IMG/VR virus record: IMGVR_UViG_3300032050_000160
Location: 1 to 57,929 of that record
DNA from: a virus
Direction: 5' to 3' (one strand)
DNA length: 57,929 nucleotides
Made by a program: the position numbers and the translations under genes
In this document: positions 1-57,929 of the stretch, in pieces
Numbering within the stretch: position 1 is the stretch's first letter
Layout of the letters: each line of letters starts with the position of its first letter
Notes under the pieces: model-generated
What the model saw: the letters and a program-made list of their open reading frames with translations, nothing else
What the model was told of the DNA's origin: nothing
The model's database searches: none

Positions 1-50
1 CCAAACTCTTGTTCTTCTGAAGACAAGTCTTCCATGCCCATATGATTCAT
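1..50 (-). CDS. Small ORF running off the left end of the window (partial)
   Basis: An ATG at position 50 opens a frame that is still open at base 1. The predicted start is MNHMGMEDLSSEEQEF. An AGGAG sequence lies about 12 nt upstream, at the stop of the HslV-like gene. Joined to the right end of the window, the frame continues for a few codons (GRNAFSITK) and then stops, giving a 25-residue peptide. No function is recognised, and the call is tentative because the reading frame is so short. Confidence 0.35.
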   Translation of the reverse strand, partial: MNHMGMEDLSSEEQEF

Positions 51-65
51 ATAGTAACCATACTC

Positions 66-599
66 CTAAACACTTAGTATATCAATAGGACCTTTGCAAG
101 AAGTTGAATGAGTAATGGCAGCATTTACTGCAGTTACCGCTCTTTTTCTTGCGTCCTTTTGTTTTTGTGTTGAGTACAATGAACCTAATGCTAAATCCCC
201 GCCAGAACCCATTGCTAAATAATCTTGTTCATATTGAGTTAATGACATATCTGATGCATTATGTTCATATATCTTTCCACGAACACATATAATCATTCCA
301 AAATCAGAAGTTGGTGATACATCTACCCACCATTCTTCATAGAATTTGCGAAGGGCTTTTAAAAACTTGCTATACATAAACTTGTCAATGCTGCCTCGTC
401 CTTCAAACTCTGGCGGTACGAATAGATGCTTGATTCTATCCCCATCCATAGATCCAGCATATCCGAATAGATAGCCTTCTTTTTTCCATATCTTAGGACT
501 TGAACAAACGCTAATACTATTATCGTCTGATACGCCACGATCTCCAGCCATCCATATTTTATTGTTTACATTATCACGAACTACTGCAATACAAGTCAT
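66..599 (-). CDS. HslV/proteasome-beta-like Ntn hydrolase (threonine peptidase family)
   Basis: This 177-aa protein resembles HslV, the peptidase subunit of the bacterial HslVU protease. After Met removal it would begin with Thr2, the position of the catalytic N-terminal threonine. The expected partners are present: Asp20 in AGDRG (HslV has AGDGQ) and Lys36 in SPKIW. LFGYAGSMDGD (about residues 44-54) matches the HslV GFAGGTAD loop, and LAMGSGGDLALGSL matches the HslV AIGSGG strand. HslV is about 175 aa, so the length is normal. No HslU-type ATPase gene is seen. The gene lies just downstream of the lysin and has its own promoter plus a GAAAGG Shine-Dalgarno sequence. Its role in the phage is unknown; it could process virion or host proteins. 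Confidence 0.8.
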   Translation of the reverse strand: MTCIAVVRDNVNNKIWMAGDRGVSDDNSISVCSSPKIWKKEGYLFGYAGSMDGDRIKHLFVPPEFEGRGSIDKFMYSKFLKALRKFYEEWWVDVSPTSDFGMIICVRGKIYEHNASDMSLTQYEQDYLAMGSGGDLALGSLYSTQKQKDARKRAVTAVNAAITHSTSCKGPIDILSV

Positions 600-625
600 T
601 ACAAGCCTTTCTATATTTACTATTT

Positions 626-654
626 AGTATAGCACTGAACTAAAAATGTGTCAA
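626..654 (-). promoter_or_regulatory. Sigma70-type promoter of the HslV-like gene
   Basis: On the minus strand TTGACA (649-654) is followed after exactly 17 nt by TATACT (626-631). The -10 box is preceded by TGC, giving an extended -10. A leader of about 20 nt with GAAAGG precedes the ATG at 599. It is the best match to the full -35/-10 consensus that I found. Confidence 0.8.
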
Positions 655-1248
655 CTAATTAATAGTTTGTCCACATTCTGGACATGTCTTAGGCTTCTTA
701 GCAGTCTTATTAGGCTTTGCAGGCTCATCAGATTTCTTTACTGCTGCACCGCCGAATTTAGGACGACCAAATCCTACGATTGAAATTAAAACATTCTTTT
801 TATTTTTCTTATAAGCACGAAGTTGTTTGCAAACCTCTCCGCCATTTCTTTGGCTGCCCTTTTTATTGCTTGAGGTATTTCCTTCTATACACCATACAGT
901 TCCGTCACCATTGTCTTCAATAACAATGCCAACATGTGAGATTCTATCTACTCCGTCTGAAGGAAAATCAAAATATGCAACATCGCCTGGTTCTGGATCT
1001 GCAATATCTGCATCGATCCACGCCCCTGCCTTTTTAAATGCTGCTGCTCCACCTGGAGTATAAACAGTATTTGGTACTTTTACTCCTGCTTCATTTGCAC
1101 ACCACATAACAAATGAACCACACCATGGCTGGAAGTTAGCCTTTGTAAACTTTCCATATTTAGTTTCGTTATCTTTTGGACCTTCAATAGTTCCAACTTC
1201 GCCCTTTGCTACTTCAATAAACTTTTCTACTGTTCCCATTTCTGCCAT
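655..1248 (-). CDS. CHAP-domain endolysin
   Basis: This 197-aa protein is a peptidoglycan hydrolase of the CHAP (NlpC/P60-type cysteine peptidase/amidase) class. The catalytic Cys43 sits in FQPWCGSFVMW, His105 in ISHVGIV, and the polar third residue in CIEGNTS (about 122-124). The core fills about residues 5-165. A Lys/Pro-rich linker then leads to CPECG (Cys189, Cys192), a lone zinc-knuckle half rather than a full cell-wall-binding domain. There is no signal peptide, so export should need a holin; small membrane protein genes lie directly upstream. AAGGA sits 6 nt before the ATG. Confidence 0.9.
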   Translation of the reverse strand: MAEMGTVEKFIEVAKGEVGTIEGPKDNETKYGKFTKANFQPWCGSFVMWCANEAGVKVPNTVYTPGGAAAFKKAGAWIDADIADPEPGDVAYFDFPSDGVDRISHVGIVIEDNGDGTVWCIEGNTSSNKKGSQRNGGEVCKQLRAYKKNKKNVLISIVGFGRPKFGGAAVKKSDEPAKPNKTAKKPKTCPECGQTIN

Positions 1249-1250
1249 GA

Positions 1251-1694
1251 TTAATCCTTATCCCAATCCAAGTCTACTGGTTGTTCTTCTGGCATTGCGC
1301 CGTCTGGTTTCTTTGCAAGTCTTGCTCTTACCTCATCAAGTTCTGCATCAAGTTTATCTTCTGCCATTTTAATTTCAGACTCTAATTTCTTATCTGCTTG
1401 AGTATTTTTAGCATCCATTTCTTTATTAGACAATTGTGCAGCCATGATATCTTTTGCACCAGATTGTCCAATCAATAAACCTGCCAATGTTCCAGTAATA
1501 AATGTTGCTACTGAGCCGAGAACATTAAAAAACATTTTGTCATTTTCTGACTGTGCTCCAATTGGCTGTGTCACAAATATAAGAGCGTATAGAATACCTA
1601 ACGCTGTAAACAATAAAATTGCTCCCAATGTACAACCAAGAATAAATTTAAGCCGTGCATCAAGATCTTGTGGTGTTAATCTTTGTTTAGACAT
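1251..1694 (-). CDS. Two-helix membrane protein with charged C-terminal coiled coil (holin-like)
   Basis: This 147-aa protein has two hydrophobic segments, at about residues 16-40 (FILGCTLGAILLFTALGIL) and 57-78 (VLGSVATFITGTLAGLLIG). A long acidic and basic helical tail follows (residues 80-147), rich in Lys, Glu and Asp. It ends 2 nt before the endolysin gene, and its start overlaps the stop of the upstream lipoprotein gene. Topology and position suit a holin or holin partner. I see no family-specific motif, so function is inferred from context only. Confidence 0.6.
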   Translation of the reverse strand: MSKQRLTPQDLDARLKFILGCTLGAILLFTALGILYALIFVTQPIGAQSENDKMFFNVLGSVATFITGTLAGLLIGQSGAKDIMAAQLSNKEMDAKNTQADKKLESEIKMAEDKLDAELDEVRARLAKKPDGAMPEEQPVDLDWDKD

Positions 1695-1906
1695 TATTTA
1701 CCTTTCGTCTTCTGATATTCATCCCATGCCTCTTGACCAATTATGTCTCGTGTACATGTGCCAGATGTCTCGCAAATAGGAGGATTGCATTCTTTGGCAT
1801 CCCAATTTGCTGGATCCTGACAAGGATAGCGATAGTGACCGTCATACCCGCAGCCACTAAGACCTAATACAAGTATACACGATAATAAAATATGACGAAT
1901 CTTCAT
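1694..1906 (-). CDS. Small lipoprotein in the lysis cassette
   Basis: This 70-aa protein starts MKIRHILLSCILVLGLSGC, a type II signal peptide with lipobox LSGC. The mature protein would begin at Cys19 as a lipid-anchored, Cys-rich peptide of about 52 residues (six Cys after the signal, in motifs such as PPICETSGTC). It is probably exported and anchored to the outer face of the membrane. It lies between two small membrane protein genes in the lysis region, so it could act in lysis or in superinfection exclusion. No family is recognised with certainty. It has a leaderless-type promoter. Confidence 0.7.
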   Translation of the reverse strand: MKIRHILLSCILVLGLSGCGYDGHYRYPCQDPANWDAKECNPPICETSGTCTRDIIGQEAWDEYQKTKGK

Positions 1907-1912
1907 ATCTGT

Positions 1913-1921
1913 ATTATACCA
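1913..1921 (-). promoter_or_regulatory. Extended -10 promoter, leaderless type (lipoprotein gene)
   Basis: TGGTATAAT is followed by 6 nt (ACAGAT) and the ATG at 1906. No Shine-Dalgarno sequence lies between, so the transcript would start at or next to the start codon. No convincing -35 box is seen. Confidence 0.65.
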
Positions 1922-1923
1922 AG

Positions 1924-2133
1924 TTATTCTTTCTCTTCACGAAGCGGGATAGTGATAAGCCATAGGGCTATTGATATTAATGTGGCTACCCCCACTACCT
2001 GCTGGGCGGTACCTGTAAGGGTAAGCCAAGCAATAAAGAAGCCAAGGATGGTAAATACTTGGGCTATGCTCTCAACTACAGCAGCCTTAAGCCACTTTAA
2101 GAATCCCTTAACTATCTTCTTAATCATGTTCAT
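1924..2133 (-). CDS. Small hydrophobic membrane protein (holin candidate)
   Basis: This 69-aa protein has an N-terminal basic amphipathic stretch (MIKKIVKGFLKWLKAA) and then one long or two short membrane helices at about residues 22-63 (IAQVFTILGFFIAWLTL, then VVGVATLISIALWLITI). It ends with the charged tail PLREEKE. AAGGAGG stands 7 nt before the ATG. The upstream gene stops 2 nt before this start. Size, charge pattern and location near the endolysin make it a candidate holin, though no motif proves it. Confidence 0.6.
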   Translation of the reverse strand: MNMIKKIVKGFLKWLKAAVVESIAQVFTILGFFIAWLTLTGTAQQVVGVATLISIALWLITIPLREEKE

Positions 2134-2134
2134 A

Positions 2135-3772
2135 TTATAACCTCCTTAGTGACATAACTGAACTAACTATATTTCCTACCAAAATAACAGGGATCACAAC
2201 CTCTTGAACTTTTTCTCTCTGATCATCTGTCATATCTTTACCCCATTCTGTTGGGCTTAACAACTTTTCAAAATCTATATCTGTCAATACGCCAAGCGGA
2301 TCTGCTAAGAATGCCTCTGTTTGTATTTCTGTTACAGCATCTGCTAAGGTATATGGCATTGAAGCATCTTCATTTTGTGCTGCTTTTTCAGCAAATTGAA
2401 CTACGGCTGCTGCTACTGCAGGATTTTCTTTTGCTACCTCTGCAATAAGGGCAACTTCTTCTGCCTTAATACCAAGATCTTCTGCCAACGCTTTCTTAGC
2501 CTCTGGGTTTAACTCAGTTAAAAAGTTTGATACGGCTGACATTAATTTAGAATCATTAACACTAATTAGTTTATTTAATTTCTTAAGTTCCTCATCAGAA
2601 ATAGGACTGCTATCCGTGTTATCATTATCTGGTGCTACTACAGGATCTTCGTCAACAGGTTGCTCAGGTTCAGGCTCTGGAGTTGGATCTGTATCCGTTG
2701 GCTGAGGTGAAGGCTCTTCTGAAGGCTCTGGAGTTGGATCAGTCTCTTCGTCTACCCCACCTGTTGTATCAGGGCTTGGGGTTGGAGTGGGATCGTCTGG
2801 TTCAGTTTGCTCTTCATCATCAGGGAATCTTGGATCCTCTGGAGTAATTATTTCTGGATCAACCTCAACATCAGGTTCAGGCAAATCTGGCTCATCTGTA
2901 GGCTCAGGACTTGGCTCTGGTTCTGGTTCGGTTGTAATATCTGGTTCTGGCTCATTAACTTCTTCACCATTAATAGATGCAATAAGATTATTAAGGTCTG
3001 ATATTTCTGAAGCCAATTGTGCTGCTTCTGCTACCTGCTCTTGCTGCTCTTCGGGCGTTATAGGGGCTTCTGTGGGCGTTGGAGAGGGTTCTGGAGATGG
3101 CTGCTGAGTAGGTGTAGGAGAAGGATCTGGAATAGGCTCTGCTTGCAATGTAGGGGCAGGAGAATTAGGAGAAACCTGTGTAGCGCCCCAAGCCTCTAAA
3201 GAAACAATATCTCCATTATGAAGCCTTACCCCTGTTCTAAGATTTTGATATTCTGGACCTTGATAACTATAGGACACCGCTAAACCGCCAGTATTAGTAA
3301 TAGCCACTAATATATTTACTGTACTTGGTTGTGCCCCATAGTTACCGTATGGGACCATATTTAGATTTAATTGAAATCCGCCCTCTGAATAATATATATC
3401 CAAACCAGATGTTCCGCTTGCTCCTGGATACCAGTCCATTGAATATAAGGAGATAGATGGTGTATTAGGATATGCCCAGTATGTGGGATCAGGTTGACCA
3501 AATGTAATTACTGAGTTAGTTGTTGCATAAATGTTTTCATACTGTACCCCGTCAAAAGTAACTGTGCTTGCAATAGGAATTTGATAAGATATATCATCAC
3601 CTGAGCAGGTATCCATTGTATGTACTGTAGGTTCGGCATCGCCATTATATGCTGCTGCTATGGTTTGTGATTGTATAAAGTTTACACAAGTGGCATTAGC
3701 GTTTTCTGGAAGCCATAGGTTAAAACCAAATGCTAATAAAGTTGCTGTTAATATTCTGGTTAATTTCTTAAT
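2135..3772 (-). CDS. Secreted, membrane-anchored protein with beta-rich head and Pro/Glu/Thr stalk (apparent ATT start)
   Basis: The first ATG is at 3616 (493 aa) and has no Shine-Dalgarno sequence. The frame stays open upstream, and residues before that ATG form a convincing signal peptide: IKKLTRILTATLLAFGF, then a cleavage site after NANA. I therefore place the start at ATT 3772, preceded by GGAGG (11 nt) and AAGGA (2 nt), giving 545 aa. The mature protein has a beta-sandwich-like head of about 150 residues with ITFG and DWYPG motifs, somewhat NIDO-like. A 150-residue Pro/Glu/Asp/Thr repeat stalk follows, then a helical region. A C-terminal hydrophobic helix (VVIPVILVGNIVSSVM) is capped by SLRRL. 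This is the design of a cell-surface protein. Function is unknown; receptor masking is one possibility. Confidence 0.7.
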   Translation of the reverse strand: MKKLTRILTATLLAFGFNLWLPENANATCVNFIQSQTIAAAYNGDAEPTVHTMDTCSGDDISYQIPIASTVTFDGVQYENIYATTNSVITFGQPDPTYWAYPNTPSISLYSMDWYPGASGTSGLDIYYSEGGFQLNLNMVPYGNYGAQPSTVNILVAITNTGGLAVSYSYQGPEYQNLRTGVRLHNGDIVSLEAWGATQVSPNSPAPTLQAEPIPDPSPTPTQQPSPEPSPTPTEAPITPEEQQEQVAEAAQLASEISDLNNLIASINGEEVNEPEPDITTEPEPEPSPEPTDEPDLPEPDVEVDPEIITPEDPRFPDDEEQTEPDDPTPTPSPDTTGGVDEETDPTPEPSEEPSPQPTDTDPTPEPEPEQPVDEDPVVAPDNDNTDSSPISDEELKKLNKLISVNDSKLMSAVSNFLTELNPEAKKALAEDLGIKAEEVALIAEVAKENPAVAAAVVQFAEKAAQNEDASMPYTLADAVTEIQTEAFLADPLGVLTDIDFEKLLSPTEWGKDMTDDQREKVQEVVIPVILVGNIVSSVMSLRRL

Positions 3773-3803
3773 TGTCCTTTCTGCCTCCAGATTTAATAAA
3801 ACT

Positions 3804-3812
3804 ATTATAACA
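3804..3812 (-). promoter_or_regulatory. Extended -10 promoter downstream of a terminator
   Basis: TGTTATAAT lies right after the terminator at 3821-3853 and about 32 nt before the proposed ATT start at 3772. The leader holds GGAGG and AAGGA. Its position supports a translation start well upstream of the ATG at 3616. Confidence 0.65.
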
Positions 3813-3820
3813 TTTTATTT

Positions 3821-3853
3821 AAAAAAGAAAAGGGAGCCAGTTTCCTGACTCCC
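3821..3853 (-). terminator. Rho-independent terminator after the Ala-rich surface protein gene
   Basis: The minus-strand RNA would form a 9-bp stem, GGGAGUCAG with CUGGCUCCC (one G-U pair), closed by a GAAA tetraloop. UUUUCUUUUUU follows. It starts about 20 nt after the stop codon at 3873. Confidence 0.88.
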
Positions 3854-3872
3854 AAATCTTTTAATTTGTTAA

Positions 3873-5021
3873 TTACTTAACAAGTGTAACCTTTGCCTTT
3901 GGATTTTTTGCGTTCCACTTCTTGGCAAGATCATTAAATGCCTTCTTCATTGCAGCGATTGCAGCAGCATTATCTGCCTTTACCTTTGCAAGTTCAGCAT
4001 CTGCAGCAACCTTTGCATCAGCAAGAGCCTTATCAGCAGCAACCTTAGCGGTTACAGCATTAGCCTTTAGTGTTGCAATTTCAGCAGCAGCAGTAATAGC
4101 AGCAGCGTCAGCAACAGCCTTAGCAGCAGCAGCATCAGATGCAGCCTTTGCTACAGCAGCAGCGAGAGCAGCATCTGCAGTTACCTTATCAGCAGCACGA
4201 GCAGCCTTTTCTGCAGCAAGTGCAGCGTTAGCAGTAGCAAGTGCTCCAGCAAGATCAGATACTGTTACGATTGCAGTCTGAGAAGTTGTTGCCAACTTGA
4301 TTGTTGGAACAGATGTTGGAGCAGTAATAGATGCTCCTACAGCAACAGTTCCAGCAGTTGCAGGAAGTGAGATCTCTGATGTGTAACGACCTGTTACAAG
4401 AGCATCAGCAGTTACTGTTCCAGCAGTTGCGCCACCAAGAGTAGTAACAGTTACTGTATCAGCAACAGCGTTGCCGAAAATATCTGCTACATCAAGAGTT
4501 GCAGTTACCTTGCCAGAAATATTTCCTGAAGCAGGGATTGACATCTTAAGTTCATATGCAGGACCTGCAACACCCTTAAGATAAATTGTTGTGCTTGCAC
4601 CAGTTACAGAAACTGTAACCGCAGATGCAGCAGTAGTTGTTGTATATGCATATACAGTCGCTGTTGTTGAAGCAGGTGTGACTGTGATTGATGATGATCC
4701 AGCAGATGCATTAACTGTTGAACCAATTGCAGAGACGAGGCGTGTTCCAGCACCAACTGCAGTAAATGTTACTGGTGTTCCAGCAACTACTGTAGCGGTG
4801 ATAAGAAGTGCTTCGTTGTTTGTAACAGTTGAGGTATCTGCAACGCTTACTACGTTATCAGATGGAACCTTAACTGTGAATGGTGAGGCTGCAGTACCTG
4901 CGCCAGAAATTTCTGTTGTTACGTCTACAGAAACGGTATTGGCACTTGCAGGTGTCACTACGAGTGTGCCCAATGTCATGGCTGCAACCACGGCAAGAGC
5001 AATCTTCTTAAATGAATTCAT
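3873..5021 (-). CDS. Secreted Ala-rich surface protein resembling host surface proteins
   Basis: This 382-aa protein starts at ATG 5021, which has AAAAGGAG in front; an ATG 21 nt upstream lacks a ribosome site. The signal peptide begins MNSFKKIALAVVAAMTLG and ends with ASA before Asn. Residues of about 30-250 form Thr/Ala/Val-rich beta repeats with invasin-like wording such as GKVTATLDVADIFGN. Residues of about 255-355 are an Ala/Lys/Asp coiled coil. The C-terminus ends WNAKNPKAKVTLVK. From memory this layout resembles surface proteins of freshwater actinobacteria, so host origin is likely. The base composition is richer in GC than its neighbours because of GCA/GCN runs. Possible roles are host surface mimicry or superinfection exclusion. 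Confidence 0.75.
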   Translation of the reverse strand: MNSFKKIALAVVAAMTLGTLVVTPASANTVSVDVTTEISGAGTAASPFTVKVPSDNVVSVADTSTVTNNEALLITATVVAGTPVTFTAVGAGTRLVSAIGSTVNASAGSSSITVTPASTTATVYAYTTTTAASAVTVSVTGASTTIYLKGVAGPAYELKMSIPASGNISGKVTATLDVADIFGNAVADTVTVTTLGGATAGTVTADALVTGRYTSEISLPATAGTVAVGASITAPTSVPTIKLATTSQTAIVTVSDLAGALATANAALAAEKAARAADKVTADAALAAAVAKAASDAAAAKAVADAAAITAAAEIATLKANAVTAKVAADKALADAKVAADAELAKVKADNAAAIAAMKKAFNDLAKKWNAKNPKAKVTLVK

Positions 5022-5047
5022 TTTTCTCCTTTTATTATTCATTTTAT

Positions 5048-6826
5048 TTATATTGTTTTTAGTCTATCCAAATAGTCATTTATTTCTTCTATTTGACTAG
5101 GTTTATAGTGTATCACATTGTCTGGCAATGTGTCAACTCTACGAGGCTGTCCACGAAAAGTGTGAACATCAACTTCAAGGTTTTTATCCCTTGGAGTATA
5201 TGATATCGCACCAAAGATAGAACCGCAAACTGCGTCTGCCAAGTCCTTAGATTTCTTGCGTGGGTGATCTACCTTATCATTTTTCATAATCTTTAATTCT
5301 GTTAATTCTTCAAACAAAAGTTCTATAGCAGGCATTACTAATCTTTGTTCATATACAAGCATTGCCATATCCTCATAATGTTTCTTTGCTACAGATACTG
5401 TTTCTGTTCGTATGCCTACTGCCTGTAATTCATTCTGAATATCAAATGATTGCCAACGATCAAATGTAACTAATCCTATATTAAATCCTAGTCTGCGTAG
5501 ATTTTGTATCCACTGCTTTACTTCAGATAGGTTTACTGGCCCCTCTACCTTTGGTTCCCACCAGGCCACTGCATCAACAACAACAATAGGAGATATCTGC
5601 TCATAATCTTTTATTACTTGAACATTTACCCACTTCTCAACATGTGCAATGGCTATGGCACACTTGTCATGCTTTTGTGCAAGGTCAGCATGAACATAAT
5701 AAACCTTTTCTGGATCTGGCTTAAAGTTTTCTTCAAATCTTCTGAATTGATCCAGAGGATTTCTTATTGTCATACAGGCACGAACTTTATCTGCTTGTTT
5801 AAAAAATGCATCAGAAGCATAGGTGGGAACACAGGCAAAACGCATCATAGCATCACCAAGGTCTGTCATAAAAGCAATCTTAAAGTCATCTATTTTTCGA
5901 GTAGGATTTACTTCCCATGTTGGACGCTTGAGTGCAAATACTCCAGGATATTTATATGACTTGATATGATCTTCGTCCCATGATATCTCAAACCAATTGT
6001 CTTTGTCGTCTTCTGGCAGTAGTGGATTAATAATAAACTTATGATTCTTTGATACAACTTCTTTATCAGCAATTACTGCTTCATACCGCTCAGAAATAAA
6101 ATCTCCATTGTAGCGAGGGAATGAAAGCAAAACCACTTTACCAAGATCGGGGAAGCGGGAATCTACAGAACCACGAAATGCTTTATATATATTGTCAGCA
6201 GTCTTTCCTTGCTCATTACCAGTTGCAACTTCAGATGCGAAACCAGAAATCTCATCAAGAACTGCTAACAAAAGATTTAAACCTTCATGCGATTCTCTTT
6301 CTGAGTGACCAGAGTAAACTGTAATTGATTTATCAAATCCTATTGAGTCTACCTTTGCTTCATACTTGCCAGCAAACCAAGGTGACTTTTCAATCTTAGT
6401 CTTAAATCCTTTAAAGAAAACATTCTTTGCCTGTTGTGCGTTGATAGCAACATTAATAAGATCTATTGCATCTCCACTTGGTTTTCCGAAATATCTTGCA
6501 GGATCTTTGAGACATAATAACTTATAGACAATATAAGCACAAGCAACAGTAGAGGTGAAGTCCTTCCCACTACCCTTCCCAAGTTGAAGAATAATTTCGT
6601 TCTTTGTGTATTTTTCATAGTATCTTGCACCATCTTCCTCTCCCATTAATTGTTGTAAGTCTTCTTTACGATAAATCTGACTCATTGCCTGAACAATGTC
6701 ATACTGGATATCTGAAAGTCCTGGCTGCCCTAAATAATCTGGGGACTCAACAAATGTCTTTGCATCTACTGGAGTTTCTTCAAAATGATTATCTTTTAAT
6801 GCCTCAAGAAAATCATCAAACATCAT
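5048..6826 (-). CDS. terL: Terminase large subunit
   Basis: This is the packaging motor ATPase and headful nuclease, about 592 aa. The Walker A motif is GKGSGKD (about residues 83-89) and Walker B is LLLAVLDE (about 185-192). The C-terminal RNase H-like nuclease shows YYVHADLA (first Asp), GLVTFDRWQS (middle Asp) and SKDLADAVCG (last Asp). The length is normal. The start overlaps the end of the small-subunit gene by about 11 nt. I prefer ATG 6826; a TTG at 6832 is an alternative and neither has a clear ribosome site. It docks on the portal encoded at 45381-46979. Confidence 0.95.
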   Translation of the reverse strand: MMFDDFLEALKDNHFEETPVDAKTFVESPDYLGQPGLSDIQYDIVQAMSQIYRKEDLQQLMGEEDGARYYEKYTKNEIILQLGKGSGKDFTSTVACAYIVYKLLCLKDPARYFGKPSGDAIDLINVAINAQQAKNVFFKGFKTKIEKSPWFAGKYEAKVDSIGFDKSITVYSGHSERESHEGLNLLLAVLDEISGFASEVATGNEQGKTADNIYKAFRGSVDSRFPDLGKVVLLSFPRYNGDFISERYEAVIADKEVVSKNHKFIINPLLPEDDKDNWFEISWDEDHIKSYKYPGVFALKRPTWEVNPTRKIDDFKIAFMTDLGDAMMRFACVPTYASDAFFKQADKVRACMTIRNPLDQFRRFEENFKPDPEKVYYVHADLAQKHDKCAIAIAHVEKWVNVQVIKDYEQISPIVVVDAVAWWEPKVEGPVNLSEVKQWIQNLRRLGFNIGLVTFDRWQSFDIQNELQAVGIRTETVSVAKKHYEDMAMLVYEQRLVMPAIELLFEELTELKIMKNDKVDHPRKKSKDLADAVCGSIFGAISYTPRDKNLEVDVHTFRGQPRRVDTLPDNVIHYKPSQIEEINDYLDRLKTI

Positions 6827-7349
6827 GGACAATTGTAATCACTTCATCTTTCTTGGCAACTTCTGAAAGTCTACGCATAATCTCATCACGAATCTGTGGA
6901 TACTCTGATGCTATATCACGAAGAATTGCCATCAATACTTCTTGCTTCTTTTCAATTTGAAGCATTTCTTCTGCAAGTTCTTTATTTTCTAATAGACCAG
7001 CCTTTTGTAGCATATCAATTCTTTTAGATTCAATATCCATAACTAATTTAATTGCTTGTGTTTTTGCACTAAGATTATTATTGAGCGATGCTTCATCAAT
7101 AACCTCATATGATTTTGCAATAAGTTTATTATAATGAGTATCTGCTACTGCAAGGGCCTCCTTGGCACGAGCACGAATAGCATCATTTGCAGATGCCATG
7201 ACCTTCCACTCATTAATATGCTGTACTACACGAGTCCTAGGTATTGCAAGATCTTTAGATATTTTTGTTGCATCATTACCTTTTAAATATTCTCCTACGA
7301 CAATATTTATTTCGTCTAAATGCTTAATTAAATCTTCTTCAGTTGACAT
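6816..7349 (-). CDS. terS: Putative terminase small subunit
   Basis: This 177-aa protein (from ATG 7349; an ATG at 7373 would add 8 residues) begins with a helix-turn-helix, roughly residues 20-45 (GNDATKISKDLAIPRTRVVQ). A long, mainly helical and charged region follows that could oligomerise. It ends in an overlap with terL, the usual place for TerS, whose job is to recognise the packaging site and load TerL. Sequence identity of the family is low, so the call rests on the HTH, size and position. Its start overlaps the end of the upstream SGNH-like gene by 11 nt. Confidence 0.75.
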   Translation of the reverse strand: MSTEEDLIKHLDEINIVVGEYLKGNDATKISKDLAIPRTRVVQHINEWKVMASANDAIRARAKEALAVADTHYNKLIAKSYEVIDEASLNNNLSAKTQAIKLVMDIESKRIDMLQKAGLLENKELAEEMLQIEKKQEVLMAILRDIASEYPQIRDEIMRRLSEVAKKDEVITIVHDV

Positions 7350-8349
7350 AATTATTTGATGCATACCAATCATAGGCTAGAGAGGCCCATGCATGATGAT
7401 ATCCTGTTCCTCCATGTACTCCATCTCTTCCAGTTAGCGCAAATTTATCATCTTTATTATTTGAAATATATTCTTGCACTAATTTAAAAAATCCCCTTCC
7501 ATTATCTAAATCTTTTTCCATAATACTAAAAGATGACAGATCTACCTGACTTAAAATAAAATTTGAAAAGGTATTGTGCGAATATATGTATAACTGTATG
7601 TTGTTTAATTTACAAAATATTTCTAACATCATTAAGTATTGATAAACATTGATATATTTTTCAATAACAGCAGCATGTGATGTCTCATCACCATCTTTTT
7701 CATTTTTCGCATAATTATAAATTGAATTGTAATACACTCCTATATTTGGATTTCTTATTAATTGCTTTAAATTAAATTCTGAAGCAAATTTTACATTATT
7801 TTCTTCTCTAGATACTTCTAATAATGAATAGAATCTGCCTACATGAGGTAGATTTATAAATATTACATCTGGCTTTGTATATTTATTGATATATTTAAAA
7901 ATATTTGTAACAATTTCAAAAACACCAGTTCCTGGAATTGCTAAATTATAATAACCAGACACTTTTTCTTTTTCTTTTATTTTATTATATAATAACCAGG
8001 GCCAAATTTCTTTATTGTATAAACTATAGCCATAGGTATTCGAGCAACCAGAAAATAATATATGCTTCCCATCATGGTTTTTAGTAAATTGATCTGACCT
8101 AAATAAAAGAGAGTTTACCTTAAATGTATCTGGGGCATCTGTATAGTCTAAAATCCATTTTTGACTTTCAGCAACTTCATCAAAATTTTCATATCTATAT
8201 GGAGATATCGTTTTTATATATTTAAAATCAAGGTCAAATACAAATGCTAATTCTGGATACCTATATCCTGTAAGATTTTTGTTAAAAGGATTATCTATTG
8301 CTCCTGCAATATCTACATCAAATAAACCGTGGTACTTAAAAGTTCTCAT
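7339..8349 (-). CDS. SGNH/GDSL-hydrolase-like protein
   Basis: This 336-aa protein has SGNH-family landmarks. Block I is FSGCSNTYGYSL with candidate nucleophile Ser103, followed by the Gly block NLAIPGTG and an Asn-containing IFINLPHVGR strand. Near the C-terminus DGVH (Asp309, His312) has the Asp-x-x-His spacing of the catalytic pair. Members hydrolyse acyl or acetyl esters of lipids or glycans, though the substrate here is unknown. It lies between nucleotide-metabolism genes and terminase and has no signal peptide. It may modify a polysaccharide or be a virion component. It has a leaderless-type promoter. Confidence 0.6.
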   Translation of the reverse strand: MRTFKYHGLFDVDIAGAIDNPFNKNLTGYRYPELAFVFDLDFKYIKTISPYRYENFDEVAESQKWILDYTDAPDTFKVNSLLFRSDQFTKNHDGKHILFSGCSNTYGYSLYNKEIWPWLLYNKIKEKEKVSGYYNLAIPGTGVFEIVTNIFKYINKYTKPDVIFINLPHVGRFYSLLEVSREENNVKFASEFNLKQLIRNPNIGVYYNSIYNYAKNEKDGDETSHAAVIEKYINVYQYLMMLEIFCKLNNIQLYIYSHNTFSNFILSQVDLSSFSIMEKDLDNGRGFFKLVQEYISNNKDDKFALTGRDGVHGGTGYHHAWASLAYDWYASNNYVN

Positions 8350-8355
8350 AATAAT

Positions 8356-8364
8356 ATTATATCA
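8356..8364 (-). promoter_or_regulatory. Extended -10 promoter, leaderless type (SGNH-like gene)
   Basis: TGATATAAT is followed by ATTATT and the ATG at 8349, with no Shine-Dalgarno sequence. The predicted first base of the RNA is at or next to the start codon. Confidence 0.65.
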
Positions 8365-8694
8365 CTAATCCATATCTTTGCTTTTTGCAATTTTTAATAA
8401 TATTAAATATCCGATAAGATCATCAATATCATTATCTCCAACATACTCTGTGCCACGCATAATTCTACTTAACTTGTCATCAATACGAACATGAAGTTGC
8501 TCTCTTGCATCAGTTTTACTAAAAATACGAACTGGATCAAGGGCAGAATTTCCATATGCGATATTTTTTTTAATTAACATATGTGCTATTTCATGACAAG
8601 ACTGCCAGATTTCTTTGCCAGCAGAAGTACCTACTGTTAATAAATATAAATCTTCACATTTAAAATTTTTAGCATCTGAAAATACTGGATTCAT
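8365..8694 (-). CDS. Nucleotide modification associated domain 1 (DUF1599-like) protein
   Basis: This 109-aa protein carries the core of the family named Nmad1/DUF1599: KKNIAYGNSALDPVRIFSK, then VRIDDKLSRIMRG and DDLIGYLILLKIAK. It is an all-helical domain found in phages near nucleotide or base-modification enzymes. Some relatives are thought to be nucleotide pyrophosphohydrolase-like, and the acidic residues in IDDKLSR and DIDDLIGY could bind metal. Its ATG overlaps the stop of the small HTH gene (ATGA), so the two are translationally coupled. Confidence 0.75.
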   Translation of the reverse strand: MNPVFSDAKNFKCEDLYLLTVGTSAGKEIWQSCHEIAHMLIKKNIAYGNSALDPVRIFSKTDAREQLHVRIDDKLSRIMRGTEYVGDNDIDDLIGYLILLKIAKSKDMD

Positions 8695-8843
8695 CTTTTT
8701 GACTTCCTTAATCCAAATTTAGCAAGATATACATAAATTGTTTCTACGCTAACCCCACATTCTTTGGCTATATCCTGTGGTGATTTTTTATCAATATGAT
8801 ATCTTTTTCTAAGCCACATCTCATTAGTATACATCTTTGTCAT
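8691..8843 (-). CDS. Small helix-turn-helix protein
   Basis: This short gene encodes 50 aa: MTKMYTNEMWLRKRYHIDKK, then SPQDIAKECGVSVETIYVYL and AKFGLRKSKR. Residues of about 20-42 are a textbook HTH (QDIAKECGVSVETIYVYL), and both ends are basic, as expected for a DNA-binding protein. The stop overlaps the next start as ATGA, and the upstream gene ends 2 nt before the ATG. It could be a transcriptional regulator of the phage. I found it by translating the apparent gap between 8694 and 8846. Confidence 0.7.
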   Translation of the reverse strand: MTKMYTNEMWLRKRYHIDKKSPQDIAKECGVSVETIYVYLAKFGLRKSKR

Positions 8844-8845
8844 AG

Positions 8846-9082
8846 TTAATGCAACCTAACTCTCCACTGCATTGATTCTGGACCCCTTTTTATCATTTCA
8901 AACATATGATCTTCAAACTCTACCTTCATCTCATAATAAATTTCAGGAGCAACATCTATTAATTTATCTGTGATGCTGTATAAGGTTTCTCCTGTTGAAG
9001 AATCAAAGCCTTCAATTTGTATAGCATTTTGTAATAATAAATGTTCTAGCATAGCCTCTGTTTTAATAAGATTTCTATCCAT
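8846..9082 (-). CDS. Conserved small phage protein of unknown function
   Basis: This 78-aa acidic protein contains IQIEGFDSSTGETLYSITDK (about residues 22-41), followed by a helical half rich in Glu and Met. I recall similar small proteins in other environmental phages that carry a comparable GFDSxTGExLYxITDK stretch, but none with a known role. The ATG at 9082 overlaps the end of the RuvC-like gene by 8 nt, so it belongs to the same operon. Confidence 0.6.
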   Translation of the reverse strand: MDRNLIKTEAMLEHLLLQNAIQIEGFDSSTGETLYSITDKLIDVAPEIYYEMKVEFEDHMFEMIKRGPESMQWRVRLH

Positions 9083-9650
9083 TACCTATCGCCTTTTCCC
9101 AATTATTTATTGCCCAATGTCCTATACCACAAGCATCTGCAACATCATAGTCATCTATTTTTTTATCATAAATAACATCTAATAACTTAATAGTTCTTTG
9201 TTTTCTAAAATCTCTTTCATAAGTTTTATACCAGGAAGTAGATTTTTTTGGATTAGCAGATCTTATCTGTAATTGTTCTTCTTTAGTTAATTTCTTATTG
9301 CCAAGATAACTTTGCCATGTTATTGGAGATACTTTGCCTATTATATTAATTTCTGTCATTCCAGCCCCTCCCAAAATAGCGCCTTGTACTAAAGCAAGAT
9401 CTGCTGCTGTTTTGGGGGAATTCATAAAAACTGTATGCTCTATAACTATAGCATTAATAAAATTATAATAAGAAAACAATGCCTTAGATTTTTTGCAAGC
9501 ATCTATAATTTTTTCATAAACATTATTTCCTTCAAAGTTAATCTTGCCATACTCTATTAAATTTTTATCTGAGTATATTGCAAACGCCAGACTATTTGTG
9601 CTTGCGTCTATTGCACATATACTATATGGTTGATCACTTTCTTTTATCAT
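9075..9650 (-). CDS. RuvC-like Holliday junction resolvase
   Basis: This 191-aa protein has the RuvC fold signature of four acidic residues: Asp15 in CAIDAST, Glu71 in IVIEHTVF, and Asp169/Asp172 in DDYDVADACGIGHWA. Enzymes of this class cut four-way junctions made during recombination or replication and trim branched DNA before packaging. The length is close to bacterial RuvC. It overlaps its neighbours at both ends, in a block with Cas4-like and RecA-like genes. Confidence 0.85.
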   Translation of the reverse strand: MIKESDQPYSICAIDASTNSLAFAIYSDKNLIEYGKINFEGNNVYEKIIDACKKSKALFSYYNFINAIVIEHTVFMNSPKTAADLALVQGAILGGAGMTEINIIGKVSPITWQSYLGNKKLTKEEQLQIRSANPKKSTSWYKTYERDFRKQRTIKLLDVIYDKKIDDYDVADACGIGHWAINNWEKAIGNG

Positions 9651-9921
9651 TTGACAATCCTTTTACTTGTCTTAAAGCCCTTTTTACATCATTTGGATTA
9701 ATAATACATTTATTACACAATGGTTCATCATTATATATAGATAGTTTTTCTCCGCATTGCTTGCATACTCTATTTTTTCCTTTACGTTTTTGTCGTCTAG
9801 TTTGAATATACCTTTGTGCAATTTTTTCTTTAGTTGCTTCATCTCTACATTTTTCTGAACAATATATTTGATAAGATATATTGGATTCAAATGTATGATC
9901 ACACCATCTACAACTTTTCAT
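9634..9921 (-). CDS. Small protein with two zinc-binding clusters
   Basis: This 95-aa basic protein has two four-Cys clusters: Cys4/Cys7/Cys21/Cys25 (CRWC ... CSEKC) and Cys53/Cys56/Cys69/Cys72 (CKQC ... CNKC). A Lys/Arg-rich helix connects them (TRRQKRKGKN). It is probably a nucleic-acid or protein-binding zinc protein. It overlaps the RuvC-like gene by 17 nt and the Cas4-like gene by 14 nt. Specific function is not recognised. Confidence 0.7.
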   Translation of the reverse strand: MKSCRWCDHTFESNISYQIYCSEKCRDEATKEKIAQRYIQTRRQKRKGKNRVCKQCGEKLSIYNDEPLCNKCIINPNDVKRALRQVKGLSNDKRK

Positions 9922-10765
9922 CTTCTAGCAACTCCAGAGGTTTAAGTTTAACTACCCCTGTCTCTGCTTCAGCGCATGCTTTTTGAATTGGACATGCCTT
10001 GCATATTTTAGAATTAGATCGATAAGGTTTTTGTGGAAGTTCCCTATCTTGCCAACTCTTATATACTTTTCGCATCCAATCAAATGCCTGGTCTACCCAC
10101 CGACGGTAATGATCGTTTACTACTATAGGCAAAGTTAACAATTCATGATTATTTTTATTTTCATAAATTATTACACCTTTGCCGATTTTCCAAACCTTCA
10201 TATACATTAGCAACTGCATAAGATGTGCCATCTTAGGTTTTTTGCTATTTTTTTTATATTCAAATCCCTCATTACTAATTGTTTTTATTTCTCCAATTAC
10301 CCGCTCATCATTTATATTAAGCATCACATCGCCGTACCCATCAAGCGGTGGATCGTCTAACTTAACTCTGAACTCCATTGCTGGATGAGTTTGTTTATTA
10401 TATTTTCTTGGAAGTGGATCCATCTCCATTGTTGAATCAAGAAGTCCAGAGGCTTCAATTGCTTCCTGAATTCTTTCGTGTCCTAGAGTTCCGTTTGTTC
10501 TGTTGGCCACACCAAAGGGGGTGGAGTCATCATAAAATACAGCACCATCAAAAGCAAGATACCAGTATCTTGGGCATTCTCCAGCACCATAAGTTAAACC
10601 AGATGCAGAAAAATTACTCTTTTTACTAAACTTAGGTTTAGTTTTAACCATATATCCAGATTGAATTTTTTCAATTAATCCGTCAACAAAACTAACATCT
10701 TCACCATTTGATTTAGTGACTTCATTCTTTTTTACCATTACCTGTTTTAATAAATTTTTTGTCAT
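9908..10765 (-). CDS. Cas4/RecB-like PD-(D/E)XK nuclease with Fe-S cysteines
   Basis: This 285-aa protein has the complete nuclease core: His96 (LGHERI), Asp146 (GYGDVML), Glu159-x-Lys161 (IGEIKT) and Gln184 (HLMQLLMY). Four cysteines in Cas4/AddB spacing, Cys64 (GECPRYWY) and Cys255/258/264 (CKACPIQKAC), would hold a 4Fe-4S cluster. Such phage proteins are 5'-3' exonucleases that process ends for recombination. No CRISPR array or other cas gene is present, so a stand-alone recombination role fits. AAAGGA precedes the ATG. Confidence 0.88.
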   Translation of the reverse strand: MTKNLLKQVMVKKNEVTKSNGEDVSFVDGLIEKIQSGYMVKTKPKFSKKSNFSASGLTYGAGECPRYWYLAFDGAVFYDDSTPFGVANRTNGTLGHERIQEAIEASGLLDSTMEMDPLPRKYNKQTHPAMEFRVKLDDPPLDGYGDVMLNINDERVIGEIKTISNEGFEYKKNSKKPKMAHLMQLLMYMKVWKIGKGVIIYENKNNHELLTLPIVVNDHYRRWVDQAFDWMRKVYKSWQDRELPQKPYRSNSKICKACPIQKACAEAETGVVKLKPLELLEDEKL

Positions 10766-10786
10766 TATTATCCTTTGTTTGAATTA

Positions 10787-10795
10787 AGTATATCA
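10787..10795 (-). promoter_or_regulatory. Extended -10 promoter (Cas4-like gene)
   Basis: TGATATACT lies just after the stop of the upstream gene. A 21-nt stretch containing AAAGGA separates it from the ATG at 10765. Confidence 0.55.
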
Positions 10796-10799
10796 GATA

Positions 10800-11108
10800 T
10801 TAGCGAGTTATGTATTTAAGAGCAGATACTAAGTTATTTATAGATTCTGCTGCAGTATAATATAAATTCTTTTTACCCCTATTTGACTTATCTACATTTG
10901 CCATCCAGGTTGCCTTTAAAGACATCTTTGATGCAATTGCCTGCAGTCTTACTATTTCTAATGTAGCAACATTCATCGGTATATCTGGTTTTAGAATAAG
11001 TTTGGCTATTGTAGTTAAAGCAACAGTAAACTCTTCATCTTGCATATATTCAGCAATTTCAGATAATCCGTTTATTAATTCTAATGTTGTTTTTTGTTCA
11101 TCCAACAT
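10800..11108 (-). CDS. Helical protein of unknown function
   Basis: This 102-aa protein is predicted to be almost wholly alpha-helical. It begins MLDEQKTTLELINGLSEIAE and has a basic patch near KSNRGKKNLYY. It overlaps the start of the 2OG oxygenase-like gene's 3' end by 11 nt and is followed by a promoter for the Cas4-like gene. No motif or family is recognised. Confidence 0.55.
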   Translation of the reverse strand: MLDEQKTTLELINGLSEIAEYMQDEEFTVALTTIAKLILKPDIPMNVATLEIVRLQAIASKMSLKATWMANVDKSNRGKKNLYYTAAESINNLVSALKYITR

Positions 11109-11880
11109 TATTGTTCTTTCGTCTAAGTGCCTCTTCGTATTTCTGATCTAATGATTTTAATTTAAACTTGGCGTGTTCATCTTCTAACTTTGCCATCTCT
11201 TCTTGCCAAGCATCGTTGTACTCGTCAAATTTACTTTTTTCTTTCCATTCTTTAAATCTAATTTTTCTAGCCTCTGGATCACGTGCTGGTATATTTAATT
11301 CATCAAAATCTTTTTGAACTGCAAAGTGTGCTGTCCACACCTCACAATTATCACCTTCTTTGAGAATAATAGGATCTCTCCAGTGTATTGACCCTGCTCC
11401 CCAAAAAAGTAACAAGTCTCCATACTCCATATCAAAACGATGTAATTCGCCGTGAGTATCGATAACTATTGGCCAACTAACATTTGCATCTAATTGATAA
11501 TCTATAGTAAGTTTAGTAAAATAATTATCAGAATCAAAATGAGGAGGCAGTTTAGGTGAAACTGAATCTTTTGTATTATGTTTTTTATTATAAGATAAAT
11601 AACTATTGTGTGTCATCTTAACATCTTCTCCAACAAAATCAGATGCAAAGTCTTCTATTTTCTTTAATAATTTTCCCGAAACCTTTAATTCTATTTGCTC
11701 TCTAGCCAACTCTGGGAGAACTAATGGTGAATAAAAGCCCCCTGGTGGAAGGCTTCTTCCATGATCAATTAACTCTTTTATTTCTTTAACCTCATCATCA
11801 GATAAAAATCCTTTTATAATGTGAGGAATAACATCGTCATACTGTCCAAACTTTTTAGGCTTATAGGCTGCATTTATCAT
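11098..11880 (-). CDS. 2-oxoglutarate/Fe(II)-dependent oxygenase-like protein
   Basis: This 260-aa protein has the double-stranded beta-helix iron site: His114-x-Asp116 in LPPHFDSDNY and distal His166 in GSIHWRDP. Arg168 is a candidate 2-oxoglutarate anchor. YGDLLLFWGAGSIHWR is a characteristic strand of prolyl-hydroxylase-type members. Such enzymes hydroxylate proteins, nucleobases or small molecules; the substrate cannot be told from sequence. The C-terminal 60 residues are a charged coiled coil. It lies among DNA metabolism genes, so DNA modification is possible but unproven. It has a leaderless-type promoter. Confidence 0.8.
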   Translation of the reverse strand: MINAAYKPKKFGQYDDVIPHIIKGFLSDDEVKEIKELIDHGRSLPPGGFYSPLVLPELAREQIELKVSGKLLKKIEDFASDFVGEDVKMTHNSYLSYNKKHNTKDSVSPKLPPHFDSDNYFTKLTIDYQLDANVSWPIVIDTHGELHRFDMEYGDLLLFWGAGSIHWRDPIILKEGDNCEVWTAHFAVQKDFDELNIPARDPEARKIRFKEWKEKSKFDEYNDAWQEEMAKLEDEHAKFKLKSLDQKYEEALRRKNNNVG

Positions 11881-11886
11881 ATCTAT

Positions 11887-11895
11887 ATTATACCA
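11887..11895 (-). promoter_or_regulatory. Extended -10 promoter, leaderless type (oxygenase gene)
   Basis: TGGTATAAT is followed by ATAGAT and the ATG at 11880, with no Shine-Dalgarno sequence. The motif overlaps the 3' end of the upstream gene. Confidence 0.65.
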
Positions 11896-12187
11896 TCTCT
11901 CTAAAATCTGTATTAATTAATTCATCTAAAATAGAAAATTCTAATATTGCCAATCTTATTTTTTTATTGCCCTCGCCTAAAATAACTACAATCGCTGGAT
12001 CATTGTTATTTTTAATAGCGTCTGTTGTTGCTTTTGCCCATACATTGTGGTTTATAGTAAAAGACTTTTTGCTTTCTTTAAAATCTACTGTAAAATTTTC
12101 CCACGTTGCATCGCCTTTCTTAATACCCCTACCAGAATTTTTATGCTGTTTGGCACCAATTCTTTTACTTTCACTCTTCTCGCTCAT
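11888..12187 (-). CDS. Small PD-(D/E)XK-like nuclease or resolvase candidate
   Basis: This 99-aa protein begins with the basic, Ser-rich KRIGAKQHKNSGRGIKKGDA and continues ENFTVDFKESKKSF. Asp26 followed by Asp35-x-Lys37 matches the core spacing of small PD-(D/E)XK nucleases such as archaeal-type resolvases. AIVVILGEGNKKIRLAILEF would be the next strand pair. I recall similar short phage proteins with GAKQxxNSGRGxxKGDA, annotated as putative nucleases. Activity is inferred. It overlaps the next small gene by 17 nt. Confidence 0.6.
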   Translation of the reverse strand: MSEKSESKRIGAKQHKNSGRGIKKGDATWENFTVDFKESKKSFTINHNVWAKATTDAIKNNNDPAIVVILGEGNKKIRLAILEFSILDELINTDFREMV

Positions 12188-12356
12188 TAGTCCTCTTTTT
12201 TTTATATCCTACTTTAAAAAGTTCTACCTCAGATAAATGTTTATCTGAACACATCCATGAAGCCATACCAGTTGAAGCATAAATACGAATAGTCCTTACT
12301 TCTTTTTTACAATCTTTGCAAGGAAATCTTCCTTCATAAATTGTATATTTATCCAC
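12171..12356 (-). CDS. Small zinc-binding protein
   Basis: This 61-aa protein starts with GTG overlapping the recA-like stop. It has Cys13/Cys16 (FPCKDCKKEV) and Cys36 with His40 (WMCSDKHL), a likely zinc site of the CxxC...CxxxH type. It ends with a basic tail (GYKKKRTNEREE). It sits between the RecA-like and nuclease-like genes, so a role in DNA metabolism is plausible. Function is unknown. Confidence 0.6.
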   Translation of the reverse strand: MDKYTIYEGRFPCKDCKKEVRTIRIYASTGMASWMCSDKHLSEVELFKVGYKKKRTNEREE

Positions 12357-13362
12357 TAATCTTAGTCTTAATCATGTCTTGTAGATCAAGATCCTCTCTT
12401 ACTCGTGAAACAAATCCATCTCTTCCTTGAACCTTTGAGCCATCTGGTAGGATGTACCAAGCACCTGTACGCTCAACAATGCCCATTAATTCTGCTGTGT
12501 CGACAAGATCAGCAATCCCATCAACACCCAAATTATTTCCCCTAAAATAAAAATCATATTCGCCAGATTGAAAAGCAGGACTGGTTTTAGAAAATTGAAG
12601 TTCCCATCTAATCTTTCTTCCAATCTTTTCTTCAATTGCCTTATCTCCAACATATATTTTTCCTTTTAATGCTTGGTTTTCTGATTCAGAAGAAAATAGT
12701 TTAACCACAGTAGATGAATAAAATTTTGTGGCCTGACCTCCAGTTGGCTGCTGACTTGTATACATTGCATTAATATTATTTCTAGATTGAGAAATTAAAA
12801 TTAATAATGTTGGCTTAACTTTATTATTTGCATAGTTTAACATCTTCCAAGCATTGCTAAAGTCACGAGATTCTGCACCAATCTGCTTTGTATTTTCTAA
12901 CTGCTTAAGTTCACTAGAATCTTTTTCAAAATAAATAGCAGGTAATAACGATGTAATAGAGTCAACCACAATAATGTCAACTCCTGCCTCTATTAAACTT
13001 ACGCCAACATCCACCATCTCATTAATAGTTCTTGCTTGCGAAACAATTAGTTTAGATGTGTCTACTCCTAACTTTTCTGCCCAATCTTTGTCGTATGACA
13101 TTTCTGCATCTATCCAAGCACATATCTTTCCCTCAGCCTGAGCCAACGCTATAGTTTGTAGACATAAAGAAGACTTGGCACTTGACTTACTGCCCCATAT
13201 AAGCACTTGACGTCCATAAGGAAGACCGCCATTGAGGGCACGGTTAAGTCCAAAACTTGGTGTTGCTGCATATTCTGTTTTAGGAATCTCATCTCCTACT
13301 AAAATACTTTTTCTTAATTTAGGATTTAGTTGTGCCAATACTTCTTCTATTGTTACTGTCAT
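12349..13362 (-). CDS. RecA/UvsX-like recombinase
   Basis: This 337-aa RecA-family ATPase would catalyse strand exchange. The P-loop region is IWGSKSSAKSS (GSKSSAKS at residues 57-64). Here the normally invariant Gly before Lys is Ala62, a departure also tolerated in the T4 UvsX P-loop. Other RecA landmarks are IDAEMSYD (the E. coli IDAEHALD region), DIIVVDSITSLLP (Walker B) and LLILISQSRNN with the sensor Gln. The C-terminal acidic tail of bacterial RecA is absent. It overlaps the MazG-like gene's stop by 1 nt. Confidence 0.9.
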   Translation of the reverse strand: MTVTIEEVLAQLNPKLRKSILVGDEIPKTEYAATPSFGLNRALNGGLPYGRQVLIWGSKSSAKSSLCLQTIALAQAEGKICAWIDAEMSYDKDWAEKLGVDTSKLIVSQARTINEMVDVGVSLIEAGVDIIVVDSITSLLPAIYFEKDSSELKQLENTKQIGAESRDFSNAWKMLNYANNKVKPTLLILISQSRNNINAMYTSQQPTGGQATKFYSSTVVKLFSSESENQALKGKIYVGDKAIEEKIGRKIRWELQFSKTSPAFQSGEYDFYFRGNNLGVDGIADLVDTAELMGIVERTGAWYILPDGSKVQGRDGFVSRVREDLDLQDMIKTKISG

Positions 13363-13679
13363 TAGAATCTTACTCCATGCTTCTTTGGTCTATGAGTGTT
13401 ACGTTCCATTTTTTCTTTGATTGCATAATCAAGAGATTTTTTTACATACCCTGCTTCTGCAATACCAGCGTATAGATCAAGGGTACGAATAATAATATCT
13501 GCGAACTCATCTGATATTTGATCAGGATCCATATCTTTACGAAGTGCCTCCATTGCCTCAGATACCTCAGATACAATCATCATCATTTGCTTGGCTATAA
13601 AAATAGGATCTACAGTTCTATCCCAAAAACCTTTTTCAACTGCTGTCTTATGTATTTCTTCTGCTAAATCATCAAACAC
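13362..13679 (-). CDS. MazG-like nucleotide pyrophosphohydrolase
   Basis: This 105-aa all-alpha NTP pyrophosphatase has the two metal-binding helices of the family: EVSE (residues 38-41) in MIVSEVSEAMEALR and EFAD (58-61) in SDEFADIIIRTLDLY. Enzymes of this class hydrolyse (d)NTPs to the monophosphate and may clear non-canonical nucleotides or alarmone. The start is GTG at 13679, overlapping the dnaE stop by 8 nt. It belongs to the replication operon. Confidence 0.85.
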   Translation of the reverse strand: MFDDLAEEIHKTAVEKGFWDRTVDPIFIAKQMMMIVSEVSEAMEALRKDMDPDQISDEFADIIIRTLDLYAGIAEAGYVKKSLDYAIKEKMERNTHRPKKHGVRF

Positions 13680-16600
13680 TTACATCCTCCAATATTACAG
13701 TTCCATCTTTTGTTTTTCCAAATTCAAACTTGTAGGCATGACCTTCTTCAATTTTCATATATGCTTTTGCAAAGGCAGTAGGAAATACTGTAACAGAGTG
13801 TAACTCTCTAGATGTATCTGCTAAAGTAAGAGATGCCATTTTCTTGCCTGCTTTCGTTACCCTTGGTTTAAATGATACCACAAATAGTTCATCATCTTTA
13901 TATGGCAACATTCTATAATTTAAAAATTTAACTAATGCTGAATCTGATCCTTTTAATTCGTCAACTGGAACTGCACTAACAATCCTATTATCATTACATA
14001 AAACTAAATAACTTCTTCCTGCTTCAATTGTGGTTTGTTCTTCATCAAATATTCCAATGCTACCAGTTTTATCTAGAATCTCTACACGAGACCATCCCTT
14101 GCCTCTTTTAATACCTTTTACCATCCCCATAAGGATAAAGGATCCCTTTTCTTCAAAATCCTCTACTGGATTTATAAAAGCATGATAGTGAGATGGAACT
14201 GTTTGAGTAAACTCTGGTAGCCCAAGATATTCATAAAGATTTTCACGAATCTCATTATCATTTCTTGGATTATCTGGAAATGTTGCAGCGCCAATAATCC
14301 TTAATGATTCTAATGCCCTACTATTTACTCCATTACCTTTGGTGAATGTAAAGTCTCTAACTTCCTCAAAAGACTTAAAAGGTCGTGCCGATATATATCG
14401 TTCTGCAATTTTATCAGAGATAAACTTGATACCCGATAATCCAAACCGAATACCCTTACCCTCAATTTTAAAATCAATATCCGAATCGTTAATGTGAGGT
14501 AGTTTAATGCTAATCCCCATTCTTTTCGCTTCAATAAGATATTCAGTTCGTGCATCTTTGTCCCTTTCATTCTTTAGTAATGAATACATAAATTCAATTG
14601 GATAATAATATTTTAGCCATGCTGTCCAATACGAGAGCGTAGAATAAGCAACCGCATGAGACTTGTTGAACGAATAACCAGCATGCGCTTCAAAGTCATG
14701 CCATAGATCACGAGCAGTATTAGGACTAATATACTTAGAAGCACCTTCAACGAATTTATCCCGAAACGCATCAAACTCTCTTGCATCTTTTTTCTTACCG
14801 ATAATTTTACGAACCTTATCGGCCTCAGACCAAGACATACCTCCTAATTGAACACAAGCCTGCATAACCTGCTCCTGGTATAGGATACACCCATATGTTT
14901 CTTCTGTGAATGGCTTCATTGTTTGATGTAAATAATTTACTGCCTGCCTACCGTGCTTTCTTTCAATATAGTCTTTCCCAATAGTATTCATGGCACCTGG
15001 ACGAACTAAAGCATTTGAAGCAGAAAGTTCTGCTAGATTTTTTACACCCATTTTAATTAGAAGGTTTGTATATGGTGTGGCTTCGCATTGAAATACACCC
15101 TTAGTATATCCTTCAGAAAGCATTTGATATACCTTTTGATCTGTCATATCTATTTTTAGCAGATCTATATCTGTGCCTTCTCTTTCTTTAATTATCTTAA
15201 TAGTATCTTTGATAACACTTAATGTTTTAAGACCCAGCGCATCTATTTTGATAAGCCCGATTTTTTCAGCCTCTTCCATATCAACTGCCACAACAGGAAT
15301 ACGCTCATCGGAACCAGGAGAATTACGTGTCTCCATCGGTGCGTACCTAAAAATAGGATTTTTGCTAGTGACAACACCAGCAGCGTGTATACCAGTACCT
15401 CTAATACGACCACGAAGTTGTTCTCCATATTGCTCTACCTCTGGATATTTCTCTCTAAACCATTCTGTAGTTTTTGAAGTGCAGTACTCATCCCAAGTAT
15501 CTACCAACTTCAAAACTTTATTTACATCTGCTAATGGTATGTTTAGTGCACGAGCAACATCTCGTACTACACCTTTATCTTTAAATTCTAAAAATGTTGC
15601 AATAGAAGCAACATGTTTATATTGCCTTACAAGATAATCTTTAACTTCATCACGACGAGAATCTTGAATATCTGTATCAATATCTGGAAAGTCATTACGC
15701 TCAGGATTAATAAAGCGGAAGAATAACAGTCCATGTTTCAATGGATCAATATCGGTAATGCCTAATGCGTAACAAAGCAATGATCCAGCAGATGATCCAC
15801 GACCTGGACCAACCATAATGCCTTCCTTCTTTGCCCATGAGATCATACTTTGAACCACAAGAAAATAAGGACCAAACTTTTTATCTTGAATAACTGTTAA
15901 TTCTTCTTCAAGCCTATCAAGATATTCTTTGTTATTGTCCAAACCTTTTTCTGCTAAACCTTCTATTGCTAGTTGCTTTAATTGTTTATCTGGATTTTTA
16001 TATTGAACTGGCAGAAGATTAAGATTATCTTTAATATCATAGTCTTCAATCTTATTGGCAAGTTCAATTGTATTTTCGTAGATATCTGTTCTAAAAATGG
16101 CCTGCTTCTCCATAGCAGCCTGAATTTCCTCATATGAAAGCAAATGAATATCAAACTTATTGAATGACATCTGTCTATCTGCACCGTATAGGTAGTCAAG
16201 ACGCTTCATTAAGTCCCCTTGCTTTTTGGACTTTTCATATGTAGCATCTTTCTGAATTTTGTTTGAATATGTATTAAGAATAAGTTTTAACTCTTGAATT
16301 TCTTTTTGTGAAGGATCAACATGGTGACAGTCTGGAGTTACAATTGGCTTGATCTTAAACTCATCTGCTAATTGCAATATTGTTTGATTTATAGACTCAT
16401 CGTTATGAGGCATTACCTCAAGATAATAATCTTCGCCAAACTCTTCTTTAAACCATTTAATATATTTCTTTGCCATTCCTAATTCGCCAAGTTCAATTGA
16501 CTTAGCAATAATACCGCTAGGACATGCAGAAGAAACAATAATACCTTCTTTATATTTAGACAATACTTCAAAATCAATTCGTGGTTTCTTATAATATCCT

Positions 16601-16947
16601 TCAGTCCACGCTATTTCATTTAATTTATTTAGATTTTCTAGGCCTACCTTGTTCTTGGCTAGAAGAATGATATGGTTATACACCATGTCTAGTGGAGTAG
16701 TGCGATCTGCCTTGTCTCTTTGATCAAAACGATCTTCACACATATATCCTTCTATGCCAAGAATAGGCTTGATACCACTTGCTTTGGCAACACGATACAT
16801 TTCTCTGTGGCCAGAAAGGGAGCCATGGTCTGTAATCGATATTGCAGGCATACCCAATTTTGTAGCACGATCTACATATTCAGATGGCAACCCGATACCA
16901 TCGAACAATGAAAAGTGAGTATGTAAGTGTAGTGGTACGTAATTCAT
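13672..16947 (-). CDS. dnaE: DNA polymerase III alpha subunit (DnaE-type)
   Basis: This 1091-aa C-family replicative polymerase begins with a PHP domain with an intact His-x-His metal site (VPLHLHTHFS, residues 7-11) and SITDHGSLSGH, so phosphoesterase or proofreading activity is possible. The catalytic aspartates are in DFPDIDTDIQ (about residue 421), preceded by the GPGRGSSAGS motif. Palm and fingers follow with RPGAMNTIGKDY, YQEQVMQACVQLGGMSW and HAGYSFNKSHAVAYS. An OB-fold-like region lies near the C-terminus. It is slightly shorter than cellular DnaE. No clamp or clamp loader is encoded, so host factors are presumably used. Confidence 0.97.
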   Translation of the reverse strand: MNYVPLHLHTHFSLFDGIGLPSEYVDRATKLGMPAISITDHGSLSGHREMYRVAKASGIKPILGIEGYMCEDRFDQRDKADRTTPLDMVYNHIILLAKNKVGLENLNKLNEIAWTEGYYKKPRIDFEVLSKYKEGIIVSSACPSGIIAKSIELGELGMAKKYIKWFKEEFGEDYYLEVMPHNDESINQTILQLADEFKIKPIVTPDCHHVDPSQKEIQELKLILNTYSNKIQKDATYEKSKKQGDLMKRLDYLYGADRQMSFNKFDIHLLSYEEIQAAMEKQAIFRTDIYENTIELANKIEDYDIKDNLNLLPVQYKNPDKQLKQLAIEGLAEKGLDNNKEYLDRLEEELTVIQDKKFGPYFLVVQSMISWAKKEGIMVGPGRGSSAGSLLCYALGITDIDPLKHGLLFFRFINPERNDFPDIDTDIQDSRRDEVKDYLVRQYKHVASIATFLEFKDKGVVRDVARALNIPLADVNKVLKLVDTWDEYCTSKTTEWFREKYPEVEQYGEQLRGRIRGTGIHAAGVVTSKNPIFRYAPMETRNSPGSDERIPVVAVDMEEAEKIGLIKIDALGLKTLSVIKDTIKIIKEREGTDIDLLKIDMTDQKVYQMLSEGYTKGVFQCEATPYTNLLIKMGVKNLAELSASNALVRPGAMNTIGKDYIERKHGRQAVNYLHQTMKPFTEETYGCILYQEQVMQACVQLGGMSWSEADKVRKIIGKKKDAREFDAFRDKFVEGASKYISPNTARDLWHDFEAHAGYSFNKSHAVAYSTLSYWTAWLKYYYPIEFMYSLLKNERDKDARTEYLIEAKRMGISIKLPHINDSDIDFKIEGKGIRFGLSGIKFISDKIAERYISARPFKSFEEVRDFTFTKGNGVNSRALESLRIIGAATFPDNPRNDNEIRENLYEYLGLPEFTQTVPSHYHAFINPVEDFEEKGSFILMGMVKGIKRGKGWSRVEILDKTGSIGIFDEEQTTIEAGRSYLVLCNDNRIVSAVPVDELKGSDSALVKFLNYRMLPYKDDELFVVSFKPRVTKAGKKMASLTLADTSRELHSVTVFPTAFAKAYMKIEEGHAYKFEFGKTKDGTVILEDVSV

Positions 16948-16950
16948 CTA

Positions 16951-17613
16951 CTACCAGTCGATATTCGTCGCTGATGTAGATGAAGGCGAATCAAATCCGA
17001 GATAGAATGCTTCTTGTTCAGCATATGGAACACGACGCAATGCTTTCTCTAGTGGATATGGCTCAATGCCTTCCCAATTAAATGGTTCCTTATCTGGAGC
17101 CGATGGAATTAAAGTATAAGACGTTTCAGTTCCCTGACCGTTACGCTTTAACTTCCATGTAATATTTGAAATGCTTCCTGTTTCAAGAGCATATTCACGA
17201 ATAGTGTTAAATGAAGATTGCTTGCTAACACCCATAGACCAAATAGCAACATAAGGCTTATCCTCAATACCATCATCTACAAGTACATTACAATAGAAAC
17301 GCAAACGACCACGCCATCCGCTATTGCCTTTTGGATCTTTACGATACATTTCCTCAGCCCAGTCACGGCCTTCGGTATCCATAGTATCCACAGCCTTACG
17401 CTTATAGTCTTTTGGATTTGTATGTTCTTTAACAACAAGTGCAAGACCACGCTTGTCATTATAATTTGCGGAATCCTCATCCAATTCTTCAATGAACCGA
17501 ATTTTAACTGCTTGTCCATCAGCCAACTTTAGCCAACGAACCTTTGGACCGCTCTCATCTGTTTTCTTATCGAGCAGGGCATTGATGTTTTTTAATCCCT
17601 TAATAACGCTCAT
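16951..17613 (-). CDS. Putative single-stranded DNA-binding protein
   Basis: This 220-aa protein lies between primase and polymerase. Its core has beta-strand-rich segments typical of phage SSBs (VRWLKLADGQAVKIRFIEEL, then RLRFYCNVLVDDG and YVAIWSMG). A region follows that tests as an OB-like strand (SNITWKLKRNGQGTETSYTL). The C-terminus ends with a Ser/Thr-rich, weakly acidic tail finishing NIDW, possibly the partner-binding tip. AAAGGAG precedes the ATG. Primary sequence is divergent, so context carries much of the call. Confidence 0.65.
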   Translation of the reverse strand: MSVIKGLKNINALLDKKTDESGPKVRWLKLADGQAVKIRFIEELDEDSANYNDKRGLALVVKEHTNPKDYKRKAVDTMDTEGRDWAEEMYRKDPKGNSGWRGRLRFYCNVLVDDGIEDKPYVAIWSMGVSKQSSFNTIREYALETGSISNITWKLKRNGQGTETSYTLIPSAPDKEPFNWEGIEPYPLEKALRRVPYAEQEAFYLGFDSPSSTSATNIDW

Positions 17614-17634
17614 AGTTTTTCTCCTTTGTTTTTT

Positions 17635-18579
17635 CTAGTTTAGCATAGACAGTATTGATTTGTCAAACTGGTATTCCAGTTCTTTTATTGACTTATCGTC
17701 CATATCGCCTATATCTTTATATTGTTTATCTAAGTTAATTACAGTAACATTTCCTTGTAATCTTTCAATTATTTTTTCTTTCATGTTACCGCCTGCTTCA
17801 TCATTATCAGCAATAATTATTATATCACTAAAGTATCTTTGAAGCAAATCTATTTGTTTTGATGACACATTGGCTCCCAGCGTAGCAACTGCTGGAAATC
17901 CAATTTGATCTAGTCTAATTGCATCGAACGAAGACTCAACTACGTAAACTTTTGATGCTGCCTTAACTCTATTTAAATTAAATAATACTTTTGACTTAGG
18001 AAGTTTTGAGGTATTTTTAAAATCTTTTCCTTCAATAGATCTTCCAACAAATCCGACACAGAGGCCTTCATTATTCTGTACTGGTATACAAATCATATCT
18101 TGGTTTTCAGAATATCCAAGTTTAAACTTAATTACAGATTCCTTGGTAATTTTTCTTTTAATAAAATATTCTTTTGCCCTTTCTGATAAAAGGGCTTGTT
18201 CATGAAGTCTTTGAACCATGGACATATCAAACTCTGTCCACTCTTCTTTATCTACCAATTTAGAATTTACTTCAGACAAAATATCTGTTTCAATCTCTTT
18301 GCTTTTAATAAATCTAACAGACTCAAAATATGTTCTATTTGAAAAATGCATTACTAACTCTATAAGGTCTGCTGTTTTTCCACAGGAGAAACAAAAGAAT
18401 AATCCGCTATATTTATTTATTTCTCCAGCAGGGGTGCGATGGTTAGAGTGAAATGGACAAAATACAATATATTCAGACTCTGCTTCTTTTTCTACAGTTA
18501 CGCCCGATCCTGCGAGTACTCTTTTAACTTGGCTGGCTGTGTATAAATTGGTCTGGTTCCGTCTATCCCTAATATCCAT
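17635..18579 (-). CDS. DnaG-like DNA primase
   Basis: This 314-aa primase has a CHC2 zinc finger (Cys41, His44, Cys63, Cys66 in FCPFH ... FFCFSCG), a linker, and a Toprim domain with Glu215 (VYVVESSFDA) and Asp258-x-Asp260 (IIIADNDEAGG). It makes RNA primers and pairs with the helicase encoded at 18833-20059. It lacks the helicase-binding C-terminal domain of DnaG, being about half the length of bacterial DnaG. The ATG at 18579 lies inside the preceding gene (82-nt overlap), with GGGAG 12 nt upstream. Confidence 0.92.
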   Translation of the reverse strand: MDIRDRRNQTNLYTASQVKRVLAGSGVTVEKEAESEYIVFCPFHSNHRTPAGEINKYSGLFFCFSCGKTADLIELVMHFSNRTYFESVRFIKSKEIETDILSEVNSKLVDKEEWTEFDMSMVQRLHEQALLSERAKEYFIKRKITKESVIKFKLGYSENQDMICIPVQNNEGLCVGFVGRSIEGKDFKNTSKLPKSKVLFNLNRVKAASKVYVVESSFDAIRLDQIGFPAVATLGANVSSKQIDLLQRYFSDIIIIADNDEAGGNMKEKIIERLQGNVTVINLDKQYKDIGDMDDKSIKELEYQFDKSILSMLN

Positions 18580-18824
18580 TCTGCTTTTTTTCTCCCTATA
18601 TATATTCCGTATACGCTTAATTCAAAATTAAAATAATTTTTTTGTTCATTATATGATAAAGTAAATTCTGGGTTAATGTCAAATCTTGGAGCATATCCAG
18701 ATAGGCGCATTTCTGATACCAGTAGTCTGATATATTCTTGTTGCAGTCTATATATGGCTGAGTCATCTACGATAATCCCATCCAATCCAAACCGCTTTAT
18801 AGCCTTGTGTGGAAATGTTTCCAT
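18498..18824 (-). CDS. Conserved protein of unknown function between helicase and primase
   Basis: This 108-aa protein begins METFPHKAIKRFGLDGIIVD and has alternating strands such as FTLSYNEQKNYFNFELSVYG. It overlaps the primase gene by 82 nt in another frame. The long overlap could in principle mean that one start is misplaced, but the primase has no later good start. Position between helicase and primase suggests a replication accessory role. No motif is recognised. Confidence 0.6.
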   Translation of the reverse strand: METFPHKAIKRFGLDGIIVDDSAIYRLQQEYIRLLVSEMRLSGYAPRFDINPEFTLSYNEQKNYFNFELSVYGIYIGRKKAEWILGIDGTRPIYTQPAKLKEYSQDRA

Positions 18825-18831
18825 GGAGCAT

Positions 18832-18837
18832 ATTATA
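18832..18837 (-). promoter_or_regulatory. Possible -10 box before the 108-aa gene
   Basis: TATAAT at the helicase stop codon ends 7 nt before the ATG at 18824, with no Shine-Dalgarno sequence. It lacks the TGn extension, so support is weaker than for the other sites. Confidence 0.35.
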
Positions 18838-20059
18838 CTGACTTATCTTCATAATCCTTATACCTGTAATATCCCTTGTCAAAATCAGCCTGAACTAAGA
18901 ATTCGCCCATAAAACCATTACGATTCTTTCGGAATACGCATTCAATAATATCACTATTAGATGCCCTGCCTAAAGCCAATACCCAGTCTGCATCATATGC
19001 GATTTGTCGTGACCATGCGGTTTGACCCAGTGTTGGCACCGTATCTAACTTGGTTACATCATCTGGGGTAGCAGATGAAATAGCAATAATAGGAACCTCT
19101 TCTGCAATAGCCATTAACTTTAATTCACGAGAAAGGTTTTTCATACGAATAGTTTCATTATCAGATTTTTGGTTTGGCGACATTAGTTGTAAGTAGTCAA
19201 CAATAACAAAATCTGGCTTATATTGATCAATCTTTCCACGAAGAACCATGGGGTTAATTTCTCCACCAGTATCATTTGAGATAATGTGGAACTCTGGTTT
19301 GCCAGTTACGTGCTTTGTATGCCAAGACTTAAGCATATCCATTTCAACCTGTCCAGCGCTTAGTTTTCTATGTGACCAAACTCCCTCGCCCATGATTGCA
19401 AATACACGATTACGAACCTCTACCTCAGACATTTCAAGACTTATGATCATTGGACTACGACCCTGTTTCCAAGCCTGTACAGCGAAATAGAGAGACAGCC
19501 ATGACTTTCCTATACCTGGATATGCAAGGAAAACTCCCAACTGCCCTGGCATAATTCCAGAGGGTAGATAATTATCAAACCCTGGAAGTCCAGTTTTAAT
19601 TCCAAGTGCCCCAGCCTCTTGTTGTTTTTTAAGATTTTCAAAATATGCAACAGCAGAGTCTAAATCTGTAACATCAATATCACGAATCGCTGCTGTATTT
19701 TTTCTTAGTTCTGCTGTCTTAGTAATGAGAGATTCAAGAGCATCTAGTCCTAAGCCACCCTGCACATCTGTAGCAGCAGAGCGAATAATGTCCTTCAAAC
19801 TATTAGTTAGATATTCTGCTTGTAATTCTTCAAGATGATGTTTTGTTGATCCAACGCCATCTATTAATTGAAAATCTCTAAACTTATCTATAACCAAATC
19901 TGCTGGAGGAACAGATCCATTATTCTCATAATATTTTTTAATAAACTGCCATATGTCAACATGCGTGGTTAATATGTTTTCAACATTTGCTTGTAAAAGA
20001 ACATGGGCTAACTTATCTTTAAGAACGGCTGAGATTAATTTTGATTCTGTATTATTCAC
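18833..20059 (-). CDS. DnaB-type replicative DNA helicase
   Basis: This 408-aa RecA-fold hexameric helicase has an N-terminal helical domain (about 1-140) and an ATPase domain. Walker A is AYPGIGKSW (about 179-187), the Ala-x-Pro form usual in DnaB. SLEMSEVEVRNR is the characteristic Glu motif, and Walker B is FVIVDYLQLM. The sensor region is IIAISSA, followed by DADWVLALGR and CVFRKNRNGFMGEF (arginine finger region). It unwinds the fork and stimulates the adjacent primase. The start is GTG, overlapping the upstream gene by 8 nt. Confidence 0.93.
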   Translation of the reverse strand: MNNTESKLISAVLKDKLAHVLLQANVENILTTHVDIWQFIKKYYENNGSVPPADLVIDKFRDFQLIDGVGSTKHHLEELQAEYLTNSLKDIIRSAATDVQGGLGLDALESLITKTAELRKNTAAIRDIDVTDLDSAVAYFENLKKQQEAGALGIKTGLPGFDNYLPSGIMPGQLGVFLAYPGIGKSWLSLYFAVQAWKQGRSPMIISLEMSEVEVRNRVFAIMGEGVWSHRKLSAGQVEMDMLKSWHTKHVTGKPEFHIISNDTGGEINPMVLRGKIDQYKPDFVIVDYLQLMSPNQKSDNETIRMKNLSRELKLMAIAEEVPIIAISSATPDDVTKLDTVPTLGQTAWSRQIAYDADWVLALGRASNSDIIECVFRKNRNGFMGEFLVQADFDKGYYRYKDYEDKSV

Positions 20060-20360
20060 CTAACCACTCCTTAGCCATCTTCTTACGTTCTTGTCTTTCT
20101 TTTAAATCTCTTTTTTGTTGCTCTATTGCTTCCAGTATATCATGTGCAATATAGGAAAAATGATTCCATGTAGGATTTTCTGTTACTTCAAAATAATATT
20201 CAAGTAATTCATAACATACTTCCATGCCGTAAGATTCTATTAAGGCATCAGCAGACCACTGCTCAATCCATTTATTATATCTTGGCGCCTGTCCTAGTTT
20301 AAACTTATAGTGTTTATCAAACCTACTTAACAGAGCCAAACGCTTCTGTTTTTCTGTCAC
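20052..20360 (-). CDS. Small helical protein upstream of helicase (loader candidate)
   Basis: This 102-aa, mostly helical protein contains the aromatic-rich ENPTWNHFSYIAHDILEAIE (about residues 57-76) and a charged coiled-coil end (KRDLKERQERKKMAKEWLGE). The start is GTG. It overlaps the helicase gene by 8 nt, the position often taken by a helicase loader or a primosome component. No loader signature is visible, so this is a context guess. Confidence 0.6.
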   Translation of the reverse strand: MTEKQKRLALLSRFDKHYKFKLGQAPRYNKWIEQWSADALIESYGMEVCYELLEYYFEVTENPTWNHFSYIAHDILEAIEQQKRDLKERQERKKMAKEWLGE

Positions 20361-20361
20361 A

Positions 20362-20568
20362 CTAATTGCTTTCTTCTAGTTCAACCTTTGCTTCTGCGAT
20401 TTTTGCTGATAATTTATCTTCAACAAATTTATATACACGTTCAAAAGCCTGATCTGTATTTTCTCCATCACGCTTCGAATCTGTAACTCCAAGATCTAAT
20501 CTTAGAGATTGAAAATTGCCAAGATTTAATGTGTAACCCAAAGTAACTGTTACTTTTGTATCTTCCAT
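20362..20568 (-). CDS. Conserved small phage protein
   Basis: This 68-aa protein starts at ATG 20568, which has GAAGGG 6 nt upstream; a TTG at 20601 is a weaker alternative. It opens MEDTKVTVTLGYTLNLGNFQ, with SLRLDLGVTDSKRDGEN next, then an acidic helix. I recall comparable short TLNLGNFxSLRLD proteins in other actinophage-like genomes, but no function. It is expressed with the helicase operon. Confidence 0.6.
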   Translation of the reverse strand: MEDTKVTVTLGYTLNLGNFQSLRLDLGVTDSKRDGENTDQAFERVYKFVEDKLSAKIAEAKVELEESN

Positions 20569-20582
20569 TTCATACCCTTCTG

Positions 20583-21125
20583 TTATATTGATTCTGACCA
20601 AATTGGTATGAATCTACCATCTTCAGTCTTTGTATATGTAAGTATACCATCTCCCATTCGTCTGGTCAACTCAGCCTTTGTAGGAGTAATATCATTTGTT
20701 ATTAAATTATCTTTTCTTGGTCTACCAATATGGTATGTAGCCAGTATATCACGAATCTCTTTTACTTGTGATTCAGAATAATAAGATCGTACTTGCCATC
20801 CTCTTGCTCCACCTTTTTGAGATCCCGTTGGAAAAGGAATAATTCCACGTTTCATTAATGAAGGCATATACTTTTTATGTCTATTAACAAGATCAGCAGT
20901 TTCTCCTACTGTATATGCTCGCTCTCTTTTATTTTTAAAGTCACTAATTAAACAACTTTCTAATCTATCTTTATTAATATTATAAATTGACATAATGCCA
21001 TTGGATCTGTTATAATGCACAATTCTAACAAGATCTTTATTTAAAAACCATACCTTTTTATTTCCAGGTATTACAGGAGCGACATTGTATTCTTCGCTCG
21101 TTCTATTTCCTTTTTTAGTAGCCAT
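20583..21125 (-). CDS. MerR-like helix-turn-helix DNA-binding protein
   Basis: This 180-aa protein has a central helix-turn-helix of the MerR/excisionase type at about residues 70-100 (AYTVGETADLVNRHKKYMPS, then LMKRGIIPFP) with a wing (GARGWQVRSYYSESQVKEI). An AT-hook-like GRPRK follows at 134-138. It is basic, as expected of a DNA-binding regulator or origin-binding protein. It leads the replication operon, which suggests control of early genes. The ATG is preceded by GGAGGAAGG. It overlaps the upstream zinc-ribbon gene by 55 nt. Confidence 0.7.
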   Translation of the reverse strand: MATKKGNRTSEEYNVAPVIPGNKKVWFLNKDLVRIVHYNRSNGIMSIYNINKDRLESCLISDFKNKRERAYTVGETADLVNRHKKYMPSLMKRGIIPFPTGSQKGGARGWQVRSYYSESQVKEIRDILATYHIGRPRKDNLITNDITPTKAELTRRMGDGILTYTKTEDGRFIPIWSESI

Positions 21126-21262
21126 CTACCTTCCTCCGAATCAGATGGCGGATGATAAAAAATTCTTGATCCGCACATTAAACAAAAAATTTCTAAATGA
21201 GATAATGAGTTGAAAACTCTGTCTACCATCATTTTTCTTGAACATTTTTTGCATCTTATCAT
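21071..21262 (-). CDS. Small zinc-ribbon protein
   Basis: This 63-aa protein has Cys4/Cys7 (MIRCKKCSRK) and Cys27/Cys30 (IFCLMCGS), the two knuckles of a zinc ribbon, then a charged helix. It starts right at the stop of the tail-tip gene (shared base) and overlaps the MerR-like gene. It may be a nucleic-acid-binding accessory at the junction between the structural and replication modules. Confidence 0.6.
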   Translation of the reverse strand: MIRCKKCSRKMMVDRVFNSLSHLEIFCLMCGSRIFYHPPSDSEEGRWLLKKEIERAKNTMSLL

Positions 21263-21705
21263 TAATTAGGTATACCAAAAATAATTAAATTAACACCAAC
21301 AGAAACGTCACCAGAGGAATTAAAATTAACTACACCGTCTACCCTAGATGTTGTAATTTTCTTTATTACCACGTTTACGTTTTTACCTGCTTCTGTATCA
21401 CCACTATTTACAGGAGATGCCGTAACTATTGGAGGATATTTAAATTCTGGCTTTATTTGATAGGAAAAAGATTGCTGGCTTCCGACGCTCTGGTTGCTAC
21501 TCTTAACAACATCAATATATCCTGCTATAACTCTTGTTTCAGATATTTTTGCACTCTGAGATGTAAAGTTAGGAACATCTACCGTAACATATTTATAAAT
21601 TGCAGGGGATACCTGAACAGATAAATCATTGATAGCACGAACTATTTGATCTATATAAGATACATCTATTGGTTGTCCTGGTTCTGGTGATGGTATTTTT
21701 GCCAT
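21262..21705 (-). CDS. Small tail-tip or decoration protein, beta-rich
   Basis: This 147-aa protein has an N-terminal helix (SYIDQIVRAINDLSVQV) that could trimerise, then a beta-rich domain (SYQIKPEFKYPPIVTASPVN through GVVNFNSSGDVSVGVNLIIF). That alternation recalls H-type lectin or receptor-binding domains of phage tails. It closes the tail gene run. It has a promoter and AGGAGG before the ATG. Exact role is not established. Confidence 0.6.
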   Translation of the reverse strand: MAKIPSPEPGQPIDVSYIDQIVRAINDLSVQVSPAIYKYVTVDVPNFTSQSAKISETRVIAGYIDVVKSSNQSVGSQQSFSYQIKPEFKYPPIVTASPVNSGDTEAGKNVNVVIKKITTSRVDGVVNFNSSGDVSVGVNLIIFGIPN

Positions 21706-21720
21706 TATTCCTCCTGTCTA

Positions 21721-21729
21721 ATTATACCA
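21721..21729 (-). promoter_or_regulatory. Extended -10 promoter before the last tail gene and replication block
   Basis: TGGTATAAT overlaps the TAA stop of the upstream gene. A short leader with AGGAGG precedes the ATG at 21705. Transcription from here would run on into the replication genes. Confidence 0.6.
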
Positions 21730-22162
21730 GACTGCCTTCATTTTCAAATAATATAGCATCTGCAAATCTTTCTAACGGTATGGTTTTTGTTTGTACAGCA
21801 ATATGAACATATGTTTTTGCTGCATCATAAACTATAGAATAATTTGTTTGAGATGTTTTAGTATAAAACTGCCATCCAGAATTATTCCATTTTACATATA
21901 TACAATATTCTTCCATCCCAGCCTGTGGCTGCCACGCTAAATTAATAACTCTATTTGTCTTATCTATAATCATACTATTTAAAATTTCTGATGGAGTATC
22001 TTCTGCTATAATTTTATACGCTGGAGACCAGTGCGACATTCTATTTTTATCTTCAGATATAAATCTATATCTTAAAACATATTTTCTATTCTCGCCAAAA
22101 AATCCAGGTAGTTTTGATTTTGGTATAATAATTTTTTTAATACCAGAGTCTGGAGTAGGCAT
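21722..22162 (-). CDS. Tail protein with fibronectin-III-like fold
   Basis: This 146-aa protein has strand motifs of a fibronectin type III domain: KYVLRYRFISEDKNRMSHWS, then INLAWQPQAGMEEYCIYVKW and WQFYTKTSQTNYSIV. Such domains decorate tail tips and fibres. Its start codon overlaps the stop of the next upstream tail gene by 1 nt. It is part of the tail-tip cluster after the hub gene. Confidence 0.65.
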   Translation of the reverse strand: MPTPDSGIKKIIIPKSKLPGFFGENRKYVLRYRFISEDKNRMSHWSPAYKIIAEDTPSEILNSMIIDKTNRVINLAWQPQAGMEEYCIYVKWNNSGWQFYTKTSQTNYSIVYDAAKTYVHIAVQTKTIPLERFADAILFENEGSLV

Positions 22163-23280
22163 TATTGCACATCCAAAGCAAATCTAAACTCTATATAATT
22201 GCTTGTATTTGCTGCCTTAATAATAGTCTCTGCATTTGTATTTTTTAAAACTGTATAGCCAGTCATTCCATAAACTGGATTGATTGTAGAAATATTTTCA
22301 AATCTTATTGCATCAAGGCCAATATAAAAGTCTGGAGATGGTACGCCATTGTTTATTACAGTAGTATATATTTTTACAATACTAACATTATTCCATGTGA
22401 AGCCAGTGCTTTTATATAGTTCCTGTATTTGTTTGGTTATAACATGATACCTATTAGTTGCAAAGTTATAATCATTTGCATTCATTACAACTTCAAATCT
22501 AGCCCACTCTGCAACTCCAGCCGTATCACTTTCTGCAAACTCTAATAATATTCTTACTTCGTCTGGAACAATAGAAGGATCTGGATCTTTGTTTATAATA
22601 CTAAATGCTAATTTAATTTGATCAGTAGGTGCATTAGAGTTAAAGTCTAATCCCACACCCAAAAGATGGATGTGGTTTGACCCTGATGTTATATTTAAAT
22701 GACCTCCAGAAACTGTCAAGTTTGCTGAATCACCTTTTAACATAACTATATTATTATAAAAACGTGCTCTCTCATATCTTGAGATTCTGTCAGTATTTGT
22801 AAATAATCTGTTATCAGAGTTTGTCTGAAATGCATCATATGGCTGATTAATAACATTGTCATTATTTGATCCATCCAATGGTGCATAAACAATCGGAAGT
22901 GCTGTTGCAGAAGACTGATTATGATATTCCCAATTTTCATTTACAGTAAATGCAAATAATGTTCTACTGTCATATGCTCCTGCAGATGGATTAGCACCAG
23001 CAGAGTAAACTCCTACTTCAGAAATCTCATATCTTTCATCTGTTGGCAATTCTGCTGTAAGAACTATTTTATCTAATCCATCTTCATTTACATACCCTCT
23101 TGATGTAACTGGAACTCTAAACATTTCAAAATCTAACGATTGCTTACTAGAATAGTCTCCAAAATTTTGATTTGTTGCTAATGGCTTGGCTCCGCATCCT
23201 ATTGCAATATAAGATGCATAGGCTGGCGCCTGGCCAATTAAATATTTTGCTAATATCGCTTTTCCTGTATTTGTAATCAT
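22162..23280 (-). CDS. Minor tail or tail-tip protein
   Basis: This 372-aa protein begins MITNTGKAILAKYLIGQAPA, then SYIAIGCGAKPL, an N-terminal pattern I associate with tail-tip/fibre proteins that attach to a baseplate. It continues ELPTDERYEISEVGVYSAG, also typical of such N-terminal domains. The rest (about 150-372) is a beta-rich, jelly-roll-like region that may bind glycans. It overlaps the upstream gene by 4 nt. Confidence 0.7.
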   Translation of the reverse strand: MITNTGKAILAKYLIGQAPAYASYIAIGCGAKPLATNQNFGDYSSKQSLDFEMFRVPVTSRGYVNEDGLDKIVLTAELPTDERYEISEVGVYSAGANPSAGAYDSRTLFAFTVNENWEYHNQSSATALPIVYAPLDGSNNDNVINQPYDAFQTNSDNRLFTNTDRISRYERARFYNNIVMLKGDSANLTVSGGHLNITSGSNHIHLLGVGLDFNSNAPTDQIKLAFSIINKDPDPSIVPDEVRILLEFAESDTAGVAEWARFEVVMNANDYNFATNRYHVITKQIQELYKSTGFTWNNVSIVKIYTTVINNGVPSPDFYIGLDAIRFENISTINPVYGMTGYTVLKNTNAETIIKAANTSNYIEFRFALDVQ

Positions 23281-23780
23281 GGATTCACCTCATATATTGT
23301 ATCATCTAATACTTCGCCGTCAGCGACTATTGAAACCTCTACCTGCTCGTCCCGCCCTAAGTTAACTACATTTATAACAAGGTTTCCAGTCTCTGAATCA
23401 ATATATACAATAGAGCAGTTTGGACCAGTACCGCAAGATGGCACTTTGGCTGAAAAGTTTATAGGGAATTTTTTAAAATAGTTTGAATCTGTATCTTGCA
23501 ATGCCAATATATTTTGAGGATTATACTGAAAATATAAGTTAGTTAAATTCTTTATTGGTTGATAAGAAATATTTTGACCATTTATAATATCAGACCTTAA
23601 AATATTTATAAGTTCTTGACCACCTATATTTTCAAATATTAGATCTGTCATTATTTCTATAGGAGTTGTCTCATCATCAAAAAGAATAATATCTGTAGTT
23701 GCTGCTTTTACATCTTGATTATCTTGATTAGGATTTGGACTTGAAGAGGGTAGATCTGGAGTACTGTTTACTGGTGACAT
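23277..23780 (-). CDS. Tail-associated protein of unknown function
   Basis: This 167-aa protein starts at ATG 23780, which has GAGG 7 nt upstream; a GTG at 23792 would add 4 residues. The first 30 residues are Pro/Ser/Asn-rich and probably flexible. The remainder is a beta-rich domain with CGTGPNCSIVYIDSETGNLV, where two Cys may pair. It lies between the hub gene and a tail-tip gene. No family is recognised. Confidence 0.6.
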   Translation of the reverse strand: MSPVNSTPDLPSSSPNPNQDNQDVKAATTDIILFDDETTPIEIMTDLIFENIGGQELINILRSDIINGQNISYQPIKNLTNLYFQYNPQNILALQDTDSNYFKKFPINFSAKVPSCGTGPNCSIVYIDSETGNLVINVVNLGRDEQVEVSIVADGEVLDDTIYEVNP

Positions 23781-23781
23781 A

Positions 23782-26700
23782 CTAAACCTCACTCATATAC
23801 AGTGTCATCTGTGGACCACTGCTATTTTTATTATATTCCATATGATAAATGACAAATCTTGTATCTTCTGAAGATATTATATCATTATTAGAACTATCTT
23901 TATATTTTATATTTACAATATCTCCTAATTGAATCATAGGATTAGTAAATACTTTTACTCCAACATTTTTTCTTGGCTTTAGCATTTTATTAATCATCCA
24001 ACCCATTAAATCATTTGCATCATCGTTTGACTGGATATAGACTGGATTTAATGAAAATTCTTTTTTACCATAAGATAGTCTACTTGTTTTTATCTTATCG
24101 TAATCTAGTGCGGATCTTATTGGAGAAACAATAAGACCATCTTTTCCTATTGCTGGATCAGAAAAGTTCGCATTCTTAGCAAAATAAGAATCAACAGTTA
24201 GTTGATCATTTGATTCTTGTGTAAATGTAATACCTTGAATTCTTAAATAGTTACCACTTGTTTCATCTAGATTAAGAGATGTATCTGTAGCATTAAAGAC
24301 CATAAATTCTGCGCCATATGATCCTGCCTTAAATCCTGAAATTGCATATCCTTTTATTCTATTGAATGTTGGAGAAAGTTGTGCGTATAAAGCGGGATAG
24401 GCTTTATCATATCTTATTTTTAGATAAGCGGCTTCTCTCATAATTGTTCCAAATTCATCAAAATAAATATTAAATGATGGCGGCTGACTCATATTAATTC
24501 CAGATAAATATGTTGACTGAACCATTCCAGACATTGCATATTTTCTAAATGATTCATTTGTTGTAATGTGCTCATCTCCAAATGCTGCAGCAACTGGAGT
24601 ATCAATGGTTGATGCTGTGTTTTGGCTATAATTACTTGCAAGAGCATAAATATTTTCAAACATACATTTTGATCCACCACGAACAAATAACGCAACATTA
24701 TTATAAATTGGCAAAGGAGATGAGTCATCAACAATTTTTATTAAGTTATTGTTCATGTATAGGTAAAATCTTCTGAATGATCCCACATCTTCATACTCTA
24801 CTGCAAGATCATATACAGTTGGACTTTGCTCACCAAGCATTCTGGACTGTCCTGTAAATTTACCATCATCAACTATAATATTGCTAAGTCCTCCCCAAAG
24901 TTTTACAGGAATAGCCTTACCACTTGGGTCTGAATAAATTTTATAAAATATCACATTGTGAAGATTGTCTACTTCTGAAGAATACTCGCTTATATTTTTT
25001 TCTGTTAATGCAATAACCTCTAAGTAATATCCAACATTAGTTGTTGGATTTATCATAACACCAATGCCACCAGACCCACCAGAAATATTTAATTGCTGAT
25101 TTGGCTGACTTCCTGGCAAAACATATACTGGCATAGAGTTAACTGGTGTTTGTTCTTTAGTATCACTTACTTCAAGTTTGCCTATGATTCTCATTCTTGT
25201 TCCAAAATGCTTATACTTATTATCTAATGGCTTGTATTGATAGGAAACAAATTTTAATGGAGTTTCTATGGTGCTGAAAGAAGGCCCACTCATAACTAAA
25301 GCAGATGCTTGAACTGATCCTGCCTGAGTAGATTTAGTTGTATTGGTTTGAGACTCATTAACGTATGAATGAGATAAAAAGTTTTTAATTATGCTAGATC
25401 TTACTGTTTCCTTTGCTTTATTATTATTAACACCAGCAGGAATGGATGTTCCCAAAGATAAGGTTGCTATATCATTATTATCTAATATATCTTGTTCATT
25501 TAATCCAAACAGATGCTTACTTTCCATATTCATTCCACGAACATATAAATCGTTATACCAGTGTGAGTTTAATCCAGCATCATGAGAAACTATTGTAGTT
25601 CCAAATTGTCCACGTCCGTGTCTTGCCACTTCTCCATTTTTCATTACAGTCTTACCGTTAATTTCTTCATATTTAGGTTCAGCATATATTCTAACAAGGC
25701 CAGTCGGATATATTTTTCCATTAAATGATAACTTAGACATATAGTCTTGATATTCTTGATTACTACTAATCCATACATTTCCTACTGCCCCGACTGTTTC
25801 TGTTGTATACAATATCTTTCCATCTTTTTCTCCAGTTATAATATTTTTTTCTGTTCCAGGAATATTATATTGAACAGCGTCAAACTTTATAATTTCACCA
25901 TTAGCATAAAAATATCCGTTATGTCTTCCTAGCCAATAAACTGCTTCTCCTAAATCTATAACATTATCTATCAAAGTATTATTTACAACATTTGGAACCT
26001 TAGAAGACAAATTAGAATTTAGTGGGATTGCAGAAAGATTATATGACGACTGATCTCTAGTTTCATTGTTAATTGATCTAAGATTTTTATCTCCAACTAT
26101 TTCCCATAATAGTACTGGTTTATATATCCAATTTTTAGCAGCAACTTCATTATCAATCATAGATGCTTGTTTTATACTTCCATAAGATCTTTGAATATAT
26201 CTTGTATCGTAATTAATTACTCCATCATTATATACATTTTTTTCTTCAGAAGACACCTCAATAATATTGGCAAGTTTACTTTGCTTATCTTTGTTTTCAA
26301 TAACACCAGTATCTATAAGGTCGTCTGATCCAATAAGCGACATATCTATATTTCTATCTGTGTTTGATGGCATCATATAATTTTTACTCATCATAACAAA
26401 GTTATTGTATTCATCAAAAAACATTGATGTTTGAGTTGAAACAGCAAGATCATTTAATACCTCCGATATTGTTCTATCTGGTGCTATATAAAAGAAAGGT
26501 ATTATTAATTCTTTTTCCCCTAAAATTCTTTTAAAGGTATAGTTAGAAAACCCTATAGAGTCTAACAGTAAAGATACTGCATAACTAAGAGATACATTTG
26601 GGACAAGCATTTCTGGCGCCTTAGTTGATTCAAAATAAAAATATAAATCTCGTAAATTAATATCTACTTTTCTATTAGAATGAGAAAAACCAAAAAACCC

Positions 26701-28179
26701 TTCAGAGTACATAGTCTTTATGGGGATAAAGTAATCATACCCACTAACATTAACAATAATTTCATAAAACTTAATCTGTAGATTATTTGATGCATAGTCT
26801 TTTATTATACTTAAACTATTGTTTTCGCTAAACGCATTATCATAGTCAAAAATTTGTACCTTGCCGTTAGATGCCAAAAGTTGTCCTACAGGCAATCCGC
26901 TAGTTCCCAAATCTGAGGCAGTCTTAGATAAATCAAAACTTACCACCTTGTCTGATATATCTGCACAAAGTCTTGGTGAAAGTTCAATAAGATCAAAAGT
27001 AGAATTTATCTTATTCATACTATCAACAACAATTCTTAAACCCTTGATATATTCAAATTCACGATAAATATTTTTGTTTTCTGAACTTGATAAAAATTTT
27101 GGAGGATTTACAAAATCAGTAACAAAATTAGTTAAACGGTCTACAGTTTCTTCTGCCAATATCCATCCGTATTCTGGAGTAAAGGTTTCCCAATCATTAT
27201 TAAACCAAATATGATATTGGCCTATATCAGATTCATCTGATTTAACTAAATAAGCGTATCCCTCAATGGATTTTTCTGGTAGAAATAATACATTATTATA
27301 TTCTTCAGCCCTTATAAAAACATCTTTGTACTTATCTGGAACAATTAAGCCATAAGATATTTCAACATATCCATCTTCTTTTATTATTGGAGTGCCGTCT
27401 TTTCTTGTAGTACCAGAATTAAAAGATATGACATCTATCCAATTATTATTATTTAATAGTTGTACTTTCCATTTTACTGGTGTAGTTTTATTGGAATCTC
27501 CATAAAATGGATCTGAAAATGATCCTGATGAATTAGAGAATGGTCCAAGATCTACAGAGCCAACATTTGTCTGCATTTTAATAACTATTCTATTTGCAGG
27601 TACTGGATTTTCATACACTACGAATGGTGCTGTATCATCTATATAATTTTGCCCATTAAATAACTTATTTGCTATACCTCTTAAATTTCCAGAATCTGTT
27701 CTAAAGGAAGTCCAATATTTAAAGTTATCATTTTTATCTGCCATATAGTATCTAGGCCTATTTGACATATTCATGTTAGAATGATGAAGTTTTCTACCTG
27801 GAAGATATGCTGCCTTATTTATTCCAGAGCGTGGTCTAAATCTTTTAAAGCAGTCTTCTAAAGAATATAACATTTCATTCTTTTTATTTTGTGCCAATAA
27901 AAACCAGGGCTGAGAGTTATTTTCTGGATCTATTCCGCCATCAATTTTTACATCAGCATCAGTTGCTCCAGTATAAAAATTACCTGTGTCATTTACATCA
28001 AAGGTATTTGGAATTGTTTTATATTTATCAGATATATCTGATGATGGTCTATATCTATAATTTCCTATTCTAAAAATATTTTTTGCAATGTTCATATTCC
28101 ACTCTGCAATAACTGCAGACTGTGTCCTAACAGTTGGAGATGTTTCTAAATATGTTTTAAGTTCTTCGTTTTGAAACAT
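23782..28179 (-). CDS. Large minor tail protein, baseplate hub/tail-associated lysin-like
   Basis: This 1465-aa protein starts at ATG 28179 (TAATG overlap with the upstream stop, AGAGG nearby). The N-terminus has RTQSAVIAEWNMNIAKNIFR. A hub-like region at about 500-600 contains ISEVLNDLAVSTQTSMFFDE, a pattern seen in Tal/gp27-like hub domains. A LamG-like domain is suggested around 1080-1180, and a further hub-like C-terminus ends GDIVNIKYKD ... MTLYMSEV. Position after the tape measure and Dit-like genes fits a tail-tip hub. No clear peptidoglycan-hydrolase motif is seen. Confidence 0.8.
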   Translation of the reverse strand: MFQNEELKTYLETSPTVRTQSAVIAEWNMNIAKNIFRIGNYRYRPSSDISDKYKTIPNTFDVNDTGNFYTGATDADVKIDGGIDPENNSQPWFLLAQNKKNEMLYSLEDCFKRFRPRSGINKAAYLPGRKLHHSNMNMSNRPRYYMADKNDNFKYWTSFRTDSGNLRGIANKLFNGQNYIDDTAPFVVYENPVPANRIVIKMQTNVGSVDLGPFSNSSGSFSDPFYGDSNKTTPVKWKVQLLNNNNWIDVISFNSGTTRKDGTPIIKEDGYVEISYGLIVPDKYKDVFIRAEEYNNVLFLPEKSIEGYAYLVKSDESDIGQYHIWFNNDWETFTPEYGWILAEETVDRLTNFVTDFVNPPKFLSSSENKNIYREFEYIKGLRIVVDSMNKINSTFDLIELSPRLCADISDKVVSFDLSKTASDLGTSGLPVGQLLASNGKVQIFDYDNAFSENNSLSIIKDYASNNLQIKFYEIIVNVSGYDYFIPIKTMYSEGFFGFSHSNRKVDINLRDLYFYFESTKAPEMLVPNVSLSYAVSLLLDSIGFSNYTFKRILGEKELIIPFFYIAPDRTISEVLNDLAVSTQTSMFFDEYNNFVMMSKNYMMPSNTDRNIDMSLIGSDDLIDTGVIENKDKQSKLANIIEVSSEEKNVYNDGVINYDTRYIQRSYGSIKQASMIDNEVAAKNWIYKPVLLWEIVGDKNLRSINNETRDQSSYNLSAIPLNSNLSSKVPNVVNNTLIDNVIDLGEAVYWLGRHNGYFYANGEIIKFDAVQYNIPGTEKNIITGEKDGKILYTTETVGAVGNVWISSNQEYQDYMSKLSFNGKIYPTGLVRIYAEPKYEEINGKTVMKNGEVARHGRGQFGTTIVSHDAGLNSHWYNDLYVRGMNMESKHLFGLNEQDILDNNDIATLSLGTSIPAGVNNNKAKETVRSSIIKNFLSHSYVNESQTNTTKSTQAGSVQASALVMSGPSFSTIETPLKFVSYQYKPLDNKYKHFGTRMRIIGKLEVSDTKEQTPVNSMPVYVLPGSQPNQQLNISGGSGGIGVMINPTTNVGYYLEVIALTEKNISEYSSEVDNLHNVIFYKIYSDPSGKAIPVKLWGGLSNIIVDDGKFTGQSRMLGEQSPTVYDLAVEYEDVGSFRRFYLYMNNNLIKIVDDSSPLPIYNNVALFVRGGSKCMFENIYALASNYSQNTASTIDTPVAAAFGDEHITTNESFRKYAMSGMVQSTYLSGINMSQPPSFNIYFDEFGTIMREAAYLKIRYDKAYPALYAQLSPTFNRIKGYAISGFKAGSYGAEFMVFNATDTSLNLDETSGNYLRIQGITFTQESNDQLTVDSYFAKNANFSDPAIGKDGLIVSPIRSALDYDKIKTSRLSYGKKEFSLNPVYIQSNDDANDLMGWMINKMLKPRKNVGVKVFTNPMIQLGDIVNIKYKDSSNNDIISSEDTRFVIYHMEYNKNSSGPQMTLYMSEV

Positions 28180-28862
28180 TATACCTCTTCCAGAGTTACA
28201 GAAATATTCCAAAAGTCAAAGTTACTTCCACCACGTTTTACAACACTATAAGTAAAATCTGCAAAGTACATTTGCATCAATTGACTATATTGCCCTAAGT
28301 GTCCATATGCTTTAGAATCTTTTCCAAAATTAGAATATTTATCATATGATAAATAAACCCAAAATGGACCTTGATGGTTTTCGTACCAGTCTAATATTTC
28401 TACTCCACCTGCTCCACCATCTGTTGTATATTGTAGATCTGCGCCAGTACTTAATCCATATCCATTGTTTGGAGAAATTCCTGTTGTAGCATTAAAATCT
28501 GGTACAGTAAAATATGATCGTGATGGCAACATTTGCCAGGATGTTGAAAGTTGTAACTTATCAGCAATATGATAAGATCTCATTCTTCCATTAATCATTC
28601 TTTCTCTTGTTTCAATTCTCGTAGTATTAAAATCTAATGAACTTCTATTGTCGTCAGATAAAATTAAAAATTGATTGTATACAGATTCATCTGTCTCTGA
28701 ACCTGGATTTTGTCCTATCTCTAATCCATTAGGAACATATACCTTAAAATCTGGATCGCCTTCTTTTGGAGCAGAAACTAATGTACCAGAATTATTGGCC
28801 CAAAGCATTGCTTGTGGCCTTTGATACTTTTTCCTACCTGTCATATACGATAGCGTTGACAT
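28179..28862 (-). CDS. Distal tail (Dit-like) or minor tail protein
   Basis: This 227-aa protein lies directly between the tape measure and hub genes, where distal tail proteins are encoded. It contains ERMINGRMRSYHIADKLQLSTSWQMLPSRS and ends DFWNISVTLEEV, a phrase similar to Dit-type ring proteins that finish with a strand describing an 'I-S-V-T-L-E-E' edge. It would form the ring at the end of the tail tube. The assignment is by position and general pattern. Confidence 0.7.
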   Translation of the reverse strand: MSTLSYMTGRKKYQRPQAMLWANNSGTLVSAPKEGDPDFKVYVPNGLEIGQNPGSETDESVYNQFLILSDDNRSSLDFNTTRIETRERMINGRMRSYHIADKLQLSTSWQMLPSRSYFTVPDFNATTGISPNNGYGLSTGADLQYTTDGGAGGVEILDWYENHQGPFWVYLSYDKYSNFGKDSKAYGHLGQYSQLMQMYFADFTYSVVKRGGSNFDFWNISVTLEEV

Positions 28863-31800
28863 TATAAGTTTGCTCCTCTAAGTCTCTTTGAGTCTACTTG
28901 CTTAATGTGCGTCATTACTGCCCGTGCAATTTCGTCAGGGTTTGCATCAGACTTAACATTGACATTAATACTATAATTATACACTGAGTCTCCTATTGAG
29001 TCCCCACTATTAATTGCTCTCATTTTATCTATTCCATGAGAATTTACTGCATACCTACTCATTACAAACTCCCCTGGAGTTAACATTGCTGGAACAGTAT
29101 CTGTGCCTTTAGCAAATCCACCATTTAAGAAACGTGGTATTGTTCCACCCATTGAACGATATAGTGATCCTGTTAATCCACCTTTACGAAGGTATCTTGG
29201 TTTTATAATACCGCCTTTAGAGGCTACTTGAATAAAGTCTCCTCCTGCTCCACCCTCACCATCTCCAGGAACCCAGTATGGTCCATCATATTCAATATCT
29301 ATATCTCCATAAGGATTTTTTACAACACTGGTAGCCTGAGAAACTGCTGCATTAATTCCTGCTATTGTTGTTGCATCATCAACATTACTAAGTGCAGTCC
29401 CCACATCGTACATATTATCTGCTAGGACTTCAGTTGATGCTCTTAATGCTGCTAATTCTGCCTCTAATGCTGTAGTGTCTTCTCCTCTTTCCATTGCTTC
29501 TGCAATCTTAAGTTCTAGGTCGACTATCTTTTGATCGTTATTTCCAAGTTGAGTATAGAAATTATCTAGATATCCAGTTAAAGTTCCTTGAGCCTGTGCC
29601 TGTGCTTGCTCAAAAGTAAGAGGTTTTTTGGTAAGTCCTGCATTATAAAGAGCAAGAGCAGAAACAGCAGCAAGAATAGCATCTCCAACTCCAAGCCATC
29701 CATCCTTCATTAAATTAACAAGAGTATTTGAAAATTCAATAACATCATTATAATATCCAGCATCTATTCTTGCAAATCCAATTGCAAGTTGAGCATCTCT
29801 CCAAACTTCTCGTTGCCTATCTATTGCCTCTATAGCAGCATCTCTTTGCTTCTGATAATCTTTTAAGGTCTTATTGGCCAAATCTAATTCGTCTTGTGCA
29901 AGTTTTAATCTTCCAACTTTAATATCATAAATCTTATCTTCAATTTGTCTAATTTCTAATAACTGAGCGTCTCGTTTCTTTTCAAGTTCATACACCTGCT
30001 GACTAATTGCAAACTGACGATTTTCTATTTGTAATCTAGTTAGCCCACCTTTACTTCTTAGATTTGCAATCTGTTGATCTTTTGCAGCACCCAAAACTCC
30101 TAATTGATCCTCTTTCATTGCCTCTATCTCGGATGCTCTCATTTCTTGTGCTGCTGCGGCTGCTGCAGAAATATCACCTTGAGATAAAGCATCTGCAAGT
30201 GTTAGTTGTTGCTTTTGTTGATTTGCAATTCTTGAATTTATTTCAAATACTTTTGTTAAAGCATCTGCCTGCTCATCATATCTCTTAGTTATTTCATCAG
30301 CACTTCTATTCATTAAATCAAGATCATTACCTAAATCTGATGACTCTTTCTGTAATATTTCTATTGGTCGTGTTATTTCTAATTCAATCTTTCTTTGTTT
30401 TGCATCGATATTATCTTGATAGTCTTGTATTTCTTTATTGATGCCGTCAATTTTTTCTTGAGTCTTATCAATAGCATCCTGAGCATTTTTAAGTAATGGC
30501 TCAAAATCATCCTCAATCTTACCTTCTAGCAAGTCATAATACTCCATAGCCTTGCTAAATAACTTATCAAATTCCTCTTCTTGGCCTTCTCTTGTAGAAA
30601 GTTTAATTTGCAAATCAAATGTTTTGGATTCTGGTATTTCATCAATATATTTCTTTAATTGTTCTGCATCTAACTTACCATCTTTTAGATCTTGGATAAA
30701 TGCTTTTGCAAGATTTGGATTACTTAATATTTCATTAACATCACTTAAACTAAGGCCCATATCTACAAGTAATGGAGCAATTGCAGCAAAGTCTTCTTTA
30801 AGTTGAATTGTTGCAGTTCTTTCTTTAAAGAACTTAGTATTTTCTAATGCCTTTACTAAGTCTAATAAATTTTGTGTTTCTAAAACTAAATCCTTTAAAT
30901 CTTCAGTAATTGCTTTTGGATTAAGAGCAATATATGCTGCCATTCCTTCTTGTTGTATTAGGTTAAGAGCAGTTTCATATTCTACTCCCTGTGCTGTAAG
31001 AGTATTTAGGGCAGTAATTTGATCCTGTATTGCACTTTTTTCTGGCAATATTTTTGTAATATTATTTTTTGCAATTGTTGAATAATACTCATTAAGAGAT
31101 TTAGTTACTCCTTTAATTTCATCCTCAGAAAATATTTTCGCACCGCTTGCAATATCTGCTGTTAAATCTTTATTATTTTTTATAAAATCTGATGCTAACT
31201 GTGCGCTCATCTTAAAACCAAGAACTCCGTTTGTTAATTTTTGAAACGCAATTGTTTGATCATCAGTTTGTTTAATTGACTCTCTTTGAGAATTAATAAA
31301 GTCTACAAGGGTTCCTTGCTTAAATGCTTCATTAATTGCTCCAACTATTGTCTGACTTGCTTCTAATTGCCTATCTTCTGGTGCTAAACGATTTAATACC
31401 TTTTCTACACCTGGGAATACCTTGAGAGAATATTCTCCTTCTTTATTAATATTAAATAATTGTTTTGTAATTTCCTCAAATTGTTCTGCATCTAAACCTT
31501 TTAAGAAATCTAAAAATGAACTAGAAAGTGTTATTCCAGCCTTTGATGCTGCTGTTTGTATTTTTTCAATAGCACTTCTTTGTTTATCAAGTGCTCCAAG
31601 CATTGGATTATCTTTAAATAATTTTGGCCCAAAGTATTTTTGAACCTGTCCAAGCAGTTGCTTAAAGTTACCAGTTGCATCTATTGAAGCCTCTTTAAAT
31701 AGTTTAAGTTTTTGCAACAAATCAGAAAGCCAGGATGTGTCTTGTTTCTCTCCTGTTGTATCCCCAGTCGAGATTGGTTTATTTACTGTATCATTTTTTG

Positions 31801-34800
31801 CTGGAGGAAATATTCTATTCATTAGATCGGCAGTATAAGTTTGTGCTACTTTTTGTCCTGCAGCAGAACTTTGATATGCTGCAAACTCTTTAGCAAATAA
31901 ATCTGCTTGATATCCCTGACCAGAATTAGCAAAATCTTTAAGAGACTTTCCTTTTTCAGTTTTTAAAAAAGCAGCCTTTTGTTCTGATGTTATTTGTCCA
32001 CTTATACTATCACTAACAGTTAATGTTGCTAGTGTCATCATTGCTTGAAGTCTTACATTAGGATCAAGAGATGAAAGAAGTTTCCAGTTTTTAATTGCAG
32101 TATCTAATACATTATTAGTTACTCCTTGTCCATTTAATTCTGTTTTATATGACTGTAATGCTTCTAATGTAATTGGTTTTCCATCAAACTTTTTCTTAAG
32201 AGAGTTTGCATCTCTGCCAACTCTTTCAAGCAATATAACATCATTTGGATCAATTTCTGTATCAATCTTAATACCGACAAACTCTGGTAATTTAATTAAC
32301 TCTTCTAGGCCAGAGTATAAATCATTTACGCTTTCAGTATATCCTCTTAATAAGTTTGCATCAACAATATTTTTTAAATTCTTTTGTGCATTTTTACCAA
32401 GGTACTGTGCTATTTCGGCAAATCTTGTAAGACCTTCAGTTCCTGTTGTTCTAACAATTAATTCAATTTCTTTTTTCAAATCTCCTTTATCTGCTGTTAA
32501 GGTTGCAACAAGTGCTTCTGCCTGGCCTAAACTAAGTTGATCTGATGTTATTAAAGCCTGAATTTGAATAGTACCCTTTTGATCAAGATTAGCAGCCTGC
32601 ATACTTGATGTTAATTGATCTGCTCTAGCCTTTAAAAATGGATCATCTTTGAATTTTTGACTAAGTTGTTCTTTATAAGCATCAGCATATTTGTTTTTTG
32701 CTTCTTGAGTAGTCAGTTGATCAATATAATTTGCAGAGTCTGTAATTATTTTAGCCTGCTGAACTCTTGATTTATTAATAGCATCATTTCGTTTGGTCTC
32801 TAGATCTAAGATTTGTTCTTCAAGATTTGCTCTTTCTTTAGCAGTTTTTGCTTGTTGTCTTCTAATTTCTAAATTTTGTATGGAAGCATTATATTCAGCA
32901 TTCATAGCATCAATACCTTGTTGGCTTAATGATAGATTTTGCGCTACTGTTCCAGCAAGTTGTCCAGCAACTTTTGCAATAACCTTCTTTTCTTCACCTC
33001 TTTGGAGTTGTCGTGCTGCAAAGACTAAGGAAGCAGTAATTGCTTCTCCAATTACAAGTGATGCTACTGCTCCAATTCCAAGAGTTTCTGGTCCAGTTGC
33101 AGCAGCAGCAGCATATTTTGCAACTCTTGCTACTTTTGCCGCTTTGAGTAAACTGGCAGCAGTTCCAGAAGCCGCAATACCCTGAAGTTGTGCAGTTTCA
33201 CTCCATTGAAGTGGATTGCCCATAATCGCTCCACCAGGCTTTAAGTTTGCACGTTTACCACCAATGCCAAGTAATCCTTGATTAACATCGCCTGCTGTTT
33301 TATTTAATTGACTTAATGAAAGTTGTTCTAATTCTCTTGCATCAGTCATCAATTTAACATTTAATTCATATGGGTTTTTGGATAAATTAATACCGTTAGG
33401 TCCGACAAGTTCAATTATTCTACCCCGAAGATTTGCCTCAAGCACTGTATCATTTAATGATCTAGCAATATTAGTTGCAATAGATTCTGCTTGATCTGCT
33501 GTTAACACACCCTGTTGTACTGCGGATCCTAATTGATTTGCTAAATTTTTTGCAGCAACATCTGTACCCATAGTTTTAACAGTTTTATTAAATTCTGACA
33601 TAAAGGCTTTGCCTGTTTCAGATCCCAAAAAGTTAAAACCAAATGTTTGATTGACTGGCGTAATCTCAGTAGTTCTTTTAGCACGTTGAGCAGCAGAAAC
33701 TTGTGTTATGGAGACCTGATTTGTATATTTGCCAAGAGACTCTAGTTTAGCAGTGGTCATAGACATTGCTTTTGCCTGTGCTTCTCCATCAAGTAGTGCC
33801 TGTTTAATTTGTGCTGACTGCATTTTATATAATCCTACTAGCCCTACAATAGATGCAATCATCATTTTTAATGGACTATTAAGTAATGGCAGTATGCCTG
33901 CAAGTGCAGTTACGCCCATAAGTAAATTCATATTTTGACCAGCAAAACTATCTGGCTTTGCCATTCCATACATCATTGCAGTAGAAGCAACAGCACCTAA
34001 AGCCATAGAAGGACCTAGTCCTCTTTGCATTCTTTGATTTTGACGATAGTTCTGTTTTTCTTGATAACTTAAACGTCTTCCAGTTTCTGGATCAACATCT
34101 GGAACTTTACCATATCCAAGCATATATCCACGAACACCACGTGTTCTGTTAAGTTTTTTATCGTCATTTGCTATTTGCTGAGTAGTTCTAGCAGAAGTTC
34201 TTGTTGCATCAGTATCGTCTTGAACTGCTGCTGTATTTGCAGCAACGGTATTATTAAGTGCCATGAACGGTTGTGCAACTGCTGGAGGAACTGCTTTAGT
34301 TGATCTTACTGGTTCTGCATTAACTGCATTTACTATTGCCCTTTCAGCACGAGCAGACATTCTTCCTACAATGCCGCCTCTTGTTTTACCTCTTTCGATC
34401 TTTCCTGCTATTTTTTCTGCTATTCTATCTACATTAGCCTCTGCTCTTGATGTTCTATAATTTGTATATCTTGTATCATCTGCCCAAGGATCATCTAAAT
34501 TTGATCCAGCATAACCAGGAACATTATCTGCAATGATAGATTTTATTAATGGTTGATACTTTGCGGTTTGTGCTGTTGGAATTACTGCTTCTCCTGGCGA
34601 CAACATTGCAGGAACAACATCTCCAGCACCCTTTGGTCCAGGTACTGAAAATACACCATTAGCATACTTTCTAACTCTTCCACCTTTAGCAAATTCATCA
34701 ACTATAGATGATTTGCGTGTTTCTGGATCTGTTCTATATGATCTATACTGCAAACCAATATCAGTATCTTTTATTTTAACTTTATCATAAAATCCATTTG

Positions 34801-37800
34801 CTATTCTTCTTTCTAAAAGAAGCATTGCTGCTTTGTGTGTTGCAGGAAGTTGCGTTCCCATATTAGAAGCAACCATTTCTTTAACTTTTAGATAATTAAG
34901 GAAATCTTCAGCCTCTTTAGCAGTAAATATATGAGAACCTTTAAGTGGATATCCTTTTCTTTCATATGCCAATGTTCTATTAATTACACCAACATCTCGA
35001 CTTCCTGTTCTAGTTGACCACAGGAATCTATCTTTAGGATCTATATGGGCAACATCAACAGTTAGATATTTTTTAATTGTATTTTTTTCTTCAGCAGTTA
35101 ACCTTGGAGTATCTTCAAGAAAATCTATATCAGATTTTAATGACCTAAGAACTTTTGCAGCATTTGAACTTGGATCTGCCATTGCAGCCTTTGTTAATGC
35201 ACTTTTAACTTCTGAAGGAGCATTTTTATTCTTTTTCTTACCTGCTGATCCAACCTGACCAAATATGCTAGAAGGTCTTAATGGTTTCTTTTTAACTTTT
35301 TGATATTTATGTAATCTATGTATTAAATATTCGCCAGCAGTCATGCTTGGTCTATCTTTAAATTTTTGAACTCCGCCAGCAGAGACAAGTTCTGCAAAAG
35401 CATCATCAAACTCTTTCTTTTTTGATTTAGCAATCTTATATGTTTCTCCAGTACCTGGGTCTCTTATTATCAAACCATCTTTGTCATCTTCCCATGGTAT
35501 TGATCTCCAATTCTTTAATTTTGGAGAATTAGGATAATATAATGCATTAGTTGTTGCTCTGGCTGCCCCGCCAAATCCAGATAAAGCAAACCCATCCTGA
35601 ACAATACCAAGTCTTGTCTTTGGCATCATAGAACGAATTGAGTTCATCCATGCGCCACCAAATAATCTAGGAACTCCATCTTTACCAATTACTGGACCAC
35701 CAGTAGAATATTTTCTTGCATTTAGTGCATCAAATGTCTCTACTCCATACTTATCTACTGCCTTTGCATTTACTACGTATTCTCCATCAGATACGTATGC
35801 TGGAATTGAGTCTGATGTAGAAGTTCCTGGTCCACTTATCACACCTCCTCCTGCACGACGAAGTGGCGGAACACCTTTTCCAGGAATAAATAGTCCTGGA
35901 TTAGATGCAGAGAATGCCCTCATTGCTGAGGCTCCACTCTGATATTGAGCAATTAAGGCTCCAAGACTTGCTGACTCTATTTTATATGCTGCCGATAATC
36001 TTTCATGAGAAGAATAAAGAGCATTTGTTATTGAAATATTTTCTAGTTCTTCATTTGTTAAATATTGTGTTTTTAATGCAGCATCGCTAGATCCATATGC
36101 TAAAGACTGATATCCTTTACGAAGTACATTAAATCCTTTCATAACGTTTGCAATTGCATTTGCAAGCAAACCAAAAGTCATTAAAAATATTGGTCCTAAT
36201 CCACCTACTACAGCAGTAATTACTGCAATTCCCTTTTTAATCCCATCTGGTAATTTATTAAATTTTTCAGCCATTCGAGTAATAAACTCAATTGCTGGAG
36301 TTAGTGTTTTGGCAAATACCTCTCCAATAGGTGCAATTGCAGCCTTTAGTCTTTCTGTAGCACCTACAAGTTTGTTCATTGCAGAATTTGCTTGAGTTCC
36401 TAATTCTCGCTCTGATAAAATTGCAAGTTCTTCAACAGATGCATTTGCTAATTGCAAAACTCTAGCAGCCTGAGTTCCATCTTTTGTAATATTATTTAAT
36501 AAAGCAGAAATTCTTGCAAACTGATATTTTCCAAATACATCTTCGATGACTCTAGTACGTTGCAATTCTGTTAATGGCTCTAATGCTTGAGCAAATCCAA
36601 CAACTATATTTCTTAAGTTACCCTGGTTTGCTTCAACAATTCCTTTAATATTAACTCCAACATCAGCAGCAGCCTGTGCTGCTTTTTTACTTGGATTAAT
36701 CAAAGAACCAAGACCAGACTTTAATGCGTTAGCACCTTGTGCTGCACTGATACCACCTTCTTGCATAGCAGCCATAAAGAATGCAAGATCTTTAACATCT
36801 CCACCTAACTGTTGAACAACTGGAGCGACACGTGGAATTGCTTCAGTTAAATCTTCAAGGGCAACAACAGTTTGGTTTTCAACAGCGTTTAAAAAGTTAA
36901 TTGTTTGACCTAAATTTTTACTATCAATTTTAAAAGCATTTTGTAGTGCAATTGTAGTCTCAAGTGCTTTCTCTTGAGTAACACCACCAAGGACGGCTAA
37001 CTTATTTGTCTGGTTTACTATTTCTTCTAATTGCTTTCCACTATTACCTGCTGCTGCTGCCTCTGCAGCCATCTTGATTGTTTCAGAAACCTTTAATCCA
37101 TATTTAGTATATTCATCAGCCAATGCTCTTATGTTTTTTAATGCTAGATCTGTTTGTCCTGGATCAGTAAAAATATCTCCATAAACTTTTTTAAACTTAA
37201 TAGTTTCTGTTTCTATTTCTTTAAATACTCTAATTGCCTGTGTTCCAAAAAGCATTAAAGGAACAGTAAAACCAACCATTAACTGACGACCAGCCCACTG
37301 AGTATTCTTACCAAAATTTAATAACTTAGTAGATCCATCATCAAGTAACTTATTAAATATTTGTTGACGCTGTGTTGCCAACATTAATTGTGTTGTTACA
37401 TCTCTATAGTTTAATGCTTTTGGTGTAAACTTAAGGGCATTCATTGCACCCTGAGCATCACGACCTAATTGAACATATTGTTGCTGTAATACTTTTACAC
37501 GTTTTTCAACAAGTTTAGAAACTGTGTCAAATTCGCTACCAAATACTCTACCAAATGTTTTTGTTGATGCAACACCATATCTAAAGTAATCTTTGAGTGA
37601 TAATTTTGATCTATCGAGTGCTGTTGAAAACTGTTCTGTAGCAGTTTTCATTCTGGTCATAGATGCTGTCCACTGACCAGTTGCGTTTACATTATGTAAT
37701 AATCCTTGTGCATATTTTGCTTGCGCTTGCGCTGCAGTTTTTGTACCTATTACAAGAGCACGGTTAAGAGCAGTTAATTCTTTTTCTAAGGCACGAAGTT

Positions 37801-37861
37801 GTGCCATAGCCGAAGAAGTATCAACATTAATAAAAATGTTGCTATTTACATCTCCTGCCAT
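28862..37861 (-). CDS. Tape measure protein
   Basis: This 2999-aa protein sets the tail length. The N-terminus is helical, followed by the standard tape-measure core (FGKNTQWAGRQLMVGFTVPL, ETETIKFKKVYGD, GGVTQEKALETTIALQNAFK). Hydrophobic segments lie near residues 545-575 and 1285-1345, and a long coiled coil near 2490-2680. A Gly-rich motif of the form SDSIPAYVSDGEYVVNAKAV recurs near residues 672-720, 1057-1094 and 2910-2950. Residues of about 790-1040 look like an inserted domain of unknown type. Using roughly 0.15 nm per residue, known from other phages, the tail would be about 450 nm. Confidence 0.97.
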   Translation of the reverse strand: MAGDVNSNIFINVDTSSAMAQLRALEKELTALNRALVIGTKTAAQAQAKYAQGLLHNVNATGQWTASMTRMKTATEQFSTALDRSKLSLKDYFRYGVASTKTFGRVFGSEFDTVSKLVEKRVKVLQQQYVQLGRDAQGAMNALKFTPKALNYRDVTTQLMLATQRQQIFNKLLDDGSTKLLNFGKNTQWAGRQLMVGFTVPLMLFGTQAIRVFKEIETETIKFKKVYGDIFTDPGQTDLALKNIRALADEYTKYGLKVSETIKMAAEAAAAGNSGKQLEEIVNQTNKLAVLGGVTQEKALETTIALQNAFKIDSKNLGQTINFLNAVENQTVVALEDLTEAIPRVAPVVQQLGGDVKDLAFFMAAMQEGGISAAQGANALKSGLGSLINPSKKAAQAAADVGVNIKGIVEANQGNLRNIVVGFAQALEPLTELQRTRVIEDVFGKYQFARISALLNNITKDGTQAARVLQLANASVEELAILSERELGTQANSAMNKLVGATERLKAAIAPIGEVFAKTLTPAIEFITRMAEKFNKLPDGIKKGIAVITAVVGGLGPIFLMTFGLLANAIANVMKGFNVLRKGYQSLAYGSSDAALKTQYLTNEELENISITNALYSSHERLSAAYKIESASLGALIAQYQSGASAMRAFSASNPGLFIPGKGVPPLRRAGGGVISGPGTSTSDSIPAYVSDGEYVVNAKAVDKYGVETFDALNARKYSTGGPVIGKDGVPRLFGGAWMNSIRSMMPKTRLGIVQDGFALSGFGGAARATTNALYYPNSPKLKNWRSIPWEDDKDGLIIRDPGTGETYKIAKSKKKEFDDAFAELVSAGGVQKFKDRPSMTAGEYLIHRLHKYQKVKKKPLRPSSIFGQVGSAGKKKNKNAPSEVKSALTKAAMADPSSNAAKVLRSLKSDIDFLEDTPRLTAEEKNTIKKYLTVDVAHIDPKDRFLWSTRTGSRDVGVINRTLAYERKGYPLKGSHIFTAKEAEDFLNYLKVKEMVASNMGTQLPATHKAAMLLLERRIANGFYDKVKIKDTDIGLQYRSYRTDPETRKSSIVDEFAKGGRVRKYANGVFSVPGPKGAGDVVPAMLSPGEAVIPTAQTAKYQPLIKSIIADNVPGYAGSNLDDPWADDTRYTNYRTSRAEANVDRIAEKIAGKIERGKTRGGIVGRMSARAERAIVNAVNAEPVRSTKAVPPAVAQPFMALNNTVAANTAAVQDDTDATRTSARTTQQIANDDKKLNRTRGVRGYMLGYGKVPDVDPETGRRLSYQEKQNYRQNQRMQRGLGPSMALGAVASTAMMYGMAKPDSFAGQNMNLLMGVTALAGILPLLNSPLKMMIASIVGLVGLYKMQSAQIKQALLDGEAQAKAMSMTTAKLESLGKYTNQVSITQVSAAQRAKRTTEITPVNQTFGFNFLGSETGKAFMSEFNKTVKTMGTDVAAKNLANQLGSAVQQGVLTADQAESIATNIARSLNDTVLEANLRGRIIELVGPNGINLSKNPYELNVKLMTDARELEQLSLSQLNKTAGDVNQGLLGIGGKRANLKPGGAIMGNPLQWSETAQLQGIAASGTAASLLKAAKVARVAKYAAAAATGPETLGIGAVASLVIGEAITASLVFAARQLQRGEEKKVIAKVAGQLAGTVAQNLSLSQQGIDAMNAEYNASIQNLEIRRQQAKTAKERANLEEQILDLETKRNDAINKSRVQQAKIITDSANYIDQLTTQEAKNKYADAYKEQLSQKFKDDPFLKARADQLTSSMQAANLDQKGTIQIQALITSDQLSLGQAEALVATLTADKGDLKKEIELIVRTTGTEGLTRFAEIAQYLGKNAQKNLKNIVDANLLRGYTESVNDLYSGLEELIKLPEFVGIKIDTEIDPNDVILLERVGRDANSLKKKFDGKPITLEALQSYKTELNGQGVTNNVLDTAIKNWKLLSSLDPNVRLQAMMTLATLTVSDSISGQITSEQKAAFLKTEKGKSLKDFANSGQGYQADLFAKEFAAYQSSAAGQKVAQTYTADLMNRIFPPAKNDTVNKPISTGDTTGEKQDTSWLSDLLQKLKLFKEASIDATGNFKQLLGQVQKYFGPKLFKDNPMLGALDKQRSAIEKIQTAASKAGITLSSSFLDFLKGLDAEQFEEITKQLFNINKEGEYSLKVFPGVEKVLNRLAPEDRQLEASQTIVGAINEAFKQGTLVDFINSQRESIKQTDDQTIAFQKLTNGVLGFKMSAQLASDFIKNNKDLTADIASGAKIFSEDEIKGVTKSLNEYYSTIAKNNITKILPEKSAIQDQITALNTLTAQGVEYETALNLIQQEGMAAYIALNPKAITEDLKDLVLETQNLLDLVKALENTKFFKERTATIQLKEDFAAIAPLLVDMGLSLSDVNEILSNPNLAKAFIQDLKDGKLDAEQLKKYIDEIPESKTFDLQIKLSTREGQEEEFDKLFSKAMEYYDLLEGKIEDDFEPLLKNAQDAIDKTQEKIDGINKEIQDYQDNIDAKQRKIELEITRPIEILQKESSDLGNDLDLMNRSADEITKRYDEQADALTKVFEINSRIANQQKQQLTLADALSQGDISAAAAAAQEMRASEIEAMKEDQLGVLGAAKDQQIANLRSKGGLTRLQIENRQFAISQQVYELEKKRDAQLLEIRQIEDKIYDIKVGRLKLAQDELDLANKTLKDYQKQRDAAIEAIDRQREVWRDAQLAIGFARIDAGYYNDVIEFSNTLVNLMKDGWLGVGDAILAAVSALALYNAGLTKKPLTFEQAQAQAQGTLTGYLDNFYTQLGNNDQKIVDLELKIAEAMERGEDTTALEAELAALRASTEVLADNMYDVGTALSNVDDATTIAGINAAVSQATSVVKNPYGDIDIEYDGPYWVPGDGEGGAGGDFIQVASKGGIIKPRYLRKGGLTGSLYRSMGGTIPRFLNGGFAKGTDTVPAMLTPGEFVMSRYAVNSHGIDKMRAINSGDSIGDSVYNYSINVNVKSDANPDEIARAVMTHIKQVDSKRLRGANL

Positions 37862-37884
37862 TAACCGCCTCCTGTATTAATTTT

Positions 37885-38208
37885 TTATTGTTGTGCTAAA
37901 GCAAGAAGTGCGGTATCTGAAAGATTCACTCCTGATGCTGCTTCAACAACTTGATAAACTGTTGGAAGGTCTAATAGATCTTCTAGTTTAGCAAGGTCAT
38001 CTGCTAACTCTGGCTTATATTGCTTCATAGCGATCTGAACGCATTCAATAAGCAAAGTCATAGATTTATCATTATCTTCTTGAACATCAGCCAAACCTTC
38101 AAACTTCTTCATAAATTGACGAAGAAGTGATATTTTAAGTGGTCTGATATTAACTTTTGTGCCATCAATAAGAGTAATCTCTTTTTCTTCATGCACAGTT
38201 GTAGCCAT
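37885..38208 (-). CDS. Tail assembly chaperone, short paralogue
   Basis: This 107-aa protein contains ITLIDGTKVNIRPLKISLLR and LLDLPTVYQVVEAASGVNLS, the fold of gpG-type chaperones that hold the tape measure protein. It is clearly related to the first 95 residues of the next gene upstream (TLIDGTEIYVTPLKIKYLKL, IDMPTIYKILKVAGGISVN). It lies directly before the tape measure gene. AAGGAGG precedes the ATG, and it has its own promoter. I see no slippery heptamer near the stop codon. Confidence 0.8.
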   Translation of the reverse strand: MATTVHEEKEITLIDGTKVNIRPLKISLLRQFMKKFEGLADVQEDNDKSMTLLIECVQIAMKQYKPELADDLAKLEDLLDLPTVYQVVEAASGVNLSDTALLALAQQ

Positions 38209-38234
38209 TTATTCCTCCTTAAGGTATTAAGTAA

Positions 38235-38243
38235 ATTATACCA
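38235..38243 (-). promoter_or_regulatory. Extended -10 promoter (short chaperone and tape measure)
   Basis: TGGTATAAT stands between the two chaperone genes, followed by a leader of about 25 nt containing AAGGAGG before the ATG at 38208. It would allow the short chaperone to be made independently of the long one. Confidence 0.65.
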
Positions 38244-38253
38244 TAGCGAGGTT

Positions 38254-38940
38254 TTATTTTTTAGTTAGATCTTCATAGTCTAGGCCCATACCAATACCAA
38301 ATCCAGCCTTTTGTGCATTTGCCCCTTGTAGGGCTAGAACATCTTTAGCGTTTGCTGCCTTACCTTTACTGAATACTCTAGCCTTCATTTCTTCCCAGGC
38401 ATTTTGTTTCCCGCTTTCTTTATCCAAGTCTACCCCTTGAATTGCTGCTAAAAACTTTTTATTTTGATAGTCTAATTCTCTTTTTATTTTTAATGTAGAT
38501 GTTAATTCTGGCATAGACATAGAGGTTTCTAGTTCTTCATAATCTTTCCAAATACCTAAAAGAAATGCTTCAGACTCTAATTCTGCTAAATCTAACTCTT
38601 CCCAGGTTGCGCCACTTTTTGTTGCCTGATCCTTTACAGAGTCTTCTGATTTTTCATTAACGCTAATTCCGCCAGCAACCTTTAATATTTTATATATGGT
38701 TGGCATATCAATATTATTTTCAAGTTCTTCTTGTGTTTTTATTTTAGGATAAAATTGTCTCATCATTATTGTGGCACAAGAACATAAAGCATCAATTGCC
38801 TCATAATCATTTTTGGCATTCTTTACCCTATCAAACTCTTTCATAAAAAGTTTTAAGTATTTTATTTTTAGTGGAGTTACATATATTTCTGTGCCGTCTA
38901 TTAATGTAACTATTTCACTATCATAAATTTGAGTAGGCAT
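38254..38940 (-). CDS. Tail assembly chaperone, long (G-T-like) form
   Basis: This 228-aa protein has an N-terminal gpG-like half (to about residue 95) and a C-terminal extension with SMPELTSTLKIKRELDYQNK ... WEEMKARVFSKGKAANAKDV ... GANAQKAGFGIGMG, typical of gpGT-type extensions in actinophages. The two halves are in one continuous frame, so no ribosomal slip is needed. ATG 38940 follows a leaderless-type promoter; a TTG 3 nt upstream is possible. It precedes its own short paralogue. Confidence 0.8.
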   Translation of the reverse strand: MPTQIYDSEIVTLIDGTEIYVTPLKIKYLKLFMKEFDRVKNAKNDYEAIDALCSCATIMMRQFYPKIKTQEELENNIDMPTIYKILKVAGGISVNEKSEDSVKDQATKSGATWEELDLAELESEAFLLGIWKDYEELETSMSMPELTSTLKIKRELDYQNKKFLAAIQGVDLDKESGKQNAWEEMKARVFSKGKAANAKDVLALQGANAQKAGFGIGMGLDYEDLTKK

Positions 38941-38946
38941 CAATCA

Positions 38947-38955
38947 ATTATACCA
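38947..38955 (-). promoter_or_regulatory. Extended -10 promoter, leaderless type (long chaperone)
   Basis: TGGTATAAT is followed by TGATTG and the ATG at 38940. It comes directly after the terminator at 38957-38987. There is no Shine-Dalgarno sequence. Confidence 0.65.
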
Positions 38956-38956
38956 A

Positions 38957-38987
38957 AACAGAAAAGCCCAACCTTTTGGGCTGGGCT
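38957..38987 (-). terminator. Rho-independent terminator after the major tail protein gene
   Basis: On the minus strand AGCCCAGCC pairs with GGTTGGGCT (nine pairs, one G-U) around a CAAAA loop, followed by TTTTCTGTTTT. It starts about 20 nt after the tail tube stop codon. Confidence 0.88.
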
Positions 38988-39007
38988 ATCTGTATTATTA
39001 AATTGTA

Positions 39008-39625
39008 TTATAGAGAACGATCTACGATTTTACCGTAAGATGCGTTATCATTTGGAAGCAGACGGAATGAGACTTCAAACATTGTTGCCTCATCACGCTT
39101 TGCACCAACAGTTACGCTCTCAATTGAGAGTGCACGATATGCAACATAGATTCTTTCAATAGAATCTGAGTCAGCACAATCGCCAGTTCCTGGACCAACT
39201 GCAACCAAACCACGCTCTACTGGACATTCGCCAATATCGCCTGCTGAAAGATTGAGTGTTGGATTGCCAGACACCGTGTTCAAATCATCACCTTTGCCTG
39301 CGAGAGCAAAGAGAAGATTTTCGAGTGTAGCCTCAGCAAATGTTGTATTGAGGTTAACTTGCATGCCTTGCTTGAACAACTTAGCAACGTCAAGAACCTG
39401 ATCAACAGCAACTTCACCGAAGTCTGGCTGGAACTGAAGTTCCAAACCATTCATTGTATAACCTACGTTACGGAAACCTTCCTCTGTGGAAAGAGTTTCT
39501 TTGTAGGATGTACCAGCAGTATATCCTGGAAGAATTCCTGCTTCTGGTAGTGGACCATTCTCATACGTAAAAAGTGCTGCTGCACCTACGATAATCTGGG
39601 TACTATCACCACGTGTATATGCCAT
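39008..39625 (-). CDS. Major tail (tube) protein
   Basis: This 205-aa protein is of the tail tube class. It begins MAYTRGDSTQIIVGAAALFT and contains FQPDFGEVAVDQVLDVAKLF and MQVNLNTTFAEATLENLLFALAG, the usual tube-protein helix. The C-terminal strand region is DEATMFEVSFRLLPNDNAS. Its position before the chaperones and tape measure gene, its monocistronic terminator and its own ribosome site (AGAGGTG) fit a highly expressed tube protein. Confidence 0.85.
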   Translation of the reverse strand: MAYTRGDSTQIIVGAAALFTYENGPLPEAGILPGYTAGTSYKETLSTEEGFRNVGYTMNGLELQFQPDFGEVAVDQVLDVAKLFKQGMQVNLNTTFAEATLENLLFALAGKGDDLNTVSGNPTLNLSAGDIGECPVERGLVAVGPGTGDCADSDSIERIYVAYRALSIESVTVGAKRDEATMFEVSFRLLPNDNASYGKIVDRSL

Positions 39626-39679
39626 TTATTTCACCTCTTTATTTTTCTAGAAATTAAAAGGCGTGTTTCCTCATTGATA

Positions 39680-39685
39680 AGTATA
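39680..39685 (-). promoter_or_regulatory. Possible promoter of the major tail gene
   Basis: TATACT lies between the tail terminator gene and the tube gene, preceded by CTG rather than TGn. A 54-nt leader with AGAGGTG leads to the ATG at 39625. No good -35 box is visible. Confidence 0.4.
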
Positions 39686-39695
39686 CAGCCGTTTA

Positions 39696-40250
39696 TTAAT
39701 TTCCTAATATCCCCTGTGTAAGGACACCATCTCTATATCTGGTAGTAGACTGATGATAATCATAGTCAATAATTATCTTGTTACCAGCATAGGTTCGGGC
39801 TGTTCCAAAGTCTACTATATCCCGTGCCTCTTCTAGTTGATATATCTTAAAATTATGAAAGTAGAATTCGCAAGACATGCCATCAAAATTTTTGCCCTGA
39901 ACCCACTTGTTTAACTCTTCAGCACTTTCATCTCCACGATCTAGAAGTCTAAGTACTGCTTCTTGTATTTTAATCATTTTTAAGGTAGGCTCACTTGCTG
40001 AAGCATAAAAATAATATAAGACTTGTTCACACTTTATATGAGGGAATGGTCCTCTACGCATTCTAAACATTCTGTCATAAACAGCCATAGCGCCACCTTC
40101 TGGGAACTGTGTTTGAAGAGTTTCAAGTGTAGATGGGCCAGTTGGGAAAAATGGAACAAAATCACCTTCCAAAACATCTTGTAGTTTTTCCTGAAGATAT
40201 TTATTTATCCATAATACTGGCGTATTTAATACTGATGTTGATTCTGTCAT
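39696..40250 (-). CDS. Tail terminator/tail completion protein
   Basis: This 184-aa protein contains WINKYLQEKLQDVLEGDFVP, then a strand-rich middle and LLDRGDESAEELNKWV. Position between the gp10-like gene and the tail tube gene is that of the tail terminator protein, which caps the tube at the connector. The fold suits this (alpha-beta with a helical N-terminus). It overlaps the upstream gene by 4 nt. Sequence signatures are weak. Confidence 0.65.
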   Translation of the reverse strand: MTESTSVLNTPVLWINKYLQEKLQDVLEGDFVPFFPTGPSTLETLQTQFPEGGAMAVYDRMFRMRRGPFPHIKCEQVLYYFYASASEPTLKMIKIQEAVLRLLDRGDESAEELNKWVQGKNFDGMSCEFYFHNFKIYQLEEARDIVDFGTARTYAGNKIIIDYDYHQSTTRYRDGVLTQGILGN

Positions 40251-40921
40251 GCCCTAACTCCTGCACTGACTATCCAGCGATAGCCTGTCTTTATTCCTTC
40301 TGATCTTCCACGATCCTTGCCCTTTTGTAAATTCTTTTTATATACAACTGGATTTTCTAAATAATCTTTTATTCCACTTGCTCTTAAGAAAGATTGTCTA
40401 AAATAAACTCCAAAGAAATTTGCGACTATATTTTTAAATTGACCTTGAGTTTGTCCGCCAGGATTATCTACTGTTACAGGATTTGATGTATAGATTTCTT
40501 CTCCACCTATCTCAAACCTTAATACCTGTGCTTTAACTGGTTTAATTGTTACCGCAACACCATTTTCCATTATCTCTGCTTTGTTATAAAATGGCACCTT
40601 TGATCCAGTTTTTATTGACTGAGATTGTTTTAATGAAGAATTAAAAGTTAGTCCAAGATTACTAACAACAAATGTTATATCAAAAAGTCTAGCCTTTGGA
40701 CTTCCAACTCTGTCCCATTCATATATGTGATGAAGAAGTTCTGGAGATACTTTAGAATTAGAGTCAATAAATTGAGATGCTAACTCTGCTATTTGTGGTC
40801 CAAGCGCTGTATAAAAAGCCTTTTTTCCTCTGTTAATTCCTTCTAAAAAGCCAAACGAATATTCCATAATATTGCTCATATCTTTATTAAACTTTTTAGA
40901 ATCAACTCGCATTTTTATCAT
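40247..40921 (-). CDS. HK97 gp10-like head-tail joining protein
   Basis: This 224-aa protein begins MIKMRVDSKKFNKDMSNIME with an N-terminal helix, as in gp10-type neck proteins, and ends in a basic tail (KKNLQKGKDRGRSEG). The gene sits in the standard order connector, closure, gp10-like, terminator, tube. It overlaps neighbours by 4 nt at both ends. It is larger than the usual gp10 (about 110-150 aa), with extra strands at about 120-170. Confidence 0.6.
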   Translation of the reverse strand: MIKMRVDSKKFNKDMSNIMEYSFGFLEGINRGKKAFYTALGPQIAELASQFIDSNSKVSPELLHHIYEWDRVGSPKARLFDITFVVSNLGLTFNSSLKQSQSIKTGSKVPFYNKAEIMENGVAVTIKPVKAQVLRFEIGGEEIYTSNPVTVDNPGGQTQGQFKNIVANFFGVYFRQSFLRASGIKDYLENPVVYKKNLQKGKDRGRSEGIKTGYRWIVSAGVRA

Positions 40922-41367
40922 ACATCTACCGCCTGATTTTCAGACCTACGTATAATAAGTTTATAGTATTCAACATTTCCAAAAGGTCCAGTAAATGGAT
41001 CCTGAGTTGCTATCTCAAATATTGTTGACTTGCCAGCACGTGGTCCAGAAGTTTCTACATATATCTCATTACAATTTTGATCCTTAATATTTGTTATAAT
41101 AACATTAGTAATTGAGTTTCTTGCTTCCATGCTTGATATACGAATATCTGTTTTTGCACGACCAAGTAATATTTTATCTTGAGTTATGTTAATATTAGGA
41201 ATAACTTCTTCTTTAAATGCCGTTCCTGCTGGTGCAAATGAGCATGCAATAGTTCTATCTAATATCCAAGTCTTTTTAACTTCACCATATACACCCTGCT
41301 CAACTATTGGATGATATATATCTGCTTGCATTGGGAATGCGAAGTCTGGAGTTTCGCATATTACCAT
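40918..41367 (-). CDS. Head closure/connector protein
   Basis: This 149-aa beta-rich protein opens MVICETPDFAFPMQADIYHP, a form met in head-closure (SPP1 gp16-like) proteins. It contains KILLGRAKTDIRISSMEARN and ends in a charged strand. It lies second after the connector gene. The overlaps (1 nt upstream, 4 nt downstream) imply coupled translation. The assignment is mostly positional. Confidence 0.6.
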   Translation of the reverse strand: MVICETPDFAFPMQADIYHPIVEQGVYGEVKKTWILDRTIACSFAPAGTAFKEEVIPNINITQDKILLGRAKTDIRISSMEARNSITNVIITNIKDQNCNEIYVETSGPRAGKSTIFEIATQDPFTGPFGNVEYYKLIIRRSENQAVDV

Positions 41368-42245
41368 TATAGAACCCCAACGAACTCAATCGGTTTACGA
41401 TACTTATCAAGTATTTTATCTACTAGTAAATTACCTGTGCCTTCAAACACAGCCTTATCAAACTGAATTCTAAATTGATCGGTGTTGTATGCACCAATAT
41501 ATCTCTTATAATAATCTAACTTTCCACAATCAATATCATGTATTAGTAATTCTGTTGCTCTTACAATATCTGATGGAACTTTATTATATCCAACCTCTAA
41601 AACAATTTTATAATCCCAACCTTTTGGAAATCCTCTTGCTGAATAATCTAATTCTGTTATATCAGTAGGAGATGCAGGCAATAAAATACGTGCTGATTCA
41701 TCTCTATTAATTGCATCGCTATATGACATTGTTATTGCAGATCCATCTGATGTAATTTCAAATGTTGATATAGAATTTTCTAAATCATCTGCATCATATA
41801 ACAAAACATTGTTTTCATAAACTTTTAAAATATTTTTTGCGTCTACCCAAATAGGTAGATAGTCTAATCCTTGACCTGTAGTCTCTAAAACTCTTTTTTT
41901 ATAATAAAATTCTACATCACAAACCGAGTCAATTATTGCTCTGGCTAGTTCTTCATTTTTTCTATATGACTCTACCTCGCTGGCAGTTGTACCTTGAGTA
42001 TTAGGATTTATATATGGACGTACTACATCTACGTATGTGTCTTCTCCATCTACCGTAATTTTATATTGAGTATCATATTTTGAAGAAAGTGGAATAGTTA
42101 CTTTTTTTGAAGCACTTGAAGTAACTTCACCAGTTATTTCTGAAGAGTCCGCCATATCTACAATTTTATATTCATACTCTGTAGTTGCTAATGCAACATC
42201 AAGTGTAACGGTTAAGTTATATGGCGGAACTCTTAGAATTTCCAT
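41367..42245 (-). CDS. Head-tail connector (adaptor) protein
   Basis: This 292-aa protein has an N-terminal beta domain of about 90 residues (TVTLDVALATTEYEYKIVDM) fused to a helical part with SYRKNEELARAIIDSVCDVE and YNKVPSDIVRATELLIHDID. The latter resembles the helical bundle of gp6/gp15-type adaptors that bind the portal. It follows the acidic capsid-associated gene with no gap and overlaps the closure gene. Confidence 0.65.
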   Translation of the reverse strand: MEILRVPPYNLTVTLDVALATTEYEYKIVDMADSSEITGEVTSSASKKVTIPLSSKYDTQYKITVDGEDTYVDVVRPYINPNTQGTTASEVESYRKNEELARAIIDSVCDVEFYYKKRVLETTGQGLDYLPIWVDAKNILKVYENNVLLYDADDLENSISTFEITSDGSAITMSYSDAINRDESARILLPASPTDITELDYSARGFPKGWDYKIVLEVGYNKVPSDIVRATELLIHDIDCGKLDYYKRYIGAYNTDQFRIQFDKAVFEGTGNLLVDKILDKYRKPIEFVGVL

Positions 42246-42731
42246 TTAGCGACCAAACTCCTTGGCTACTTCTTCTGGTGTAGCAAGTCTGACATGACTA
42301 CGAGTTAGCCATTTATCAGCCTGCTCAGGTGTAACAATATTATATCCACGATACACCTTGCCCACTCCAGACCAACTTACATTCTTAGTAGAATGAATTG
42401 CAACAGTTTTGTTTGACTTTTTAGGGGCAACATTTACTGCTTCTCTTGCTGGACGTGGTGTTTGTGTGACTCCAATCACACCATTTACGATAGAACCTAC
42501 AGCCTGCACTGTATCACTTGCAGATCTGCTTAAGTCGTTTGTAGTAATAGCATCAGAAGATTCTGATACTTCAGAAACTGATGCCTGAATATTATTTTCA
42601 GCAGCAACTTCTTCTACCTTTGTTTCAACTACTGGTTCTTCAGCAACTGGTGCTTCAATAGGAGCCTCTTCAGCAACAATATTTTCTACTGGTGCCTCAT
42701 TGTTTTCATTATTAAAATTATTTTCTTCCAT
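42246..42731 (-). CDS. Acidic capsid-associated protein, possible decoration or connector component
   Basis: This 161-aa protein has two parts. Residues 1-75 are very acidic and repetitive (blocks such as VAEEAPIEAPVAEEPVVETK). Residues of about 105-161 form a compact basic domain with NVSWSGVGKVYRGYNIVTPE and HVRLATPEEVAKEFGR. The C-terminal module resembles small domains seen next to capsid genes of other tailed phages. Encoded immediately after the capsid with its own promoter and AGGAGG. Function is uncertain. Confidence 0.6.
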   Translation of the reverse strand: MEENNFNNENNEAPVENIVAEEAPIEAPVAEEPVVETKVEEVAAENNIQASVSEVSESSDAITTNDLSRSASDTVQAVGSIVNGVIGVTQTPRPAREAVNVAPKKSNKTVAIHSTKNVSWSGVGKVYRGYNIVTPEQADKWLTRSHVRLATPEEVAKEFGR

Positions 42732-42752
42732 TATTTTACCTCCTATATGACT

Positions 42753-42761
42753 ATTATAACA
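42753..42761 (-). promoter_or_regulatory. Extended -10 promoter after the capsid terminator
   Basis: TGTTATAAT lies immediately downstream of the capsid terminator, followed by a short leader with AGGAGG before the ATG at 42731. The arrangement mirrors that at 3804-3853. Confidence 0.65.
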
Positions 42762-42764
42762 GAA

Positions 42765-42809
42765 TACTAAAGAATAAGAGGGGGAGGAGATCTAACCCCT
42801 ACCCCCTCT
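42765..42809 (-). terminator. Rho-independent terminator after the major capsid gene
   Basis: On the minus strand AGAGGGGG pairs perfectly with CCCCCTCT around a 17-nt loop that can fold further, followed by TATTCTTTAG. The U-tract is poor, so termination may be partial, but the stem is very GC-rich in an AT-rich genome. Confidence 0.75.
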
Positions 42810-42829
42810 CAAAGGTTACTGCTTACAGA

Positions 42830-43957
42830 TTATGCATCTGCTGCAGAGTCTGCCCACGCAATTGCGTCTTCTTCTTCCCATTGAATACCGAAGCGAACGA
42901 ATACAGTATATTCAATTGTATCCTTCTTCGCAACATATTCACGGTTGACGACGATATCACGCTGGAAGCCCCATACACGGTTCTGTGGGAATGTCAAATC
43001 GACATATCCTTCAGGGTAATAAGGAACTTCTTGGACATCAATTCCGAGAACACGAGTTGTACGTGCTCCACCGAATGTCTGGCCTTGACCATCAAGGTAT
43101 GCCTGTGTATTTGCATAGGTATTACCATTCTTACCAAGTGCCTCAGCGATTGCATCAGACAATGTACCGTTGTTCTTAACGATACCTGCGAATGCATCTG
43201 TACCTGCGTAGAACTTAAGATTGTTCTTAAGTGCACGGTACTTACGTGGCATAGCAAGAATAATTTCCTGCATCTTCTCTGGAGTCCATGCATTATCAGC
43301 AACTGTAATTAGTGCCTCATGTGAATCTCCATTGTCCTTGTGCTTCTTGATGAAGCCAGGCATAATTGAAAGGAATGGCGCTGTTGCACCATCACCGTTG
43401 ATAGCAAGATCTTCAATGTCATTAGCAAATGCGTTGGTCATCAATCTTACTAGATGATCTTCCAAAGCACCCCCCTCGACATTGTCTTCTAGTGCTTCAG
43501 CAGAAACTTCCCAATCCAAACGGATTTTCTTTGTGGTAAGTTCTACTTTTGAGAAGGTCGCACCAGTGTTCTTATAATCGCCTACTGCTTGAGCAGCAGC
43601 ACGGATTACACGCTCACCTACGTTGATCTTCTCCAATTCCATGGTGTTTGCTCTCATGGTCACACGACGACCATCTTGGGCGAGAACGGTAGCATCCCAA
43701 ACATAATCGATAAAACGACGTGCTTGTTCAGGACGTAGGATTCCGCTTGCAGCATCACCCGAAGGGTTTACGGCATTAGGACCAGTGGTAACACCAAAGT
43801 TAGCGTTAGGAATGTTTCCAAGTGTATCTGCACCTGGATCTGTTACACCTCCAACACCACCTGAAGCGAATGCACCTTGACCTTGATAAAGACCAGGGGC
43901 TGTTCCGCCTAGTTCGCCAGATTCTCCTGGCTGGTTTTTCTTAATCTCTTCCGACAT
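42830..43957 (-). CDS. Major capsid protein (HK97 fold)
   Basis: This 375-aa protein starts at ATG 43957, which has AGGAGGTGA 4 nt upstream; a frame extension to 44038 is unlikely. Residues 1-70 are Gly/Pro-rich and flexible. The HK97-type core contains ILRPEQARRFIDYVWDATVL, KIRLDWEVSAEALEDNVEGG and LVRLMTNAFANDIEDLAING. GIDVQEVPYYPEG is the axial domain loop, and GFQRDIVVNREYVAKKDTIE is the C-terminal strand pair. It follows the protease/scaffold gene, the normal order. Confidence 0.92.
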   Translation of the reverse strand: MSEEIKKNQPGESGELGGTAPGLYQGQGAFASGGVGGVTDPGADTLGNIPNANFGVTTGPNAVNPSGDAASGILRPEQARRFIDYVWDATVLAQDGRRVTMRANTMELEKINVGERVIRAAAQAVGDYKNTGATFSKVELTTKKIRLDWEVSAEALEDNVEGGALEDHLVRLMTNAFANDIEDLAINGDGATAPFLSIMPGFIKKHKDNGDSHEALITVADNAWTPEKMQEIILAMPRKYRALKNNLKFYAGTDAFAGIVKNNGTLSDAIAEALGKNGNTYANTQAYLDGQGQTFGGARTTRVLGIDVQEVPYYPEGYVDLTFPQNRVWGFQRDIVVNREYVAKKDTIEYTVFVRFGIQWEEEDAIAWADSAADA

Positions 43958-43982
43958 ATTGTCACCTCCTAAGTGATTTTGC

Positions 43983-44564
43983 TTAATTAAATAAGTCGGC
44001 TGTTTTGAGGAAACGTCCGCCCCATAGGGATTTTTCAACCATTGCTGGTTGTTCCTGCACGATCTCGCCTAGATCGCCAGACTTTCGGAAAGCGGTATCT
44101 GCTTCTACTGCGTCAACTCGCTTACCAAACTTATCTACTTGCTCAATTGTTGCAGCAATGTCTTTGGCGACTGCATCAAGTGAACTCTTTACTGCTGCTG
44201 TATCAACCTTTGAAGACTTAAGCATTTCTACTTCTGCCTGCAAAGACTTTACAGTTTCAACTAAATCGCTAAAGGCTGATGTAATTGTATTCTTGATTTC
44301 AGCAACTGTTTCAACAATTGCTTCATCTGATTTAGATACCTCTGTAGTAACTTCTGCTGCTGGTGCTTCGACTGATTCTTCAGCCTTGGCAACTTCTTCT
44401 GCTGGAGTCTCTTCAGACTTCTCAACAGTTTCTTCAGCCACTGCAGTCTCTTCAGACTTTTCAGTAACTTCTGCGACAGGAGTTTCAACTACTGCATCTG
44501 CCTCTGGAGCGATCTCTTCTGACTTTGTAACTTCGACTTCTTCAGTCTTTGTTTTCTTTGCCAT
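43983..44564 (-). CDS. Nested scaffold protein (internal start of the protease gene)
   Basis: Inside the protease-scaffold gene, AAGGAGG (44573-44579 on the minus strand) stands 8 nt before an in-frame ATG at 44564. The product would begin MAKKTKTEEVEVTKSEE, be 193 aa long, and contain only the acidic repeats and coiled coil, without the protease. This is the arrangement of lambda C/Nu3, in which free scaffold is made in excess. It is predicted from the ribosome site only. Confidence 0.65.
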   Translation of the reverse strand: MAKKTKTEEVEVTKSEEIAPEADAVVETPVAEVTEKSEETAVAEETVEKSEETPAEEVAKAEESVEAPAAEVTTEVSKSDEAIVETVAEIKNTITSAFSDLVETVKSLQAEVEMLKSSKVDTAAVKSSLDAVAKDIAATIEQVDKFGKRVDAVEADTAFRKSGDLGEIVQEQPAMVEKSLWGGRFLKTADLFN

Positions 44565-45314
44565 AGGATTATCCTCCTTCGTAATCTTAGCATCAATGCC
44601 TTTAGCACTATCTACTAAGAATTTGACTATATCCATTTTTTCGTTGTCTTCTTTTTCAACGAAACCTATATTCTTCATCTGATTTCCTGTTGTAGGACTT
44701 ACTGCAGTTTCTTCTTCTGAAACCATTACCAAACCAGACTCTTCATCATAAAAAACATTTTCTAATGCAACATCTTGACCCTTAACAACTTCAACACCAT
44801 CAACTTTTTCAACATGCATAATATTTGCAAATTGATTTGCTGGAGAATCAACTAATGATAACTCAACAAGATCATAATCTTTAATAATTCTAATTGTGGT
44901 ATCTGACTTTTCATCATAACCGTCATCCCATTTATTCATACGACCACCAATAGAAAATCCTGTTAGTGTACCGTCCAAAACTTTTTCCCATGTATCTTGT
45001 GCACCTTTTGATACATATGCAGAAACAAAAACTCCAGAATAAAACTTTTTAGATTCTGGATCAAAATATCTATCTTCTTTAAAATTAACCATTTTACCTA
45101 CAGCGAGTGGCTGATGCATCTCACGAATGTTGCCACGAAACTTTGAGAATGCTTTCATTGATGCTTCTGCTGTAACTATATCGCCTTGCTTATCAATGTT
45201 ATCAAGAGATGCAAAACCAGAGACGATGCGTCTCTCCTTATCAACCTTCGCAAATGGAAGGGAAAGTCTTACTGAGTCGCCACTGGTATCCCAATGGGCT
45301 TTAGATATAGTCAT
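43983..45314 (-). CDS. Prohead maturation protease fused to scaffold
   Basis: This 443-aa protein starts at ATG 45314. The N-terminal protease (about 1-200) is of the phage prohead serine type: His67 in REMHQP, Ser121 in LTGFSIGGRM, then VELSLVDSPANQF. The C-terminal half is a scaffold: an acidic segment with repeats such as KSEETAVAEE and SEETPAEEVAKAEE (about 250-340), followed by a coiled coil (ITSAFSDLVETVKSLQAEVE). An internal start at 44564 would release the scaffold alone. A promoter lies just upstream. Confidence 0.88.
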   Translation of the reverse strand: MTISKAHWDTSGDSVRLSLPFAKVDKERRIVSGFASLDNIDKQGDIVTAEASMKAFSKFRGNIREMHQPLAVGKMVNFKEDRYFDPESKKFYSGVFVSAYVSKGAQDTWEKVLDGTLTGFSIGGRMNKWDDGYDEKSDTTIRIIKDYDLVELSLVDSPANQFANIMHVEKVDGVEVVKGQDVALENVFYDEESGLVMVSEEETAVSPTTGNQMKNIGFVEKEDNEKMDIVKFLVDSAKGIDAKITKEDNPMAKKTKTEEVEVTKSEEIAPEADAVVETPVAEVTEKSEETAVAEETVEKSEETPAEEVAKAEESVEAPAAEVTTEVSKSDEAIVETVAEIKNTITSAFSDLVETVKSLQAEVEMLKSSKVDTAAVKSSLDAVAKDIAATIEQVDKFGKRVDAVEADTAFRKSGDLGEIVQEQPAMVEKSLWGGRFLKTADLFN

Positions 45315-45324
45315 ACTAGAATAT

Positions 45325-45354
45325 ATTATAGAGCCTTTTTTACACAAATGTTAA
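45325..45354 (-). promoter_or_regulatory. Promoter of the protease/capsid operon
   Basis: TTAACA (45349-45354), an 18-nt spacer and TATAAT (45325-45330) precede the ATG at 45314 by 10 nt. The predicted RNA start lies only a few bases before the ATG, leaving no room for a Shine-Dalgarno sequence, so the protease would be translated from a near-leaderless message. Confidence 0.7.
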
Positions 45355-45380
45355 TAAAATGTGAATAACTATGTGGAAAA

Positions 45381-46979
45381 CTATTGAGAAGATCTACCCT
45401 CACCTTTTGGGTTTCTACCACTTATAGTGGCAGCCCCATCAGACTGATTGTTCATTCTTTCTCCATCCCTCGCCCTATCGGCATTATCATTTGCTGCCTG
45501 TTCTGGCTTGGGGTTAAATGGCTCGTCTCCTCCTTCCCTTTGTGGAAGGCCAAGAACAGATCTTGCTTCGTTAGGAAGCATTACCTGAGTCTTTACATAT
45601 CTTTCCAAAATTTGAGACTGTGCAATTTCATCAGTTAGCGTTAATTCTTTAAATTTAAGAACTAAAACATCTGTTTTTTCTTTAATTATCTTATTAATAA
45701 TTTTTTCTATTTCTCTCTGTGCTGGACGAGACACCTGCTCCTTAAATGTACGATCTTGAGCAAGGGCTGCAGCGATTGAGCCAGAGTCTCCTCCACCCAG
45801 TTTAGAAAGTGGAACTTGATGTGCAATTAAAATATCATCACGATTTTGTTTACGATATTCTTTAAATGATCCCTCTTGAACCCCGTCCTCAATAGGCTCC
45901 ATCTTAAATTCAACCTTATTGCTATCTGTATCTCCTGGTAAAGGAATATAAAGAGTTCTATGAGACTGACCCTTAAGACTTGTTTGTAAAAATCTAAACA
46001 TCTTGTCTTCAGCATCCGCAGATAAGCGAGCACCCTTTAGTGTCACAACATAACGAGGGACAGCCTTATTGCTAAAGTAGTCAATGTTATATTGTGACGC
46101 TAACTGGTCTCCATGGAGCGAGTTTATTGCCGACATTATATCTGGTACACCATAAAAAGTATTTAAAGGCGAATACTGTTTAAAGTGTATGATTTCATTT
46201 GGCCTAGGATCCGATGTAACTGGGTTAGGATTCTTAGCACCAAAATTTCTAAAATAAACAACCTTACTTCCAATAATTTGAACATACCCGTCACGCAAAC
46301 GACGAACACGCATAGTTGTTGCTGGAATATGTCCTATATACCCAATCTCTCCACGTGTTGTTCTACCAACTTCTAAATATCCATTTCCAACTGCCTGAAC
46401 ATCTGTATAAACTTTCATCATTGTTGTTGTAAAAGAATCATCATCATTTAATGACTCAAGCCACTCATGCATTTCAATTTTTGCACGTTCAATTCTATTT
46501 CTTGCTCTAGATACTTGCTCTTTATCTTTGTTAGATTCAAGACGAAGCATTGTGCTTGGAGAAACCTCAAAGTCATATCCAAGTCCAACGATGTTTTCTA
46601 CCTTTGCATCAATAGCAGCATGATTAGCAAAAGATGTGTCATAATAATTAGCCAACTCATAAACATTCCATGGCGGAGTGATTACATCAAATAGCCCATA
46701 GCCATTTCTATATACCGTTCCAGGATTAATTTCTTTTGACTTGGCATCTCCCAAACCATGTTGTTCTGCTCTTGCACTATCAAGATATCCTTGTGTTGGA
46801 TTGTTTTCTGCTTTTTCTACAAGACGAGAGGTTCTTCTTTTAAAATTATTATCTAAACCAGAATACGACTTTAATTCTGTCCATGTCTTATTGAATGGAT
46901 CTGATGTCTTAAAAGAATCAGACTGATCTGCTAAATTATCTAAACTTGCTTTAAGGATATACTCTTTCTCTTCAGACAT
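45381..46979 (-). CDS. Portal protein
   Basis: This 532-aa protein is the dodecameric DNA entry ring, of the PBSX/HK97-type portal class. Landmarks are LFDVITPPWNVYELANYYDT, MHEWLESLNDDDSFTTTMMK (wing/stem), VQAVGNGYLEVGRTTRGEIG, PNEIIHFKQYSPLNTFYGVP and DDILIAHQVPLSKLGGGDSG near the crown. The C-terminus (about 490-532) is a Gly/Asn/Arg-rich tail. It starts at the stop of the preceding gene (shared base) and precedes the protease/scaffold gene, the standard order. Confidence 0.93.
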   Translation of the reverse strand: MSEEKEYILKASLDNLADQSDSFKTSDPFNKTWTELKSYSGLDNNFKRRTSRLVEKAENNPTQGYLDSARAEQHGLGDAKSKEINPGTVYRNGYGLFDVITPPWNVYELANYYDTSFANHAAIDAKVENIVGLGYDFEVSPSTMLRLESNKDKEQVSRARNRIERAKIEMHEWLESLNDDDSFTTTMMKVYTDVQAVGNGYLEVGRTTRGEIGYIGHIPATTMRVRRLRDGYVQIIGSKVVYFRNFGAKNPNPVTSDPRPNEIIHFKQYSPLNTFYGVPDIMSAINSLHGDQLASQYNIDYFSNKAVPRYVVTLKGARLSADAEDKMFRFLQTSLKGQSHRTLYIPLPGDTDSNKVEFKMEPIEDGVQEGSFKEYRKQNRDDILIAHQVPLSKLGGGDSGSIAAALAQDRTFKEQVSRPAQREIEKIINKIIKEKTDVLVLKFKELTLTDEIAQSQILERYVKTQVMLPNEARSVLGLPQREGGDEPFNPKPEQAANDNADRARDGERMNNQSDGAATISGRNPKGEGRSSQ

Positions 46980-47383
46980 TACTCTTCATCTCCATATTTT
47001 GCTATAGTATCTTTTGCTGCCTGTACTGCACCAAGATCATTTAGATTGGGAATTAGTCCAGCCTTCATTCTATCTACTTGCTCGCTATACTCTTCATCAG
47101 TTACTCTTCCCATACCCGCAAAGAAATATGGCTCCCCGTCTGGCTCTCCATAATATGCTGCTGCTTGTTTTAATTCTGCAATTCTTGCAAGATCACCCTT
47201 CATTGAAGGAATATTTAAAATATTACCATTACCGTCAGTAAACCATCTGCCATTAGATTTTTTCCAAACATAAATGCCCCAGTCATAATTTTTATCTATT
47301 ACTGTTACTTTGGTCTCACCGATTTGACCTGGCATTCTTGGCTTACCCTTTTTGTCAAAAAGTGGCTGATCTTTACTTTTCAT
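46979..47383 (-). CDS. Conserved protein encoded before portal
   Basis: This 134-aa protein (ATG 47383; a GTG at 47389 is possible) contains YDWGIYVWKKSNGRWFTDGN, then MKGDLARIAELKQAAAYYGE and FAGMGRVTDEEYSEQVDRMK. Similar-sized proteins lie before the portal in other actinophages, sometimes noted as portal-associated. It ends at the first base of the portal ATG. No enzymatic motif is seen. It has a leaderless-type promoter. Confidence 0.6.
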   Translation of the reverse strand: MKSKDQPLFDKKGKPRMPGQIGETKVTVIDKNYDWGIYVWKKSNGRWFTDGNGNILNIPSMKGDLARIAELKQAAAYYGEPDGEPYFFAGMGRVTDEEYSEQVDRMKAGLIPNLNDLGAVQAAKDTIAKYGDEE

Positions 47384-47390
47384 AACCACC

Positions 47391-47399
47391 AGTATACCA
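47391..47399 (-). promoter_or_regulatory. Extended -10 promoter, leaderless type (pre-portal gene)
   Basis: TGGTATACT is followed by 7 nt (GGTGGTT) and the ATG at 47383. It sits in the short gap after the large LamG-like gene; a second TATAAT lies slightly further upstream. Confidence 0.6.
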
Positions 47400-47401
47400 T
47401 A

Positions 47402-50400
47402 TTATACTGCGTCAGACACTTGAGATTGCCATTCTACATCTTTAAAAACAGCATATTCGTAATCTCCAAACCTTAAAGGCCTTGAGTCGTCTATTATTAT
47501 TTTATTTGTTCCTGTATAAGCCTTATATAAATCTGCTGGACTAACTCCATAGTAACTTATTGATGACTGAACTAATACTCCCTGCCAAACATAATAATCA
47601 TTCCAATATTCCCAATCAAAAAGTCCATCTATTGCAAACTTTACCCTTGCCCATGGACGCTTGGATACTGCCTGTATCTCTTGCAAACTTGTTGTTTGAT
47701 AATAAGAAAGATCATCAAAAATAATAGGTCCATTAATCATAATTGAACCTGCATAAGATTTAAAGTTTAAAACGCTAGGGAATCCTATTCCTAACATTGC
47801 CCATTCATTTACATTTAAAACTGGTTCCTTTACTACGTTACCATTTATATAAAAAGATATTCCATTATAAAGAGCACCAGTATTACCATCTATTGCATAA
47901 ATTTTTGCCCTCTTTCCGTCTGGATGATTTGCTACCATATAAAACTTAATTATTTTACCCTTAGAATTAATTTGCATTATTTGGGTTGGTGCATATGGGA
48001 AAAAATCTGAATTAAATCTAATTAAAGATTGCATTGCCATAACTTCATAGTCTGCTGTTTTATTTGCATTAACTGGAATTGCCACTCCACGATTTATTAA
48101 TGGATCATGATTACCTCTAATTTCTAACCCAGAGTATCTTGTTAGGTATAAATAAGGAGAAGAACCCTTATATATTGTTATTGGATTTTTTGCTTTATAG
48201 TTATAATAATAGCCAGTATTTACATATGGATAAACATTAGTTCCAAATCTAGTTCCAATATTGTTCACAGTATTATAATTAAATGCCTGTGATGCTAATT
48301 GTAAACTTTTAATTTTAATTGGCTTATGCTTAATTCCATCTACCTCAAATTCAAGATGCATTACAATTGCTAAATCATTAAAGTCTACATTTTTAGGTGG
48401 ATATATTAAAACATTATCTACAACTTCATACTTAGTATTTATCCAATTACTTCCTGGAGTTATTACTCCATTTTTTGGAACATCTTCTATATTTACAAAA
48501 AATCCATTCGATGCATTAGCGCCAGTCTCTAAGTATTCAAATGTTATGTATGTTTTTAATGTTGCTCCTGTTGTGTCATAAGAATATGTTTTGAGTGATC
48601 TTTCTGCTAAATCTTGATAATTTATATATCCAGTATATAAATAATTATCTAAAGATTCATATGTTCTTTGTTGGGGATATGAATATTCTTGATTTAATTC
48701 TGAATAAGTCCATCCATCTATATCTATTACTTCTGTTTCTTTAAATTTTGCAGGAGCAGGATAGTTAACATTAAATTGTATATAGTCTAATCCAAATCTA
48801 GAATCTCCATACTCATCAGTTATATATTGACCAAAATATGACAGTGGAACATAATCCTTCCAAGAACCCTTTACATCTACATCCAAATAAAAACTATCGA
48901 AATAATTTTTTGGAACTACTCCTAAACTTGGCTTATGGTCAGAAAGTACTACATTTAAAAATTCGTCAGCATCAAAATCAAAAGGATTTTGATAGTTTAT
49001 ATAATAGTTCCAAAAATCTTGATCTGCGTCTCCTCCATCATAGTCTACTCCAGGGCCATATAGATTAAATATATTTTCATAGTCTTTTGGAACTCCGATT
49101 AAATTAAAAAGATTTGAAATATCTTTAACATTTTTTTCTGAACAAAGTGCTACCTTATAAATATTACCAGTAAATGTTTTTGTAAATTCTTTTGTTCCTC
49201 CTACATACATCTTTAATGCCGATTGATTGCTAAAAAAAGACAAAACATTATCACCAAAATAATCTCTAAAAATATCTACTTCTATTCCTACTGCAAACAT
49301 TTTATTGTTTTCTACTGCTAATGCCTCATATAGTATTTGTTCTGAAGCCCCACCATATTTAAAAATATACCTTACATCATTGTTAAAACATTCTATAGAA
49401 AAATAGTTAAAATTAGAATCTTCAATTCTAATTAATACTTGATTTCCAGAATAAGAAAGTGGTTTTTTAAACAATCCATAAAATGCATGAACCCTTTCTC
49501 CAGATAAAGAAAAGTCATTAAAGTATAAATATGAATTGGTTGTATCCCATGATGAGTTAGGCCTTAAATCTAAGAATAGAGAAGATTCATTCTGTATAAC
49601 TGCACAGTCAGCCAGCATATTTACTTGCGTCTTAGAAGTATTATTAGTTACTATTGATGGAACATTAAAATTTGGAGTAGTTAAATAATTTTCTTGAACA
49701 ACTATATTGTCTAAAGAAGCCTGTGACCATGATCCTAAATCGGGATAGTTATAATTTTTTGTATAATCAGCAAACGAATAATCAAATACTACAGAGTTGC
49801 CACCGTAAGAAGCATTAAGATTTTCTGGATACTGAACTCCCTGCCCGTAAACAAATCTTCTTTTTGCAACAAGTAATGGAACTAAATATGTATATAATGC
49901 TACGCAATCTATTTCTATTGGCTCAATATTTTCATAAGCATAAAACCCTATCCAATCTTGACTTTTTCCCAAATTATTAAATGATTCAGGCAAGGATATA
50001 GAGTGTGCATCAATTACAATTGATATAACCTCTTCACCATTTAAAAGAACTGTTGTTAAATTTGATGAATATTTCCAGTGAATAAGCATTGGCCTTTCCC
50101 AATGTCCAACATAATATGAAGAATATTGATTATTAATTTTTAATACTAAAAATGGTCCATTTAAGTATAGTCCGTCAGTAGACGCTATTGGTCCAACAAT
50201 TCTTTTTGACTGTGTGGATGAATTATTGGTTCTAATCCAAAACTCTAAAGTGAAGTCTTGATGCTTTCCATTATTTGACATCATTCCATTTGATGGAACA
50301 ATAAGGGATGGAGAATTGTTATTGCTATATAACTTAGTTATATTCTGAGATCCAAAAACCATTGGCATTCCAAAATTTTTAGCCATTAAAGAGTTGTTAT

Positions 50401-51109
50401 TTACAAAATAGTATCCAGGATTATCTGATAATCCATATGCGCTTGCCTGAACAACTTTAGATGTTGGAAGAGCAATATTTGATGGCAAATCTATAGTTGT
50501 TACACCTAAAGATTGAGATTGAAACTCTTCTGCCCATTGACCAAAAGTAATTCCATTTATATAAAATATATAATCGTTTAAATCTGTAGACTGTCCCAAA
50601 TAATTTATCTTTATAACTAATCTTAATGGTAGATCAGTAGATTCTGGACTAAATGTTTCAGATAAAAAGTACCATCTGCTAGAAAGTGATGCATCATATG
50701 ATTTTAATACATCTATATATTGTTCTTGTGCATCATCATAATATCTATAACCTATATCTATACTTAGTGCATAAGAACTGAGCGTATAAAAATAAGATCC
50801 GATTGAAAAAGTTTTAAGTGTATCATTTAATTGATTTACATTAACTATTTCTGGACTAACTAATGTTACTGAAAATAATCCTTCTGGAACTGCAACTGGA
50901 GTAATTTTATTAATAACACTATCTGGGAATGGTGCATCTAAAAGTTCTTCAGTTACTATAGAAGATCCATTATCAATAGACCAAGTGGAGGTATCTCTTT
51001 GTGCCTCTGAAATTATAGAGACATAATCAGCCTTATCATCAAGTGCCCACAAAAACTGAGGGTGCTCAGAGAATATTTTTTCTGCATATAGATTTGATGG
51101 GCTAGACAT
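47402..51109 (-). CDS. Very large virion protein with LamG/concanavalin-like domains
   Basis: This 1235-aa protein begins MSSPSNLYAEKIFSEHPQFLW, an opening I associate with large structural proteins of actinophages. A LamG-like jelly roll is visible at about 290-420 (DFTLEFWIRTNNSS, then WKYSSNLTTVLLNGEEV). A second repeat at about 560-690 contains VLIRIEDSNFNYFSIECFNN and MYVGGTKEFTKTFTGNIYKV. Many Tyr and Asn residues and beta strands fill the rest. Such domains bind sugars, so it may be a tail spike or head fibre. Position just before the head genes is odd for a tail fibre. Confidence 0.7.
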   Translation of the reverse strand: MSSPSNLYAEKIFSEHPQFLWALDDKADYVSIISEAQRDTSTWSIDNGSSIVTEELLDAPFPDSVINKITPVAVPEGLFSVTLVSPEIVNVNQLNDTLKTFSIGSYFYTLSSYALSIDIGYRYYDDAQEQYIDVLKSYDASLSSRWYFLSETFSPESTDLPLRLVIKINYLGQSTDLNDYIFYINGITFGQWAEEFQSQSLGVTTIDLPSNIALPTSKVVQASAYGLSDNPGYYFVNNNSLMAKNFGMPMVFGSQNITKLYSNNNSPSLIVPSNGMMSNNGKHQDFTLEFWIRTNNSSTQSKRIVGPIASTDGLYLNGPFLVLKINNQYSSYYVGHWERPMLIHWKYSSNLTTVLLNGEEVISIVIDAHSISLPESFNNLGKSQDWIGFYAYENIEPIEIDCVALYTYLVPLLVAKRRFVYGQGVQYPENLNASYGGNSVVFDYSFADYTKNYNYPDLGSWSQASLDNIVVQENYLTTPNFNVPSIVTNNTSKTQVNMLADCAVIQNESSLFLDLRPNSSWDTTNSYLYFNDFSLSGERVHAFYGLFKKPLSYSGNQVLIRIEDSNFNYFSIECFNNDVRYIFKYGGASEQILYEALAVENNKMFAVGIEVDIFRDYFGDNVLSFFSNQSALKMYVGGTKEFTKTFTGNIYKVALCSEKNVKDISNLFNLIGVPKDYENIFNLYGPGVDYDGGDADQDFWNYYINYQNPFDFDADEFLNVVLSDHKPSLGVVPKNYFDSFYLDVDVKGSWKDYVPLSYFGQYITDEYGDSRFGLDYIQFNVNYPAPAKFKETEVIDIDGWTYSELNQEYSYPQQRTYESLDNYLYTGYINYQDLAERSLKTYSYDTTGATLKTYITFEYLETGANASNGFFVNIEDVPKNGVITPGSNWINTKYEVVDNVLIYPPKNVDFNDLAIVMHLEFEVDGIKHKPIKIKSLQLASQAFNYNTVNNIGTRFGTNVYPYVNTGYYYNYKAKNPITIYKGSSPYLYLTRYSGLEIRGNHDPLINRGVAIPVNANKTADYEVMAMQSLIRFNSDFFPYAPTQIMQINSKGKIIKFYMVANHPDGKRAKIYAIDGNTGALYNGISFYINGNVVKEPVLNVNEWAMLGIGFPSVLNFKSYAGSIMINGPIIFDDLSYYQTTSLQEIQAVSKRPWARVKFAIDGLFDWEYWNDYYVWQGVLVQSSISYYGVSPADLYKAYTGTNKIIIDDSRPLRFGDYEYAVFKDVEWQSQVSDAV

Positions 51110-51129
51110 TATGAGTCTATTTTATCATA

Positions 51130-53160
51130 CTACGAGATTTTTATTTCGCAAGCATCTGTAGTACAGTACATTTCGCCCTGTGCCTCCAGATTTTCTGCTC
51201 CATCATAAATTGCAGACCAATCGATCTTTTTAATCTGACCAATATATGAGTTATATTCCTCTTCAGTTATTTCAGTGTATGGTTGTTGTGGATACACCTT
51301 ATTTCCCATCGGCAAGAATGAAACTGCTTTTAACTGTCCTTCGTACATATGAAGTGCAGGCGCTATATGCTTTGTTTCAGTTTCCTTGTCAAATGAAAGC
51401 GTTACAGACACGCCGTTATCAGACCAGTATTTCTGAGCAGTAGCAGCAAGCGCAATCTTCTCAAATAATGTTACATCCTTTTCAGATCTTGCGTGACCAG
51501 AATGTACTGGGAAATATACGACAGTTGTATTCGCAGATACAAGGTCAGCCTCCATCTTATATCCAGCAGCCTTGAATAAGTGAATCATTGGATCTGTATT
51601 CCCAAAACGAATTGCTCTCAAGAAATAGTTTCCTCCAGGCGCCCAGTGAACTCCAGGTGTTGCGCCAGAAAGAATTGATACAGACCCTGATGGTTTAACA
51701 GTTGTGACTCTAATGGAATCACGAACGCACAACCACTCAGAATAGGAATGATCATATTTACGAATAGTCTCATATCCTTCGTCCATCCATTCACGCACAA
51801 CAGGCAAACCAAATTTGTCTGAGAATGAAGCAATACCTGTAAGTGATGTTCCGATACGACGATTACGCTGCATAATTCCATTTGTCTGTTGCCAGTGTGT
51901 TGGTATCAGCGTTACCGTCTTGCCATATAGATATGCAAACTTTAATGTCCGCAAGAAATCTTCTTTAGACTCATGACGATTTAAATGTACTTCAACCAAG
52001 GTACATAATTCGTATGATTCCAGTGGCTGCTCTGCACATGGATTAAATCCCATGACTCTATAATCTTTACCATCTGCAGGATCTTTTAAACGCCCGTAGT
52101 TTCTTGCAACATCTAACCATATAAAACCAGGTTCACCATTATTTGCTATTAGGTCTACATAGTCTTCGTACTTTGTACCTACCGTCGCAGAAATAGAGTT
52201 ATTTGACATCCATGCCCAGCCTGGATTTTCTGGATCAAATGAATTTCTTTCTGGGAAGGCCTCTGAATTCTTAAGATTCATAAAGTCTTGATCTTTAGCA
52301 TCACCCAAAGCCAGAGTTGCAGATCGTCTAACATTTCCTGATACCACACAGGTACCAATGAGGTTTACGATATCTACTATTGCTCTTGAGTCAAGGGTTT
52401 CTCCTGCTCTACCGCCGATTACAGACCTTATCTGCTTGTGTAGTTGAATAAGTGGTGCAGGACCGCTTGCCGTACCTCCAAAACCTTTAATAGGGGCACC
52501 CAAAGGCCTAATAAGGTCATAGTTAAATTCCTGAATATACATATTAGGCTTCAAAAACGAATTAATTAATAATCTAACAGACTCTACCCAACCTTCACGA
52601 GTATCTGGTATTTCATATACTTGTGGTGGTTCTGTTGGGCTATAGATAGAAAGTTTTTTCTCCCCGCCCAAGGTATCAAACCCTACACCTACACCCATCA
52701 TTAAGGCATCCATTACCCAACCAAATAATTGTCCTGGATCATTACGATCAATATCTTTGGTAGATACCATGGCGCAGTTTTGAAGTGCTGCGGAATTCTT
52801 CTTTTCCATTGTAAGCGCTGTTCCAAAAGACCAAAGCCCTCTTCCTGGCGGAGTCCACTTTAATTCAAATAAACGCTGATATGCCTCTTTTGCAGAAGCC
52901 TGTGCCTTGTAGTCATTCCAAGGTAGTCTGTTTTCTTTAGCGTGATTCTTTTGGGCTGAATACATACCCTCGATTACACGACGGCAAACCTCATACCATC
53001 TTTCCTTAGTTCCATCTTCCTTCATACGAGAGTAGGTACGAATAAATGTAATCTCTCCTAATGAATTACCCCCAGCATCTGCAAATCCAAATGGTGGTTC
53101 CTTTGATTTATACTCATTTATAAAATCTTCAGACAAATGAAAACTAAAAAAATCTGACAC
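51130..53160 (-). CDS. nrdJ: Ribonucleoside-triphosphate reductase, adenosylcobalamin-dependent (class II)
   Basis: This 676-aa enzyme makes dNTPs from NTPs using vitamin B12, in the cytoplasm. Landmarks are LQNCAMVSTKD (substrate-site Cys), GVGVGFDT, VVSGNVRRSATLALG, the radical motif GFNPCAEQPLESYE (about residue 370), and TTVKPSGSVSILSGATPGVH. The C-terminal pair Cys666 and Cys671 (MYCTTDACEI) would exchange electrons with a reductant. Length is close to other monomeric class II enzymes. The start is GTG with AAGGAG 7 nt upstream. It is placed among structural genes. Confidence 0.95.
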   Translation of the reverse strand: MSDFFSFHLSEDFINEYKSKEPPFGFADAGGNSLGEITFIRTYSRMKEDGTKERWYEVCRRVIEGMYSAQKNHAKENRLPWNDYKAQASAKEAYQRLFELKWTPPGRGLWSFGTALTMEKKNSAALQNCAMVSTKDIDRNDPGQLFGWVMDALMMGVGVGFDTLGGEKKLSIYSPTEPPQVYEIPDTREGWVESVRLLINSFLKPNMYIQEFNYDLIRPLGAPIKGFGGTASGPAPLIQLHKQIRSVIGGRAGETLDSRAIVDIVNLIGTCVVSGNVRRSATLALGDAKDQDFMNLKNSEAFPERNSFDPENPGWAWMSNNSISATVGTKYEDYVDLIANNGEPGFIWLDVARNYGRLKDPADGKDYRVMGFNPCAEQPLESYELCTLVEVHLNRHESKEDFLRTLKFAYLYGKTVTLIPTHWQQTNGIMQRNRRIGTSLTGIASFSDKFGLPVVREWMDEGYETIRKYDHSYSEWLCVRDSIRVTTVKPSGSVSILSGATPGVHWAPGGNYFLRAIRFGNTDPMIHLFKAAGYKMEADLVSANTTVVYFPVHSGHARSEKDVTLFEKIALAATAQKYWSDNGVSVTLSFDKETETKHIAPALHMYEGQLKAVSFLPMGNKVYPQQPYTEITEEEYNSYIGQIKKIDWSAIYDGAENLEAQGEMYCTTDACEIKIS

Positions 53161-53192
53161 TGTTGTTCTCCTTAAGAAACTGTAATTAGTAA

Positions 53193-53201
53193 AGTATACC
53201 A
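53193..53201 (-). promoter_or_regulatory. Extended -10 promoter (ribonucleotide reductase)
   Basis: TGGTATACT precedes a leader of about 32 nt with AAGGAG before the GTG at 53160. No clear -35 box is seen. Confidence 0.6.
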
Positions 53202-53248
53202 GAGTTTTTGCTTTTACAAAACTCTAATTGTATTATTTAGGTTTATGG

Positions 53249-53995
53249 TTAGATGTAACTCTTTTTTTTCCACATCATTCTTCGATAACCAGAATTAAAT
53301 ACTGATCTTACTTTGTTTACTATCTCTTTTACTTTTTCATTTTCTTTTTGATCTTTAATAATTTCAGAAACAAAGTCTTGTCTCATAAAAGGTATTACCT
53401 GAACCAATGGAGTTCCTTTTTGAACATATCCTCTAAAATCTTTTTTAACTAAAAATGATAGCAAACCATCAGATGGATAAGAATCAATATCTATAACTGC
53501 AGAAACCGCATATAACGGGGATACTTCGTGATGTTGTGGTTGTATAAAAAATGCACTTACTCCTTTACTTCCTTTTGCAACCCAGATAGGATTGATTCTA
53601 AAAATATGCTCAATATATTGATCTTTGTCTATTGGATAACCTTCTACTTGCTTAATATCATGAGTTCCTATCATTGGTTTTATACCAGAATTAGAAAATG
53701 ATTCCATTGCCTTTGGAATTTGAAAAACTTGTTTTCCATCAGTAGTATCAATATATATATCAAATGGTGCCTTAATTATGTACCCGCTTGAAAGCATATC
53801 TAAAAATGCAACGCACCTTTTAACAGTTAATCTTTGTACACCATCGATTGGCGTATCATTACCTTCATAAAAAGGTAGAATTTTTTTAAACCAGGATGGT
53901 ATTTCTTTGAATGCTGGAACTGGTTCTGGAAATAAATCTACAGTTTTTGGCATTGTAGATACAAATGATATTTTTGCAGATTTGTCTTTACTCAT
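53249..53995 (-). CDS. Conserved phage protein of unknown function
   Basis: This 248-aa protein contains PAFKEIPSWFKKILPFYEG, then VKRCVAFLDMLSSGYIIKAP, FRINPIWVAKGSKGVSAFFI and HHEVSPLYAVSAVIDIDSYP, and ends in a basic C-terminus (MMWKKKSYI). The combination SWFKK...CVAFLDMLSSGYII recurs, as I recall, in uncharacterised proteins of environmental phages. It lies between the ribonucleotide reductase and fibre genes. It has a leaderless-type promoter. No motif gives a reaction. Confidence 0.65.
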   Translation of the reverse strand: MSKDKSAKISFVSTMPKTVDLFPEPVPAFKEIPSWFKKILPFYEGNDTPIDGVQRLTVKRCVAFLDMLSSGYIIKAPFDIYIDTTDGKQVFQIPKAMESFSNSGIKPMIGTHDIKQVEGYPIDKDQYIEHIFRINPIWVAKGSKGVSAFFIQPQHHEVSPLYAVSAVIDIDSYPSDGLLSFLVKKDFRGYVQKGTPLVQVIPFMRQDFVSEIIKDQKENEKVKEIVNKVRSVFNSGYRRMMWKKKSYI

Positions 53996-54001
53996 ATTAA
54001 G

Positions 54002-54010
54002 AGTATATCA
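54002..54010 (-). promoter_or_regulatory. Extended -10 promoter, leaderless type (248-aa gene)
   Basis: TGATATACT is followed by CTTAAT and the ATG at 53995, with no Shine-Dalgarno sequence. Confidence 0.65.
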
Positions 54011-54030
54011 TAAGTTAAAAACTTCTGATA

Positions 54031-55608
54031 TTAGACTAGCGGATCTGGTCTATCAAATACTAACATCTTCTTAGTAAAGAAGTTATCATATGGCTCACAG
54101 TTAATAGATATCTTATTTAGATCCATATTTATTGTCTCTACCAAGGTTATATCAACAAAAGATCCAGTTTCTGGCGAAAAGATCTTATAACTTGTATCAA
54201 TATCTGCAGCACTTATAAATTTAGTTGCTGCTCCCTTTTGTACTAAAATATAGTGTGTTGTAGAGAATAAATCTCCATCAACATATATAAATTGGGATTC
54301 AGGAACAGTAGTCAAAGAAACAATCTGAGTTTCTACAATATCTTCAGAACTTAATGATAGAGTAGAAGAATCTACCTCCCAATTAACCCAATCTGAGTTT
54401 CCTGGATTTGGAATATTAAGTGCTAATAATGTATCTCCAACCTGTAATTCTCCAGCAGTCTTAGAAGAACCTGGTGCTCCAGGAATTAGAACTTCAGTTG
54501 TTGCTGCTAACGATATAGCAGAAAAAGCATATGCTCCGAATGCACCGAAGGCACCGAATGCACCGAACGCACCGAATGCACCGAAGGCACCGAAGGCACC
54601 GAATGCACCGAATGCACCGAAGGCACCGAAGGCACCGAATGCACCGAACGCACCGAACGCACCGAATGCGCCGAATGCACCGAACGCACCGAAGGCTCCA
54701 AACGGAGCAAAGCCGAATGGTGCAAATGAAAATGTTGTAACTGATCCAGAATTTGATGATGTTCCAGAAACTCCATTTGCATTGTCTGCTCTAACATTAT
54801 AAGTTTGTGCAGTTCCGCATTCCTGAGAAACAGTAACAGATGTGCTTCCTGTATTTCCAGATTTTCCGTCAGATGATGTCCAGTAATAATTTGTAATTGC
54901 CTTACCGCCATTATTAGGAGCATTCCAAGATACTGAATCATTACATTGATTTGCTATAGTGGATGCTGAAGGAGCACCTGGTGTATCTGGAACAGTTGTG
55001 ATAAGTATTCCACTAGATGCTGATGATGCTGCAGATGTTCCATTAGCGTTAGTTGCTGTAACAGTAAATGTCTGTGTTGATCCAGAGGAAAGTCCTGTTA
55101 CTGTTAATGGGGATGATGATCCTCCAATAGAAGGACCAGCACTTGCAGTTGCTGTATAAGAACTAATTGCCTTACCACCAGTTGCACCTGCACTAAAGTT
55201 AACAGTTGCAGCACCATTATTGAAAGGACGATTTGTTCCAACGTCAGCAACTGAAGAAATTGAAGGTGCTTGTGGAACAGTTGTTGCAGTAATAGAGTTA
55301 GATGCGCTTGATGGGCTTCCAGTTCCTGCTGCATTTGTTCCTGTAACTGTAAAGGTATATGAAGTATTAGACTGCAGACCTGTTACTGTTATTGGAGAAG
55401 ATGCACCTGTTGCAGTGTACCCTCCTGGAGAAGATGTAACTGTGTAAGATGTCGCTGCGTTAGGTCCAGTTGGAGTAAATGTTACTGTTGCAGCACCATT
55501 ATTATATGCTCTTCCTGTTCCAACATCTGTTGCTGTTCCTATCGTTGGTGCATAAGGTGCCAAAAAGTCATTTGCACTTTGGCTCATTCTACCTGCTTGC
55601 TTTGACAT
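54031..55608 (-). CDS. Fibronectin-III fibre protein with GAF repeat and degenerate Hint-like C-terminus
   Basis: This 525-aa virion protein has three fibronectin type III domains (about 17-110, 112-205, 208-295; each with TSYTFTVTGTN- or QTFTVTATN-like strands). A run of some eighteen Gly-Ala-Phe repeats follows (about 303-360), then a region resembling a Hint (hedgehog/intein) fold. The latter has TTEVLIPG, AGELQVGDTLLALNIP, VDGDLFSTTHYILVQKG and ISINCEPYDNFFTKKMLVFD. The usual first Cys is not present (SLAATTEV), and the final His-Asn is replaced by Phe-Asp, so self-splicing is unlikely. AAAGGAG precedes the ATG. Confidence 0.75.
   Translation of the reverse strand: MSKQAGRMSQSANDFLAPYAPTIGTATDVGTGRAYNNGAATVTFTPTGPNAATSYTVTSSPGGYTATGASSPITVTGLQSNTSYTFTVTGTNAAGTGSPSSASNSITATTVPQAPSISSVADVGTNRPFNNGAATVNFSAGATGGKAISSYTATASAGPSIGGSSSPLTVTGLSSGSTQTFTVTATNANGTSAASSASSGILITTVPDTPGAPSASTIANQCNDSVSWNAPNNGGKAITNYYWTSSDGKSGNTGSTSVTVSQECGTAQTYNVRADNANGVSGTSSNSGSVTTFSFAPFGFAPFGAFGAFGAFGAFGAFGAFGAFGAFGAFGAFGAFGAFGAFGAFGAFGAFGAFGAFGAYAFSAISLAATTEVLIPGAPGSSKTAGELQVGDTLLALNIPNPGNSDWVNWEVDSSTLSLSSEDIVETQIVSLTTVPESQFIYVDGDLFSTTHYILVQKGAATKFISAADIDTSYKIFSPETGSFVDITLVETINMDLNKISINCEPYDNFFTKKMLVFDRPDPLV
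54531..54699. repeat. 9-bp minisatellite encoding Gly-Ala-Phe repeats
   Basis: About eighteen tandem 9-bp units, read on the minus strand as GGT GCN TTC, lie in the fibre gene at 54031-55608. Variation is almost confined to the third base of the Ala codon (A, C or G), while GGT and TTC stay constant. The array keeps the reading frame; unit gain or loss would change the protein by three residues. Confidence 0.9.
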
Positions 55609-55631
55609 AGTTAATCTCCTTTAATTTATTA

Positions 55632-57365
55632 TTATGCTGATAAGTCTCCGAAGACCAGCCATCCACTTGAAGTTTTGATTGCTGTTGCAACTGAGTTAGT
55701 TGTTCTGAACTTTAATCCTGGAGTTCCTACAACGCTATTGGTTGAAGCAAATTGTGCTCCAGTACCAGAAGCCTGATAGAAATCAATAGATTGTCCAGTT
55801 GAGTAGCCTGTTGCAGGAAGTGTAATTGTTACTGCTCCTGTTAGAGGAATAAACTTATCCTGCTCTCCTGCTGCAATAGTTGCAGAGGATGAAATTGCTG
55901 TTGCAAATGTTGTAATAGAAGGTACACCAGCCTTTGCCTGTGTTCCATCAGAGAATACAATACCTGCTGCTGGCAAAGTTACTGTGCCAGTGAATGTTGG
56001 TGAATTGATTGGTGCTTTTGCTGCAAGGCTATTTGTAACTGTTGTAGAGAAGTTAGCATCATTTCCAAGCGCTGTTGCCAATTCATTTAATGTATTTAAT
56101 GCTGATGGTGCAGATGCAATTAGATCAGCAACTGCCCCAGTTACGAATGCTGTTGTAGCAATCTGAGTAGTATTAGTTCCTGCTGTTGCAGTTGGGGCAG
56201 TTGGAGTTCCAGTAAGTGCTGGAGATGCCAATGGTGCCTTTAGAGCAAGGTCGGAAGTTAGACCAGTAACATCAGCCTGTGCGACTGCTGCAGATGAGGA
56301 CAATACGCCAGAAGCATTTGTCTTAACATATCCTGCAGTTGAAAGTGGTGTTGTTACAGTTCCAGTAAATGTTGGCGATGCCAAAGGTGCCTTAAGATCA
56401 AGAGCAGCCTGTGTATCATCTGAAATTGGCTTATCTGCATCTGAAGTATTATCAACATTGCCTAAACCGACATCTGCCTTTACAAGTCCTGAAGGAGATG
56501 TAATAGTCTTATTAGTAAGAGTTTGAACTCCTGCTAAAGTTACAAGGTTTGCAGTATCTGCAATTCCATGTACGTTAGTCTGATCTGAGTTATGAGTAGA
56601 AACTGCACTATCTGCATATGCCTTTGTTGCAAGAGCAGAGGTATCTGCAATTCCATGAACATCTGTTGTATCATCATTATGTCCTGAAACTGCATTTGAA
56701 ATTGCAGTATTTCTTGTTGCAGCCTCTGATGTTAGTGCCGTATTTAATGCTGCTGCGGCTGATGCTAAGGTTGCTGCATCTCCTGCTGCTGCAGTTGCTT
56801 CTGCTGCAGACTGTGCAGCGTTAGCCTTTGAAGTAGCATCTGCTGCTGCTGCAGCGATTGCTGCTGCTTCTGCAGCGTTAGCCTTTGTAGTAGCATCTGA
56901 TGATGCTGCATTTTGTGCTGCTGTTGCTGCTGTATTTACAAAAGTTTGTGTTGCAAGTGCTGCTGTATCAGCAATACCATGAACACTTGTTGTTGCACTT
57001 GTATGATTTGTTACTGAATCAACACCAGCCTTTTGTGAAAGAGCATTTGTTATTGTTGAAGCAAATGAAGAATCACTATTAATTGCTACTGCTAACTCAT
57101 TTAAAGTATTAAGTGCTGCAGGTGCTCCTGCAACTAAGTTGTTTACTGCTGTAGCGACCTTTGAATCAATTGTTGACTCAATCGCTGTTGTATCAAAATC
57201 TGACGCATCTGCGAAATAGGAGAGAGCAGACCAGGCAGATGATCCATTACCCATCTTGAATTTGCCAGTATCTGTTTCAAATCCGATTTCTCCTGCTGCT
57301 AAAATTGGGTTTGCGCTAGTCCACTGTGCTGCGGTTCCTCTGCGCTGTTGCATTCTTGTTGCCAT
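55632..57365 (-). CDS. Tail fibre protein with Mtd-like N-terminus
   Basis: This 577-aa protein opens MATRMQQRRGTAAQWTSANP, then ILAAGEIGFETDTGKFKMGN, the pattern of the N-terminal domain found in phage tropism determinants. The middle is an Ala-rich coiled coil with VHGIADTxALAT repeats at least three times and the phage fibre repeat LKAPLASPTFTGTV several times. The C-terminus is beta-rich and may be a receptor-binding head. There is no reverse transcriptase or variable repeat pair. AAGGAG precedes the ATG. Confidence 0.82.
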   Translation of the reverse strand: MATRMQQRRGTAAQWTSANPILAAGEIGFETDTGKFKMGNGSSAWSALSYFADASDFDTTAIESTIDSKVATAVNNLVAGAPAALNTLNELAVAINSDSSFASTITNALSQKAGVDSVTNHTSATTSVHGIADTAALATQTFVNTAATAAQNAASSDATTKANAAEAAAIAAAAADATSKANAAQSAAEATAAAGDAATLASAAAALNTALTSEAATRNTAISNAVSGHNDDTTDVHGIADTSALATKAYADSAVSTHNSDQTNVHGIADTANLVTLAGVQTLTNKTITSPSGLVKADVGLGNVDNTSDADKPISDDTQAALDLKAPLASPTFTGTVTTPLSTAGYVKTNASGVLSSSAAVAQADVTGLTSDLALKAPLASPALTGTPTAPTATAGTNTTQIATTAFVTGAVADLIASAPSALNTLNELATALGNDANFSTTVTNSLAAKAPINSPTFTGTVTLPAAGIVFSDGTQAKAGVPSITTFATAISSSATIAAGEQDKFIPLTGAVTITLPATGYSTGQSIDFYQASGTGAQFASTNSVVGTPGLKFRTTNSVATAIKTSSGWLVFGDLSA

Positions 57366-57408
57366 TTATCTCTCCTTGTGGTATTTCTACCGTTTTATTT
57401 CTGTGCTT

Positions 57409-57417
57409 ATTATAACA
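57409..57417 (-). promoter_or_regulatory. Extended -10 promoter (tail fibre gene)
   Basis: TGTTATAAT stands about 43 nt before the ATG at 57365, with AAGGAG close to the start codon. Confidence 0.6.
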
Positions 57418-57423
57418 TCAATT

Positions 57424-57879
57424 TTAGTTGAAGTTATCTGTTGCGCTACCACCATCATAAACCAAAGTCCATGAGTTGGTATTATAGGATCCCGCATCTA
57501 CTGGGGTTCCTTGTGGATCATTAAAACTACCGCCACTTATAAACTGAGATACTATGAAACCAGTTCCATCGATAGCAGTATCGTGAATGTGATCTGGTAG
57601 ACCCAATGTATCATCAATTGATGCCATTGTAATCCATGATCCAGAATAATAAACATTAACTCTTGATGTTAATGTGTCAAACCACAAATCACCGTTATCT
57701 GGTGTAGAGGGAGCGGTAGCCCCAACTTCCATACCGCCTACTACTGAGTCAACATATGCCTTAGTAGCAGCGTGGGTACCTAATGTAGGAGTTGCTACAT
57801 CTACTGTACCTCCGAAACTTCCGCCACCAGTGACGATAAGTCCATTTTTAACCTTGAAGTCTTTATTGACTGTTGCCAA
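57424..57879 (-). CDS. Short tail fibre or virion protein
   Basis: This 151-aa protein starts best at TTG 57879, 8 nt after GGGAG, giving MATVNKDFKVKNGLIVTGGG; a GTG at 57888 is an alternative. MATVNKDFKVKNGL resembles the N-terminus of many environmental phage structural proteins. THAATKAYVDSVVGG is the usual fibre repeat phrase, and GDLWFDTLTSRVNVYYSGSW is a typical fibre strand module. It is the first gene in the transcription direction inside this window. Confidence 0.7.
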   Translation of the reverse strand: MATVNKDFKVKNGLIVTGGGSFGGTVDVATPTLGTHAATKAYVDSVVGGMEVGATAPSTPDNGDLWFDTLTSRVNVYYSGSWITMASIDDTLGLPDHIHDTAIDGTGFIVSQFISGGSFNDPQGTPVDAGSYNTNSWTLVYDGGSATDNFN

Positions 57880-57929
57880 GATTACCACTCCCTCTTTTTA
57901 TTTATTTTGTTATGCTAAAAGCGTTCCGA

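What the first reader, a model, noticed from the sequence alone, without database searches (positions are those of the whole stretch)
54531..54699. Gly-Ala-Phe minisatellite with variation limited to one synonymous base
About eighteen 9-bp units keep GGT and TTC fixed, while the Ala third base is A, C or G. This points to active expansion and contraction or homogenising recombination, with selection on the protein. The repeat links the Fn3 domains to the Hint-like domain, so changes in copy number would alter fibre length.
Basis: seen in the sequence. Interest (0 to 1): 0.55.

Follow-up and report, generated by a model that had tools for sequence, protein, structure and literature searches.

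The report
Repeat linker before phage Hint domain
A bacterial virus carries a tail-fibre-like protein in which a short repeat (Gly-Ala-Phe, eighteen times) ties a stack of binding-type domains to a domain shaped like a self-cutting protein element; the repeat length differs between related viruses but not between the near-identical ones compared.

Summary
The array is real: 18 in-frame Gly-Ala-Phe units (54538-54699, minus strand). TTC is fixed (18 of 18), GGT nearly so (16 of 18), Ala ends in A8/C6/G4/T0. It is the linker of a 525-aa tail-fibre-like protein: Fn3-type stack, linker predicted disordered, C-terminal domain with a confident Hint (intein/hedgehog) fold. Ser366 sits at the nucleophile position, the block-B His is present, Asp519 stands where inteins have the terminal Asn. 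Ser is kept in 105 of 105 distinct relatives, Asp in 97 of 103.

Relatives carry arrays of 4-25 units, or wholly different repeats (FTPFGF, FFPPFFP, GFSHYAG, PVGS) at the same place. Thirteen of 13 compared pairs with flanks at least 98.3% identical have identical arrays; of nine more diverged pairs seven differ in copy number and all nine in codons. Copy number evolves, but no sign of active strain-level change was found. Protein-level selection is supported.

Most likely reading: a disordered spacer placed right before a self-cleaving (B-type-BIL-like) Hint module, so that it may end up as the mature fibre's C-terminal tail rather than an internal shaft. Cleavage is inferred, not shown.

The parts
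54031..55608 (-). Tail-fibre-like protein, 525 aa: Fn3-type stack, Gly-Ala-Phe linker, C-terminal Hint-fold domain
   Evidence: the ORF listing; Pfam fn3 E 2.4e-12; PHROG minor tail / tail fiber matches, weak; AF2 full length
54760..55545 (-). Fn3-type beta-sandwich stack, residues about 22-283 (two Pfam fn3 stretches; the strand pattern suggests three modules)
54514..54720 (-). Low-complexity linker, residues 297-365, predicted disordered
   Evidence: AF2 pLDDT under 50 for residues 297-363
54538..54699 (-). 18 Gly-Ala-Phe units, 9 bp each
54052..54513 (-). Hint-fold domain, Ser366 to Asp519
   Evidence: AF2 pLDDT 90.8; Foldseek best hit 6y75 E 4.5e-7; VIA-align Z 17.9, rmsd 2.1, 138 aligned
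54511..54513 (-). Ser366, structural position 1 (nucleophile position) of the Hint fold; the predicted cleavage site lies just before it
   Evidence: model residue 9 aligns to residue 1 of Mtu RecA intein 2in0 and to 258 of hedgehog 1at0; Ser in 105 of 105 distinct domains
54253..54255 (-). His452, block-B-type [ST]xxH histidine
54052..54054 (-). Asp519, at the position of the terminal Asn of inteins
   Evidence: model residue 162 aligns to residue 440 of 2in0; Asp in 97 of 103 distinct domains that have a letter there
53249..53995 (-). Downstream gene of the phrog_7084 family (function unknown), a frequent neighbour of these fibre genes
   Evidence: phrog_7084 E 6.9e-39; a homologue within 3 kb downstream in 67 of 89 loci

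Best explanation
The array encodes a disordered Gly-Ala-Phe spacer in a phage tail-fibre-like protein. It is kept as protein by purifying selection, while its DNA units are duplicated, lost and homogenised over evolutionary (not strain-level) time. It lies directly before a C-terminal Hint-fold domain with an intact nucleophile Ser and block-B His but Asp in place of the terminal Asn. The likely working order is: the fibre folds; Hint performs an N-to-O acyl shift at Ser366 and the bond is hydrolysed or transferred; the Fn3 part keeps the Gly-Ala-Phe run as its C-terminal tail and the Hint module leaves. The linker is also where different N-terminal parts and Hint modules have been joined during phage evolution. 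Shown by computation: array, Hint fold, residue conservation, synonymous-only variation, copy-number differences among relatives, module junctions at the linker. Inferred: cleavage, its products, and what the tail does.
For: Hint fold: AF2 pLDDT 90.8, pTM 0.86; best matches are BIL2 6y75 (Z 17.9), inteins, and hedgehog 1at0 (Z 17.2); sequence profile best hit a bacterial intein-like domain 2lwy, E 0.0038. Conservation in 105 distinct domains: Ser1 105, block-B His 104 of 104 with a letter, terminal Asp 97 of 103. The first 42 domains were picked with a pattern that required Ser, but the loci were found through other stretches, mostly the far end of the domain. Linker disordered: pLDDT 26-32 across the array. 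Protein-level selection: 32/0 and 30/0 third-base versus other differences in two pairs of pure arrays. Turnover: L046/L050, both 24 copies, differ at 32 of 72 third positions while their Hint DNA is 99.8% identical; L029/L043, both 20 copies, differ at 30 of 60 with Hint DNA 98.7% identical. Module joining: L133 and L137 share 446 bp after Ser1 (the Hint module up to the Asp codon) plus 74 bp of linker with 2 mismatches, and are unrelated on both sides.
Against: No cleavage was observed and no catalytic geometry was measured; Hint domains can be inactive. Terminal Asp makes the usual Asn cyclisation impossible, so full splicing is unlikely. Copy numbers come from metagenome assemblies; arrays longer than a read could be mis-assembled, although identical arrays recur in separately numbered records. 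The window's own array shows no significant block duplication. Junction evidence rests on few loci, and L134 could itself be an assembly chimera across the shared 520 bp.
Confidence: 0.55

Rival explanations
1. The Hint domain is catalytically dead and stays on the fibre as a structural or receptor-binding cap; the array is then an internal flexible spacer whose length sets the reach of the cap.
For: Terminal Asn is replaced (97 Asp of 103); linkers are predicted disordered; array lengths in the family cover 4-25 units.
Against: Ser1 and the block-B His, which a mere cap would not need, are unchanged in 105 of 105 and 104 of 104 domains, while the residue just before Ser1 varies freely.
Confidence: 0.3
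2. The array is a hypermutable minisatellite that switches fibre length within a population.
For: Copy number differs in seven of nine diverged pairs and codon order is scrambled between pairs with near-identical adjacent Hint DNA.
Against: Thirteen of 13 near-identical pairs keep copy number and codon order; a 9-bp unit keeps the frame, so it could not switch the gene off.
Confidence: 0.08
3. Adenine-specific mutagenesis by a diversity-generating retroelement: the unit GGTGCATTC has exactly one A, at the variable base, and the neighbouring gene has an Mtd N-terminal domain.
For: Position of the variable base; Mtd_N match in the next gene, E 2.6e-14.
Against: No second copy of the array in the record; other arrays vary at Gly3 and Phe3, where there is no A in the usual unit, and Ala3 is T in 116 of the 750 units of all 71 arrays scanned. 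No reverse transcriptase turned up in the ten larger proteins scanned with Pfam (not all genes were scanned).
Confidence: 0.02
4. Only shared ancestry: the array is an old neutral linker with no length or sequence role.
For: Linker type has changed at least 13 times on the Hint tree, so no single sequence is needed.
Against: Amino acids are held while third bases scramble; most linkers stay low-complexity and Phe-rich.
Confidence: 0.05

Closest known systems
B-type bacterial intein-like (BIL) domains
   Same: Hint fold; nucleophile and block-B motif present, intein C-terminal motif absent; N-terminal cleavage is the known activity of the type (review PMC7765530, passages read)
   Different: Here at the C-terminus of a phage fibre-like protein, Ser as residue 1, conserved Asp at the end, low-complexity repeat directly before the cleavage position; activity untested
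Tail proteins with C-terminal Hint/intein domain in named phages (Phage NCTB SBV38305.1, Alcaligenes phage Afa-NA1 XUE01657.1)
   Same: Repeat-containing tail protein ending in a Hint-like domain, in a cluster of tail fibre genes
   Different: Their repeats are collagen-like Gly-X-Y and lie before another domain; residue 1 appears to be Cys and the end His-Asn by inspection; only 28% and 23% identity to members of this family, the Afa-NA1 match at E 0.9
S74 / intramolecular chaperone autocleavage domains of phage fibres and spikes
   Same: Self-removing domain on tail proteins with low-complexity content (PMC7824862, passages read)
   Different: Unrelated chemistry as described there (Ser/Lys); the fold here is Hint
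Collagen-like prophage tail fibres of E. coli (EPcl proteins)
   Same: Triplet repeats in a phage fibre with lengths differing in multiples of three residues between proteins, modular recombination (PMC3368898, passages read)
   Different: Those form collagen stalks; here no Pro, Gly replaced by Ser/Ala/Asn in many relatives, and Pfam Collagen scores below its cut-off

Membership tests
Hint superfamily (intein/hedgehog fold) | Hint fold | tested here: met
   AF2 pLDDT 90.8; Foldseek 6y75 E 4.5e-7; VIA Z 17.9 over 138 residues
Hint superfamily (intein/hedgehog fold) | Nucleophile Cys/Ser at position 1 | tested here: met
   Ser in 105 of 105 distinct domains; aligns to residue 1 of 2in0. One of 303 HMM hits had a gap there and was dropped
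Hint superfamily (intein/hedgehog fold) | Block B TxxH | tested here: met
   His in 88 of 88 with a letter; Ser or Thr three before it in 83 of 88
Splicing intein | C-terminal His-Asn and a following C-extein | tested here: not met
   Terminal residue Asp 97, Asn 4, Glu 2 of 103; in the window six residues follow Asp519
B-type BIL domain | Intein motifs except the C-terminal one; N-terminal autocleavage | not testable with these tools
   Motif part met; cleavage needs an experiment
Hedgehog Hog domain | Sterol-recognition region after Hint | tested here: not met
   Protein ends six residues after Asp519
Collagen-like repeat | Pfam Collagen above its curated cut-off | tested here: not met
   22.3 bits against cut-off 27.2
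Diversity-generating retroelement target | Template repeat in the genome and A-only variation | tested here: not met
   No second array copy in the record, which may be a fragment; variation also at non-A positions in the window's own array (GGC) and in relatives
Contingency / phase-variable repeat | Copy-number change among near-identical genomes | tested here: not met
   0 of 13 compared pairs with flanks at least 98.3% identical differ; assemblies, not reads

The most novel reading that the evidence does not exclude
A large, uncharacterised family of aquatic phage fibre proteins uses a Ser-type Hint domain to trim itself right after an interchangeable low-complexity linker, so that the linker becomes the fibre's mature C-terminal tail (or is handed to another molecule by transesterification); the tail chemistry is swapped as a module and, when it is proline-rich, is accompanied by 2OG-Fe(II) oxygenases (and in a few cases PF11397 GlcNAc transferases) that modify it.
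Probability: 0.2. Interest if true: 0.7.

Novelty: new variant of a known kind. Interest (0 to 1): 0.4.

Why it matters
Phage fibres decide which bacteria are infected. A widespread fibre family that ends in a Hint domain with an unchanged nucleophile but without the intein end motif suggests self-trimming of virion proteins by intein-like chemistry, next to a linker that phages exchange freely. That gives a simple laboratory test (does the chain break before Ser366?). The minisatellite itself is ordinary: a repeat-coded linker that evolves by unit turnover.

Tried and rejected
Diversity-generating retroelement: rejected for lack of a second array copy and because arrays vary at positions without A. 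Phase variation: 0 of 13 near-identical pairs differ. Gene-level codon selection as the cause of the TTC/GCC use: the rest of the same gene uses TTT 16 of 20 and GCA 39 of 52, and FxPF linkers of relatives prefer TTT (TTC 19 of 141) while GAF arrays prefer TTC (554 of 749), so codons look unit-specific, as expected if units are copied from a founder. mRNA folding: permuting the units does not change the energy (-62.8 against mean -62.9), so no sign that the order of Ala codons is tuned. Named phages: whole protein no match at 1e-5 in 50,697 records; the Hint domain alone finds one weak record and another member two at E 0.9. Bacterial genomes: 18 pattern matches, none a relative. Literature: no paper on this family found in the searches (open-licence full texts only; mostly only the listings were read).

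Linker-enzyme link, told in full because it weakened: in the first 89 loci, looking 3 kb downstream, oxygenase neighbours occurred in 18 of 18 FFP/PPF linkers and 4 of 5 other linkers (three of these four, and the miss, Pro-rich repeats by eye), and in 0 of 66 GAF, FxPF and FSHY linkers; over whole loci 4 of 50 GAF loci also had one. In the larger set (91 loci, 4 kb either side) it was 26 of 32 loci with linkers of 20% Pro or more against 6 of 59 below. Independent pairs on starred branches of the Hint tree: 4.7 of 5 the same way in the first tree (p 0.0625), but only 2.9 of 5, with 0.3 the other way, in the larger one (median p 0.25). So it is not established once ancestry is taken into account.

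Rows dropped: of the 71 array-bearing sequences (window plus 70), 57 carry the Hint domain by HMM and 14 do not (truncated or unrelated proteins); array counts use the 57 (44 distinct). The pairs were chosen by hand from the list; redundant pairs (such as L034/L074) were left out, and the last pair (L090/L091) repeats L020/L046 and was not counted. In one search one hit with a gap at the Ser column was dropped, as were, for the linker count, domains with under 60 residues before Ser1 or under 130 after it, and loci with under 2.5 kb downstream unless an oxygenase was seen (103 distinct, 91 used); this last exception favours the oxygenase count.

Full report
Observation. The minus strand of the window carries, in frame with the 525-aa ORF 54031-55608, 18 perfect Gly-Ala-Phe units at 54538-54699 and an imperfect Gly-Ala-Tyr unit after them. 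TTC is used in 18 of 18, GGT in 16 of 18, and the Ala third base is A8, C6, G4, T0. The array stands far outside chance: period-9 self-match 0.90 against at most 0.50 elsewhere in the window and 0.43 in Markov windows.

Where it sits. The ORF has Fn3 matches (Pfam, E 2.4e-12, two stretches) and weak PHROG matches to minor tail and tail fibre proteins. The next gene is a tail fibre protein with an Mtd N-terminal domain. Elsewhere the record has a PhageMin_Tail (tape-measure-type) protein, portal, DNA polymerase III alpha, DnaB-type helicase, RecA and a B12-type ribonucleotide reductase: a tailed phage. AlphaFold on 18 aligned relatives gives a well-folded Fn3-type part, residues 297-363 under pLDDT 50, and a folded C-terminal domain.

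The C-terminal domain is a Hint fold. Predicted alone on 42 aligned sequences it reaches pLDDT 90.8. The best PDB matches are BIL2, inteins and hedgehog (Foldseek E 4.5e-7; VIA Z up to 17.9). The Mtu RecA intein 2in0 aligns its residues 1-440 to model residues 9-162: Ser366 of the protein is at the nucleophile position and Asp519 at the terminal Asn. Pfam alone did not find it in the window protein; Hint_2 appears in 9 of 42 members, weakly. In 105 distinct domains Ser1 is kept in 105, the block-B His in 104 of 104 with a letter, and the end is Asp 97, Asn 4, Glu 2 of 103. The first 42 domains were selected with a pattern that demanded Ser; the later ones were found by other stretches, so the conservation is not only a result of selection.

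The family and its linkers. A scan for coding DNA of four Gly-Ala-Phe units in a row found 70 viral stretches; 56 of these and the window carry both array and Hint, with 44 distinct arrays of 4-25 units. The same place holds quite different low-complexity linkers in other relatives: FTPFGF, FFPPFFP, PPFPPPF, GFSHYAG, PVGS, NPV, PTPTATPTP, NPPPYYNP. On the Hint tree linker type needs at least 13 changes.

How the array evolves. Thirteen of 13 compared pairs with flanks at least 98.3% identical keep copy number and codon order. The window's near-identical partner record overlaps it by 12,283 bp without a mismatch, array included. Among nine more diverged pairs, seven differ in copy number by 1-3 units and all nine differ in codons. 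In L046/L050 (24 copies each) 32 of 72 third bases differ and no others; in L029/L043 (20 each) 30 of 60, although adjacent Hint DNA is 99.8 and 98.7% identical. So units turn over faster than their surroundings on longer time scales, under a protein constraint, and copy number moves little meanwhile. Significant block repetition is seen in 11 of 34 arrays, not in the window's.

Codons. Array codons do not follow the genome: TTC 18 of 18 against 121 of 711 elsewhere; no GCT against 30% elsewhere. In 40 of 44 distinct arrays TTC is commoner than in the rest of the locus (the background there is a crude set of open frames). FxPF linkers go the other way. The simplest reading is copying from founder units.

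Module joining at the linker. L133 and L137 share the Hint module from 74 bp inside the linker to the terminal Asp codon with two mismatches, and are unrelated on both sides; L134 joins the left side of one to the right side of the other and may be real or an assembly chimera. Of 82 pairs with Hint DNA at least 80% identical and both flanks measurable, 8 have both flanks below 60%, 10 only the upstream one with downstream at least 70%, 4 the reverse, 32 both at least 70%, the rest between (shuffled control mean 0.46).

Mechanism. B-type BIL domains have the intein motifs except the C-terminal one and cleave at their N-terminal side (review PMC7765530, passages read). This domain has that motif set. 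If active, it would release the Fn3 part with the repeat as its C-terminus. A close precedent in role is the S74 domain of phage fibres, which cleaves itself off proteins with low-complexity content (PMC7824862, passages read). Named phages NCTB and Afa-NA1 have tail proteins that end in Hint-like domains, with Cys and His-Asn by inspection. Cleavage in this family is not shown.

Neighbours. A phrog_7084-type gene lies within 3 kb downstream in 67 of 89 loci; it has no Pfam match at 0.1 in the window and no PDB sequence match; one member matches DUF6065 below cut-off. Loci with proline-rich linkers tend to have 2OG-Fe(II) oxygenases nearby (26 of 32 against 6 of 59), but the link is not significant after correction for ancestry. 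The window record has none, and Gly-Ala-Phe offers no proline to hydroxylate.

Verdict. A real but ordinary repeat-coded linker; the more interesting thing is what it leads into.

Noticed in passing
L126, L128, L138, L144, L149, L003, L004, L109, L163 and others (near the Hint fibre gene): Proline-rich linkers tend to come with 2OG-Fe(II) oxygenase genes (PF13640) nearby: 26 of 32 against 6 of 59 loci; not significant once ancestry is corrected for.
   Followed up: partly
L098 and L109 (L099, L100 similar): PF11397 GlcNAc-transferase-type genes downstream of Thr/Pro-rich or mixed linkers, in L109 together with an oxygenase; recalls hydroxyproline glycosylation of Skp1 (recalled, no call).
   Followed up: partly
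window 53249-53995 and 67 of 89 related loci: phrog_7084-type gene of unknown function close downstream of the Hint fibre gene in most loci.
   Followed up: partly
L133, L134, L137: Hint module shared as an almost identical cassette of about 520 bp between otherwise unrelated surroundings, ending at the terminal Asp codon.
   Followed up: partly
window 54538-54699: Codons of the array (TTC always, GCC/GCG often, never GCT) run against the codon use of the genome and of the same gene; the same holds for most arrays of relatives, but not for FxPF linkers.
   Followed up: partly
contigs IMGVR_UViG_3300032240_001667 and IMGVR_UViG_3300032326_001363: Two Hint fibre genes in one phage contig (L103/L109; L152/L158), so copies within a genome could exchange modules.
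   Followed up: no
window 47402-51109: 1235-aa protein near the fibre cluster with only weak lectin-type matches (Laminin_G_3 below cut-off).
   Followed up: no
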